Of a DNA stretch of 64,000 bases, positions 1 through 64,000 are shown in pieces. This DNA is from Bolinopsis microptera. Taxonomy: Eukaryota; Ctenophora; Tentaculata; Lobata; Bolinopsidae. Both the position numbers and the translations under genes were made by a program. The first letter of the stretch is position 1; each line of letters begins with the position of its first letter. The notes below the pieces were generated by a model. It had not been told where the DNA came from. It saw only the letters and a list, made by a program, of their open reading frames with translations, and ran no database searches. Where the stretch lies: the NCBI RefSeq assembly GCF_026151205.1, contig NC_087081.1:7373246-7437245 (forward strand). The letters run 5' to 3'.

Positions 1-27
1 GAAAAAAAAGTTATCCTCATATTTTGA

Positions 28-2108
28 CAGATTGTGACAAATAGCAAACTAAGCAACGAGTCGAAATTCCTAAATCTCTAACTGCTCTCTAACGCGTGTA
101 AATAGCGTTTGTATTATTTTGGCGATGACGTCATAAAGTCCCTCTTGCGCGCAGAGTAGCTCGTGAGACTGTATTTTACAGGTAAAAAATGGACATAATA
201 CAATCTTTTCCCCCGAATAACTCGAAAAGTAAGTAATTTAGGGTACATGTTGCTTCATAAGTTGTATATAAACATGGCCATTCTGCACAATTTGCACACA
301 TTCAAAAACCTTTAGGGCTTTCATAGCCCAATTAACCAGATACCCATAGTTTTTCATGATTTCTGGAACCGAAAATCAGTTTTTCGCCAATAACTGAAAA
401 AGTAAGCACTTTAAGGCATATTTTTGTTCGTAAGTCATATATTAATATGCTAATTGCGGTTCTTTTGCATCCTGTCTGAAGACTCCATCACGATCATATC
501 GAAAATGGGCTTAGCACCACGCCCAAAATGGTTTTTGGCGAATTTATCGAAAAGTAATGATTTTAGGCCATGTGTTGCTCAATAACTCCTATATAAACAT
601 GCATATGCGGCTTCGTTCAAGCCTATTTTGAAGTCTCTACGACCTTCAGAAGCAAGGGGTCGGTTACGTTATTGGGTCAATATGGGCGTGGCCCTCCTGG
701 GTTTTCTCCACGGTCAAAAAATGTCTCCAAACGAAAATCGTTTAATCATAACTTCGGGAAGGTCTGTGAATCAGCTATTCCTTTAGTTAGGATGATAGCC
801 ATAAAAAAGGTATTTTTAGATTAAAGTGCTAGCTCATAGTTTTAGAATTGTATAGATTAACGTTGGTCATTTAGCCATCTAACAATCGATCGTGCCGTAA
901 TACAGTGGCGTAACGTTGCCTGTTGGCGCCCCCCTGCCGAAAAGGCGCCCCCCTGTTGGCGCCCCCTCTCCTTTTGGTGCCCCTCCCTAAAATTGAACAA
1001 ATTAGGCGATTTAAGAGGATACGCCGGTAAAATCTCTAAAAAAGTTTGTATCTAGAGCAAAACGCGCAGTTTTGCTAGTACTTTAGTTAAGTTTTCGAAA
1101 TTGTCCCACATTCAAACGACGATTTGGCGCCCCCTTAAGACGGCGCCCCCCTGCACAGCAGGGTCAGCGGGGCCCTTCGTTACGCCACTGCCGTAATATA
1201 TGGCCAGAGAATAATAGGGTCTTGGAAATTCTATAGTTGTTCAGTGGGTCGATCGACTGAACACGTTTGCACTTGGTATTTACTATTTAAACTTACCAGT
1301 AGTTTATTTATGTTATGCACCGATGATAATGCAATAAGGATAACAACTAGGTAAGCCGGAAGTCTAATTCAAAAAACACCTCACACCGTACACACCTCCA
1401 ATCAGTAATTTTACTATTTGGTAGACCGGGTATTTTGGCGGGAATTCTGTTCCCACGGCACTGTTCTGATAGAAGCTACTTCTACTAATGGTCCCAGAGG
1501 AACGGCCGTAAAGTAGCCAGACTTCTTGTCTCCTGTACTGGCAGACACTTGCAGATTAAAGTTAGAAATTTCGCTATGCTATAAATATAATTGCTCTCGG
1601 AATTGAACAAACTCTTACTTATCTGTATCCTTTCTAAATTCGTTAGAGTTTCATGGACTGGGGAAAAATAATCGGTACAGTCTCCCTGCTTGTGTAATTA
1701 AGCAATGAAAACAATCCACAATTATCACATATGACATAAGTTGTAATAGCAGAAACTTTCTAACCGTACATTCACCCGCCACTGTTCAAGAACCTATATC
1801 ACTGTTTAAAATCATGACGTGAGCACTGTACATCCAATCAGCTATTCCTTTAGTTAGGATGATAGCCAAAACTATAAGGATTTTGGAGAACTAGGGTAAT
1901 AGTCATAATTCTAAAATTTGAGTGAGTTACACGTGTTTTATTGACGATGATAAACATTTGTAATGTAAATTACGCTATGCAAGCGCGCACTGAGGGACTT
2001 TATGACGTCACGAGGCCACAGCTTATTATTGCAATAACACGCGTTACACGTACGCTAGAGAGTTGGTTCTTTCGGCGATACGATTCTTTACCAGTTTGTC
2101 ACAGCTGA
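28..2108. repeat. Long inverted repeat bounding a 2-kb segment (possible old DNA transposon)
   Basis: The first about 125 bases (28-152) are matched by the reverse complement of 1984-2108. The best-conserved core is 126-144 against 1992-2010 (TGACGTCATAAAGTCCCTC), with further matches around TAACGCGTGT and at the tips (CAG..TGTGACAAA). The arms are diverged, so this looks like an old element with long terminal inverted repeats. The interior has no recognisable ORF. It contains a hAT-like MITE and a 33-bp exact direct repeat (769-801 and 1836-1868). It lies in an intron or 5' flank of the SDR gene. No target-site duplication is evident. Confidence 0.45.
903..1190. mobile_element. hAT-like MITE with 8-bp TSD
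   Basis: A 288-bp element begins CAGTGGCGTAACG and ends with its complement CGTTACGCCACTG. It is flanked on both sides by the exact 8-bp duplication CCGTAATA (895-902 and 1191-1198). The interior is rich in GGCGCCCCC blocks and has no ORF. CAGTGGCGTAAC termini with an 8-bp duplication are typical of non-autonomous hAT elements. Confidence 0.88.
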
Positions 2109-2281
2109 TTTAAATCTTAGCCAAATTGGAGACTACACATTTTTCAGTTAACTGGTCCTTTAACTACTGTATTTCTCAGTTGAAACGAAGGTTATAAAGT
2201 AAATAATCGGTTAATTAACTTGACTAATTGGTTAATTACCTTGACTAATTGGTTATTTACTTTAATTACCTTTAATTTCAG

Positions 2282-5200
2282 GTAATGTTGGTACGGGAGG
2301 TTTACAAACTTACTGCTCCAGTAAAGCCGGTATTATTGGTAAGTTATTTTACCTGAGTTTATTTAGTCAGCTATTATTCATCAACCCATCATGTGACAAC
2401 TATGCGACTTAAAAATAATGTTTCGGATTTTACAATATCATTGTGACTTGTGTTAATTGCTGTGTAAATGTATTTTCCCCACGAAATAGTTTCTGGGATC
2501 CCTGAACATGTTACCTTCTCCTCCTGTAATTTATGTTACTTATTGTTTTTTTGCATAATTGTGCGCTTAAACTCCACTGCGGTTTCAAAATTATCTTTAA
2601 CAATATTTGACCAAAACCCATAATCATGGCTAGAGTGGACCGCAACAGTGTCTCTCTCTCCCATAAATTAATTTGAATAATCATCCGCAAATTCAAATTG
2701 ATACCGAGAATGAAATTACAATTCTAATTCTTTTTCTAATTCTGTACGCCCAGGTTCAAGATTAAATTCAGATATAAAGGAGGTGAATCTGTTTTTATGC
2801 CAGTATGATATGGAAGACTGCTCAAAAAGGAACTTAAAAATGAGCTATGTTAAGCAAAATATCATCATTACCATGTACATTACCATGTGCATTACCAGTG
2901 CTCCAGCATTACTAGTGCTCTGGGGGGGGGGGGGGGGGGGGCGCCAATATTCTGGGGCAGTAGGGCTTAAAACTTACAACCTTGCTTCCTGAACACAATT
3001 ACCTTAAAAGTAGCGAAACCAAATATTGCTAAATCTAGAGATATTGACTTTATTGCTGGACTGAAGTCCCTCATTACGCCTACAGTTGAACAGAAACGAA
3101 ATGACTGAACTTGAAGTGATGATGAATCTCAAAGAGACGGATGGACACTGGACAGGCAGATGATATAGAAGTTAGAAACCTGATTGATGATACAAACGAA
3201 GAGCCAATTTAAGCCAAGAGTACGAATGCCCTTATGATTTGCGGCTCATGATCGATAAGGCCCACTGTCACTCAGGCGTGTTTTTCTCGGTCGCTCGCTT
3301 TTCGAAAGCTTTGGGAAAAGCGAGCGACCGATTTCATTCTCGGTATCAATTTGCATTTGCGGACGGTTATTCAAATTAATATCATTTCCTTTTTTTGGGA
3401 AAGAGAAACACTGTTGCGGTCCACTATACCCATGATTATGGGTTTTGGTCAAATATCATCTCTTTTTGATTATCATGTCAGGATAATTTACAAAGTCGAA
3501 ATGTAAATCATAACTTCATTAATAAGGAGGTAATTTCAATGATTTCGAAACTTTACCTTTGCCTGCTGCACTACTTTCGGTGAGTCTTACTGCCTGAAAA
3601 CAGTACAGGGGCCATAATAGTATAGGGGGTAAATAGTATGGTGAGTGTTATGTTGACGGTCATGCCTGCCAGCACTGTGATTTAAAACACTAACAATGTA
3701 AAATTTCTTTAACTGGTCAGTCAGACTGTCAATACTTCATTCAGCCTAAAACTCTGTCAGCCAAAACCACTATTTAAAGCCACACTAATCAACTAAATTA
3801 GACAATTATATCTTTTAATTGACCTGTACAGTGTACATACATGTATACTTAGACACTATATTATATTCTAATAGAGTTATTTATAATTGTACTTTGTGTA
3901 GGTATATAATAAGATAATTTAGATAACTAATAAAGTTATTTATAATATTAATAAAACTTTGTGTAGACAGTAGTTATTTAGTTAATTAGTTATTTAGTTA
4001 ATTAGTTATTTAGTTATTTAGTTATTCAGTTCTTTAGTTATTTAGTTATTTAGTTATTTAGTTATTTAGTTATTTAGTTATTTAGTTATTTAGTTATTTA
4101 GTTATTTAGTTATTTAGTTATTCAGTTATTTAGTTATTTAATATAGATAACTTAGGTATTTAATGAATATAATCCTTATATTACCCAGGTTTGATGGAGT
4201 CACTCTACATGCAGCACACTGACATACACTGGTGCATTATTACCCCTTTCCTTGTTAATACTCACCTTTTTAAAGGTAAACGTTACTCTTTTAATTGCTT
4301 TCTAAAGGTTATACTATTTTAATCTTCCTTTTTGGGGTTATAATATTTTAATTGATTTTAATCGGTATTATCTTTGTTAGTTTGGGGAACCAACGTAATA
4401 CCATTTTATTGCATGTTTAGTCTTCAATTACTATTAATCTACAGAGCTTATACCGCATAATCACAATCCAAAAAGTTGTTTTAATCTTTGATTTAAAAAA
4501 AACCAACATGTCTCCGGGGCCGACAACGAAAATAGAATGAATAAAAACTAAATAATTAATATTTTAATAGCACCCTGCTGTAAGATCATGTGTGAATGGT
4601 AAGGTTATAACCTAAGAGAATAAACATGGTTTGCATATCGATAATTGAGCTAAAGATTTAAATGAGATTCCCATTACACGTATGACCCTGTAGCTTGTAA
4701 AACAGTTTAATCTCTAAACGATAATTTAACTGCTGTCGGAATACAGTGCTCTACAGCCACGTGACACGCACGTGGATGTATCTAATGTACGTGGTGTAAA
4801 CGATTTTTAAAACGTAAATAAATAGGGTAAATACTGTTAAATATTGTTAAATACTGTAAATAAATAGGGTAAGTACTGTTAAATAATATTAAGTTCTATT
4901 AAACACGTGACATTATCAAAATATCACGTGTTATATTGCCAGACAATTCATATTATTACGACATTATTCTTGTCACACAATTATTTGTGGGTTATGTTAA
5001 ACTATTTAAACCTTTTGTGGCATAATGCAAATTGTTGAGCTGCAGAATTGCCATTATACAGGTGTTACCATAAACTCATAAAGACATGCATAACATACAG
5101 GTGTTTTTATAAAGATATTATATACGGCCGTTTTTAAATAGCGATATGTTAACTTTTATAATAGTCTGCATAACGGATAGGTATTCAGCCAAACAATAAG

Positions 5201-5842
5201 TTTGCATAATATATTTGGAATACTTGGGATATTTGGACGGCAGCCTTGATCCTTGAGATGCATTATTGCGGCGATTACTTAAGAATTCAACACGTACATA
5301 GTTAATTAAAACATTCTTGTAAGCGGTGAATTTCAAAGTTGCTGATTATCTTTAATTCTTTAATTGATCCAGTTAATTTCCAGGAATGAGACACAAGTAT
5401 ATGGACTACTTCTATCCGATGCTTGATAAAAATGAGGTAACAACATTATATATAGCATTTCCTTGCAATCTAGGTAAATAATAAGATAACAGAACATCAT
5501 TAAATACAAGAGCAATACTTGATTTAATTCATTATAATTAATTGGGATGTCTTTCAGGTTTTTATCTGTGTTATCTCTTTATCTTCGTAATTTAGTTTAT
5601 GATAAGAGATATTGGTAGAAAATTCAATAAAGTTTTGATATTTAGTTATTTGGTTCAGGGTTAAAGATAAGACTTGGGCGTTGTTTTTTAACTATTCATC
5701 GTTTAGAACCTCTATTTATTTTATAATCTTCCAGGTAGCTAAAAAAGTAGTTGAAGGCATTGAATTTCAACAATGTTGCATTACACTGCCGTGGTTCTGG
5801 AATTATCTCTTCGTTTTAGTTAAAAACATATTTCCTCTGCCG
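2282..5842 (+). CDS. Short-chain dehydrogenase/reductase, retinol-dehydrogenase/SDR16C-like (3' part, 4 exons)
   Basis: Four plus-strand exons join in frame: 2282-2338, 4189-4275, 5384-5436 and 5735-5842, all with AG acceptors and GT donors (phases 1, 1, 0, 0). Exon 1 holds the SDR catalytic YxxxK as TYCSSKAG. Exon 2 gives the post-catalytic stretch ending TPFLVNTHLFKG. Exon 3 starts GMRHKYMDYFYPML. Exon 4 has VAKKVVEGIE, then LPWFWNYLFVLVKN, which resembles the membrane-associated tail of SDR16C/RDH-type enzymes. Family members oxidise or reduce retinoids or steroids with NAD(P) at the ER or lipid droplets; the substrate here is unknown. The Rossmann-fold exons are not in the window and must lie upstream of position 1. 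The stop codon is not in exon 4, so at least one further exon is needed; 13446-13538 is a phase-compatible candidate. Confidence 0.83.
2600..3470. repeat. Interspersed repeat in inverted pair, with a 16-bp perfect hairpin
   Basis: A roughly 110-bp sequence at 2600-2715 (TTTGACCAAAACCCATAATC and onward) recurs inverted at about 3328-3470, and a third copy lies at 41510-41600 on the plus strand. Between the inverted copies is a 16-bp perfect stem (3288-3303 with 3315-3330, CGGTCGCTCGCTTTTC) with an 11-base loop. The interval may be a non-autonomous element of about 0.9 kb, but no target-site duplication was found. Confidence 0.5.
2922..2941 (+). repeat. Poly-G run of 20
   Basis: Twenty consecutive G residues inside an SDR intron. 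Such a run can form a G-quadruplex and is also a common place for assembly length errors. Confidence 0.95.
3600..3690 (+). repeat. Dispersed repeat R (copy 1 of 3)
   Basis: The block AATAGTATAGGGGGTAAATA followed by a CCTGCCAGCACTGTGAT-type end recurs at 35812-35885 (plus) and about 39895-40135 (minus, with an expanded 16-bp minisatellite). It is a short dispersed family with no coding potential. Confidence 0.6.
3970..4142 (+). repeat. 8-bp microsatellite (TATTTAGT)n
   Basis: About 20 copies of TATTTAGT with minor variants, lying 46 bases upstream of the SDR exon that starts at 4189. Confidence 0.9.
4276..5383. other. SDR intron, no gene seen
   Basis: AT-rich intron with short reiterations (TAAATACTGTTAAATA type, 4805-4890) and several CACGTG or ACGTG motifs between 4758 and 4930. 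No coding exon was recognised. Confidence 0.6.
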
Positions 5843-6660
5843 GTAAGTAAATTGGTGGATGCTATTTGTCTCTGTGGTGCTCTCTGTGTTTTCTGTAGCC
5901 TTGCGGCTTGCTTTCGAGTGCAGTGATTAATTATAGTTGACGTATTCAAACACGATAGCTGTTGAAAGCTATAATAGTCCACATTCTCCAGTCGCAACTA
6001 AACGGCTGTCGCGAACGCCGAATTGAAATAATATGAGCAAAATACTCAACAGTACTTGTAAGAAAATTGTGACGCGCGCGCGCGCGTTCATACGGTATAA
6101 TAGCGGGTACCTGATTTTGTAATTATTATGGAGTCACATACTACCGTGTAGTGCTGGCCAGTGGGTGTAACCTGTAATCCTAATTTGTGCATCTGTTAAC
6201 TGCATGTTAAACATTCCCATCTTCATGTCTTAGGTTGGTTAACCCCAGAGTCTGATATACTACAGTGTACGCATTTATATATACAGTACCGTTCAAATAT
6301 TACTTATGCCATATTTATTATTAAAGACCCCCTCCCCTCTCTGTACGCCACTTTACACACAACTATTGACAGAAAATTAAACTAGCATACTGAAAACTAA
6401 CTGAACTTACAAATCTAAGAATCAGCTAGGCAGTAGAGGTCGTGACTCGTGTCCGAACTCTTATCTAGGGCGTGAGACTCTATATGGCGTCCTGGACCCA
6501 ATTCTCTAAAGGTAAAAGCAAGTTATGTAAAAGTTACCGTAAGAATCGCCTTAGCTTCACTGTAAATATAATATTATTTTCTGACTATTGTATAACGAAA
6601 ACTGTAAAAGTATCCAACCAGGATACGTGAAATTAAAACATCAGCAATATTCTTTTTGAT

Positions 6661-6666
6661 TTTATT
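6661..6666 (-). promoter_or_regulatory. Candidate polyadenylation signal AATAAA for the PAN/ricin/sushi gene
   Basis: AATAAA on the minus strand, about 220 bases beyond the stop codon at 6887. The intervening sequence is the 56-bp tandem repeat. Confidence 0.4.
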
Positions 6667-6720
6667 GCATCCAGACTTTCTTGGTAAGCTAATAGCAGCG
6701 TCAGAATTAATGGGAGTTTT

Positions 6721-6940
6721 AGTCTGGATTATTGTGGTTCATTTTGTAAAGTATGATCAGGAATAAGAGTAGTTTTAGTCAGGATTATTGTGGTTCATTT
6801 TGTAAAGTATGATCAGGAATAAGAGTAGTTTTAGTCAGGATTATTGTGGTTCATTTTGTAAAGTATGATCAGGAATAAGAGTAGTTTTAGTCAGGATTAT
6901 CGTGGTTCATTTTGTAAAGTATGATCAGGAAAATGATCAC
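6721..6940 (-). repeat. 56-bp tandem repeat overlapping the 3' end of a coding region
   Basis: Copies start at 6721, 6777, 6833 and 6889, exactly 56 bases apart and nearly identical. The copy at 6889 encodes the last residues and is next to the stop codon of the minus-strand membrane-protein gene (LYKMNHDNPD, stop); the other copies lie in its 3' UTR. Confidence 0.93.
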
Positions 6941-8107
6941 CCCAACAATGAGCAGTCCCCCAACCAAGGTAACCAAATACGCATCATCACTCGTAACCCC
7001 ATCTCTCCTCTTCTTCTGTCTCCTCTCCTTTTGTTTCTCCCTGGTGTTAACACCAACACATTCCAAACAGCCATCCTGCCACTTGTCCCCCACACAAACT
7101 GTCGTGGCTTCCACCGCAAAAGAGCGGTGTTTAATCCTGTAACCCTCGTTACATCTCACCGTTATAAGTTATAACATCACCAGATAGATATATCGGCACA
7201 GTTGAGGGAACGTCAGCTACAATGACATCGCCATTCTCAACAGGGAAGGCAGCACAATGTCCGGTAAGTTTGTCCGGGGCGGAGACCACATCGAACAACA
7301 AAGTTTGGTTTCCCGTTTGACTGGGGTTGACTGTCCACTGCTGCACTACCCTGTCATGGGTCGTCATGAAAAAACAATCAACAAGCACAGCAGAGTCCGA
7401 TGTGTGGTAGTATGAGTTACCATGGTAACTATGCTTAGTATGAGTCCAGGAAAAGTGGCGTGATCCCAGGTTCAGTGCAGGGTTGCACTGCCAGATAAAC
7501 GGACGGTGCCAGATATTTAGCTCCAGTCAGCTCCGGGAAAGGCTCCGTGGTTAAGCACATGTCCGTGTCCGGCTGCATGTGGGTCCTCCTCCGCTCCTTC
7601 CAGCACCGCAACCCACCTGTTACTTGGGACACAAGTTGTCAAAGTTAGCTCGTATCTTTGTGTTGTGGTTTCATCTACAGTAAATCCGAAGCATTTTGAA
7701 GACAACTTCTTTTTGATGTGACCACCATCTCGGAGAAAGTCAGGAAGGGTGATGCTCTCCTCCGTCTCCTTCACATGATTGATGCACATCTTCAACCCCG
7801 AGATCCAAGCTTCATCATCAATATGTTCACAAACGTGCAGGTTATAAAGGTAGCAGAGTGATTCCTGTTCGTTAAAAGCAAACAGCTCACAGGAATCAAC
7901 AAAGGAGCAATACTTCCAGCACTTCTGTGCAGTACTAGTCGTCACTCTGTGCTGGCCTTGACAGAACACGCTCTCTACAGGAATACAGTGCACGTGACAT
8001 AGGTCTGAGGGATCAGGTGTCCGCTCTGGAGCGGGAGAGGAGGATGAAGAGACTAGAATGAGAAGACAATGGAATATAACGGCTGTTTTGTGGCAAATGT
8101 TCTTCAT
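6887..8107 (-). CDS. Secreted/type I membrane protein: PAN-like, ricin-B-like and sushi domains plus TM; frameshifted
   Basis: The start ATG is at 8105-8107 with a signal peptide (about residues 1-24). Residues 37-108 form a PAN/apple-like module (CWKYCSFVDSC, then FAFN, then CYLYN). From about residue 130 a ricin-B-like trefoil follows (KCFGF, YELTLTTC, later HFSW and VQQWTV). Then comes a sushi/CCP domain (RCNEGYR, then TTVCVGDKW and CLEC), a transmembrane helix (YLVTLVGGLLIVGVIIFLI) and a 10-residue tail ending at 6887. These parts lie in different frames, so the gene is interrupted: at least one shift in 7450-7620, and a clear one at 7161-7174 where GTTATAA is tandemly duplicated. Omitting one copy leaves a continuous sushi domain. 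Either this is a decaying gene or the assembly has indel errors. It has no introns and sits on the opposite strand in the SDR gene's last intron. Domains suggest carbohydrate or protein binding at the surface. Confidence 0.7.
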
Positions 8108-8600
8108 TTTAGGAAACCTGTGAATGGTTGGGAGTAAATGTTGGGTTATCTAACAATAACTAAAAGTATATTTACATTTTATCACAAGTTTGCCAGTTAA
8201 ACCTGTAGGACAAGATAGCGGCATAAGGCGCAGCTGAGAGGGCAGTAGCAATAGAAGACAGCTGGGCAGAAACAAATCTCGCGGAATAAAATATGAATTA
8301 AACCTGCTAGTGCTAAGTAATAGAATTATAGAATGCAATCCGATCTGCTCCAAGCCACTATTGTAAACAATTCTGAGCATATCAGAAATCTGATAAAGAT
8401 TTATTTCGGGTCCTTACTATACGTCAAACTCAATAGCAAGTATTATTTGACCAAAATTAAGGGGATCTCGTAATTTGCACCATATCTTATGTTCGAGCTA
8501 CTGATCTCTTATCTTTTGTAAATTTGCGATAAGTTCAGTTTGCTGCTACAGCGTAGTTTACCTTTGCGTGTGTACTTGTACATTACTATACAAGTACACT

Positions 8601-9503
8601 ATGGCGGATGACCCAAGTTTGACCCGATCCCAGGAGTTAATCAAGGAGTTCAATTATGATGAACAGGAAGATGTGGAAGGCTGTGTTGCAAGGTGGTCCA
8701 GTCAGTTAGGAAAAGACCTGCACATGGACTACAGTGACATTGATTACGAAAGTCGTGAAAAGATCAAGACTAAGGATAAACAGACTCTGTCAGGCTGGCT
8801 TGTGAATGCAGTAGACCTTGTTCGTCGGCAGAATAGTCAGTTGTATCTCTTGAAGGAGATCATCGAGTGCTTCAAGACGGAAGCACTAGCAGACAAAGAG
8901 AAGGTGATCAGACTGCAGGGCCAACTGCTTGTGCAGAAGGATGAACAACTTCAGTTGCTTAAGACGTCTGTTGAGGAGACAGTACAAACAACGGTGGAGT
9001 CAGGGATTCAGAACTATAGTGCAGCTGTTCAACAGAACAGTGCAAGTGGTACGGTCTGTAACAGTAATATCCTGAAGAAGGTGATGAAGAGTGTGGCTGC
9101 AGAGGAGGACAGGAGCAAGAACCTGATTGTGTTTGGGCTAAAAGAAGAGGAGGAAGAACAGCTTCCAGCGCTAGTTACCGCAGTATTGGAGGAGATCGGG
9201 GAGAAACCTCACTTCGAAGCGACTAGAATCGGCTGGAAGAGACCAGGTAGTACGGCTATCCGACCAGTCAAGATCACCGTCCCAAGCTCCACAGCAGTTC
9301 ATCAGATTCTGATGAAAACAGGGAGACTGAGGCTAGTTGAGTCGCACAAAGATGTATGGATATGTCCAGACAGATCCTGCGAAGAACGAGCAACAAGGAA
9401 GCATCTGGTAACTGACCTGAAGAAGAAGAGGGCTGAACAGACTCGTCTCGACCACTATATCCGGTACGGGAAGGTATTTAGCCGTGATAAAAAGCCATCA
9501 TGA
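8601..9503 (+). CDS. LINE ORF1-like protein (solitary, intact)
   Basis: About 300 codons from the ATG at 8601; an in-frame ATG at 8568 has no family support. The middle (about residues 60-140) is predicted coiled coil, rich in Q, K and L. The C-terminal half resembles the RRM plus C-terminal domain of L1-type ORF1 RNA chaperones: RSKNLIVFGLKEEEEE, then RPVKITVPSSTAVHQILMK, then DVWICPDRSCEERATRKHLV. Such proteins bind retrotransposon RNA. No endonuclease or reverse transcriptase follows within 2 kb, so the rest of the element is missing, or this is a single-gene copy or domesticated derivative. The ORF itself has no break. Confidence 0.7.
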   Translation: MADDPSLTRSQELIKEFNYDEQEDVEGCVARWSSQLGKDLHMDYSDIDYESREKIKTKDKQTLSGWLVNAVDLVRRQNSQLYLLKEIIECFKTEALADKEKVIRLQGQLLVQKDEQLQLLKTSVEETVQTTVESGIQNYSAAVQQNSASGTVCNSNILKKVMKSVAAEEDRSKNLIVFGLKEEEEEQLPALVTAVLEEIGEKPHFEATRIGWKRPGSTAIRPVKITVPSSTAVHQILMKTGRLRLVESHKDVWICPDRSCEERATRKHLVTDLKKKRAEQTRLDHYIRYGKVFSRDKKPS

Positions 9504-11773
9504 GTTATTTATGTCTCTCGGACACTGATCAGTATATGTAGGAGTGATGAGAATTTTATGAGTTTTCGGATGTTATCTGTATTTGAGAGACAATTATATA
9601 ATTTAAATACTTTATTATTTGATTGTTTCACACTTTTCACATTTCATAATTTTATTACTAGGTGGAGGTGATGTTATTGAGACTTTGGGCGGCCATAAAA
9701 CTCCTGTTTTAAAAGTTGTTCTCTGTACTTGTTTCACTGACCCACGCTTTATAGCATTTATACATTTCGGCCCAATTTATATGTTGTTCGATTTGCTGTA
9801 CATTTGTATATTTGCTATTTTGTAAAAGTTTCAAATCAAATCATGAGTCTTTAATGCGAACCTGTGCAAAAAATGTCCCAAAAAATGATTACGTAATTTG
9901 TGAACGACCCCTTATTCAGGGCTCATTATAAATCAGGTGTCCCCTCTTAATCTAAGACTAAGAGTAAGACACCTCTAAATACTTCATTCGGTCGAAAAAG
10001 AGCACATTTTTAAAGAATCTTCCAGCTGGTGCGGAGGAACTTTAAAAGAATTAAAATGAGATGCCATCTCTAAGTCTAGAATCTTGACCCCTTGAAAAGT
10101 TTTACTCTGTTTTATGTAATTGTAAAAGAAGAAAACGGTTCAATTGTTTCTTTCTTATGTTAACATTCTGACGCTCCTTTTTAAATCAGTTATCCCATAT
10201 CGGTCCATATTTACTGTGACGGTGATCTTTGTTTTATGAATATTCAAAAGGGTGCGAGCCGCGAGGGGCCCTGTGTGACTGTGACTGTGAGTATATGAGA
10301 ATCTCGTGAGTATATGAGAATCTCGGACGCATAAAAATGAAAGATTTTATTTTATTTTTTAAGCGATAGTTTGAAACTTCAAATTCACAGCTCACAAACA
10401 AATTGAAACTCGTACAGCTTTTGAAAATAATAAATAATTCTCTGGTAATATTTAGAGAAGGATCAATATTCAAGGTAATAATACTAAATTAGAATAACAT
10501 TAACAATAACATCATTTATTTAAGTCAACAACATCATTCATTTAAGTCTTAGTCAACAGCATCATTCATTTAAGTCAACTTAGCTAACTGTTTGAAAACA
10601 CGAGTTTTTGAAAACGATCGACTTTCATGATACTTTAAGTTTAAGTCTATATATAGATTCTCAATCACAGATCTGACCCGCTGTACCTGAGGTACCGCTC
10701 AATACAAATTCAAAAGTACGTACTTACTACTTACGTTTACCTAGCTTGCTAGTCTATTTAGTATCGCTCGCTAATTCTCTCACGTGCAGAGAAGAGCTAC
10801 CTGTTCGGGAATTAGTTTGAAAAGAGCACCGCGCACAGGCAACAGGGATTGGCGAGCCAGGTAAACTTACGTATGATACCGTCAAATGCCAGAATCAGCA
10901 TCGAAAGTTACATTGAATGATGCGAATTTCACATGCGCCATACATGCTTAGGAAAAATGGACAACCATAATACGCAACCTAATCCATAATCCGTTATTGT
11001 TAACAATTCAGATGGTGCTATAATAAGAAATAAGTTAAGATCGCCGCAGAAACGTTTTCTGCGAAACGCGCGTTTTCTGAAAACCACTGAACACTGAAGC
11101 ACTGAAACTTTTCGCGATTATTAGAAGCACTATTATCCATGATTGTGATCGAAGCAAATTCTGAATTCTAAATCTATCTTGCTAATGCTATGTTGTGATT
11201 ACTTAAGACAACATATTAAAGCATATTCTGAATTCGATTTTCAATCTTGCTATGTTTTGATTACCTTGTTATTCACTTAAATTATTACAGCATATTCTCA
11301 TATTCTCTCTTGCTGTGTATTTAGCTGATTTGTTGTAGAGTTATACAGTGCTTCTTTATAAACACAGCTATACTGCAGTACCAATACCTCTGCAGGTAAT
11401 CCGCTTTGCTGAAGATGTGTTTGATGTGAGATTATCGTTCCTTTTGCACCACTTGCGCGGAAAACAGCGGGGGAATTCTGAATCTGAGCATTCCGAAACA
11501 GAACAATCTCAATCTGATTGAAATGAAACTGAAAGTGACAACACAAAATCTCTTTGTGAACCTCAAAGGCTTTCTTTTAATTTTAAAGTACAGATTATCT
11601 TCAATGCTTTAAGTTTATTGACTCTGTGGATGTTATGAATATCATTCATGCATTCTTTTAAAAGTTTAAAGTTTAAATTGAACTAACTGTGATTAGCATT
11701 GCTTTGGTGGGGGTAGCTTGAAACATCAAATATAATATAATATAATAATTATATATATTTATAATAATTATGA
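9504..11773. other. No gene seen; short tandem duplications
   Basis: This may include LINE 3' sequence up to about 9850. Further on are GTATATGAGAATCTCG twice (about 10290-10325) and three copies of a roughly 25-bp unit containing AACATCATTCATTTAAGTC (10508-10580). A 17-bp motif TGTGAACGACCCCTTAT near 9897 recurs at about 15071. No credible ORF was found. Confidence 0.5.
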
Positions 11774-12865
11774 TTGATTTATATATTCTGTAGGTTTTAT
11801 CGTTACGTGATCTTGAAGCATTCTTCTTCTCTGGGTCTAAGATATATTGCAGTACAAATGAAAACTGTTAACTCAGGCACAGGTCAGGGTGACATTCAAG
11901 CACCTCCTGTCTTTAATTTCTGCCTAAACTTTTCTGCATTTCTGGCTGAGACCAACAAGATCATCAGTCAAGGCGCAGTGCTGCAGAAAGAGATGAAGAC
12001 GGTCGAGGAAAAGGTCATTCTGGACACCGATTATGCTGATGACATGGCTATTATGGACAACTCAGGGGAAGGCCTACAGGAATCAACTGATCTATTAGTT
12101 CATTACAGCTCCTACGCTGGGCTCAGAATAAATGCAAAGAAGACCCAATGCATGGCTGTAAGCAAGTGCGCCTCCCAGCGACCTTTCATCAAGGATGATT
12201 GTATTGAGCTGTCGGTTGAGGGTGAACCCGTCGAGCAGGTTAGCAACTTTGTCTACCTGGGTGCAACTATTAGTGGGGATGGGACAATCAACAGAGACCT
12301 GGATGTCCGTATCCAGAAGGCTAATGGCGCCTTTCATCAGCTCTGGAACATTTGGAATAGCAGAACTATAAAGACTCCAACCAAGATCAGGATCTATAGG
12401 GCTGCTGTCCTCACCATCTTGTTGTATGGAGCTGAAGTCTGGAACACCACCAAAAAGCAGATGAAACGTTTCGAGGTTTTCCATCAAACCTCCTTGAGAA
12501 GGATCCTTAGGATTAAATGGTTCTTTCATGTAACCAACGACGAAGTTCTTAGGAGGGCTGGCATCAAGTCAGTTGAGACTTTCATCAGTGCTGCCAGGCT
12601 ACGTTGGTATGGACATGTAGTTAGAATGCCAGACTCTAGACTACCGAGGTTTCTGTTGAACTGGAAGCCAAACTATGGAAAGAGGTCAAGGGGCAGACCC
12701 CGTAAGAACTGGAAGTCCTGCGTACTCGAAGATGCTGCTAAGTTTACAGGTGTTGAAAACATCGACAACGACACAACAGAAGCTTTGGCTACCAACCGAG
12801 TACAGTGGAGACATATGTTACGCCGCCAACGCGATGTGTGTGATGCAGGCCACTCCAACGACTAG
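11774..12865 (+). mobile_element. 5'-truncated non-LTR retrotransposon, RTE/craniofacial-2-like reverse transcriptase
   Basis: The reading frame begins inside the RT palm (SGTGQGDIQAPPVFNF), includes the catalytic box as DTDYADDMAI, then the thumb region (NFVYLGATISGDG, YGAEVWNTTKKQ). It ends with the conserved tail LRWYGHVVRMPDSRLPRF and GKRSRGRPRKNW. Endonuclease and the N-terminal RT motifs are absent, so this is a dead-on-arrival 5' truncation. The frame stays open to the stop at 12865, which suggests a fairly recent insertion. It lies in the putative last SDR intron. The family call is from motif style. Confidence 0.85.
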
Positions 12866-13204
12866 GAGGAGACCTTACCATGTAACATGTATGTAACAAA
12901 TGAAAAAAAGCTGCAATAAGATCTGGAAAGCTATGAAGTAAAACTCTACTTAAACATTTATGTTGTTTTGATTGCATGATTGGTCATTTGTTTTGAATTT
13001 ATGTTCGTTGAAACTTTGTTCTGGTTATTATCAGTTATACTTGTGGTTATCAGTTATGGTAGCCATGCAGTTGTTCACAGTTCAGAATGGTACATCTTAA
13101 ATTCCCTAAAATATTGTTACATTTTTGGGCGTTGTTGTGCTAAAGGCATACTTTTCTGTTGTTATTGCGACTGGTGAAAATTTCTCATCATTCATGGGGT
13201 TTGG

Positions 13205-13250
13205 TTGCGCGGCTCCACTCAATTAATATGTGCAACCTGGAGCCGCGCAA
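13205..13250. other. Perfect 13-bp hairpin
   Basis: TTGCGCGGCTCCA (13205-13217) is the exact reverse complement of TGGAGCCGCGCAA (13238-13250), with a 20-base loop. It is GC-rich in an AT-rich setting and lies about 195 bases before the exon at 13446. Confidence 0.8.
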
Positions 13251-13445
13251 TCCGACTTAACCGAGAACCACTTTGAATTACCAAACCGAACATGCATTAA
13301 ACTAAAGTTCGTTTGAGTAATTGCTGGCCGAAGCTGAATTTCGCTAAAAAAGCTGTAAGATATGTAGCGATTTACAGAGTTTTAAGGTATGCTCATATGT
13401 ATGTTAACATATAGACTAGGTATAATTTGTTGGTTTTATCTACAG

Positions 13446-13538
13446 ATGATGAGAACGATAGAGAACTGGTTTGACGTGAGAGTTGCATACAGACAGATCT
13501 ACCGCCGTAGTGAGCGACCCAATCAGTGGAGCAAATAA
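13446..13538 (+). CDS. Probable terminal exon (phase 0), possibly the last exon of the SDR gene
   Basis: A good acceptor (TTTTATCTACAG) precedes a 31-codon open stretch that starts MMRTIENWFDVRVAYRQ and ends in TAA at 13536-13538. Phase 0 matches the phase-0 donor of the SDR exon at 5842, and no competing plus-strand gene is seen between. If joined, the intron would be 7.6 kb and would contain the opposite-strand PAN/ricin/sushi gene plus two LINE fragments. SDR16C-type proteins usually have more sequence between the two pieces, so an intermediate exon may have been missed, or this exon may belong to another gene. Confidence 0.5.
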   Translation: MMRTIENWFDVRVAYRQIYRRSERPNQWSK

Positions 13539-14167
13539 TTAATTAAGTAAATAATTAGCTAATTATTGGAGTAAATAATTAATTAATTGAATAATTAATT
13601 AATCAATTAAGTAAATAAAGCCTCGCCAACTTGTTCGTGGGAGGTTATTGTGCATTCTAGAGATGACAGATGCATGATTGAAGAATAAGATGATATTACA
13701 GCTGAAATAGCATTATATGAACGAAATGGCAGGATATTAATTCATTCTAACTGTCGATAATTGTAATTAAACAATTTTTCTCCGAATTAAAAAAATGATG
13801 ATCTATTTTTCCCCGAAAAAAAACTGCGTTGTAAAGGGGGAATTATATAGAGGGGGAATACTGTAATAAATATTTTGACAAATTGAAATTGCCATTTATT
13901 TTCAGTATTATTTGTTTTACATTTTAAAAGTACTATGAAATATTTTGAGTCTGATTTTTAAATTATATTAGGATTGAATACAGTACATACAACATAGTTC
14001 TACATAGTTCTACATAGTTAGATTGTCAGAAAATTTTAAAAAATTTCACAAAATTATGTTAATTTATTGTATTTAAGTATTTACTTCTAAGTTCTAGTTC
14101 TACTTGAAATGTAGAAAGATGTAGGTGATAAATTCCAATAAATCTTATTATGCATATATTATAGAAG

Positions 14168-14765
14168 TACTAGAAAGCCCGTGATCACAGGGAGGAAGCT
14201 AATAGTATTCTTTGGCAGTCAGTTTTTATCGCATCAAAAAATTTCTGTCACAACCGAAGATACAGCCGATTAAAATGCATCTCGCACTGAACACAACGTA
14301 ATTGCCACAAAACCGATCAAAATGTCGTTCGCAAATCGTTGCACGTGCACTTGCGCGTTCAACACCGTTACCATGGTTACTATGCAACCTTTTGCTTTTT
14401 ACCTAATTTGCACGTGGGCGGTCGTGTAGACATAATTCTTTGAATTATAATATAGACTAGAAAACCCGTGGTCACAGGGAGAAAGCTGATAGTATTTTTT
14501 GTTAGTAAGTTTAAATCGCGTCAAAAAATATCCTACACAACCGAAGATACAGCCAACTAAAATGTTGCTCGCACTGTACTAAACACAACGTAATATCAAC
14601 AAAACCGATAAAATGCCGTTTTAACAATATTTGCACGTGCACGTGCGTGTAACAACCCTCGTTGCCATGGTTACTTTGCAACCTTTTGCTTTTTACCTAA
14701 TTTGTACGTGGGCGATCGTACAAACATTGTACAAACATTGTACATTGTACGAAGGGAATTCTCTG
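14168..14765 (+). repeat. Two tandem copies of a ~290-bp dispersed repeat
   Basis: Copy 1 starts near 14168 and copy 2 near 14456. Both start ACTAGAAA(G/A)CCCGTG and share CACAACCGAAGATACAGCC, TTGCACGTGCAC and CAACCTTTTGCTTTTTACCT, at roughly 80-85 per cent identity by eye. A truncated third copy of the start lies at 55074-55130. No ORF and no tRNA-like head, so the class is unknown. Confidence 0.7.
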
Positions 14766-15282
14766 AATTATAATTATAAGTAAGATAATATTATATCTTT
14801 ATATATTGAAGAAGTATGAAATTGTTGCTATTCTCGCAATCATAAAAATGGTTCACTGACATGATTGATGGCGGACATGACGAAGATCTGCAATATACTG
14901 TTTCTCTAATCTTCTAATATATAAGATATCGTAAAAAACCTTTTAAAATAAAATAAAAGCTATCAAAAGTTAAAACATAGCAATAAATATACTAATATAG
15001 GCACTATTAATATTATAATAGTCGGATAGATATTCAAGGTTCAAAATTGACAACAATTGATTAATTAATATGTGAACGACCCCTTATGGTAAAGGTAAAA
15101 CGAAATAGTGATGTAATTATAACTTTATAAACAATTCACTGCAGAGTAATTGAAAGTAAGCTGATGATTATAAGAACTGCTACACTGAATCGACATGAGG
15201 ACCCACTGGATGCCACGGTCAGCCCTCCTGAAACGTACAAATTTTTGTTAACCATGAACTTTACTTTTGCATACGAGTGAAC

Positions 15283-15288
15283 TTTATT
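15283..15288 (-). promoter_or_regulatory. Candidate AATAAA signal for the TSP1-ZP gene
   Basis: Minus-strand AATAAA about 215 bases past the ZP stop codon at 15502. A perfect 14-bp palindrome (AAGGACCGGTCCTT, 15459-15472) lies just past the stop. Confidence 0.35.
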
Positions 15289-15501
15289 TTGGTGTTAGAG
15301 TAAAGATGTCTGTGTTGACTCAATGGGTATAGGACAGTACGGTGGATCACATGAACATTAAACGTTTCAAAAGGGAAAACTTAAAACAAGTATACTAGTA
15401 TGCTAATGTTAATCATTGAACTTGATTTCCACTAACCCTCAGTTTGGTTTAACCAAGCAAGGACCGGTCCTTGGAATATGTGGTATTTCGCTTTGTTCCT
15501 A

Positions 15502-17332
15502 TCAACATGCTCTTCTGCAGATCTCTTTACTCTTATTGATTGCGTCTTTGTCGCATATACCGCAACTAAGGGAAATACACAAATAAATTACAATGTTGTT
15601 AGATTTGTGCAACTCAAAAAATTGCGAATATACACAAAATATTATGATTGTCATTATCAAAGAAACAAAATTTGGCACTTTGAAACAAGTACGTTTCTCA
15701 AAATATATCTTAACTGGTAATAACTGGTAATCATTCATTAATTATCATATAATAATAATTACCTAGCCATATCTTTTTTTGATGGGTCGCAAATTGACAC
15801 ATAAACGTGTAGATAAGCAGAATATTGCTGGTTGATGAAGTGGAACGCCTTTATTTTGAATCGTATCTTTGCAATACTGTCCGTCTCAACGTACTCGAAC
15901 GTGGAGTCCATTACATGACACACCTGTAATAGTAATATTAATAGTAAGAGTCAAACCAATAAATATACCTCTCAGAGTAAAATTTACAGTCAAAGTAAGT
16001 TAAGACCAAAGGCCGAGGGGGATGTAAATTTTTAACTTTAAGTTTTCAAAGATCTAAAAGATAACACAACTTAACAATTCTATGTGATGAGAATGAAGTT
16101 GATAAAATGGCAGAAATTGCCCGTCTTTAACGATGTAGTAATTATAGTCTCCACTGTTATCGTCTGCAGCGCTGTCTGTTGCACGGAAATCAATAAGTTC
16201 CAGCCCCAAAGTGTCCATGCCTGATTTTAACAAGGATATCTGAAGAGTGAAGGTTATACCCATGTGAGTATTAATTTATAGCAGAGTCATGGATTATAGT
16301 TTATAAAATTATAAGATGGATAGTTTATAACTATAAGAGATCTTAATGGTGGCCTGAGTGGTATCTATGTAATGGAGGGTCCATGTATATGTAAAACGCT
16401 GCCCCCACCCACTGCAGCCTGCAGCTGAACTTAGTGATATCAATGTAATAGAGGGTTTATGTATTTGTAAAACGCTGCCCCTCCTCCTACCCCCCCCCCC
16501 CCCCCCCCCCCCCGTTATAGTATAACTTTATAATAAATTATTCATCAATATTAATGATATAATGAAAATAGGTGATCTCAAATTCAGAGTATTAAATTAA
16601 AGTAAAAGTAAAGTATTAATTTAAATAATAGTAATTACGGTTAATATTTTATTGTAATACATAAAAGATCACTGATAATGTGATAAAGAAAAAAACCGGT
16701 CGCGGTTGCCAAAATTTACCTATAAATGTTCTTTCGCCAGATTTACCTATCTGCTTATAAGCGCACTGAAAGTCAAACACGATGGATAAGTCTTCATTTT
16801 CAGGTTCTTGTAACACTCCTAGAACCTGAAATTTTAAACATAATCATAAATAATTAAGTGATTAATTTGGAATTACACATGATTACATGTAATACTAATT
16901 ATAGTCCGAAGCGAACCTTATTTGTGTATATGATATGAGTTTCGTTCCATACAGCGGTTGTGCCACAACTACCAATTGGTGCTTCTATTTCTTGAGTGTC
17001 ACCATCAAAAGAGCAATCTGTAGAAATCGATACAATATAATCATCTTCAATGTCATTGTCGCTTTAAAAATAAAAATAGTTAATAAATAGTATAAATAAA
17101 TGAATAATGGATATCAGATAAATTTAGAGAATTAATTACCTGTGCCCTACTGTTATAGAATTGGATGTTTTTTAAATTAACCTGGATCCAAGAGGTGAAG
17201 GCTGAAGTATTCCTTTTTCTTTTTCAAGGAAAGTACCATTGAATTTGCGTTACAGTGCAGTGTTGCAGACTGTTGCTGCAACACTGTTTCGGCCGTTGTT
17301 ATAATTTCACCATCTGGGAGTATTTTTTGGAT
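15502..17332 (-). CDS. Zona pellucida (ZP) domain block, 3' end of a TSP1-ZP gene
   Basis: Minus-strand exons: 17332-17182 (ZP-N start with LHCNANSMVLSLKK), a possible 10-nt microexon 17149-17140, 17061-16917 (IEAPIGSCGTTAVWNETHII), 16825-16747 (LSIVFDFQCAYKQI, optionally 27 nt longer at a second donor), one unplaced exon, about 16239-16066 (ISLLKSGMDTLGLEL, RATDS, YYIVKDG), 15923-15763 (IRFKIKAFHF, YLHVYVSICDPSKK) and 15565-15502 (SCGICDKDA, stop). Phases join except around the unplaced exon. ZP domains polymerise into extracellular filaments or matrices. The protein ends shortly after the ZP cysteines (ICRRAC), with no transmembrane helix or GPI tail, so a secreted matrix protein is likely. 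In the exon near 16239 two cysteines expected in ZP-C (around FRATD and KDGQ) are missing. TSP1 exons lie upstream on the same strand. Confidence 0.75.
16361..16513 (+). repeat. ~73-bp duplication and poly-C run in a ZP intron
   Basis: Two copies of a segment ending TGTAAAACGCTGCCCC (about 16361-16413 and 16434-16483), followed by 24 consecutive C (16490-16513). This lies where one ZP exon could not be placed. Confidence 0.75.
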
Positions 17333-17797
17333 CTAGGTAAACTATAGGTAAAAATATAATATTAATCATAAGCTAAAATGTACTAATCTTTGTATTCTAA
17401 ATGGGGAAAAAGAAGAAACATTGTCAGTCAGTCGAGAAAATTGTCAGTCAGGCTATATGGCAGCTTTGTAGATGTTGTGACTATGCTAGTAGTGGTCCCA
17501 GGCTTGCGACTGGAATTGCGGTGTTAAATCGATTAATTCAGGATCTAATTCAGATCAAATCATTCAAAACCACGATATTCTCATTATATAAATATCGCTT
17601 TAGATTGAATTCAAGACCGGTCTACAATCACTATAGTCTATAACTAGCCTATAACAAATTTTCTCACAATAACCAGTTGCATGATCTCAAAACAGTGCGG
17701 TAGCAGTTTTACTTTTAAGCTTATAGTTATATTACAGGTAAACCCCAAACTATAAGTGACACGGCTGAGGATTACAGTTGCTAACATTAATTATAGC

Positions 17798-17888
17798 TCA
17801 ACCCTCACAGGCATCTCCAGGTGGTGGGTCAGTGTAGGTTCCTTAGTTCACAGCGTGAACGGTGAGTAGGAAGCCCAGTTGCCATGAA
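17798..17888 (-). pseudogene. Decayed TSP1 exon
   Basis: After an acceptor (CTGCAG at 17889) the minus strand reads HGNWASYSPF in the phase used by the intact TSP1 exon at 18840. In another frame it reads YTDPPPGDACEG, the usual TSP1 second half. The middle, with the CS..C..G and R.R.C core, is lost and stops intervene. It is a relic of a third TSP1 module of the TSP1-ZP gene. Confidence 0.55.
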
Positions 17889-18669
17889 CTGCAGAATCGG
17901 GAATTATCCTTGACCCAAATTTCGCTGTTTTTACTGAATTTTTGACCAGTGACCAATCAGTGAGGTCGGTGAGAATGACACAAGTCGCCATCAAGGTACT
18001 GGAAGCAGTCTATTCGGAGAAAACTTTGATGCAATGAAAAATTTGAATATGGCCTACCGGTATAGTAGGACATATTCGAAATCGAATGCTTTCCGCAACC
18101 CAAATTTCATTGTTTTGACTGAATTTTTCTTGAATGACCATCTTACAGGATATAACTGAGAATGGCACAAGACACGATTGAGGTACTTGAATTTCTAGTC
18201 CCAAAGAAATTTTTGATAAACGAAAAATCATCAGAAAAAACGGATAATCATCAGAATAGAAAGTAAGGGGAAATTTTGAATTTAATTATTATATTAGGGG
18301 ACATTAGAACTTTGGAATATCAATTTAGAACTTTGGAATATCAACTTAGAACTTTGGAATATCAACTTAGAACTTTGGAATATCAACTTTCATTATAAAT
18401 TTGTCCTGTTTATTTGTTCATGGTTTGTACGTTATCAGCATCTTACTGAAATCGAGAAGGTTTGTCCTTTCAGTTTCACTGCTTTATTTTGATAACTTCG
18501 ATTTTATTCATGCAACTAATCAAAAAGAGAGAATTTGTTTTTTAGGAGTAGACTGGCAGAAAGAAAATCACAGAAAAAGCCCAGTAGAATAACGTTTCAT
18601 ACAAGTTTTAGAAATAAGCACATTATAAATTATTAAACATATATGTGTATATAAACATAAACACATTAC
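17889..18669. other. Intron with diverged direct repeats
   Basis: A roughly 150-bp unit (17915-18060) with CCCAAATTTC and ACTGAATTTTT is repeated at 18095-18245 in diverged form. A 21-bp unit (AGAACTTTGGAATATCAA core) is repeated four times at 18303-18388. No coding exon seen. Confidence 0.55.
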
Positions 18670-18840
18670 TTGAACACGCTTGAGTATTGCAGTCCCGAAC
18701 CTCATCCCCCTCCCCCGCACACTCATCTCCCCCATTAACTGGTACAGGGTTAGTACAGGCCCTAGTTCGGGTCTGAGTTCCACTTTCACATTCTTTAGAA
18801 CATTCACCCCAATCTCCGTAGTCAGTCCAACCACCGTGTA
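18670..18840 (-). CDS. Thrombospondin type-1 exon (intact, 1-1 phase)
   Basis: A 171-nt exon with acceptor TATTTCAG and donor GTAATG reads HGGWTDYGDWGECSKECESG, then TQTRTRACTNPVPVNGGDEC, then EVRDCNTQACS. All six TSP1 cysteines and the W/R ladder are present. It starts and ends in phase 1, the usual symmetric TSP1 exon. Same strand as the ZP exons 1.3 kb downstream. The joining exon was not found, so membership of one gene is inferred. TSP1 modules bind glycosaminoglycans and matrix proteins. Confidence 0.82.
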
Positions 18841-18847
18841 CTGAAAT

Positions 18848-19439
18848 AAGGGAGGATCAGAGGAGGATAAGAGGAGGATCATAGGAGGATCAGAGGAGGA
18901 TCAGAGGAGGATCAGAGGAGGATCAGAGGAGGATCAGAGGAGGATCAGAGGAGGATCATAGGAGGATCAGAGGAGGATCAGAGGAGGATCAGAGGAGGAT
19001 CAGAGGAGGATCAGAGGAGGATCAGAGGAGGATCAGAGGAGCTGATCAGAGGAGGATCAGAGGAGGATCAGAGGAGGATCAGAGAAGGATCAGAGGAGGA
19101 TCAGAGGAGGATCAGAGGAGGATCAGAGGAGGATCAGAGGAGGATCAGAGGAGCTGATCAGAGGAGGATCAGAGGAGGATCAGAGGAGGATCAGAGAAGG
19201 ATCAGAGGAGGATCAGAGGAGGATCAGAGGAGGATCAGAGGAGGATCAGAGGAGGATCATAGGAGGATCAGAGGAGGATCAGAGGAGGATCAGAGGAGGA
19301 TCAGAGGAGCTGATCAGAGGAGGATCAGAGGAGGATCAGAGGAGGATCAGAGAAGGATCAGAGGAGGATCAGAGGAGGATCAGAGGAGGATCAGAGGAGG
19401 ATCAGAGGAGGATCAGAGGAGGATCAGAGGAGGATCAGA
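18848..19439 (+). repeat. 11-bp satellite (AGGAGGATCAG)n
   Basis: About 54 units of AGGAGGATCAG with sporadic variants (GAGCTGATCAG near 19040, 19152 and 19308; AGAAGG; ATAGG). The array begins only a few bases from the acceptor of the TSP1 exon ending at 18840. Every unit carries a GATC. Confidence 0.95.
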
Positions 19440-20369
19440 TTGGAGCTTGTCTAATGTCTATATCTCTAGCTCTTTACACTCCAGATTCACGGAGATGAAA
19501 TCTCCTTTTACAACCATCGGTATACCCGAGATTTTCCATATTTATGCTGTATTTTCTCCGTTGATTAATTCAGTCGAAACTGAGGAAATATTAAAATATG
19601 AAAATTATACTTTGCCACAGTTACTTATGGTAGCTTTCAGAAGAAAAACTTCGCAATTGTTTTTGCCTTGAAAAGTGTCCTGTTACTTTCACAATAAATG
19701 ATTTCGGGATCGAAAGGTTAGTTGCTTGTAATTAGTAATACAATATTTTCTGTTAGTAGAGCGAAGCTGAAATATGAATGTGTCAGTGCAGGTGACCATT
19801 TGCAGTTATTCGGAAGTTTCAACGTGTCATAGCAAAAGTAAGGGAGAGAAACAATTGTAACAAACTTTTAAAAAGGGTAATTAGAGATACACTACAGTGC
19901 ACCGTGGTTGGATTATTAATACAGGAACTGTTTATTAAGTGGGACAAACAGCGGGATCATGGAGGATAGTTTATAAAATTTTGGAATCAGGTGAGTCGAA
20001 AACATTAATTATATTTGGTTAGCTGAAACAATATCATTTTATTCTCAACAGTCAACACTCTAGCTGTGATGGGTCGGATTAGGAAATGTGCAGGAACATC
20101 GGGATTTGAGAAAGACGGGCTGATAATTTGTTGACTGATCTCAAGAGGATGGTAAAAAGGTAAAAATGATAAACGAAATTACTTGCATTGTCTACACATA
20201 ACAATTCATATTTAATCATTCAATAAAATTATCTGACGCATCAAAAGGAAAACAGTAGACTAAAAATAATTTTTCTTTAAAATTGACCCACAAAAACAAC
20301 CTAAATCTAACTCCGCCTAGTACGCACAAGTGTAGTTCGAGTAAAAGTACCTCTTTAAAGTAAAGTAAC
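19440..20369. other. No gene seen between the 11-bp satellite and the lectin gene
   Basis: Unique AT-rich sequence; small ORFs at 19447-19671 have no family features. Part should be the 3' UTR of the minus-strand lectin gene. Confidence 0.5.
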
Positions 20370-21443
20370 TCAGTAAACACTTGTAGAGCAAGCTGCATCT
20401 GGACACATGCAAGCAAAAGGACGTTCCCTCGACAGGAAGGAATCATCCCACCTCCCATTGATCCTGGAGAAAGCCACCGCTTGCTGCTCTCCGCTCTTCC
20501 TGACCCAATTATCCGGCTGTCTCTTGTAGTCCCACGGTGGGGACCACAGCAGAGGACTCCCGTCATGATGCTGCCACTCTTCTGTTCCAACACCGTTCAC
20601 ATCCATCACCTCGCGTGTCCCTATCCAGATCCAGTTGGTATCGTTCCATCTCTTCACGTCCACCTCCTCTCCCATCATCAGCTGAGCAGCCTTATCAAGG
20701 TCCTCATTCTCCTCCTTGCTGTTGACTATAGCCATGCTTAGACCAAAGGATTCGCACATACTCCGGGCTTGCTCCCACTTGACGTGTTTCTTTATAACGA
20801 TGTACTTGCCGCAGTAGTTGCACGCGTAAGGCATGGTTTTGTACTGCAAACTGTCGTCCCACTCACCAGACTTGCTCAGAGACACTTTGTCTTGGAAGAT
20901 TGGGGATTTTTTGTCTTTAGCTCCGTCCGGCATCTTCTTTTGCCAGTTCCACCACACTGGTTCCGAGCTGTCTATCCATTTCCACTCAGATGGCACGAAA
21001 AACTTGTCTCCTACTTTCTTCTTGTCCTGTTTGATGTCGTTGTTGATTGTCTTCTCCAGTCCGAGCCACACCCAGTTGTTTCTGTTATACTTCTTTCCCA
21101 CCCTCTTCACTCCGAACCCCAACTTCATCAACGTAACCAAGTCCTTGTTCTCCTCTTCTGTCTTTACAGTTGCCATGGAGCCCTTGACTCTGAGTGTCAT
21201 GGGTAGTGTGATGTTCTGACATGAGTCCTTGGCATCGTACCAGTCCTTCCAAGTTTTATAAAGTATGTACCTGCATGTAGCTACCACATCTTGGTTTTGC
21301 AGGGCTTTGGAGAACTTCTTGGCGTTGAGAGCAACAGGCTGGTTGAGGATGAAAGTTGCATCCTCTCCGTACACTCCTTCGTCTTGACTGTTCACAACTA
21401 CTGATACAGCTAGTATCAGAGTCACGGATAGAAGCAGCTTCAT
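20370..21443 (-). CDS. Secreted protein with two C-type lectin-like domains, single exon
   Basis: 357 aa from the ATG at 21441-21443; the frame is open further upstream, but the signal peptide starts here (MKLLLSVTLILAVSVVVNSQ). Residues 56-211 form CTLD1 (CRYILYKTWKDWYDAKDSC, WVWLG, GEWDDS, PYACNYC). Residues 212-348 form CTLD2 (YIVIKKHVKWEQARSMC, WIWIG, WQHHDGSP, RQPDNW, GRWDDS, PFACMC). CTLD2 keeps QPD (309-311) and a WND-like WDD, so calcium-dependent galactose-type sugar binding is possible; CTLD1 lacks a clear EPN or QPD. No TM helix: a secreted lectin, plausibly for recognition or matrix. The gene is intronless and lies inside the intron between two TSP1 exons on the same strand. Four CACGTG-bearing repeats lie about 390 bases upstream of the start. 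Confidence 0.92.
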   Translation of the reverse strand: MKLLLSVTLILAVSVVVNSQDEGVYGEDATFILNQPVALNAKKFSKALQNQDVVATCRYILYKTWKDWYDAKDSCQNITLPMTLRVKGSMATVKTEEENKDLVTLMKLGFGVKRVGKKYNRNNWVWLGLEKTINNDIKQDKKKVGDKFFVPSEWKWIDSSEPVWWNWQKKMPDGAKDKKSPIFQDKVSLSKSGEWDDSLQYKTMPYACNYCGKYIVIKKHVKWEQARSMCESFGLSMAIVNSKEENEDLDKAAQLMMGEEVDVKRWNDTNWIWIGTREVMDVNGVGTEEWQHHDGSPLLWSPPWDYKRQPDNWVRKSGEQQAVAFSRINGRWDDSFLSRERPFACMCPDAACSTSVY

Positions 21444-21830
21444 CCTGCATAAGTGTATAGCAATTATAATTGATTGATTAATTAATCTTATATAATTAAC
21501 TGTAATTAACTTATTTATTGTTATATATAGCAATTATAGTTGTTATAATTTACTTTTATGAAAGCAATCTAAAATATAATCCACTACAAAATGATCGATA
21601 TAAAACTGAAATTATCTGACTGAACTGTAAATAATATTATCAATATGCGCCACGCTCTGCCACACACCACATTAAACCACTTGCAGCTCAAAGCTACCAC
21701 TTGAACAACGACCCCGCAGTAGCAATTAAACTAAACTCATTCTGTTAAATTTTGTTTATCCACTAAAGTGGCTGGTGACCGTGGAGGGTACTAGCTTACT
21801 AGTAGTTTGGTGAGGAAGTCCTTTATAACC

Positions 21831-21908
21831 TAACACGTGGGTAATCAAGGGTAACACGTGGGTAACGAAGGGTAACACGTGGGTAACCAAGGGTAACACG
21901 TGGGTAAG
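21831..21908. repeat. Four tandem ~23-bp units each with a CACGTG E-box
   Basis: The unit core is GGGTAACACGTGGGTAA, repeated four times with one- or two-base variants. CACGTG is the canonical E-box for Myc/USF/MITF-class bHLH-Zip factors. It lies 5' of the lectin gene that starts at 21443, so it could act as an upstream element, but this is inference. Confidence 0.8.
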
Positions 21909-22690
21909 GTCTGGCCCCCAGCAAAAGTTGTGGGTTTATGTTTTCCAGCTGTTTTTAGATATTAACAATAGTTGGGAGTATGTCATTGTTATTGTAATCT
22001 TATATCCGTTATGTGCAGATGTTAATTAATTTATAGGGCTGGTTCACACTGATGTTAGGTACGTTTTGATCATTTTGATGGGATCACAATTATTACTTAA
22101 AATTAATTCATGGCTTCAATGTTAACTAAAACTTTTATAATTCGAGACTCAACATTTTGGGGTGTCATCTTTATTCCATCGAGTAAAAATAAAGGTTTAC
22201 TCTAACAAAAGCCATAACCGACTAAGGATATTGGCCTACCGATATTTGCGCCCATTTCTCACACCTTAACAGGCCATTTACAGGTTCCCAATCAGTGACG
22301 TGATCTGATTCGTCATGTCAGGTTCGTCAAGTCAGATTCTCTCTAAGTTATCAAAAAGCCAAACAACCGTTTGTCGCACGAAACATATGCGAAATCAAGT
22401 AAAAATGACGAAGAAACCATCTCAATCATAATGTCTGTGAATGAAGTTACCGTCCAGAAACACCATTTGGGTGCGGTGTGTTAACAAAAGTCCTCCCACT
22501 CCTCATACAACCGTGTGTCAGCTCGGAAAATGCAAAGAAGAAATTATTACTCGTTAAACATGACTAGGAGGCAGGAGACACGGCGTCTATATGATTATAA
22601 TATTTTAATATGATAATATAACATAATCATTATAATTTGAATCGTAACCAGTAATTTTAACTATTGCCACACTTTCCACTGGATGTGCAA
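21909..22690. other. No gene seen
   Basis: Unique intronic sequence between the E-box repeat and the 74-bp satellite; no ORF and no exon signature. Confidence 0.5.
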
Positions 22691-24612
22691 GTAACTTGCG
22701 CAACAAACTAATTTATCCTGAGTGGAACTAACCCACGACAGTCTACGGAGACTGATCGGAAGATGTAACTTGCGCAACAAACTAATTTATCCTGAGTGGA
22801 ACTAACCCACGACAGTCTACGGAGACTGATCGGAAGATGTAACTTGCGCAACAAACTAATTTATCCTGAGTGGAACTAACCCACGACAGTCTACGGAGAC
22901 TGATCGGAAGATGTAACTTGCGCAACAAACTAATTTATCCTGAGTGGAACTAACCCACGACAGTCTACGGAGACTGATCGGAAGATGTAACTTGCGCAAC
23001 AAACTAATTTATCCTGAGTGGAACTAACCCACGACAGTCTACGGAGACTGATCGGAAGATGTAACTTGCGCAACAAACTAATTTATCCTGAGTGGAACTA
23101 ACCCACGACAGTCTACGGAGACTGATCGGAAGATGTAACTTGCGCAACAAACTAATTTATCCTGAGTGGAACTAACCCACGACAGTCTACGGAGACTGAT
23201 CGGAAGATGTAACTTGCGCAACAAACTAATTTATCCTGAGTGGAACTAACCCACGACAGTCTACGGAGACTGATCGGAAGATGTAACTTGCGCAACAAAC
23301 TAATTTATCCTGAGTGGAACTAACCCACGACAGTCTACGGAGACTGATCGGAAGATGTAACTTGCGCAACAAACTAATTTATCCTGAGTGGAACTAACCC
23401 ACGACAGTCTACGGAGACTGATCGGAAGATGTAACTTGCGCAACAAACTAATTTATCCTGAGTGGAACTAACCCACGACAGTCTACGGAGACTGATCGGA
23501 AGATGTAACTTGCGCATCAGACTAATTTATCCTGAGTGGGGCTAACCCACGACAGTCTACGGAGACTGATCGGAAGATGTAACTTGCGCAACAGACTAAT
23601 TTATCCAGAGTGGAACTAACCCACGACAGTCTACGAAGACTGATCGGAAGATGTAACTTGCGCAACAAACTAATTTATCCTGAGTGGAACTAACCCACGA
23701 CAGTCTACGGAGACTGATCGGAAGATGTAACTTGCGCAACAAACTAATTTATCCTGAGTGGAACTAACCCACGACAGTCTACGGAGACTGATCGGAAGAT
23801 GTAACTTGCGCATCAGACTAATTTATCCTGAGTGGGGCTAACCCACGACAGTCTACGGAGACTGATCGGAAGATGTAACTTGCGCAACAGACTAATTTAT
23901 CCAGAGTGGAACTAACCCACGACAGTCTACGGAGACTGATCGGAAGATGTAACTTGCGCAACAAACTAATTTATCCTGAGTGGAACTAACCCACGACAGT
24001 CTACGGAGACTGATCGGAAGATGTAACTTGCGCAACAAACTAATTTATCCTGAGTGGAACTAACCCACGACAGTCTACGGAGACTGATCGGAAGATGTAA
24101 CTTGCGCATCAGACTAATTTATCCTGAGTGGGGCTAACCCACGACAGTCTACGGAGACTGATCGGAAGATGTAACTTGCGCAACAGACTAATTTATCCAG
24201 AGTGGAACTAACCCACGACAGTCTACGAAGACTGATCGGAAGATGTAACTTGCGCATCAGACTAATTTATCCTGAGTGGGGCTAACCCACGACAGTCTAC
24301 AGAGACTGATCGGAAGATGTAACTTGCGCAACAGACTAATTTATCCAGAGTGGAACTAACCCACGACAGTCTACGGAGACTGATCGGAAGATGTAACTTG
24401 CGCATCAGACTAATTTATCCTGAGTGGGGCTAACCCACGACAGTCTACGGAGACTGATCGGAAGATGTAACTTGCGCAACAGACTAATTTATCCAGAGTG
24501 GAACTAACCCACGACAGTCTACGGAGACTGATCGGAAGATGTAACTTGCGCAACAGACTTTATCCTGAGTGGGGCTAACCCACGACAGTCTACGGAGACT
24601 GATCGGAAGATG
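22691..24612 (+). repeat. 74-bp satellite with higher-order structure, 26 units
   Basis: Units begin GTAACTTGCGCA at 22691, 22765, 22839 and so on, every 74 bases to 24541. Three variants alternate: A (CAACAAAC, CCTGAGTGGAAC), B (CATCAGAC, CCTGAGTGGGGC) and C (CAACAGAC, CCAGAGTGGAAC). Order: eleven A, then B C A A, B C A A, B C, B C, B C, and a last unit shortened by 5 bases. Each unit holds a 6-bp hairpin CAGTCT-ACGG-AGACTG. It lies in the TSP1-ZP intron, about 100 bases from a TSP1 exon. No spacers, so not CRISPR. Confidence 0.97.
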
Positions 24613-24715
24613 TAGCCCCTTCTTGTGTACAAAATGGTAATTATTTAACAAATTTTTAGTCAATATGATAAATATATTCTCGTGATTAATATTTAATAAT
24701 CTTTTAATGTATTAC

Positions 24716-24891
24716 TTGGACAAGGTTGTTCGTTACAGCCCATATCTTCACTGGCGTCTCCAACACACTCATCTCCTTCATGTTGAGGTACCCGTACAGG
24801 GTTAGTACAGGTCCTAGTTTTCTGGTTTTAGTTCCTCCTCCGCATACTTTAGAACATTCCGACCAAACTCCGTAGTCAGTGCATGGCCCAG
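24716..24891 (-). CDS. Thrombospondin type-1 exon with 1-bp frameshift
   Basis: Minus-strand exon with acceptor TTACTTCTAG and donor GTAATA. It reads GPCTDYGVWSECSKVCGGGT, then shifts frame at an A-run (AGAAAACTAGG) and continues RTCTNPV, GDECVGDASEDMGCNEQPC. Its length of 176 nt is one base short of a multiple of three, against 171 for the intact exon, so a one-base loss in the A-run is the simplest reading: a real mutation or a homopolymer assembly error. The first Trp of the WxxW motif is Cys. The acceptor coincides with the end of a foldback transposable element. Confidence 0.68.
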
Positions 24892-25884
24892 CTAGAAGTA
24901 ACTGCCCACACACAAACCTTTAATAAGTAATAATTAATTCGTGTCAAAATTGCACAAAAATTTCAGAGAATATAGATATGGGACAAATAAAAATTTCATG
25001 AAAGTTTCGTAAAATTTCATTGATTAGAGAGGGTGTTGCACGCCACTTCCTCTTTTCACTAATGTCACCATAAAGTAAAAACACTTTCACTTTCAGTAAG
25101 GACTTCCAAAGTTTCTAGACACATTTTGTTTGATAATTCAAGTGCTGTCCCAAAATTTCAAGTTGGTTGTTCACAATTTTTAACCGAGTTATGACCCTTT
25201 TAAGATCTTGCAGATACGTGATCTCTGCACTTAATCAGTGATTTCGTCACCCGATCAGTATTCAGTAATCTCATCGGGAGCTATTCGCTCGAGTGCAATG
25301 ATGAGCCTCATTAGGCGATACTAAGCATGTTGGAGGATAACGATCTGCAATCACTTTGAGTCAATATGCAATACTGATAGTGGATAGAATGATAGTGACT
25401 TTCCTTAAAGTTAAAATCAAAGAAGTTCGCGTTATATAGCGCTTCGGTTGCTGTCCTATATAATAAGCAGTCTCCAACTAATCAGGCCATTGATTGAGCG
25501 AAAATATCACTGACTCACTGATTAAGTGGCGAGATCACGTATCTGCAAGATCTTGAAATGGTCATAACTTGGCTTAATTGTAAACATTCAAACACAAAAC
25601 AATCAGCTTGCAATTTTGGGAAAGCACTTGAATTATCAAACCAAATGTGTCTAGAAACTTTGGAGTTCCTAGCTTAAGCTGAAAGGGTTCTCGCTTTATG
25701 GTGACATTAGTGAAAAAAGGGAGTGGCGTGCCACACCCTTTTTAATCAATGAAATTTTACGAAACTTTCAGGAAATCTAAGTTAGACGTATATCTATATT
25801 TTCTGAAATTTATGTTCAATTTTGACACGAATTACGTGAGTTATTAAAGAGTTGCGGGTGGGCAGTTACTTCTGGGCCACCCTG
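24885..25884. mobile_element. ~1-kb foldback element with Tc1/mariner-like ends
   Basis: The right end reads, on the minus strand, CAGGGTGGCCCAGAAGTAAC next to a TA. Arms of about 350 bases (24890-25240 and 25510-25884) are reverse complements (for example GCCCAC...TTTAATAA, CGTGTCAAAATTG, TTCTAGACACATTTTG/CAAATGTGTCTAGAA, GATACGTGATCTC). The centre is about 265 bases, no ORF. The left terminus deviates from the right one by a few bases exactly at the TSP1 exon boundary. A TA target suggests Tc1/mariner mobilisation. Confidence 0.75.
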
Positions 25885-27001
25885 TACTAATACTATCTGG
25901 GACTCTCTCTCTGAATCCCTACTAGTAATTCTACTCTTCTACTTTCTATATAGTAATTGTAATGGAGGAATGGGGCCGGAAACTGCGTTTTTGAAGCGCT
26001 GTACTTCAACTGCAGGATAGTACAGCATCTTACTGGGCCGCGCTCAGCCTCTCATTCCGCCTAATAATCTCTATTCGTTGTTTATGAACATGATAGCCTG
26101 AGGTCCCGGCCCAGGTAATACAGCATCATGCCACCTTACCCATTGCTAGTCGTTAGAGTACGAAGTATTACTGAAGCGTTAATCACGATCAATTTATCAT
26201 CAACTTATTAGTAACCGCGTGGTTATAATGTATAAGTTTATAAGTTTAACCATATGTGTAGTTACCATGGTAACTCGCGCTAATTTACACATGATGTTGT
26301 TAATTAAAAAAAAGATGAGTATGAATTGTAAAAATCTTGAAAAAAATTACAGGTTACAAACTTTAAAAGTATTTATATAGTATTGCTATGTTTTAAATTT
26401 CTGTGTTTAGAGCCTAAACGAAACATTAAAAGACTAATTATAACCACAGAGAAAAATTCAAAGTTCCAAAATGGATTGCTGTTATACCAATGCCAATTCA
26501 GTTACCTATTTAATTTATCATTTTAATATTTTATGTACTTAAGTACATCAAATGATAAATTTAATATGGAGACTTAACTTTAAGTGCAAAGAAACTGCTG
26601 CTGACTGCTGCTAACTGCTGCTGTCGCGCGCGCAATTTGCAGCAGTTAGCAGAAGTTATCAAAAGTAATTTCTTTGCACTTTAGTCTCCCTGTGGTACTT
26701 ACCTATGTTTATACACATATAACATTACACATCTACAATAATTGTTGGCCTTTAACTATACCATGGACGTGATGTTATAGTGTAATTGTTTTTCTCGAAT
26801 CTCAACTTTTACATTGTGCTGCTCACATTTAGAAACCTTTCGCATTCAAAAAATAAAATTAATCTTCTCATATAAAGCATTCCTTCTCACCTTGAAAATT
26901 AATTCGAATTACTTACGGTAATAATTTAACAGCAAAACAAATAACTAAATTATCAAAAAATTGTATATGATAAAACAGTTTGTTTACCCGGTATTACAAT
27001 C
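25885..27001. other. Intergenic with nested palindromes
   Basis: At 26567-26692 a hairpin: GGAGACTTAACTTTAAGTGC with TTTCTTTGCACTTTAGTCTC arms around CTG-rich arms and a CGCGCGCG loop. Just before it, 26511-26560, AATTTATCATTTT pairs with AAATGATAAATTT. 5' exons of the TSP1-ZP gene should lie upstream of 24891, but none could be recognised here. Confidence 0.55.
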
Positions 27002-27007
27002 TTTATT
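27002..27007 (-). promoter_or_regulatory. Candidate AATAAA signal of the transporter gene
   Basis: Minus-strand AATAAA about 300 bases past the transporter stop codon (27309). Confidence 0.4.
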
Positions 27008-27026
27008 CTCGGAAGAAATGAATTCA

Positions 27027-27152
27027 GTCCGAAACACTGAATTCAGAGTCCGAAACACTGAATTTTGAGTCCAACGCACTGATTTCTGAGACCGAAACAC
27101 AGAATTAGGAGTCCGATACACTGTATTCTGAGTCCAACGCACTGATTTAGTT
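27027..27152 (-). repeat. 21-bp minisatellite, six units, in the putative 3' UTR
   Basis: Units begin GTCC/GACC at 27027, 27048, 27069, 27090, 27111 and 27132, consensus near GTCCGAAACACTGAATTCTGA. Being a multiple of three it gives a 7-residue repeat (SVFRTLN-like) in a minus-strand frame, but that frame is not the transporter's and has no start or domain. Confidence 0.9.
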
Positions 27153-27308
27153 TGTGCCTCTGATTTTGACATATCAGTATAATATGTTTTCAGTATAATA
27201 ATCCAAAAGATTATGCATATGAATCGTATTTTTATGAGAGCTACCTCAACTTGGTGTTTGTGATATGATCTTATATTTATAACAATAATTCGCACCACAC
27301 TAGGCAAT

Positions 27309-30300
27309 CTAGATGAATATGATAGCAAGTATACAGGATAATCCACACGGAGCTGCCAGCAAGCACAAGAACACCTGGAAATAATTATTTAATTAATTGT
27401 TAAATTAATAATTAGTCGATTATAAGGGTATATTTACGGTTAATGAGTAATACACCAATTATTTCAGGACATATTCTGGGCTTCACTCCTTTAAGATTAT
27501 TATCTGACCGATGCTGGACTTGGAAGCTCTAAGTTTTCACGAATTAATAATCTATAATGATTGTGATAACTCCATATTATGTTCACTGAATACTTACTGA
27601 TATTCGGAATTCTCAGGACCCAAAAACAATGTTCCAGCAATGTTTATTCATAAGATTACTCAGAACTAATATTTGTTGAAATTTAGAAGAAATCAGGTAC
27701 GTTAAAGCAACGGAAGTAAAATCAACGGCCGCATTTGAATTCCCAGTATAAACATATAAAGGCCAAAATTCGCGGAAACGATTGTACGGGATTCGGTTGT
27801 TAGTGTTGTAATGTAATGGCGAGACGTATTTTTTCTAGATTAAATGAGCTAGGAATGCTGCAGTGGGTTAAGCATGGGTACAAAAGGTGTAAACTCAGTC
27901 ACTGTAAAGTGGCCCCCTTTGTATAATGTACTCATCAGGATGCCTTGTTATATTTACTTCAAGATATAAATAAAGTAAATTAATTAAACACCCAATCAAT
28001 TTAAAAATCATTAAAAATCAATTAACTGCCTATAACTAGTTACCAGTTCATTGTAGATCTTTACACTGCCCACAGACAGGATGTAGAATAAAGCACACCC
28101 GAACATCTCGCCGCTCAGACACACACTGTACTTTAGCGAGATGTCACGTGCTCCGAACAGCTCTACTAACGCTGGAGCTACTCCTGCAGGGGAAGTGAGG
28201 GATCAGGTGATGTTCAAAATATATCATTGTGTTTGATAAAATTTAATATATTGGAGCTACTCCTGCAGGGGAAGTGAGGGGTCAGGTGGTGTTCAAAATA
28301 TATCCTTGTGTTGGATTAAATTTAATATGTTGGAGCTACTCCTGCAGGGGAAGAGAGGGGTCGGGTGATGTTCAAAATATTTCCTTGTAATTGATAAAAT
28401 TTAATATGTTGGAACTACTCCTGCAGGGGAAGTGAGGGGTCAGGTGTTCAAAATATTTCCTTGTGTTTGATAAAATTTAATATGTTGGAGCTACTCCTGC
28501 AGGGGAAGTGAGGGGTCAGGTGGTGTTCAAAATATTTCCTTGTGTTTGATAAAATTTAATATGTTGGAGCTACTCCTGCAGGGGAAGTGAGGGGTCAGGT
28601 GATGTTCAAAATATTTCCTTGTAATTGATAAAATGTAATATGTTGGAGCTACTCCTGCAGGGGAAGTGAGGGGTCAGGTGGTGTTCAAAATATTTCCTTG
28701 TGTTTGATACAATTTAATATGTTGGAGCTACTCCTGCAGGGGAAGTGAGGGGTCAGGTGGTGTTCAAAATATATCCTTGTGTTGGATTAAATTTAATATG
28801 TTGGAGCTACTCCTGCAGGGGAAGTGAGGGGTCAGGTGGTGTTAAAAATAATTTATTGTGTTTGATTGAATTTAATATGTTGGAGCTACTCTTGCAGGGG
28901 AAGTGAGAGGTCAGGTGGTGTTACAAATATATCCTTGTGTTTGATTATTATTTTGTGCCCATTTTGCAGCTGATTGCATCCAGTGTTGGATTTGTAGGAA
29001 AGCTATAGAAATGATTAATGAGGTATTTGAATTTCAGGTTCCATTATTTTTACGTTGAACATTGCAGTCTATATTTGAAGAATACTGCTGTCAGGATGCA
29101 AATTTCTGAGAGGACGAAAGCTTGTTGTATCACGTACCAGGAATATGCGTATATGTTTAAAAAGATGTGAATTCAATATTTATGTAATTCGCGGAAATAA
29201 GATTTCAAATCCTACATGATTTTATCATAAGTATATGACACTCTAGAGATTTCCCTAAAGAAGTTGAAATTCGAATGGCGAATAAAAATGATTACACTGA
29301 ATACTGGAAATTTGTGGTTTTCTCTGCAAAGTTATAATTTATCACGCATCAGAGTTAACGAATAACACCAAATCCTCTCATTATATAAGTATAACTCACC
29401 AGTAAAAATACCAGAGCTGAAGCTTAGACAGCACACATTGAACAAATAAAGCCACGGAAAGTGTCGAGACCAATATAATGTAATTGTAGAGGGAGTTATC
29501 ATCAGGAAAGCAAGGAAGAGCGACAACCTACAAATTATAGGTTAGCAAATTAGAAATTAGGAAATAGGGATTATGAATTAGAAAATTAGAAATTAGAAAG
29601 ATCTTAACTATTTAACACATGTGTCAGATCAAAACTGAAGTTTTAAAATAAAATTATTCCACCAAATTCAGTAATCATACAAAAAATAAAAGGAATGATT
29701 TAAAATGAACACCTAGCTTCTATCCTGTACTTCTTATATTATTACATATTATAATCACAATTATACTAATTCTCATTATACTAATTATAATCATAATTAT
29801 AATCATAATTATGCTAATTACCTAGCTCCAGCCCTGTCCATGAAGATACCCCAGAGGAGCCGCCCAAACGCATTTGCTATGGCTAATACTGCTCCCGTCA
29901 CATTCAGAAACTGGAATTGGTGCAGTGGGTGAAGATTTGAGTTTAGTGATTTGTTTTGAAATGTGGTAGTTATTACAACTCCTTTCAAAACATACTTATA
30001 TTACTTGTCCGCTTGAACATCGGACGGAAATTCAACAAATTCGGGCCTAAGCCAAACGTAATTAATCAGTGTTCATGGATCTGATGAGGAGTCAGGCCTG
30101 CAAGTGTTACATGTCCAATTTAAACTAATAAACGCTGCAAAACATGCAAAAACATACAAAAACATGCAAAAACATACAAAAACATGAAATACTCACGTGA
30201 TCGTCCAGGATGGTCTCTTTAGCTATTTCTTTATACAACTCAGAACTGGACAGTAGAGCTAAACTCATCGTCATGACAATTATATAAAGGAAATAAAACT

Positions 30301-33300
30301 TAAATGATCCCAACATCTGTCTAACCTGCGAGTGAGGAGGATTAGTACATAATTAGTGTACTTAGTGCAACTTTTAGGGCGAATTATCGAATTTAGGAAA
30401 AAAAGTGTCAGATATATTAATTATATGGTAATCTGATTGATTGATTGATTGAAAGAATTTTGAAATTCTTTAAAGAATAATATATTTTATAAGGTTAAAT
30501 TGTCCAAATAAATTGTCAAGTCTACAATAATTATTAATTATAAAACCGTTTAATTGACACTTACCGAGTAATCCTTCTCACTCTTAATTGCCTTATGATC
30601 GTCTTCACTATCATCAGTTAGCGGTATCATCTCACACACCTCCTCTGGGGTAGGAGACCTGGGGTTATAGGGTTATTAAGGGGGGCTATATTCTATAATT
30701 ATTAAGGTCTCACACACCTCCTCTGGGGTAGGCGACCTGGGGTTATAGGGTTATTAAGGGGGATTATATTCTATAATTATTAAGGTGCAGTGAGTTGCAT
30801 AATAGGGTTTGTTTATCAATTTTAATAGTAATTAAACATTTTAGATATGACCAATAATTATGTTCACAAGTCAATCAAATTGATAATTTATGTTATATAT
30901 GCCCATTTATTTGCCTAACAACAACACAGTTGTTAATCACACCCAATTTACTAATTAATTGGACTTAATTGATCAATTAATCAATTAATTAGCACCAACC
31001 TGACAAATAGAATAGAAGGTATAAGGAGGGTAGCGAACATCCCAGCGAATATTATCCACAAGTAGGGTACTTTCATGTACACATTTGAGCTCATGAAGAT
31101 CGTTACATTTCCTGAGGAGGGGACGGTGGTATTAACAAATAATAAATGATAAATTACAGTGGTATTAACAAATTATAAATGATAAATTACGATTTTTAAA
31201 CCGAGTAAATAGTGAAGGGGTATAAAGGCTGCCAGTAGTTTATAAATCTGCTGGTGACCAAAAATATTTTGTGAGGTTTCCCTTTTCCATCAATTTTACG
31301 CATTGAGTAAATTTATACAGAAATAAGGATGATAAATAAAAATAAAATGATAATCACCTAGTTCTGGATACAAAGGATCTGTGACTCTATCCATCCCAAT
31401 ATTTCCTGGGTTCACGTACAAAGTACAAATAAAACTGCCAATAAACCCGGACATTCCGATGAAGAACCCTATAATTCCGTTAGCAGCTCCAGATTTTGAG
31501 GGATTCCATTCTGTAGCCTGGAACACAACATGTTACAATTAGTTGCTACTGATTATGATACCTCATCACCTTAAGATAGCTACTGGATCCTTGAATAACA
31601 CGTACTCCGATTAAAATATAATTTAAGGACGCTAAATGCATAAGTATTACCAAATTCATTGAATATTAAATTTTGCTTTCCAACTGAAGTGATATTTAAA
31701 AAAACAGAATCTTAAATTAACAAGAGTTTCATGATGCACAGATGCAAACTTACTTTTCCTATAGTGAAGACTAAGACGTTCCCGCCAAAGAACCCTAAAG
31801 CGCACATATACAATGACAAGGACACGTAGGTTTTCCCTGGGAATAAAAGTATAATTAGTATAATTATAAGTATAATTAATATAATTATAGTGCATATAAT
31901 TAATTTACATAATAGAATGATTGTTGTACTTCCGAAAAAGCAGTCAAAATCAGTTAAAACCGACTTGAAAGCTTTGCTTTTATTATATAAATTACAGGGC
32001 AAACAAATTTTGAATCTTACAGTTATAGCTATTATCTTATTATGGAATTGTTGTTTATTTTGTTCATTAATATATTGTTTTATTATTTATAAAATATAGA
32101 TAGATAATAAAAATAGTTGCACTCACCGAACCAGTATATACTGGTCATGACTAATGTCAACCCTACGGAGAATATTGCGTATAATACTCTTTCATTACAG
32201 AATTTGGAGAGTAAACCTGAAACAGAGACATGTCAGCACTGCTAATAATTAGTTATTACAATCTGTTGATATTTATTATCTTCCTGGACCACTTTAAATA
32301 CTTAGAGCTCTAGAGCAATTAATACAACAGAACGCTCATTTTATTGTTATAATACTATAATAGTATTGAAAAAGTATGGTTTGCTTAGTGCAGCTCACCT
32401 ATCAAACTGCTATTCTATAAGGCTCACACAACCTTTAATTACAGTAGTTGTTGTCGACTACCTACCTTAAAAGCTTAAATATCTAGAGCGAAATACAAAA
32501 TATACATACACATCACAGACATATACGTAGTACGTACATATCACAGACACGAAAGTGTTGTTTGCTTACCATAGCATGTGACATTGCTTACCTATCAAGC
32601 TGCCACAGCACGTGACATTGCTTACCTATCAAGCTGCCACAGCACGTGACAAATATCAAAAACAAACTCGGGTGCAGGTTTAAATGCCGCATATCAAATC
32701 TCTCGCCCTGAAATCATTAGGTTATTACATTAACTATTGATAAAGAATTAATAGATATTGTTTTTTAAGCTTCATATTAACTAATGGCTTGAGACTAGCC
32801 TTAAAGAGACCAGACAATGTTTACTCAAAATATGAATATACAATACAATAACGATAAAATAATATCAATAATTAATGATGAAATTCAATATTAGGTATGG
32901 CAAGCCTCTTGTGACATCAAGGCTTTCTTCATGATTGGAATGTTTATGATATAACGAAAAATCATTATAACTGACTGCTTAACTAATTAATAATCGTAAA
33001 TATAAATCAACCACCATTAAATCGACTAAAAAAACTAAAATTGCTTGCGGACAATCGACTAAAAAATACTCACATTCATCCAAAGGTAGCTATAGATATA
33101 GGGGATCATAGCTCCGTAACTGAAGACTGGAACACTCATAGCACATGCACTCAGACATCCACTCATCAGCATCAAGTTGGACCTCCATCGCATTGTCGCA
33201 CTGAAATGGAATCGTTATAGAATCGTTACACGGATAGCTGCACTGGAATTAATAGGATTGTTAAGATCTATCAATCTTATACTTTATAATACTTTAAAGT

Positions 33301-35613
33301 TAAAGTCAGACGGTTTTAGTGGATTTTAATTGGGTGATCTGAAATTGAGATTGTCGCACTTAAATGGAACATGATTATGTACCAGATTGAAAAATACGAC
33401 TACGAACCTTAAGTTTAACAAATTTATTACAGCCATCAACAGTGTTTATAACTCAACAACGGTTAAAGAACGTAATTTAATATTTAATATATATATATCT
33501 AATTTATCTACATCTAAGAACGCAGTCATCCGATCACTGACCAGAAGAGCCCACAACATCTGCTCACCCCAACACCTTGACGACGAACTCCAGACAGTAC
33601 GACACGTATGCCTCCAGAACGGCTTCCCTCCTCACCGCATCACCACCATCATGGACGAAGTACAACGGAAATTCACCAACCCCTCTCGCCACCAATCCCT
33701 AGCCTCATTCAACCGACAGACCCGTGAACATGCCCTTAGTGTTTCTCTTCCTTTCCATCCCTCCCTATCCAAACCCATCTCCAAGATACTCGGACAATAC
33801 GACATCAAAGTCACCCACTCCTCTGCTACCTCCCTCCGCAACCTCCTCACCAAAACGAAGACCACACCCCCTACTCACCTCACTCCCAACACCATCTACG
33901 AAATTTCCTGCTCACAGTGCCCCTCCAAATACGCCGGACAGACCTACAGACCCTTGGTCCACCGCATGAAAGAACACGAACGATGTTACAGACTCAACAA
34001 CGCCATCGACGAATCCACAGACAGAATCAAATCAGCCCCTGCACATCATGCCCTGACCACCGGCCACACCATCTCCTGGAACAACATCGAAGTCCTCAAA
34101 TCCCTCACCTCACGCTCCCAACTTGACCTCACAGAACACGCAGCTATACAAATACGACAACCAGCTATGAACAGAACAGACCGCGCACCCAAATGTAGTT
34201 CCCTCTGGGACCCCATTCTTCCTAAAATTGCCAAATCCTTAAAGTCCAGACCATCTGGCATTTCCTTCTCAACCTCAACAGAAGACTAAATTTTTATTGA
34301 CATTGTACTGTAATTTCCACTTTCCCACCCACACCTCCCCCACCCTCCATCCCTGACACCACTCAATCACATATAAGCATTGTCCACCACATCACATTCA
34401 GCTGACGACGATTAACACATGTTTATTGAAAGCTTCTACAAGTTAAATCATCGTATCTCTTATATGTTTTTAACCCAACTCCACTCAGTTACATAATGGA
34501 CTATGGAGTTTTGTGGGAGGTGATGAATCATGCTATTTTTGTGCCCCTTAAAGTCGCTTCCGGAATCTAAAAACGAAGGTCTGTTTATCACCTTATTCAC
34601 TAATTGCTTGTGGGATAACAAAGTAACAATATAATGGTAAAACATAAAGTAAGAATTCAATGTGAAAATTATAAAGAAGATTCATTAATTTGAACGAGTA
34701 TGAAATCAACAACCCAGTAATAATGGTATTCAATGTACATGTCTACAAGTACCTAGTACATGTCTACAATTACATGTCTACAAGTACATGTCTACAAGTA
34801 CATGTCTACAATTACATGTCTACAATTACATGTCTACAATTACATGTCTACAATTACATGTCTACAAGTACATGTCTACAAGTACATGTCTACAAGTACA
34901 TGTCTACAAGTACATGTCTACAAGTACATGTCTACAAGTACATGTCTACAAGTACATGTCTACAAGTACATGTCTACAAGTACATGTCTACAAGTACATG
35001 TCTACAAGTACATGTCTACAAGTACATGTCTACAAGTACATGTCTACAATTACATGTCTACAAGTACATGTCTACAAGTACATGTCTACAATTACATGTC
35101 TACAAGTACATGTCTACAAGTACATGTCTACAAGTACATGTCTACAAGTACATGTCTACAAGTACATGTCTACAAGTACATGTCTACAAGTACATGTCTA
35201 CAATCACATGTCTACAAGTACATGTCTACAAGTACATGTCTACAAGTACATGTCTACAAGTACATGTCTACAAGTACATGTCTACAAGTACATGTCTACA
35301 AGTACATGTCTACAAGTACATGTCTACAAGTACATGTCTACAAGTACATGTCTACAATTACATGTCTACAATTACATGTCTACAAGTACATGTCTACAAG
35401 TACATGACTGCCACAAACATTTGAACATATAAAACAGATGCATTGCAATTTGAACAAATTAACAAATGCATTTATTTGATCGAAGAATACTCACCGTTTC
35501 AACAAATAAAGCTCAATATCATTCATATATTTATATGCTTTCCGTTTTTTCTTCGTAATAAGGTCTACGTCTTCATCGCAATTGCCATCACAGGAGCCGT
35601 ATTCAAACGCCAT
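27309..35613 (-). CDS. Major facilitator superfamily transporter (OFA/monocarboxylate-like), 13 exons, 472 aa
   Basis: Exons on the minus strand: 35613-35495, 33200-33074, 32707-32626, 32216-32127, 31836-31754, 31517-31358, 31111-31000, 30658-30565, 30325-30197, 29910-29822, 29527-29400, 28183-28044, 27374-27309. All junctions are GT-AG and every phase matches; the sum is 1,419 nt, a 472-aa protein ending TAG. A charged N-terminus (LITKKKRKAYKYMNDIELYL) precedes the first helix (NLMLMSGCLSACAMSVPVF). The two six-helix halves are joined by an acidic loop (IPLTDDSEDDHKAIKSEKD). Motif A is clear before helix 9 (FGRLLWGIFMDRAGAR). The NPGNIGMDRV stretch followed by VPYLW resembles oxalate/formate-antiporter-type MFS proteins. 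Transport of a small organic anion across a membrane is the likely role; substrate unknown. Intron 1 holds a Penelope-like ORF and a 14-bp satellite. Three splice junctions are tandemly duplicated (see repeats). Confidence 0.9.
28171..28950 (-). repeat. 79-bp tandem repeat carrying a splice acceptor and exon start
   Basis: About ten units spaced 79 bases (one 76). The unit includes, on the minus strand, CCCCTGCAG followed by GAGTAGCTCCA, that is the acceptor and first 11 bases of the transporter exon 28183-28044. Only the copy nearest the exon is followed by real coding sequence; in the others the frame meets TAA within a few codons. Confidence 0.95.
30629..30785 (-). repeat. 78-bp duplication of a splice acceptor and exon start
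   Basis: Two copies 78 bases apart. Each has ATAACCCCAG followed by GTC(T/G)CCTACCCCAGAGGAGG on the minus strand. The downstream acceptor (exon start 30658) keeps the transporter frame; the upstream copy (30736) would run into a stop within 20 codons. Confidence 0.93.
32571..32660 (-). repeat. 34-bp duplication of a splice donor and exon end
   Basis: The segment CAGCTTGATAG then GTAAGC occurs twice, with donors after 32626 and 32592; a partial third copy has a donor after 32570. Using the first keeps the frame; the second adds 34 nt and shifts it. Confidence 0.93.
33387..34289 (+). mobile_element. Penelope-like element fragment with GIY-YIG endonuclease
   Basis: About 300 codons open to TAA at 34289. 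The N-terminal part matches the region after the reverse transcriptase (VIRSLTRRAHNICSP, RHVCLQNGFPPHRI). The C-terminal part is a GIY-YIG-type endonuclease: TIYEISCSQCPSKYAGQTYR, then LVHRMKEHERC, HHALTTGHTI, LDLTEHAAIQI. The C..C before YAG(Q)T is the Penelope hallmark; the second motif is YAG instead of YIG. The RT itself is missing, so this is a 5'-truncated copy. It lies in transporter intron 1, antisense. CTGACGA...GAAA at about 34402-34430 resembles a hammerhead ribozyme core, known in Penelope terminal repeats, but helix pairing is weak. Confidence 0.85.
34735..35406. repeat. 14-bp satellite (TACATGTCTACAAG)n, ~48 units
   Basis: About 48 units of TACATGTCTACAAG with AAT variants and one AATC variant. 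The unit has no stop codon in any plus frame and its length is not a multiple of three, so all three frames encode the same 14-residue repeat (YMSTSTCLQVHVYK). It lies in transporter intron 1, so it is not a gene. Confidence 0.95.
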
Positions 35614-37638
35614 AACACTGGTTACACTGGCAGTGGTTTCGGATAGGTGAGGAAGTAGAGTAATGGACGCTTTATTCAGCTAGCAAGGTTGGTTTGGTTC
35701 AACTATCAACAAACTATAAACAAACTATTACAACAAGGTTTGGTTTGTTTCGACTGTTAACAGTTAAGTCAGGGCAAAGAAAATTAAAACAACTTGTATA
35801 GTTATAATAGAGTCAAATAGTATAGGGGGTATAATAGTATATAATGTATAAGAGCCACGGTCGTGCTTGCCAGCACTGTGATAAAGTCAAATACAAGTAA
35901 ACAAATTGATAACAACTATACAGTGAGTGTGGTAACTAAAATTGGTCCTCACTTTGTCTAAAAAGTTGCCAAGAACCCGGATAATATCAAGATAAGCGCG
36001 CTTATCAGTTGACACAGAAAAGCAGTCGAGATTTTTCTTTTCACCACGTACAAATTAGTTAATGATATTACTACTTTTGTGCAATTATATTTCTTTTTCC
36101 AGTTATTGGCATTAGTTTCGGTATTCTTAATTTTAAGCCACTGCATTTGACATTATCCCAAGTGGGTGAGAGTCTCCACTTACTTTAAAATGAAATAATA
36201 TTTCAAGTACGTCAAACCAAAATTCTGAAACTAAGAAAAAGGTCAAACGATTGTCTACAAACCAGTTTTTGAATTTTGTAATTTCGATACTCAGAAGTAA
36301 CGTACTTATGACCCGTTCAAAAACATTGATTTCGTCATAAAATACACATAAAATTTCAAACACGCCCTGCTGTATGCACTATGCTGGCTCTCTTAACCTT
36401 AACATAATGCCACGTGCATATCAAACATATATTAAATAAACCTACACAAATTACCAGTGCAGTATTTGCTTAATAGTGCCTAGTGGGGTTCACCACTATT
36501 CACACCAGTTTATTGATCGTCACGGTAAAAAGAAAACAGGGGTACCCAACTCAGCAGTCAGCACCACCGGCTTGTGAAATCATAGTCATACCGGTTGGAC
36601 TTTTTGCTTTTCTGTACCAAACTGTACCAAGGTACAATATTTGGTACCAAGGCATTTATCTCGAGATCGTGTTAATCATTTTTCTTTAAACTTTCCAGAT
36701 AGTTACATAACTATAATAGGAACAATCTGAGCGAGTTTGGGCGAAATGTGCCAAACTTGAGATATCACTCCAAATTACACAAGAAAATATCTCCAAATTG
36801 GTGGTTATATTTTCTTGTGTTTGAAGTAATACCTCAAGTTTGGCACACAGAAATTCGCCCAAACTCGCACAGATTGTGTAATGTGTACCGGTCTAAGAGT
36901 TTTGTACTTTTGTAAGTTGCTGAGCGAGGATCTCCCTGAGAGTACACTACTGACGCTGAGTTTTAATTATTACTTACTGATACATTAAGTGAAGGGTCAG
37001 ATAACGACTCCCCTTTTTGCAATGAGGAATCCTCTTTTTTCTTTTTCTTTATTATTCTTTAACAATTTCTACGGCCCGGTGCAAAGTTGGAAAGGTTTAG
37101 AAATAACAACGTAAAAAAGTGGACATTACAGAAGCTTTACTACTTGCTTACTTGTGATGGAATCGTTAAATAAACACAAACAAAGTAGAGCCCAGAGCAC
37201 GACAGATGATACTTCCTTTCACGGCTACAAACAAATCTCTTGATTAGTAATCAGTCCCACCACTGAAGGATTAATTTGCTGGTAGACGCTCTTACTTTAC
37301 ATGTGAAGTATAAACAACATTCCAACACTCATGCAGTATTACAGGAGCTCTATAGGGCCTCTCGTGACGTGGTGGAGAAGATGGTATGTGATTATGGGAT
37401 TAGTTGCTTGCTGTGGTTACTCGAACTTTTTATGTAGAATAAAAGCAAGTCCCTCATATTATGGAGCCAGGTTGTGGACTGGTTCTGTTTAGAAGAGTTC
37501 GCAGAGCATTAACAAATGAAAGGAGTAATTAGTTGGGGGACTATAGTCTATACAAACCCCCGTTCCCCTCCAGTCAGTTTCAAGCTTGTAGCCCTGATTA
37601 AACTCATTACAACACTACAAATCTATTACATTTGTTGA
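35614..37638. other. Upstream of the transporter; no gene seen
   Basis: Contains dispersed repeat R copy 2 (about 35805-35890). A 156-bp near-perfect palindrome (36722-36877) has arms starting ACAATCTG and GCGAGTTTGGGCGAA, probably a small foldback MITE. At 37344-37382, GAGCTCTATAGGGCC to ATG between an AG and a GTATGTG could be a 13-codon exon (ELYRASRDVVEKM), but no partner exon was found. Confidence 0.5.
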
Positions 37639-38862
37639 GGACGTCACTCCATACTCCTGAATAAGCTCGAGCACTATGGCATAAGAGGTCTCGCTCTAAA
37701 CTGGTTTAAATCATATCTTAGGAACAGAAACCAGTTTGTATCTATTGGATCCTCTGAATCCTCAGCCAACCCCATTATTTACGGTGTACCCCAAGGTTCA
37801 ATTTTGGGACCTCTCCTTTTTATTATCTACATAAACGATCTTCCTCAAATATCAGAAATAGCTAATTTCATCATGTACGCAGATGATACAAACATTTTCC
37901 TAACTGGAGAAAATATAAACGAGGTTTATGATAAGCTCAAAATTCTTAGCGATGTCTTAGTTAAATGGGTAGATAACAACGGTTTAGCTCTAAATCTTAA
38001 AAAAACGAATTATATGATCTTTTCTCGGCAAAGAAACCTCATTTATCGCGATGTAGTAATTAAAATTTCTGGTGTCACAATCGAAAGAAAAACAGAAGCC
38101 CGTTTCTTAGGAGTTATAATAGATAACAAACTGAACTGGTCGCAACATATTTCTGCCATGAAAATGAAAATGGCCAGATACATTGGAGTCATGTACAAAC
38201 TTAAAAAATATTTGCCTCTGGAAGCACGTTTACAAATATATCACAGCTTTGTTCAGTCTCACCTTAATTACTGCTCCCTCGTCTGGGGTTTTGCTGCCAA
38301 ATCCCATATAGAAACACTATTTGTAAAACAAAAAATGGGTCTTAGAGCAATACTACCATGTTTTGTTAATTACTGGTACAAAGATGGTACACCACCAGCA
38401 AGTACCAAGTCTGGTTTCTATGTACACAAAATATTGACAGTTCATAGTATCATCGTGAAGAACGCATTAGTTTTTATACATAAGCTGAAAAACTTCCCAA
38501 GTCTAGTGCCTCCCTCTATAAAGAAAACAATACCTAACAGTGCACCAATATTTAACGTCGCCGATCCGTATTCGAGTTTTACAACTTTATGGTCAGATGA
38601 ATACGGTAAACACCCTTACAATAATTCAGTATTCTACAAAGGTCCACTATTAGCAATAAACAGATATAGTGTCGCAGCAACTTCCTTACCAAGTCTCTTC
38701 AACCTTAACATCTACAAAAGGTGCATAAAAAACATGCTGATTGATCAACAAAACGAGGGCATCACAGACGAATGGCCTAACTTTATGTTACACAATATAA
38801 CGGGACTAAGGAAATCAGAGCGCAACATCAACCGTAATGCTAATAATAACTCTGTCCCATAA
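37639..38862 (+). mobile_element. 5'-truncated jockey/CR1-like non-LTR retrotransposon (reverse transcriptase)
   Basis: The coding stretch starts inside the RT domain (ILLNKLEHYGIRG), then NWFKSYLRNRNQFV, GVPQGSILGPLLFIIYINDL and the catalytic MYADDTNIF. The thumb (LNLKKTNYMIFS, FLGVIIDNKLNW) and a C-terminal domain follow, ending at the stop at 38862. A TGA at 37636-37638 bounds it upstream. The ORF has no internal stop, so the insertion is probably recent. No endonuclease or poly-A tail was identified. Confidence 0.88.
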
Positions 38863-39894
38863 GCACGCCATCACAGAATCAATTTCACTGCATACCATCT
38901 CAGTTACACTGCCATCAATTCGCCAGCAAAAACGGCATGACGCTATGCGACTGATAACAGTCGTTAAATTTTAAAATTTTGGAATAGCTAGCTAGCCGTA
39001 GCTATGCACCTGTTTCCACTCTAACAACTCTTATAGCGCATTAATATGATAATTTCAACTAAAGGCAACTTTATATGTGCTCAGCTATGTTTTGTTCGAC
39101 AAGCTCCATTATATACATTTTAATCTTTTTAATGAGATCTAATCTTGTGCGAGTTTTGAGTTTGAATTGATAACACTTATTATATATATTATTTTTTGAG
39201 TAAACATTGGCTGGTACTTCGGGCCGGTCCCCAACAAAAAACAGAAGGAATATATTTACTGTAATTTGAGGAGTCCTCATTCTCCTCACGTCCGAAAATG
39301 GCGTTTCTCTTGCCGCTAATATATAGAGCTCAACTAATGTATTTAATTGTAGTCGTAAAAATAGTTGGACACGATGTGATTATTTGCTTACTGCGTTCAA
39401 ATGTTAGGTGTCCACCAGTTTATGTTAGGTGTAATATATGATTTTAGTTTGTGCGGGAAATACATTGCCGTAAAGATAATTAGTGAGCTCGGTTCAACTA
39501 GGTGGCAGTTGGTTCAATGTAGTGTAATACCCAGTTATAATATGGACTTGTTCGGTGTTGAAACAAGTTGTCTAGTTGTACTTTATTAAACAGTTTGGTG
39601 AAATTCAACATTCATGCTTTCGTAAGACTAGCAGGAACCCGTATAACCCTAAAATGGTGTCAAGACTCAAGAGACTAAAATAATTATTACCTATTTAATT
39701 CGCGTTTTTGACACCACTTGGGGGTCCAAATTTTGGGCTCTTAAACTCCTATTTCTTGGCCAATTTTTTATTTGTTCAGTCAAAAACCAGTCAAAAACGT
39801 TTCAGTTGTATATCTTTTACGGTTTTTGCGGAAAGTCGCGTTAAAGTTGATGCCGTGGTGTCAGTAAAATGGTACGGAACCCTCCATATATATC
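38863..39894. other. LINE 3' end and intergenic sequence, no gene
   Basis: The first 100-150 bases probably are the LINE 3' UTR. The remainder is unique AT-rich sequence without exon-like features. Confidence 0.45.
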
Positions 39895-40135
39895 GTCTCG
39901 CTTTATCACAATGCTGGCAAGCATGACCGTGCCTCTTATATTCACAATACTATTTACCCTCTTTACTATTTACCCCCTTTACTATTTACCCCCTTTACTA
40001 TTTACCCCCTTTACTATTTACCCCCTTTACTATTTACCCCCTTTACTATTTACCCCCTTTACTATTTACCCCCTTTACTACTTAACCCCTTTACTATTTA
40101 CCCCCTTTACTAGTATACCCCTTTATTGTTTTTCA
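39895..40135 (-). repeat. Dispersed repeat R (copy 3) with expanded 16-bp minisatellite
   Basis: On the minus strand this ends in GGCACGGTCATGCTTGCCAG, matching copies near 3660 and 35860. It carries about 10 units of ACTATTTACCCCCTTT (39955-40125), where the other copies have one or two. Confidence 0.75.
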
Positions 40136-43100
40136 AGCATTAAGACTCATCGAAAGTAGTTCAGCAGGTATATTTAAGTTCAAAACATTCTAATTTAATT
40201 TTAAATATGACAGGAATAAGAAATAGTTATGTGAAGGTTTTTGAGAAATTTGCGCAAAATACGCGCCAGCATGTTATACGAAATTCGGTAAAAAACCCAA
40301 AATCGCCATATTCAGGTGCTTTAAAAACCATGTTAAAATTGTGTTAGAGATCTGAAATTTTGCAGGGCGTCTAGACGTTGACCAAATCGACTGTAAAAAA
40401 AGTTTCAAGTTTCAGGAGCATCGGGAAATGGGTTTTCTAGAACCCCTGTTTTACAACAGATTGTCGGGACATATACATACAGATATACATACATATATAT
40501 TCAGGGATAGACGCTTTGCCAGTAAATTATAGCCTGTATTTAAGTGTCCATAGATTCAAAAGTATAAAAGATATAGCCATTTCCGACCACAGGTCTTGCG
40601 AATAATTATTTACACTTTAGTTTACATTGTATAAAAAAATTATTTGACGTCATAAACACCCCTTGATGACGTCATCAAGTTAACCGTTTTAAAAACTTGA
40701 TTTTTGACAAAGTAATCACTTTTAAAATCGATTTTACACCATTAAGAATTAATTTTATTCAAGATTTGAGGACTTATTGAAGTTAGATAATTGTTTAAGC
40801 ATTCTGAAAATCTACCGGAAAGTTTTTCTACCTTGCTCCTTCATAAAGATATTCGTCATTGAAGTTTGTGCTTTTTTGAAGAATTATTTTATAAAAACGT
40901 CAATTTTGCGATTTAGTATTCTCTGGTGTTGGGCCATGCCTTGGGTTGTGGAGCTCAGTTCTGCTTCCTATAGGTATACATTGTGCATTAAAAGTTGCAC
41001 ACGTGGGGACACGCCCAAATTTATAGAAAATTGCTAAAATCACTGAAAATTGCTGTTTTCGTCATTTTCTGTCAACTGAAGAGTGCCGTTGTGATTACAG
41101 TTCTTTTTGAAATACATTGAAACTTTGCAAGCTTATCAAACTATATATAAAACACCAATATGAAAAAATTTACGGCGATTCAGTATTGGATGCGCACGCA
41201 ACGACCGCTCAAAGTTTGCACGTGCGAAAGGTGAGAATTTTGCTCATTCGTGATTTCCAACAAATTCTGCTTTGCCACGACAGTTTAATGTCATTATATA
41301 TGAATTTAATGCCAACTTGAATGAGTATAAAGTGGCATATTCAGTCAGTGATCGACTGATATGCTTACCTAAACACAAGAAAATGTTTTTAAAGGAAAAA
41401 TTTCGAAATCGTTAAAACTTCTTCCTTATTGATGAAGATATCAGTTTATATTTTGTATTTCAACTATATAAAATTAAAGTACCCTGACATTATAATCAAA
41501 AATAGATGATATTTGACCAAAACCCATAATCATGGGTAGAGTGGACCGCTGCCAGTGTCTCTCTTTCCCAAACAAAAGGAAATGATATTAATTTGATAGT
41601 AAGATGTGAAGGTGAAAAGAAACGAATTGATAAATAAATCGTTACGAAAAAATTAATCTGAATTAAACACTAATATCAAAATGAGCTTGAATTTAACATT
41701 AACTATATAGTTTCTCAAAAATCCCATCCCGAGAAACTGAGTAACAACAAAGCAAACTAACACCGCACATAGAATTTGGAGAAATAGTAAATCACATGTC
41801 TTATTTTCTCTCATGTTAGGAAGTTAATAGATTCCCCGAATTGCGCTCAGCTCAAGAATACTGATTCTTTGAAAACGGGACTCGGAAAGGAGGAAGTAGT
41901 TTTGTTAAAACATCTATTTTGTAATTGTATCATCTACGTAATTGTATCATCTACAAGGCGAAAGACAGGTACATTGATTGCATAATTGAGTTTTATTGTT
42001 TGACATGAGATATGAAAAATGTATCAGCCATGCAGATTACAGTGTTTTGTAATTGTACCACATCAAAGCATCAACACTATATTGGTATTTTTCAATTACT
42101 TAAAAAAAATAGTTTACTACCTCACAATTTTAAGAATATCATAGTATTCCAACGGAATGATCCAATTTCCCAGAAATACAATTGCAAAGCTAACATCACT
42201 ACTTATTTATTATTAACAGCACGTCACTTATATTAGGACGCAATGAAACTACCGGACCACGATGTATGGGGACTTGCCACCCCATGGCAACATTAAAATA
42301 CATCGACTCTGTTACATCGTTTCCTGTTAAAATTAAACTCCGTTACAAATTGAACTGGGACCTGGTAATTCTACACCATTAGTTCAATAAAATATGATAA
42401 AATTTATATCTGACTCTGGTCATAACGTCATAAGAACAATATTAATATTATATCTACTCTCTCCTAACTAGCTGAAGTAGCTCTGATATATCGGATTGGA
42501 ACGTGAAGACTGTCCTGACTGCAGTTATAAGTATAGTGATGCTACCATGATATTTCTATGTTTTAGTTCACACACGTGGATAGATGGGGGATAGCTCCGA
42601 AGGAGAACTAAAATTAGTCGAGCTCTGGGATCTCGGCAGATAAAATACAAGGCAAATAACTAAATACTTAAATAACCTTGAGACTGATGGCTGCATGATG
42701 TTTAGGTAATTGTGTCGCAGTTCCAGGGTGACGAATTGCTAAAGTGGGTATAATCACTGGACCACAAAAGCACTATAACTTTTAAACTTGTGTTCAATAT
42801 TTACTTATTTGCAATAAGTTAATTTAATATATAAAAGTGAAAGGCCCCAGGTTACACTATAAATAAGGGATATATTAACTTATTAAAGATAAGGGGATCA
42901 GTATTTTTTATTTATTTTTTGATATATATGAGCTACTTGCCATTTAGGTCCAGTATCATTATAATACATAACGCCGAACTTCTAGGCATGGTGCTTGGTT
43001 GTGGGACACACTAAACTTATAAGTAAGGTTGAGAGACCCCAAATCTCCCTAAAGAGATATCAACAGAGTGTGAGCCACTGCCTGACTAACCTGTGAATAG

Positions 43101-44480
43101 AGTTTGCCCGACTAGTCTATGATTGGGGCAGACAGTATCTTCTGAGTTGTTGAGATTCTGAGTATCCTTTGTCCGTGGTGCTGGTTACAAGCTCTTGTTG
43201 TAGGTGATAATTACTGACACCAAACTCATTTATAGATGAAGGATAAGAAAGGGATGCAGAGCAACAGAGATGGTATAGACGTGAAACAATACCACGTGGG
43301 TAAATCTCGTTCTGTAGTCACGTGTTAATGATGCCACATGTAGCAAAAATAATGAAGCATTACTGAACATGATCAGTAACTGGGGATCAGTAACAATAAT
43401 AATTGATGCTTTGTGTTTTGACCTCATGCGATACGCTGTCTGTATTAATTATTAAACCTGAGTTCAATCTTTATTCTTCTTCGTAGGGGGCCGTGGTCAT
43501 GATCACATAAGCCCTGTGCCCTAATAATTCTTTAAAAAAGGTGTACTCTAGTGACTACTTGACTAGACCTGCATTCTCACCTGTTTTAGCTTTTTAGGTA
43601 ACTCTGCGATGTAACGGAATATTCTTTGTTTCTGTTACGGTTCTGTTATCGTTCAGAAGACTAAACAAGCTAGCAATATATAATTATTACGATTTAAAAT
43701 GAGCGAGCTTGTAAAATCATGAAAAGAGCTTCTTATTGCAATGATCGATCATTCCAGAAAATACAATAACAAAATGTTATATGAGCTGGCGTCATCAGCA
43801 ATCTTTTAATTACAACAGATCACAAACTGATCAGGACAGAGGACAATTCTGAGGACAATTCTGGATCGTACAGGGTGACACTGGTAAAAGGTTGGCTCGA
43901 ACCAATCAGGAACCGAATAATGACACATACGATAAGGTGGATAAAGTGCAGTTATCGAATTAAGATAAAATTGGAATGTTTATTAGCAGTGGTTTGCTGT
44001 GTTTTGTTGTGCCCATGAATCGGGAAAATCTTAAACAATCGTTCAATTTTCGTCGTTATAATCATTCGAATCTAATCGCTACGGTTGATCGAATTCTTAG
44101 TTTGCTATAACAAAATTCATTAAATCCTCCCTATAGCAGATCTAATAAGGTCATTTATTTAATCGAATTGCCGAGAAGGTCCCAGTCCCCATACCATGTA
44201 AGTTTTATCCAAAGGAACCAGATAGTCAAGAAAATATACACGTTATAGTAAGGGGGGGGGGGGGTGGGGGACCAATGTTATAGTAAGACGTGAGTTGTGA
44301 CTTGAGATGGTGCATGAAAGTTTATCTCGTTCTCAGGTTACAATAATAGGACTGATTTTGGTAGCCGTCCGTGGGATTAATTCGAATACTGTATCTGTTC
44401 TCGTGACGATGCATTTTAGTAGGGCCGGGAAGTGACGATAGATTCGGCGAACTGTAGAAACTGTAAAATAAGAATGATCG
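40136..44480. other. 4.3 kb without a recognisable gene
   Basis: Holds two CRE-like TGACGTCA palindromes 22 bases apart (40645-40652, 40667-40674), the third copy of the 2.6/3.4-kb repeat (41510-41600) and a G-run interrupted by one T (44250-44270). Several short ORFs (up to 86 codons) have no family features. Confidence 0.5.
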
Positions 44481-44489
44481 TAAGGAAAC

Positions 44490-44715
44490 CATCAGTTATC
44501 GCTATAACCAGCCCTTTACCCGCCCCTAACACTTAACAGCCCTTTACCAGCCCCTAACAGCCCTTTACCAGCCCCTAACAGGCCCTAACAGGCCCTAACA
44601 GGCCCCCTTACCAGCCCCTAACAGGCCCTAACAGGCCCCCTTACCAGCCCCTAACAGCCCTTTACCAGCCCCTAACAGGCCCTAACAGGCCCTAACAGGC
44701 CCCCTCACCAGCCCC
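44490..44715 (+). repeat. C-rich minisatellite (CCCTTTACCAGCCCCTAACAG / GCCCTAACAG)
   Basis: Alternating units of AGCCCCTAACAG, GCCCTAACAG and CCCTTTACC, about 200 bases, in irregular order. Confidence 0.85.
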
Positions 44716-44764
44716 TGTCTTGGCTGTTAACTTCAATTCATCTGCAAGAAAATGACTGAATTGT

Positions 44765-46181
44765 AAAAAAATTTTAAATTAAAATTTTAACCCAATTCAG
44801 TAGCAAAAAACTTTGTACATCGTAGTGCACACTCAACTACACCCTGCTACTGGAGTAATTAGGTCGGTTTAAATCATATAGTTGGTCCGTGCATCATTTT
44901 TTTCGGGGCCGAAAGTGCGTGAAGTGCGTTCTCGGAAACACACGCTAGTCGCTACAGCTTACACAGTACAAAATGCCATGTGACTGGTATACTATGGACT
45001 ACCGACTATGGTGACAGTATTATTGTAAATGTATACTGTTTAGTGCATACCATATTATATTACTACTAGTATGCCCTAAGATTATGAAAAAAAATGTTAT
45101 TATTCATAGATAATATTCAATATCTTCTAAAAAGTAAAAAGGGTATTTATTCGTACGTATTTTTGTACGTATTAAAATCCTTACCAGATTTCCCGAGAGT
45201 TTCCACGCCAACTGGCGGGAGCTCTGCCCACACTACGCGCCTCGTTGTGTGAATCCGGTTTTTTTACCCACGCCATGTGGCCCGTCACTACATGGCGTAG
45301 TGTGGGCAGACACTTAAGTGCGTACGATCCAACTATGGTCTAAATTGAGATGACCCCCGGACCCCGTCCTTTACAATTATGTTGTGTCGCTAGTCCCAAA
45401 CCTGTGTGACCACGCCCATATTTCATATTAGGCGCGTATGTGTGAAATTTGTATCGCAGCTTCCGAACGGCTTAAAGACTTAAGCTTGTGCTACTGCTTA
45501 CTTAAAATGACCGCAATGCACATGTTTATATTAGCACTGTGAATATTTAAGGGTATGAAGGCTCAAGATGTTCACTCCCATGCCGGTCCTTAGGATCACA
45601 GAGTCTAATGGCATGAAGTGCACGAAATTGGAAATTTGTATTTTAAAACTGTTAGGATACATTTTTTAATTTTCGGAGATGTAGTAAGATTTTGATTTTC
45701 CTGTTTGCCACTCGGTTCGGCCGGTCTGAAAAATAAAGAAGATTGATTGATATCTGACCGATTCCAGTCCTGCAGCCAAATCCCTAGACAGGTACTCAGT
45801 TGATCCTGAGTTCCTAGTCGTATGTCATTATATCTAATTTGTTATGTGGTCAATATACAGCTATAAAGCGTACGCTACAATATGCGATCCGGCTTGACTA
45901 GGTATTACTTATTCATTTCATAAATACTCTCTTTCGTTTTTAATTAAATAATAATACAAATTTCACACATACGCGCCTAATATGAAATATGGGCGTGGTC
46001 ACACAGGTTTGGGACTAGCGACACAACATATTGCGCACCTAAGTGATTTGAGTTACCAATGACCTATTTAACGGCGGCCGTTAAATTAAAAAAAATTTTA
46101 AATTAAAATTTTAACCCAATTCAGTAGCAAAAAACTTTGTATATCGTAGTGCACACTCAACTACTCGCTGCTACTGGAGTA
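44765..46181. repeat. Composite: 95-bp direct repeats enclosing a 75-bp perfect inverted pair
   Basis: A roughly 95-bp sequence (TTTTAACCCAATTCAGTAGC, GTAGTGCACACTCAACTAC) occurs at 44765-44858 and in direct orientation at 46088-46181. Between them 45379-45454 and 45954-46030 are reverse complements (GTTGTGTCGCTAGTCCCAAA to the TGTGTGAAATTTGT end). A strong hairpin (CTGCCCACACTACGCG with CGTAGTGTGGGCAG, 45226-45311) lies between the first direct copy and the first inverted arm. No ORF. Confidence 0.75.
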
Positions 46182-46466
46182 AATTATTTTCATATTACTG
46201 GCGATAATTTCTAAAATTGCTTTCAGCAGTTAATTTTAGACTAATTAACTCCTAGTAAAATTTCGAATTTTCATAAGATAAAATTGGAGTGAGTTTCAAA
46301 CTGTAGAAAAGTGTTGTACAGTACAGTAAAATGTCCAAGAAATGTCAACACAAAGAAATAAATATTGCGTTAAATCATTGTTGTTCTTGTTGTGATAAGT
46401 TAGGTCATATCAGTACTATCATGATACATTGTACTATATCAACCATTCAAGTAAGATAATATATCA

Positions 46467-46562
46467 CAGAAATTCACAGAAATTCACAGAAATTCACAGA
46501 AATTCACAGAAATTCACAGAAATTCACAGAAATTCACAGAAATTCACAAAAATTCACAAAAA
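46467..46562 (+). repeat. 10-bp microsatellite (ACAGAAATTC)n
   Basis: About nine units, the last ones with AAA variants. Confidence 0.93.
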
Positions 46563-48125
46563 TCCACTGTCATACATTTATATTAATTTATGTGTATCAA
46601 TTTATTTTGGTTATTGAGTTATAACAATTTCTATAATATGCTGTAAAGCAGTTATAAAGTAGCCATGCAATAAGCCAATTATTAAAATAATTGCTTCACT
46701 CTTGGCTGAATTGCTGGTCGATCTAATTTTAGTTCTAGCAATTAGTTTTGGCTGATGTTTCGGTGTCCCTAATTTTGTTTACACTCAGTCACTTGTCAAG
46801 GCATGTAAGGTCATTCGGCGAATTATTTTCGAAATAAAATGATGTATTTGTGTACCATTTTGAACGTTTATTGATTTTTTTAAAAATGCCCTCCTTTTGA
46901 GCATTTTTATTGAAAACTTTATAAAATTAAAACTGTTGCTTTTAATTAATTATTATATAATTATATAATTATTTAAGCACTCTGATTTTTGTTTATAAAC
47001 GGGTTTAGTTTCATTGTGATTTTTGTTATTTTGGCAGTTTTGTTTTTTCTCTAAACGATTTTCATACTGCACTAATTTTATAATTTCTTTAATTGATTCT
47101 GAAAGTGACGTTTAGTATTTGAAACACTGCTAATAAACAAGTATTTTTAAACTCATCCCCGTTGCAAGGCTTATTTTTTATTGAGTAATTTATTTGCAAA
47201 TGAGGAACGTTTTTTAAGAAATTTGTTTGAGATTGACGCTCGTTTGTTTAGGCAATTGTTAGATACAAATAAAGAATCTACAAAATTTTATTTATACCTG
47301 AACGGCATTTCAGATTATAAAATATACTTACAATAGACTGTAAATATTATTATGAGTATCATTAATGAATGCTCGTCGGACACTGTGTCATCACAGACAG
47401 TGAGACATTCATCATTGTAACTTTGTAACAATGTATTTTAACTATTCCCATGGCAACCGGAAACCAGAAAGCGCGGTATTTGTCGGGAATAATTGATTAA
47501 TTAACCCGTAAAGCATATATAGTATATATAGTGTGCCGCTGTAGTACTAGCACGGATATCAGGATTAATAATTGAACAGCTAAGCATTCTGATGCTCGAT
47601 TCGAGCGTCCTATAAATTACATTTTTCGTCAACGGTCCCCGCGGCAGTTGGAACCACCTTGAAACTTTGAAACGTCAGAAACGATGTATTTTTGAACACT
47701 GATTCCGATCCCTGCACATGACGTAGGGTTAAATGCTTGGTCATGTAGGGAAATAAATCAAATTTATCGTTTGTGTTAGGATTTAGCAAATACCTAAGAT
47801 AGGTATTTGTTAACTTGGTTAGGGTTAGAGTTGGAGTCAGTTCAGAGGATTAATTTTAACTTGTTCGTCAGAGCCATCTAGGGAACGTGATAAACTTAGT
47901 CACGTGATAGTTCAGTGCATAGTGATTTTATTCCTCCTGCTCGATTAGAAACTCCCTGACTATTTTTAGTTTTTATTCAATTTTGTTTGAGTTTTTATTC
48001 ATTCACTTATAATTGATATTCTAATCTTATAATTGATATTCTAATCGTTAGTAGTTTTGAGTTGAGCTATAATTATTGTGACTCCGTTTGGAATAGTTGT
48101 TATATCAGTGTACACCGTACGCTTC
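46563..48125. other. No gene seen
   Basis: AT-rich, without exon-like features. TTATAATTGATATTCTAATC is duplicated at 48009-48048. Confidence 0.5.
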
Positions 48126-49844
48126 AGCGCCTGCTAGGTACAGCACCTGCTAGGTACAGCACCTGCTAGGTACAGCACCTGCTAGGTACAGCACCTGCTA
48201 GGTACAGCACCTGCTAGGTACAGCACCTGCTAGGTACAGCACCTGCTAGGTACAGCACCTGCTAGGTACAGCACCTGCTAGGTACAGCACCTGCTAGGTA
48301 CAGCACCTGCTAGGTACAGCACCTGCTAGGTACAGCACCTGCTAGGTACAGCACCTGCTAGGTACAGCACCTGCTAGGTACAGCACCTGCTAGGTACAGC
48401 ACCTGCTAGGTACAGCACCTGCTAGGTACAGCACCTGCTAGGTACAGCACCTGCTAGGTACAGCACCTGCTAGGTACAGCACCTGCTAGGTACAGCACCT
48501 GCTAGGTACAGCACCTGCTAGGTACAGCACCTGCTAGGTACAGCACCTGCTAGGTACAGCACCTGCTAGGTACAGCACCTGCTAGGTACAGCACCTGCTA
48601 GGTACAGCACCTGCTAGGTACAGCACCTGCTAGGTACAGCACCTGCTAGGTACAGCACCTGCTAGGTACAGCACCTGCTAGGTACAGCACCTGCTAGGTA
48701 CAGCACCTGCTAGGTACAGCACCTGCTAGGTACAGCACCTGCTAGGTACAGCACCTGCTAGGTACAGCACCTGCTAGGTACAGCACCTGCTAGGTACAGC
48801 ACCTGCTAGGTACAGCACCTGCTAGGTACAGCACCTGCTAGGTACAGCACCTGCTAGGTACAGCACCTGCTAGGTACAGCACCTGCTAGGTACAGCACCT
48901 GCTAGGTACAGCACCTGCTAGGTACAGCACCTGCTAGGTACAGCACCTGCTAGGTACAGCACCTGCTAGGTACAGCACCTGCTAGGTACAGCACCTGCTA
49001 GGTACAGCACCTGCTAGGTACAGCACCTGCTAGGTACAGCACCTGCTAGGTACAGCACCTGCTAGGTACAGCACCTGCTAGGTACAGCACCTGCTAGGTA
49101 CAGCACCTGCTAGGTACAGCACCTGCTAGGTACAGCACCTGCTAGGTACAGCACCTGCTAGGTACAGCACCTGCTAGGTACAGCACCTGCTAGGTACAGC
49201 ACCTGCTAGGTACAGCACCTGCTAGGTACAGCACCTGCTAGGTACAGCACCTGCTAGGTACAGCACCTGCTAGGTACAGCACCTGCTAGGTACAGCACCT
49301 GCTAGGTACAGCACCTGCTAGGTACAGCACCTGCTAGGTACAGCACCTGCTAGGTACAGCACCTGCTAGGTACAGCACATGCTAGGTACAGCACCTGCTA
49401 GGTACAGCACCTGCTAGGCACAGCACCTGCTGGGTACAGCACCTGCTAGGTACAGCACCTGCTGGGTACAGCACCTGCTAGGTACAGCACCTGCTGGGTA
49501 CAGCACCTGCTAGGTACAGCACCTGCTGGGTACAGCACCTGCTGGGTACAGCACCTGCTAGGTACAGCACCTGCTAGGTACAGCACCTGCTAGGTACAGC
49601 ACCTGCTAGGTACAGCACCTGCTAGGTACAGCACCTGCTAGGTACAGCACCTGCTAGGTACAGCACCTGCTAGGTACAGCACATGCTAGGTACAGCACCT
49701 GCTAGGTACAGCACCTGCTAGGTACAGCACCTGCTAGGTACAGCACCTGCTAGGTACAGCACCTGCTAGGTACAGCACCTGCTAGGTACAGCACATGCTA
49801 GGTACAGCACCTGCTAGGTACAGCACCTGCTAGGTACAGCACCT
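48126..49844. repeat. 16-bp satellite (GCACCTGCTAGGTACA)n, ~107 units
   Basis: About 1.72 kb of GCACCTGCTAGGTACA, almost invariant, with CTGGG and CATG variants clustered after 49370. Each unit holds a CACCTG E-box (Snail/ZEB/E-protein type). Stops occur in every frame, so it is non-coding. It ends about 300 bases before the start codon of the downstream lectin gene. Confidence 0.97.
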
Positions 49845-50146
49845 AGTTTGATATTGATGTTAATTAACACTAGGAAACAGGACTGGCATAGTATAACAGT
49901 ATTATATAGCATGGTTTACAGTACAACCTGCAAGAAACAACCTATCGCGACCGTCCTCTTTTGTTAAGCTTCTTTTCTAATACGTCTTTCCTTTTAATAA
50001 TAACTATGATGGTCTACTTTATTAATTTACTTAGCAATTATTCTCCTAAACTTTTCATCAGTTCGATTATTTCAGCTCAAATCCTTGATTTGTTATGTTC
50101 AAACCTTTCATTGAAATCTATTAATATTATCACCCAGGAAAGTATA

Positions 50147-51487
50147 ATGCTCGCAAACCAGGCCTACTATATACTCCTTCTTCTCACTATCCCAGCTTCC
50201 GTTCTCTCAGCGAAGCAGGATCGCTTCTACACTTGCAAGTATGAGCTGACAAGAGACCAGGTCTCGAGGGAGGAAGCCACAGTGCGATGTGAGAAAAGAG
50301 GAGGTAAACTAGCGGTGATCCACTCTGCCGTTCAGAACGAGGAGGTGAGAGGGTTGCTAGAGTCTGCTCAGCTGCAGTCAGCTTGGATTGGACTGTTCCT
50401 AACTGATCATATCCAGCAGTGGGATGATGGGACCAAGTTAGGGTTTTCTAAACTGGAGCCTTTAGTTCAGGGTCCTGCAAGTGGGGCCAACGTTCTGGTT
50501 GACATCTCAGGAGGATGGAGTCTGATGAAGAGGAAACACAAAGCTGGGTATGTGTGCAGTGTAAGGAGACAGTATATCCTTTACCCCCAGCCATTAACCC
50601 GCAGCTCCAGCACTGCTGCCTGCTCTCACGACAACATGGTCCTCGCCAGAGTGGCTGGGTCTAATGATGCCAGGCAGGTCAGGAAGTTGATTAGAAGTGA
50701 GGGAGGATTGAAGAGACATCACTGGTTCTGGGTTGGAGGGGAGAATCCGACTGCTACAGGAGTTTGGCAATGGTCAGATGGCACCCCCGCGGTGGGTCTC
50801 AACGTGGATAAGACAGCTGTTGGAGAGTCAGGACCACTTTATGTGGCTATTAACAAACGGAGCGGCAGGTTGAGACCTTTACATGATTACTTCTTGAACC
50901 CGTTCATCTGCCAATGCCCAAATTTCCAGAAATCAAGAACTGAAGCCCAGCTTGACTACGGGGAGATAAACTCCGAAGGTGAGTATGTTCCCCTCTTCAA
51001 ATCTTTTGCAGAGACCCGACTACGTATAATAAACCCTGAACATGACCACGAGGACGAGGTGGAGAAGATGAGGAAGATGAGGTACTCCTACCACCGGACC
51101 CGGGTAACCCACGGAGCAGCACAGTCCTATTGCAGGTCCCAGGGAGGTGATCTAGGCTGCCCCAGATCCCAGCTCCAACAGACCCGGATCCTGGATACCA
51201 TCAGATCCAACTCCTGGTTAGGGCTAGTAGACGTGGACGAGGAGGGTGTTTGGAGGTGTGTAGGGGACGAGTCTCTACCTACCTACACTAACTGGTACCA
51301 GGGGTTCGGGAGAGGTGCTGTACCGGAGCCGGACAACATGACGGATAGGAGGAAACCGGGAGCGGGGTATGTTCAGATACTACATGATCCTGACAGGAGC
51401 TGGAGACATGGCAGGTGGATTGATAGAGGGGCTCCGCAGTATGAGTACGCTATCAGGAGCCCTTTTGTGTGTGAGTATCCCAGGTGA
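50147..51487 (+). CDS. Secreted protein with three C-type lectin-like domains, single exon
   Basis: 446 aa from the ATG at 50147, chosen because a signal peptide starts there (ILLLLTIPASVLSA); the frame is open further upstream but reads no protein-like sequence and lacks a good start. CTLD1 is residues 26-139 (FYTCKYELTRDQVSREEA, AWIGL, QQWDDG), CTLD2 142-258 (HWFWVGG, VWQWSDGTP, FICQCP), a charged linker 259-312, CTLD3 313-446 (THGAAQSYCRSQGGDLGC, SWLGL, NWYQGF, EPDN, FVCEYPR). CTLD3 has EPD near the mannose-type EPN position; CTLD1 and CTLD2 lack a clear sugar-binding triplet, and CTLD1 lacks the WND-like end. No TM helix. Like the other lectin gene it is intronless among multi-exon genes. 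The E-box satellite ends just upstream. Confidence 0.92.
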   Translation: MLANQAYYILLLLTIPASVLSAKQDRFYTCKYELTRDQVSREEATVRCEKRGGKLAVIHSAVQNEEVRGLLESAQLQSAWIGLFLTDHIQQWDDGTKLGFSKLEPLVQGPASGANVLVDISGGWSLMKRKHKAGYVCSVRRQYILYPQPLTRSSSTAACSHDNMVLARVAGSNDARQVRKLIRSEGGLKRHHWFWVGGENPTATGVWQWSDGTPAVGLNVDKTAVGESGPLYVAINKRSGRLRPLHDYFLNPFICQCPNFQKSRTEAQLDYGEINSEGEYVPLFKSFAETRLRIINPEHDHEDEVEKMRKMRYSYHRTRVTHGAAQSYCRSQGGDLGCPRSQLQQTRILDTIRSNSWLGLVDVDEEGVWRCVGDESLPTYTNWYQGFGRGAVPEPDNMTDRRKPGAGYVQILHDPDRSWRHGRWIDRGAPQYEYAIRSPFVCEYPR

Positions 51488-52036
51488 TTTGTTGGGAGTT
51501 TGTTGAGAATGACATTTGATGAACAATAACTTGGTTACTTTGCATCAGAACCATCAACAATCATCAACAATTAGTTGTAAATGAACAATAGAACTGATTT
51601 ATCATTATGTGGCATTCGCCCCGGGGAGGACCAGCCAACCCAGTGCGAGACACTTTATTTTCATGAGGTGGTGCTCTCCCTCGCTGAGTGTGTTCACTAC
51701 AATGTAATGAGCTGAAGATTACAATACAGTACCAATATTATATGGACTATCACATCATTCAACTAATTATAGTTGGCATAGTTACACTACTAGTTAACAC
51801 GTTACCATAGTTACAACGCACTCTATTGCAGGACTTATTAACTCATAAGTATAACTGATTTAAATTTTTACAGCAGTTAACAATTTATATATTTGGTCAC
51901 ATGTTTTGTATTATTTTTCTCAGACTGTACTCATTTAAATTTTGTAAATTGAGAAAATGTAGATGACGAACCGGAACATACCTACCAGGTACCATGAATA
52001 TTGTCAGATAAGGATATACTTTACAAAGGACCATAC
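51488..52036. other. Lectin 3' flank; no further gene recognised
   Basis: A minus-strand acceptor near 51719 opens a 50-codon frame that would match the phase of the exon at 52037, but it has no domain and the call is too weak to list as coding. Confidence 0.35.
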
Positions 52037-52209
52037 CTGAGTTGGTCCCTGTTGTTGGTAGTTGATTTGAACTGCCATTTCTTGAAGGAAAACTGTATCC
52101 CTTTAGCCGCCTCTTCAATAATCTTCTGTTTTGGGAAGAAGCTGTACGGTTCCATGGTTGATGTTCTGTTGCCAGGGAAACAGAATGCTCTGTTGAAGCC
52201 AATGTAAAC
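52037..52209 (-). CDS. Orphan coding exon, unknown protein
   Basis: A 173-nt stretch between an AG (52210-52211) and a GTATGG donor reads VYIGFNRAFCFPGNRTST, then MEPYSFFPKQKIIEEAAKGI and QFSFKKWQFKSTTNNRDQLR. It is codon-like and free of stops in this frame. A good-context ATG (ACCATGG) at 52154-52156 may be the true start, with a 5' UTR exon ending near 52613 at a GTAAGT donor. I do not recognise the family, and the following exon was not found; it may lie beyond the lectin gene, which would then be nested in its intron. Confidence 0.5.
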
Positions 52210-53453
52210 CTCCCAGATTATTAAATTTATTAAGCAAATCCTATATCATTGATCATCTCCTAAGATATCAAAATATCAGTGCGTTAAAAACCTAACATTA
52301 AAAGTACAGGAAACAAACAATTTCGCACAGTTTCAGAGCCTACGATATTAAAACGCGATTTAAGAGCAAGGAAATAACCGATTAAACAATTCTCAACAAT
52401 TAATGACGTGCGCACGCGCTAAAACCACAACTAAAAACCAAACTGGAAGCGATCTATCGTTAATGGTGGATCTACCAGTGATTATATAACTATATAACAT
52501 CACGCACACGTTCAGTAGATATCAACATAATATATGCAATTACAGGAGTAGTTAACAATAAGCAATTACTTAATCAATTAAGCAATTAGGTAGATAATAA
52601 ATCAAACTTACTGATGCCGATGCGATGATTGTAAGTTAAAGTGTCGGACTAGAGATTGTTTGTTGTGGAGCAATTAGTGTCCGCATCATATGGACCAGTT
52701 ATTACAGAGATCTATTTTTCAACTAATTAGCTCTGATTCTTGCTTTATATCTATAATTGTGAAACAATCTATAAATATGAAACGATATCCTATATTATAT
52801 AATATATATTATAATAATATAATAATATATATAATATATATATTATATTAGATAATGTATATAGTTTAGACTCATTATACTATTATAGAGTAAACTTTTC
52901 GATTATAACCGTGTGTCATGTGAACAATGATTTAGCGCTATTTTACGCAGGTTAATAAAATATGGTGTCATTAACACTGTTAAAAGATACACATCTATAA
53001 TCACTCAAAATGTGTTATGTAGATGAGCTATAAATTTGAATTTATGTGTTAAACAAATTTAGATTAAAAGAAACAAAACCTTACTAGCTGTTTATTTCTG
53101 AATATTAAAGCAACTAAACTTGAATCGATTAACAAAAAGTTGGATTGTCGTCAGAAATATTAATATAACATACCGTATAATATATTCATCAGATTATGCC
53201 AACTTGAAACCTTACAATAACCAACTTCACAATCCGATTTAGCATCCAACCTTTATACCGTGTCTAATCGCTAATCAAGAATCCATTTAGTTTTGTATTT
53301 AGACTAGAAATAATGCAGTGCAGGAGATCTCCCGGAAGGTAAAAGAACACAGCTAGCTAAACGATGCAAATCTGTGTTTGAATAAGCTGTGTTTGTAGCG
53401 CTCTATACGCGCATGACCGCCCACGTGCATTTCAGAGTTGTATCGACTAATTC
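52210..53453. other. Probable promoter/5' region and AT-rich palindrome
   Basis: At 52788-52862 there is almost pure A/T alternating sequence (TATAATATATATTATAATAA type) able to form cruciforms. Otherwise no gene. Confidence 0.45.
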
Positions 53454-53461
53454 ATACATGA

Positions 53462-54675
53462 TAGGGTTGCCAACCGATATTATCGGCCGATAATTATCGG
53501 CGATAATTTCCCAAAAATCGTTATCGATTATCGCGATAATTTCGAGAATTATCGCGATAATCAACAAATGTTTATTTAAAGGGTAAAATGGCCAAAATTC
53601 AACATATTTTTCGAATCTATTTCCCTGTTTGTTAAGTTAAAACTCAGTGCTAGCATAATTTTCAGTGTGATGGTCTGCTGACGTGCTGTGTAGTGTGTAC
53701 TGTGTAGTGTTTATGAATTTGTGGAAGTGAACATTGAAATGTTGCGTTATTGCATCTAGTAGGTAACTTGGAGGTTGTATGGTCAGACGTAGGTAGTTAT
53801 TGTTGTTTGTTGAATTGCACGAAAAGGAACTCAGACTGCAACGAAACTACAAAACCCGTTGGAGCTCGCTGTGCAGTATGTTGGAGAGATATGATCAGAT
53901 AACTGATGCAGTGCACAGAATTTTAGATGACTTGGAGCTAGGCAATCTAAAACTGGATGTAGAAGAGACTGAGTTAGCTAAAGACATTAGTATTACCAAG
54001 ACTTTCGTACCGTTCAAGATTGTAACTGAGTTTTTGTGTAAAAGAGACAGCATGCTCGCTCAAGCAGAAGTGATTATTTAGTTTATTGACAGCAAGCTAG
54101 AAGAGATCTGAGATATAAGACTCGCCACTTTCTCGAACCCTTCTCGATAGGCTACGTACACGATATGCCAAGAGAAAGAACCTTCACTTCGCATCGTTGG
54201 ACTCCTACAACTTCAGATGCCAGATTCCAATCCTATCCCGCTGACAAAAGAATTATCAGACCTACATTAGAGCAGCGATTCGACTACGGTAGCAAGGACA
54301 GATACCCTTGCTCGGGAGATAGGTTCACAGCTAACATGCAGGAAACTGATACTATCAAATAAATACGTCGTGCATATGCTGATTTCTTTTTTTTATTTTG
54401 CTAGAAGCAATAATTCGTTAAGAACATATTTTGTCTATGAGTATGAAATATGGGCTTGTTAAATAAAAGGGCAATATTGCAATTGATTCTTTAACAAAGT
54501 AATCATCACAAGATGCAACATAGCACATGAGCATAATTCAAGTATGCAGAGTGCATAAAATATTACTTCAATTATATTGCCAAATTTATCGCCGATAACC
54601 GATATTATCGCGATAATTTTGAAAAAATTATCGATTATCGCGATAAAACATTTTGTACCGATAATGGCAACCCTA
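53462..54675 (+). mobile_element. hAT element, 1,214 bp, with degenerate transposase and 8-bp TSD
   Basis: Ends are TAGGGTTGCCAACCGATA and its near complement TATCGG...GGCAACCCTA, flanked by the exact duplication ATACATGA (53454-53461 and 54676-54683). Subterminal zones at both ends contain repeated TTATCGCGATAA palindromes. Inside, 53800-54081 encodes a piece of hAT transposase (RNYKTRWSSLCSMLERYDQI, then FVPFKIVTEFLCKRDSML). The BED finger, DDE residues and dimerisation end are missing, so it is non-autonomous. Confidence 0.9.
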
Positions 54676-54714
54676 ATACATGATACACCCAGTTGAAATC
54701 TCTATATAATTACT

Positions 54715-54995
54715 ATAGTTAATGGCTTGTTAATGAATTGCTAATGACTTGTTCATTACTAGTTAATGACTTGTCAATCACTTGTTAATTAATTGTTAAT
54801 GACTTGCTAATTACTTGCTAATTACTAGTAAATGACTTGTTAATTACTTGCTAATTACTTGCTAATTACTAGTTAATGACTTGTTCATTACTAGTTAGTG
54901 ACTTGCTAATTAAGTAATTACTTGCTAATTACATGATAATTACATGCTTATTACTTGTTAATGACTTGTTAATGACTAGCTAATTACCAGTAACC
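54715..54995 (+). repeat. Degenerate ~11-bp repeat (TAATGACTTGT / TAATTACTTGC)
   Basis: About 25 variants of TAAT(G/T)ACTTG(T/C) in a row, immediately after the hAT element. Confidence 0.8.
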
Positions 54996-55073
54996 GGGAA
55001 AATTTTAACAGGTATTATAAAAATTTATGTGTGGAAGATTACAGATAAACGCTCATTATAACTTTATAAGATT

Positions 55074-55130
55074 ACTAGAAAGCCCGTGGTCACAGGGATG
55101 AAGCTAGTAGTATTCTATATATTATACAGA
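55074..55130 (+). repeat. Truncated third copy of the 14.2-kb dispersed repeat
   Basis: TACTAGAAAGCCCGTGGTCA and the following 30 bases match the starts of the copies at 14168 and 14456, then similarity stops. Confidence 0.65.
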
Positions 55131-55141
55131 AATAATTATAT

Positions 55142-55303
55142 ACAGCAATTTATCCCGATTTAACGAGCTTCCAATTTACCGCAAACCCCAATATACCGCG
55201 GCTGCATAATGCGAATAAACAAATCTTTGATTTACCGCGAATCTTGATTTACCGCGGCTGTTTCATTTCCCCAAACTCTGCGGTAAATTTGAGTTTTACT
55301 GTA
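55142..55303. mobile_element. Small pogo/Tc1-like MITE
   Basis: Flanked by TA, starts CAGCAATTTATCCCGATTTA and ends in the complement of CAGTAAAACTCAAATTTACC. The inside repeats TTTACCGC(G/A). The termini are imperfect but fit a pogo/Tigger-like element of about 160 bases. Confidence 0.5.
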
Positions 55304-56271
55304 TACTGTTTGATCCTTTATAAAAACATTTGTCAATTTCTTAATCAGGATCGACCGCCCTCTATAATGTAAATCATTATTCCTTAAGATATGCATTAAA
55401 ACTGAAAGTGGTATTTAGAATTACTCTGCAAAGGAGGAACAAGTTTCCAAGGAATTTTGTTGCGTATATGATGTGCGAGTATACAATTTTATTAACCGAT
55501 TGTACGAGATATTATTACGCTAGACTAATTTTCATTAGTTGCGGCACTAGTTCTTGTGAGTTTTGAGAAACTTCTTTCCATTGATATTATTTTACAGCCA
55601 TTTATAATTATTAATTTCAATACTCACAACTCTCGAAGGAATTTCAGTTTCCACGGATAAATAAAATACACATTGTTTGGTACTGGTCAAAGAAATAAGG
55701 ATAAAACTCTCTCAGGAAACAAACACTCGCACACAGTGTGAAAAATGTATGTAATTAATAAAAATATGCCCTCAAAAAAAGTTAAAACATTTGATTATAA
55801 ACTAAATCACAGACCTAGGAACACACAATTCATCACTATTTCAATATTTCATAGTTTGATTTTTTGTTTAAAATTGTGTAGCTCAAAACTTTTTTAATTC
55901 AAAACCTCAAAATTGTCTTAAAATAGTCCGGTCCATTGGTGCTCAACATATAAGTTCCTTATTGATTGTGGTGATTGCAAGATTGTGGTGCATCATGGTG
56001 CTTCAATACTTCGGGAATGCAGTCTTTTCACAGCTGTTATCCTTGTAGTTGTAAGTCAGAAACTCAATTATAAGTGCCCTGAAATTATTAATGTAAGAAT
56101 TGTTGTAAAAAACTTATTTTATCATTAATCTTCAGTGTTGCAAATTAACAACTCAATCTTTATACTGCAATCACTGTGATTATCCAAATTCCCCGTAAAG
56201 CTGTACGGATTTGTAAAAGATGGATTCTATAACTATTAATAATGTTGGGTCATAAGCCGTTTAATTTGAGT
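55304..56271. other. No gene seen; start of array-related sequence
   Basis: From about 55950 weak similarity to the tandem unit begins (TTCGGGAATGCAG...TTTTCACAG). No ORF. Confidence 0.4.
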
Positions 56272-57447
56272 AAGCCCCCGTTGGTTTATAATATTTGAAT
56301 ATTCATGTTTTAGAGTGCCATTACCTGACCTGATTAACGTTGGTTTCTTTGTCCTACCTTGTATGGACGAAGGAACAGCTCCTTCTTGCGCTGTCTGTAT
56401 GCTACATTAGAATCGTTTACAGCAATAAACCTGCAAATGTCTTTGTTAAATGTGACATTAAAATATATTCTGGATTGTTCTGAGATATTAAGGTTAGAAT
56501 TTCGTCTCTCCCTCAAAAAAGCTAATGTAAATTCAAAATCACAGATTAGCTAAGATAAAGATACTTTAAAGGATCAATTATTATCTTGGGTATTTGAGAA
56601 TGATTGTAAACAAACTCAGAAATAGCAGGAAAATTCCCCAACATTAAATCGTCAGTAACACAAGGCTAATCGTTAAGTACTATAAAACGCACAATTATTC
56701 GATCAAAAGCTTATCTTACCATCAAGTTACACTTAATAGGTCCGACGGACCTAAGGTCCGTGTTAGTACGCTTGCTGTCATCGAGAAGAATCTGATCCGC
56801 TTCATGACGAGAGTTGCTAATAAGCTCAGACATATCTCGTCTGCTTTTATCTTTTTAAGATATTATACGGAGTCTACGTCAACACCTGTGATGGTGAATT
56901 GTCGTGAATTTTCACTAGACCACGTGGAGAAATAGCTGATAACAAGAAAAACGCAAGAAAAACGATAGCTAATCGAGAAATAACATTCAAATTATATTAT
57001 GGGCTCAGCTGCAAAAGGAATTCGTGATACTACGCCAACATAAATGTGTTCGATAATTTTCCTTCGTTCAATATTCCGTTGACTTACGTTTTCATGTTCT
57101 TAACTAACTAGGTCGCCATCTTAACCTAGGATCGCACACTTCTTTTTTAATGGGTTAACTGCGTCTCGGAAAGAATTGAACATTGTTACACTAATAGGTT
57201 TTTGTGAATGTCAAATATCGATTTAAGTCTACAAATATTTTGCGAAAAGATCTTAACAAGTAAATAAGTAAATAAACAATATTTTTAGGTAACTTACTTT
57301 ATTGATACTGGTGATTTAGTCTCGCTAGCTCATCATTGTACTTCATTGCTTCAGGAATGTATAGTAGCCTTTTCACAGTTTTTCTTTGTTACTCAATGCA
57401 CCTTATAAGCACCTGAAATTATCAATGTACAAATTTGTTCCAGTAAA

Positions 57448-57625
57448 AAAGCGCTTTTTTGAATTATGACATCAATTATAGTCGAATATAAGCGATTTTT
57501 TTTTGAACCGTTTATAATCGTAAAAAAATCGATTATAAACGGTTTAAAAAAAAAAAAGCGCCGAGAAAGCGCTCAATAAGCGATTATCGGCGCCGATCAT
57601 AAAATATCGTTTATGGAAACTTGCC
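57448..57625. mobile_element. Left-truncated copy of the GGCAAGTTTCC MITE in array copy 1
   Basis: Present only in the first array unit, between CCAGTA and CAACAAAAACC. The right end is intact (GTTTATGGAAACTTGCC) and matches the MITE at 61326-61490; the left terminus is missing. Confidence 0.75.
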
Positions 57626-59632
57626 CAACAAAAACCTATTATGTCAATAATATTCAGTGTCACAATGGTGTTACAAAGTTAATTGATTATATAATACCAA
57701 CATGCTATTTGATATTTCTACTGATTTCGTCCTTATTTTTAACGACCCAATTGTTATACTGTAATCACTTTGCTTTTTCAGACCCAATTAACGACCCAAT
57801 TGTAATACTGTAATTACTTTGCTTTTTCAGATGCACCATGATATAGATTTGAAGTAGTCGGATTCTATTATAAGTAATGTTGGATCGTGAGCCGTTTAAC
57901 TTTATTTTGAGAAAGCCCCCGTTGGTCTATAGTATTTAAATATTCATGTTTTAGGGTGCCATTACCTGACCTGATAAACGTTGGTTTCATTGTCTTACCT
58001 TGTATGGACGAAGGAACAGCTCCTTCTTGCGGTGGCTGTGTGATACATTAGGATTGTTTACAGCAATAAACCTGGCAAATGTCGTTGTTAAATGTGACAT
58101 TAAGAGAGATATTAAGGTTAGAATTTCGTCTCTCCCCCAGAAAAGCTAGTGTAAGTTCAAAATCACAGATTAGCTCAGATAAAGATACTTTAAAGGATCA
58201 ATTCTTATTTTGGGTATTTGAGAATGATTGTGAACAAACTCAGAAATAGCAGAAAAATTCCCCATTAAACATTAAATCGTCAGTAACACAAGGCTAATCA
58301 TTAAGTACTATAAAACGCACAATTGTTCGATCAAAAGCTTGAGTGTCTTACCATCAACTTACACTTAATAGGTCCGTGTTAGTACACTTGCTGTCGTCGA
58401 GAAGAATCTGATCCGCTTCATGACGAGAGTTGCTAATAAACTCCGATATATCTCGTCTGCTTTTATCTTTTTAAGATATACGGAGTCTACGTCAACACCT
58501 GTGATGGTGAATTGTTGTGAATTTTTACTCGACCATGTGGAGAAATAGCTGATAACAAGAAAACCGCAAGAAAAACGATAGCTAATCGAGAAATAATATT
58601 CAAATTATATCATGGGCTCAGCTGCAAAAGGAATACGTGATGCTACGCCAACATAAAAGTGTTCGATAATTTTCCTTTGTTCAATATTCCGTTAACTTAC
58701 GTTTTCATGTTCTTAACTTAGGTTGCCATCTTAACATAGAATCGTACGTTTCTTTTTTACTGGGTTAACTGCGTCTCGGAAAGAATTGAACATTGTTACA
58801 CTAATAGGTTTTCGTGAATGTCAAATATCGATTTAAGTCTACAAATATTTTGCGAAAAGATCTTAACAAGTAAATAAGTAAATAAACAATATTTTTAGGT
58901 AACTTACTTTATTGATACTGGTGATTTAGTCTCGCTAGCTCATCATTGTACTTCATTGCTTCAGGAATGTAGCCTTTTTACAGTAATTGTTCTTTGTTAC
59001 TCAATGCACCTTATAAGCACATGAAATTATCAATGTAAAAATTTGTTCCAGTACAACAAAAACCTATTATGTCAATAATATTCAGTGTCACAATGGTGTT
59101 ACAAAGTTAATTGATTATATAATACCAACATGCTATTTGATATTTCTACTGATTTCGTCCTTATTTTTAACGACCCAATTGTTATACTGTAATCACTTTG
59201 ATTTTTCAGACCCAATTAACGACTTAATTGTAATACTGTTATTACTTTGCTTTTTCAGATGCACCATGATATAGATTTGAAGTAGTCGGATTCTATTATA
59301 AGTAATGTTGGATCGTGAGCCGTTTAACTTTATTTTGAGAAAGCCCCCGTTGGTCTATAGTATTTAAATATTCATGTTTTAGGGTGCCATTACCTGACCT
59401 GATAAACGTTGGTTGCTTTGTCTTACCTTGTATGGACGAAGGAACAGCTCCTTCTTGCGGTGGCTGTGTGATACATTAGGATTGTTTACAGCAATAAACC
59501 TGGCAAATGTCGTTGTTAAATGTGACATTAAGAGAGATATTATAAGGTTAGAATTTCGTCTCTCCCCCAAAAAAGCAAGTGTAAGTTCAAAATCACAGAT
59601 TAGCTCAGATAAAGATACTTTAAAGGATCAAT

Positions 59633-60060
59633 CTAAGATGAGAAGTACGGACTCGTTTAGGGGGAAAAGTACGCACTTGTACGCAACTTTGAAAAGTCCG
59701 ACTCATACGACGTACGATTAAGATAGAATTAATTTTTTTGTTTTTGAATTATTATCATCGGGGCCGTTGTATAATGTAATTGTTTTTATAATGTAATATG
59801 CCGTTCGCGAACAAATTAAACACACAATTCTTAGATCAGGCAGGCATTTAAATTTAAAGGTAAAACAAAAATTACTAGACAATTTACTTGTTCAAACAGC
59901 TTGTTTAAAAGCTGTTTTGAAAACGCTCAATATAAGTCCGTAACTTGCGATTTAGAACTCTTCCATTAATTTCTAGAAGGAGAACTTTTCAGAAGAATTA
60001 AAAAGTACGTACGATACGAGTAAATTGAAAAGTCCGACTCATTCGTACTTCTCATCTAAG
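59633..60060. mobile_element. hAT-like MITE with 8-bp TSD in array copy 3
   Basis: A 428-bp insertion, ends CTAAGATGAGAAGTACG and the complement of CTTAGATGAGAAGTACG, flanked by GGATCAAT on both sides (59625-59632 and 60061-60068). Absent from the other units. No ORF. Confidence 0.9.
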
Positions 60061-60114
60061 GGATCAATTCTTATTTTGGGTATTTGAGAATGATTGTGAA
60101 CAAACTCAGAAATA

Positions 60115-60275
60115 TGAGTTTAGATTGAAATTGGCTAATCTCCTCTGAATTGAATACAAATAACACACGTTATTGCCGACGTTTCGCCCCCATGGCTTCT
60201 TCAAGGCGGAACAAAAACTTTGTTACATAGTGACCTCAAATTATTTGTTATATAGTAGTGTTGAAAGTATTTTAA
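60115..60275 (-). mobile_element. Penelope-like terminal fragment at a deletion junction
   Basis: On the minus strand: CTTGAAGAAGCC, then GGGGGCGAAACGTCGGC, the sequence common near Penelope-like termini (similar to a hammerhead core). It replaces the part of the unit between AACTCAGAAATA and ATACCAACATACTA, so array copy 3 is shortened by several hundred bases at this insertion. Confidence 0.5.
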
Positions 60276-60457
60276 TACCAACATACTATTTTTGCTGATT
60301 TCCTCCTTGTTTCTAACGACCCAACTGTTATACTGTAATCACTTTGCGATTCTAGATGCACAATGATATAGATTTGAAGTATTCGGATTCTAATATAAGT
60401 AAGGTTGGATCGTGAGCCGTTTAACTTTATTTTAAGAAAGCCCCCGTTGGTCTATAG

Positions 60458-61053
60458 TAGGGGGTGCACCATAAAAATAAACTTGCTCGGATTTTAAAAA
60501 TTTTTGTACCATTGTTTTCTAGAGACTGTGAGAATTTTCACAATACCAAATTTGTCATACCTTTTTGGAAATATCAGTGAGTTTCGCCTAGGTGCCATAT
60601 TTGATGGTGCGCGGCTTTTGGAGCAAAATTAGCTGTAAAAGTCGCGTAATTTGACCAAATTTGACCTAATTCGTTGATTTTTGTCGTATTATTTGGATAT
60701 ATCTTCAGTTCCTTGAATGAGATCATTCTGAAAATTGGCGACGACCTTCCAATAGGGCTTTCACAACTGTCCGAAAAATTTGGTGGATATCAGAGTTGAT
60801 ATAGTGATCAAAATGGGGCAAAATACGCTGCTTTTAGCTGTAACATAATGTCTGATGGTTGGATCTGCTTTAAACTTTTCGGACACTTTCCTTGTAAGTC
60901 TATGAGTAAGCTTACCAATTTTTGTTGCAATCGGAGGTCGGGAAGGATACTTAATATCTATTTGTTTGAAAAAAATTGTGCTGGCCGAAATTAGCGCTAA
61001 AAAACCATCCTACAGTCGGCACGCGCGGCTCACTGTCGATGGCGCACTACCTA
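60458..61053. mobile_element. 596-bp DNA element with 7-bp TSD in array copy 4
   Basis: The insertion begins TAGGGGGTGCACCAT and ends with the complement of TAGGTAGTGCGCCAT, flanked by TCTATAG (60451-60457 and 61054-61060; 8 bp if one end base is assigned differently). Absent from other units. hAT-like ends, no transposase. Confidence 0.8.
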
Positions 61054-61325
61054 TCTATAGTATTTAAATATTCATGTTTTAGGGTGCCATTACCTGACCT
61101 GATAAATGTTGTTTTCTTTGTCTCACCTTGTATGGACGAAGGAACAGCTCCTTCTTGCGGTGTCTGTATGATACATTAGGATCGTTTTACGTTTACAGCA
61201 AACTATATTCTGGATTGTTGAGAGATATTAAGGTTAGAATTTCGTCTCTCCCTCAGAAAAGCTAATGTAAATTCAAAATCACAGATTAGCTAAGATAGGG
61301 ATACTTTAAAGGATCAATTCTTATC

Positions 61326-61490
61326 GGCAAGTTTCCATAAACGATATTTTATGATCGTCGCCGATAAATTTTATTTTTATATTCGTAAAAAAAGCGATTG
61401 TAAACGGTTTTATTTAAAAAAAACGCCGAAAAAGCGCTCAATAAGCGATTATCGGCGACGATCATAAAATATCGTTTATGGAAACTTGCC
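61326..61490. mobile_element. 165-bp MITE with ~42-bp perfect TIRs and 8-bp TSD
   Basis: The ends are GGCAAGTTTCCATAAACGAT and its complement, extending to GATCGTCGCCGATAA on each arm. Flanked by TTCTTATC (61318-61325 and 61491-61498). Present only in array copy 4; a truncated relative is in copy 1. Confidence 0.92.
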
Positions 61491-64000
61491 TTCTTATCTT
61501 GGGTATTTGAGAATGATTGTGAACAAACTCAGAAATAGCAGAAAAATTCCCCAACATTAAGTCGTCAGTAACACAAGGCTAATCGCTAAGTGCTATAAAA
61601 CGAACATTCATTCGATCAAAAGCTTGAGTGTTTTACCATCAACTTACACTTAATAGGTCCGTGTTAGTACACTTAATTGCTGTCGTCGAGAAGAATCTGA
61701 TCCGCTTCATGACGAGAGTTGCTAATAAGCTCCGATATGACTCGTCTGCTTTTATCTTTTTAAGATATAAGGAGTCTTTGTCAACACCTGTGATGGTGAA
61801 TTGTTGTGAATTTTTACTCGACCATGTTGAGAATTAGCTGATAACAAGAAAAACGTAAAAAAAAACGATAGCTAATCGAGAAATAACATTCAAATTATAT
61901 CATGGGCTCAGCTGCAAAATGAATACGTGATGCTACGCCAACATAAAAGTGTTCGATAATTTTCCTTCGTTCAATATTTCGTTGACTTACGTTTTCATGT
62001 TCTTAACTAACTAGGTCGCCATCTTAACATAGGATAGTACGCTTCTTTTTTACCGGGTTAACTGCGTCTCGGAAAGAATTGAACATTGTTACACTAATAG
62101 GTTTTTGTGAATGTCAAATATCGATTTAAGTCTACAAATATTTTGCGAAAAGATCTTAACAAGTAAATAAGTAAATAAACAATATTTTTAGGTAACTTAC
62201 TTTATTGATACTGGTGATTTAGTCTCTCTAGCTCATCATTGTACTTCATTGCTTCAGGAATGTAGCCTTTTTACACTTGTTCTTTGTTACTCAATGCACC
62301 TTATAAGCACCTGAAATTATCAATGTACAAATTTGTTCCAGTACAACAAAAACCTATTTTATCAATAATATTCAGTGTCACAATGGTGTTACAAAGTTAA
62401 TTGATTATATTTATATAATACCAACATACTATTTCTGCTGATTTCCTCCTTGTTTCTAACGACCCAATTGTTATACTGTAATCACTTTGCTTTTCCAGAT
62501 GCACCATAATATAGATTTGAAGTAGTCGGATTCTAATATAATAAGTAATGTTCGATCACGAGCCGTTTAACTTTATTTTGAGAAAGCCCCCGTTGGTCTA
62601 TAGTATTTAAATATTCATGTTTTAGGGTGATATTACCTGTCCTGATAAACGTTGGTTTCTTTGTCTGACATTGCATGGACGAAGGAACAGCTCCTTCTTG
62701 CGGTGTCTGTATGATACATTAGAATCGTTTACAGCAATAAACTTGCAAATGTCTTTGTTAAATGTGACATTAAACTATATTCTGGATTGTTGAGAGATAT
62801 TAAGGTTAGAATTTCGTCTCTCCCTCAGAAAAGCTAGCGTAAATTCAAAATCACAGATTAGTTAAGATAAAGATACTTTTAAGGATCAATTCTTATCTTG
62901 GGTATTTGAGAATGATTGTGAACAAACTCAGAAATAGCAGAAAAATTCCCCATTAAACATTAAATCGTCAGTAACACAAGGCTAATCGCTAAGTGCTATA
63001 AAACGCACAATTATTCGATCAAAAGCTTGAGTGTCTTACCATCAACTTACACTCAATAGGTCCGTGTTAGTACACTTGCTGTCGTCGAGAAGAATCTGAT
63101 CCGCTTCATGACGAGAGTTGCTAATAAGCTCCGATATATCTCGTCTGCTTTTATCTTTTTAAGGTTTGAGGAGTCTACGTCAACACCTGTGATGATGAAT
63201 TGTTGTGAATTTTTACTCGACCTCGTGGAGAAATAGCTGATATCAAGAAAAACGCAAGAAAAATGATAGCTAATCGAGAAATAACATTCAAATTATATCA
63301 TGGGCTCAGCTGCAAAATGAATACGTGATGCTACGCCAACATAAAAGTGTTCGATAATTTTCCTTCGTTCAATATTTCGTTGACTTACGTTTTCATGTTC
63401 TTAACTAACTAGGTCGCCATCTTAACATAGGATAGTACGCTTCTTTTTTACCGGGTTAACTGCGTCTCGGAAAGAATTGAACATTGTTACACTAATAGGT
63501 CTTTGTGAATGTCAAATATCGATTTAAGTCTACAAATATTTTGCGAAAAGATCTTAACAAGTAAATAAGTAAATAAACAATATTTTTAGGTAACTTACTT
63601 TATTGATACTGGTGATTTAGTCTCTCTAGCTCATCATTGTACTTCATTGCTTCAGGAATGTAGCCTTTTTACACTTGTTCTTTGTTACTCAATGCACCTT
63701 ATAAGCACCTGAAATTATCAATGTACAAATTTGTTCCAGTACAACAAAAACCTATTTTATCAATAATATTCAGTGTCACAATGGTGTTACAAAGTTAATT
63801 GATTATATTTATATAATACCAACATACTATTTCTGCTGATTTCCTCCTTGTTTCTAACGACCCAATTGTTATACTGTAATCACTTTGCTTTTCCAGATGC
63901 ACCATAATATAGATTTGAAGTAGTCGGATTATAATATAATAAGTAATGTTCGATCACGAGCCGTTTAACTTTATTTTGAGAAAGCCCCCGTTGGTCTATA

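Follow-up and report, generated by a model that had tools for sequence, protein, structure and literature searches.

Tandem arrays spanning splice junctions of a transporter gene in the ctenophore Bolinopsis microptera, probably mirage-type minisatellites

The transporter gene and its three junction-spanning arrays

The window analysed here is a stretch of 64,000 nucleotides of the Bolinopsis microptera genome (NC_087081.1, positions 7,373,246 to 7,437,245), and coordinates given without a contig refer to it. An MFS transporter gene occupies 27309..33193 on the minus strand, and its 12 coding exons, joined over GT-AG introns, form an intact open reading frame (ORF) of 430 residues. The Pfam domain MFS_1 matches residues 260-429 of the transporter (E=7.4e-12), and a comparison of the protein with PDB chains gives no match at E<=0.1. 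Directly upstream of the transporter, a 300-aa ORF with no Pfam match is present at 33387-34289 on the plus strand, which we take to resemble the endonuclease end of a Penelope-like element. The window also contains reverse-transcriptase fragments (RVT_1) at 11774-12865 and 37804-38862 (plus strand), C-type lectin domain proteins at 20370-21533 (minus strand) and 49961-51487 (plus strand), and large minisatellites at 22691-24614 (74 bp, 26 copies), 34755-35406 (14 bp, 47 copies) and 48125-49844 (16 bp, 107 copies).

Arrays in the window were detected with Tandem Repeats Finder, which recovers the three arrays that an earlier note on this DNA had described at splice junctions of the transporter gene. 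The acceptor of exon 11 lies in an array at 28173..28945 with a 79-bp unit in 9.8 copies (92% matches), the acceptor of exon 7 in an array at 30630..30786 with a 78-bp unit in 2.0 copies (96% matches), and the donor of exon 2 in an array at 32569..32651 with a 34-bp unit in 2.4 copies (95% matches), all on the minus strand. Both border types, two acceptors and one donor, are affected in this gene. Each array consists of intron and exon sequence, with 11, 29 and 26 exonic bases inside the arrays of exons 11, 7 and 2, respectively. As repeats, these features are plainly real beyond chance.

The exon-11 array presents ten acceptors on the minus strand, namely the authentic exon start at 28183 and decoys at 28262, 28341, 28420, 28496, 28575, 28654, 28733, 28812 and 28891. 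Eight of the nine decoys keep CAG, and the outermost (28891) reads CAA. All nine decoys shorten the protein from 430 residues, eight of them to 368 aa and one to 404 aa. At exon 7, where the authentic start is 30658, the decoy at 30736 lies at +78 and is in frame, yet leads to a stop at 235 aa. At exon 2, where the authentic last exon base is 32626, decoy donors at 32592, 32570 and 32399 give products of 85, 79 and 79 aa. The assembled ORF therefore bears out both earlier claims, that one copy per junction keeps the frame, which is the exon-proximal copy at all three junctions, and that decoys lead to early stops. Because the ORF is intact only with the exon-proximal sites, the exon-proximal copy is taken by frame to be the authentic one at each junction. 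The decoy stops lie in copies of one sequence and are therefore not independent observations.

Traces of two more junction duplications are present in the gene. A degenerate copy of the exon-2 donor, which includes the decoy at 32399, lies apart from the array at 32393..32410 (minus strand; 18 nt, 89% like both array copies), and a copy of acceptor-like sequence found immediately upstream of the start codon (33192-33211) lies at 33350..33369 (minus strand; 20 nt, 95%), with CAG reading AAG. Additionally, a 33-bp unit in two copies at 31123..31188 (minus strand) stops 11 bp before the exon-6 acceptor and is thus close to a junction and not spanning it. A dispersed repeat family was considered as the source of the 79-bp unit and rejected: a search of the genome (264.65 Mb in 232 contigs, every match of the genome searches run here being on contigs C1 to C13) with two 79-bp units returned this array alone, in a search mode that skips very common words. 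For an ionotropic glutamate receptor encoded in this genome, the best PDB matches are three chains named ML032222a, a Mnemiopsis leidyi protein (E as low as 9e-121), and the next receptor follows at 3.5e-71, which fits a ctenophore close to Mnemiopsis.

Junction-spanning arrays in paralogs and in unrelated genes

A search of the genome with the transporter protein gives 34 matches, among them its own exons and distant single-exon matches. Of the close paralogs, one lies on C6 and has no introns, and the others are multi-exon genes on C10; four paralog genes were examined: PA, PB, PC (spread over two loci) and the intronless one. An 80-bp unit lies across the homologous exon-2 donor in both PB (6.8 copies) and PC (3.8 copies). 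In PC, a 67-bp array additionally spans the acceptor of exon 7, and in PB the acceptor of exon 6 shows a 123-bp unit, which was read by eye with exon 6 outside the scripted junction list. No spanning array is found at any of the 12 called junctions of PA. The intronless paralog (L005, C6:12805500-12809499) is 37-39% identical to the transporter and is possibly a retrocopy. In PB and PC, the last part of the coding sequence is duplicated over 41 bp (L002 1583-1660, L003 2331-2441).

The control sample comprises 46 loci encoding domains of TCP1, myosin, kinesin or dynein, covering 214,996 bases and 348 called junctions. These loci were chosen, ahead of any search for repeats, because they pack many exon hits into a short stretch of DNA, and they represent four conserved families, not a random sample; single-exon genes, few-hit places, several long loci and second copies (e.g. 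C13:5067999-5070627) were excluded. Junctions in the controls were called by combining Pfam exon hits with splice consensus, in place of annotation, and an array was counted as spanning when it covered at least 3 bases on each side of a junction. The gene spans hold 111 arrays of period at least 10, of which 19 inside called 'exons', probably sitting in introns that went uncalled, were removed, so that the placement test used 92. The loci holding these arrays contain 264 of the 348 junctions.

Junction-spanning repeats recur not only in the paralogs but also in unrelated genes of the same genome. Nine spanning arrays, with 2 to ~112 copies, are found at the 348 control junctions (2.6%), distributed over seven loci, none of them a TCP1 locus. 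The acceptor call at one locus, L013, is weak, with exons that are not contiguous in the model. The most striking arrays are in a kinesin gene (L027, C12:14427850-14435800), where a 33-bp donor unit is repeated 52 times and occupies most of the intron, and where a 26-bp unit at another intron runs for ~112 copies up to the acceptor and covers just 3 exonic bases. Two introns of this gene consist for the most part of copies of their own splice site; in one of them the unit reads AG directly followed by GT, like a recursive splice point. In a dynein heavy-chain gene (L043, C2:21034450-21037750), a 65-bp unit in 12 copies covers the donor and 53 exonic bases.

Placement of the arrays and state of the decoy copies

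The earlier note regarded three junction-centred duplications in one gene as non-random and proposed, as one cause, a repeat-generating process targeted to splice sites. The corresponding scan for repeats at junctions was run on the 46-locus sample under a null model in which each unit is placed randomly in the gene, positions wholly within exons being excluded. For units of at least 20 bp, nine spanning arrays are observed against 7.2 expected (P=0.23), and for units of at least 30 bp, seven against 4.7 (P=0.12). With all units of at least 10 bp, the values are nine observed and 10.4 expected, and units of 10-29 bp give two against 5.7. Random placement of whole arrays (units of at least 20 bp) predicts 16.2, which is more than the nine observed. 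Arrays (units of at least 20 bp) cover 4.5% of the 10 intronic bases that directly follow donors, compared with 3.9-8.8% farther in, and 2.2% of the 10 that directly precede acceptors, compared with 4.5-13.2% farther in, the farther-in ranges being taken from every second 10-bp bin. No peak of array coverage is therefore seen at the junctions of the 46 control loci. In the transporter gene alone, a gene picked for its arrays, three spanning arrays are observed against 1.2 expected (P=0.09), and a restriction to units of at least 30 bp gives a marginal result (three against 1.0, P=0.049). Non-random placement within the gene is thus not supported, and the position of its repeats relative to the junctions is mostly not beyond chance.

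Several comparisons nevertheless lean toward a process that targets splice junctions, which might act by way of transcription or R-loops, for instance. Young arrays (at least 90% matches, unit at least 20 bp) are found at junctions nine times against 4.6 expected (P=0.008), in one of six subsets and post hoc; compared with the other control arrays, those that span a junction have higher purity (P=0.008) and longer units (P=0.018). A mild junction bias or a purging of old spanning arrays are possible readings of this excess. Two array-bearing junctions each occur in L027 and L032, besides the three in the transporter gene. In raw Fisher comparisons with 9/348, the transporter gene gives 3/22 (P=0.028), the transporter with its paralogs 6/66 (P=0.020, from hand-entered counts) and the paralogs only 3/44 (P=0.14), where the totals of 66 and 44 are based on 22 junctions in each gene and count the PB exon-6 junction read by eye. 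Set against these values are the near-random counts of units of at least 20 bp, the deficit at 10-29 bp and the low coverage next to junctions. A junction-targeted origin as the main cause is rejected on these grounds, counts being near random unit placement and the coverage without a peak, and it is very unlikely that a process of this kind makes the duplications.

The decoy copies appear well preserved. In eight control arrays, each followed outward until a copy was less than 14/24 alike, GT or AG is kept in 72 of 72 decoys. Across 15 arrays, the splice-core columns contain 8 mismatches in 2556 positions compared with 162 in 6465 elsewhere, a pooled contrast that is overstated because copies share variants; the core mismatch rate is lower than that of the other columns in 15/15 arrays. 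The complete retention of GT/AG and the low core mismatch give no sign of decoys being disabled. When core windows are ranked among all windows of equal width, their mean variability percentile is 0.32 in nine informative arrays (null 0.5, SE 0.096); the L027 donor core is an exception, ranking above median variability (0.68). Low core variability may thus be read as a weak hint of selection on the splice cores. A bolder reading would make tandem splice-site arrays a standing feature of ctenophore introns, with copies kept functional, cores under selection and a spliceosome that passes tens of identical sites, either stepwise or by choice; we consider it very unlikely.

Regulation through poison splicing, also raised in the earlier note, would have the decoys deliberately used, so that truncated, decay-prone messages set transporter output. 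The truncation of the protein by every transporter decoy examined and the intact CAG in 8/9 exon-11 decoys are consistent with such use. However, just 1 of the 72 control decoys is both in frame and stop-free, which indicates that truncation by a decoy is a chance outcome and needs no design. Similar arrays also occur in kinesin and dynein genes, and none of the 12 junctions called in PA carries one that spans it; poison splicing is considered very unlikely. Least probable is an assembly artefact, in which the assembler created or inflated the repeats: tandem arrays are difficult to assemble and the copy numbers given here may be wrong, but one 80-bp unit occurs at the corresponding junction of both PB and PC in different copy numbers, the copies of the 79-bp unit differ from one another by substitutions and one indel, and the units coincide with splice sites whose exons join into an intact ORF.

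Comparison with mirage minisatellites

Arrays of a similar kind, termed 'mirage' minisatellites, are described in amphioxus for Adh3 and the globin genes BflGb6 and BflGb9, and also for troponin C and PGBD5 (imperfect) (PMC3087553, where the Adh mirages are cited from Canestro 2002). Regular splicing is reportedly left undisturbed by the amphioxus mirages, and length polymorphism is reported for them (PMC3087553, PMC3902484). The ctenophore arrays resemble mirages in that the units of the transporter arrays take in sequence from the intron side as well as the exon side of a single junction, in that 5' and 3' exon borders are both affected, in the transporter gene as well as in the controls, and in that AG/GT signals are kept in many copies, as seen for the exon-11 CAG and for all control decoys. 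They differ in their ctenophore host, in reaching up to ~112 copies (L027) and in the occurrence at three junctions of one gene; additionally, their frequency is measured here, across 348 sampled junctions. By this comparison, the transporter arrays are most likely mirages in a ctenophore. Among the matches listed in searches of open-licence PMC papers, none described mirages in a ctenophore.

Amphioxus mirages are also characterized by concerted evolution within the cluster from which the boundary copies are excluded. In the exon-11 array, unit similarity, calculated from the bases inside the unit, is 0.892 for the outermost copy, 0.915 for the authentic copy and 0.856-0.948 for the interior copies, and the authentic copy falls to 0.84 when exon bases outside the unit are counted. 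The authentic and interior values are 0.994 and 0.991 in L043, 0.939 and 0.962 at the L027 donor, and 0.964 and 0.973 at the L027 acceptor. With the authentic copy in the middle of the range, homogenisation of the exon-11 array is not clearly shown by these values.

Two human systems offer further comparisons. The CBS variant 844ins68 is a duplication of an intron-exon junction with a strong preference for the more distal site (PMC2630376); the sites are termed donors in that paper and 3' splice sites in a title cited there. In contrast to the ctenophore arrays, this variant is polymorphic, has two copies and concerns one human gene. A 31-bp VNTR of human CBS reportedly spans exon 13/intron 13. 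Variable internal tandem repeats with units of 30 bp on average alter exon-intron borders in human segmental duplications, where alternative transcripts and new introns of recent paralogs are attributed to them (PMC2812944), whereas the ctenophore arrays are known from DNA only.

We therefore favour, as the probable explanation, that the arrays are ordinary minisatellites of the mirage type that took in a junction and are tolerated as splicing uses the exon-proximal copy. Tandem duplications are present at many intron places of this ctenophore genome, as seen in the control sample, and some starting units straddle an exon-intron border, at a rate that fits random non-exonic placement. Each such duplication would keep a complete splice site beside an uninterrupted exon and thereby survive selection, and the array may then grow via slippage or unequal exchange. 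Splicing is expected to take the exon-proximal copy, the last of the acceptors or the first of the donors, since the normal short exon is bounded by this copy, as suggested by the reading frame and by the CBS and amphioxus precedents. The decoys would be mostly silent, and their use in the transporter gene would yield truncated products.

If the exon-proximal copy is used, the genome of this ctenophore holds many natural contests of near-identical splice sites that differ mainly by position, and the arrays would make it possible to test directly whether sites are chosen by exon definition or on a first-come basis. The finding would add ctenophores, which may be the earliest branch of the animals, to the chordates as carriers of mirages, and ctenophore mirages would be relevant to the growth and sliding of introns.
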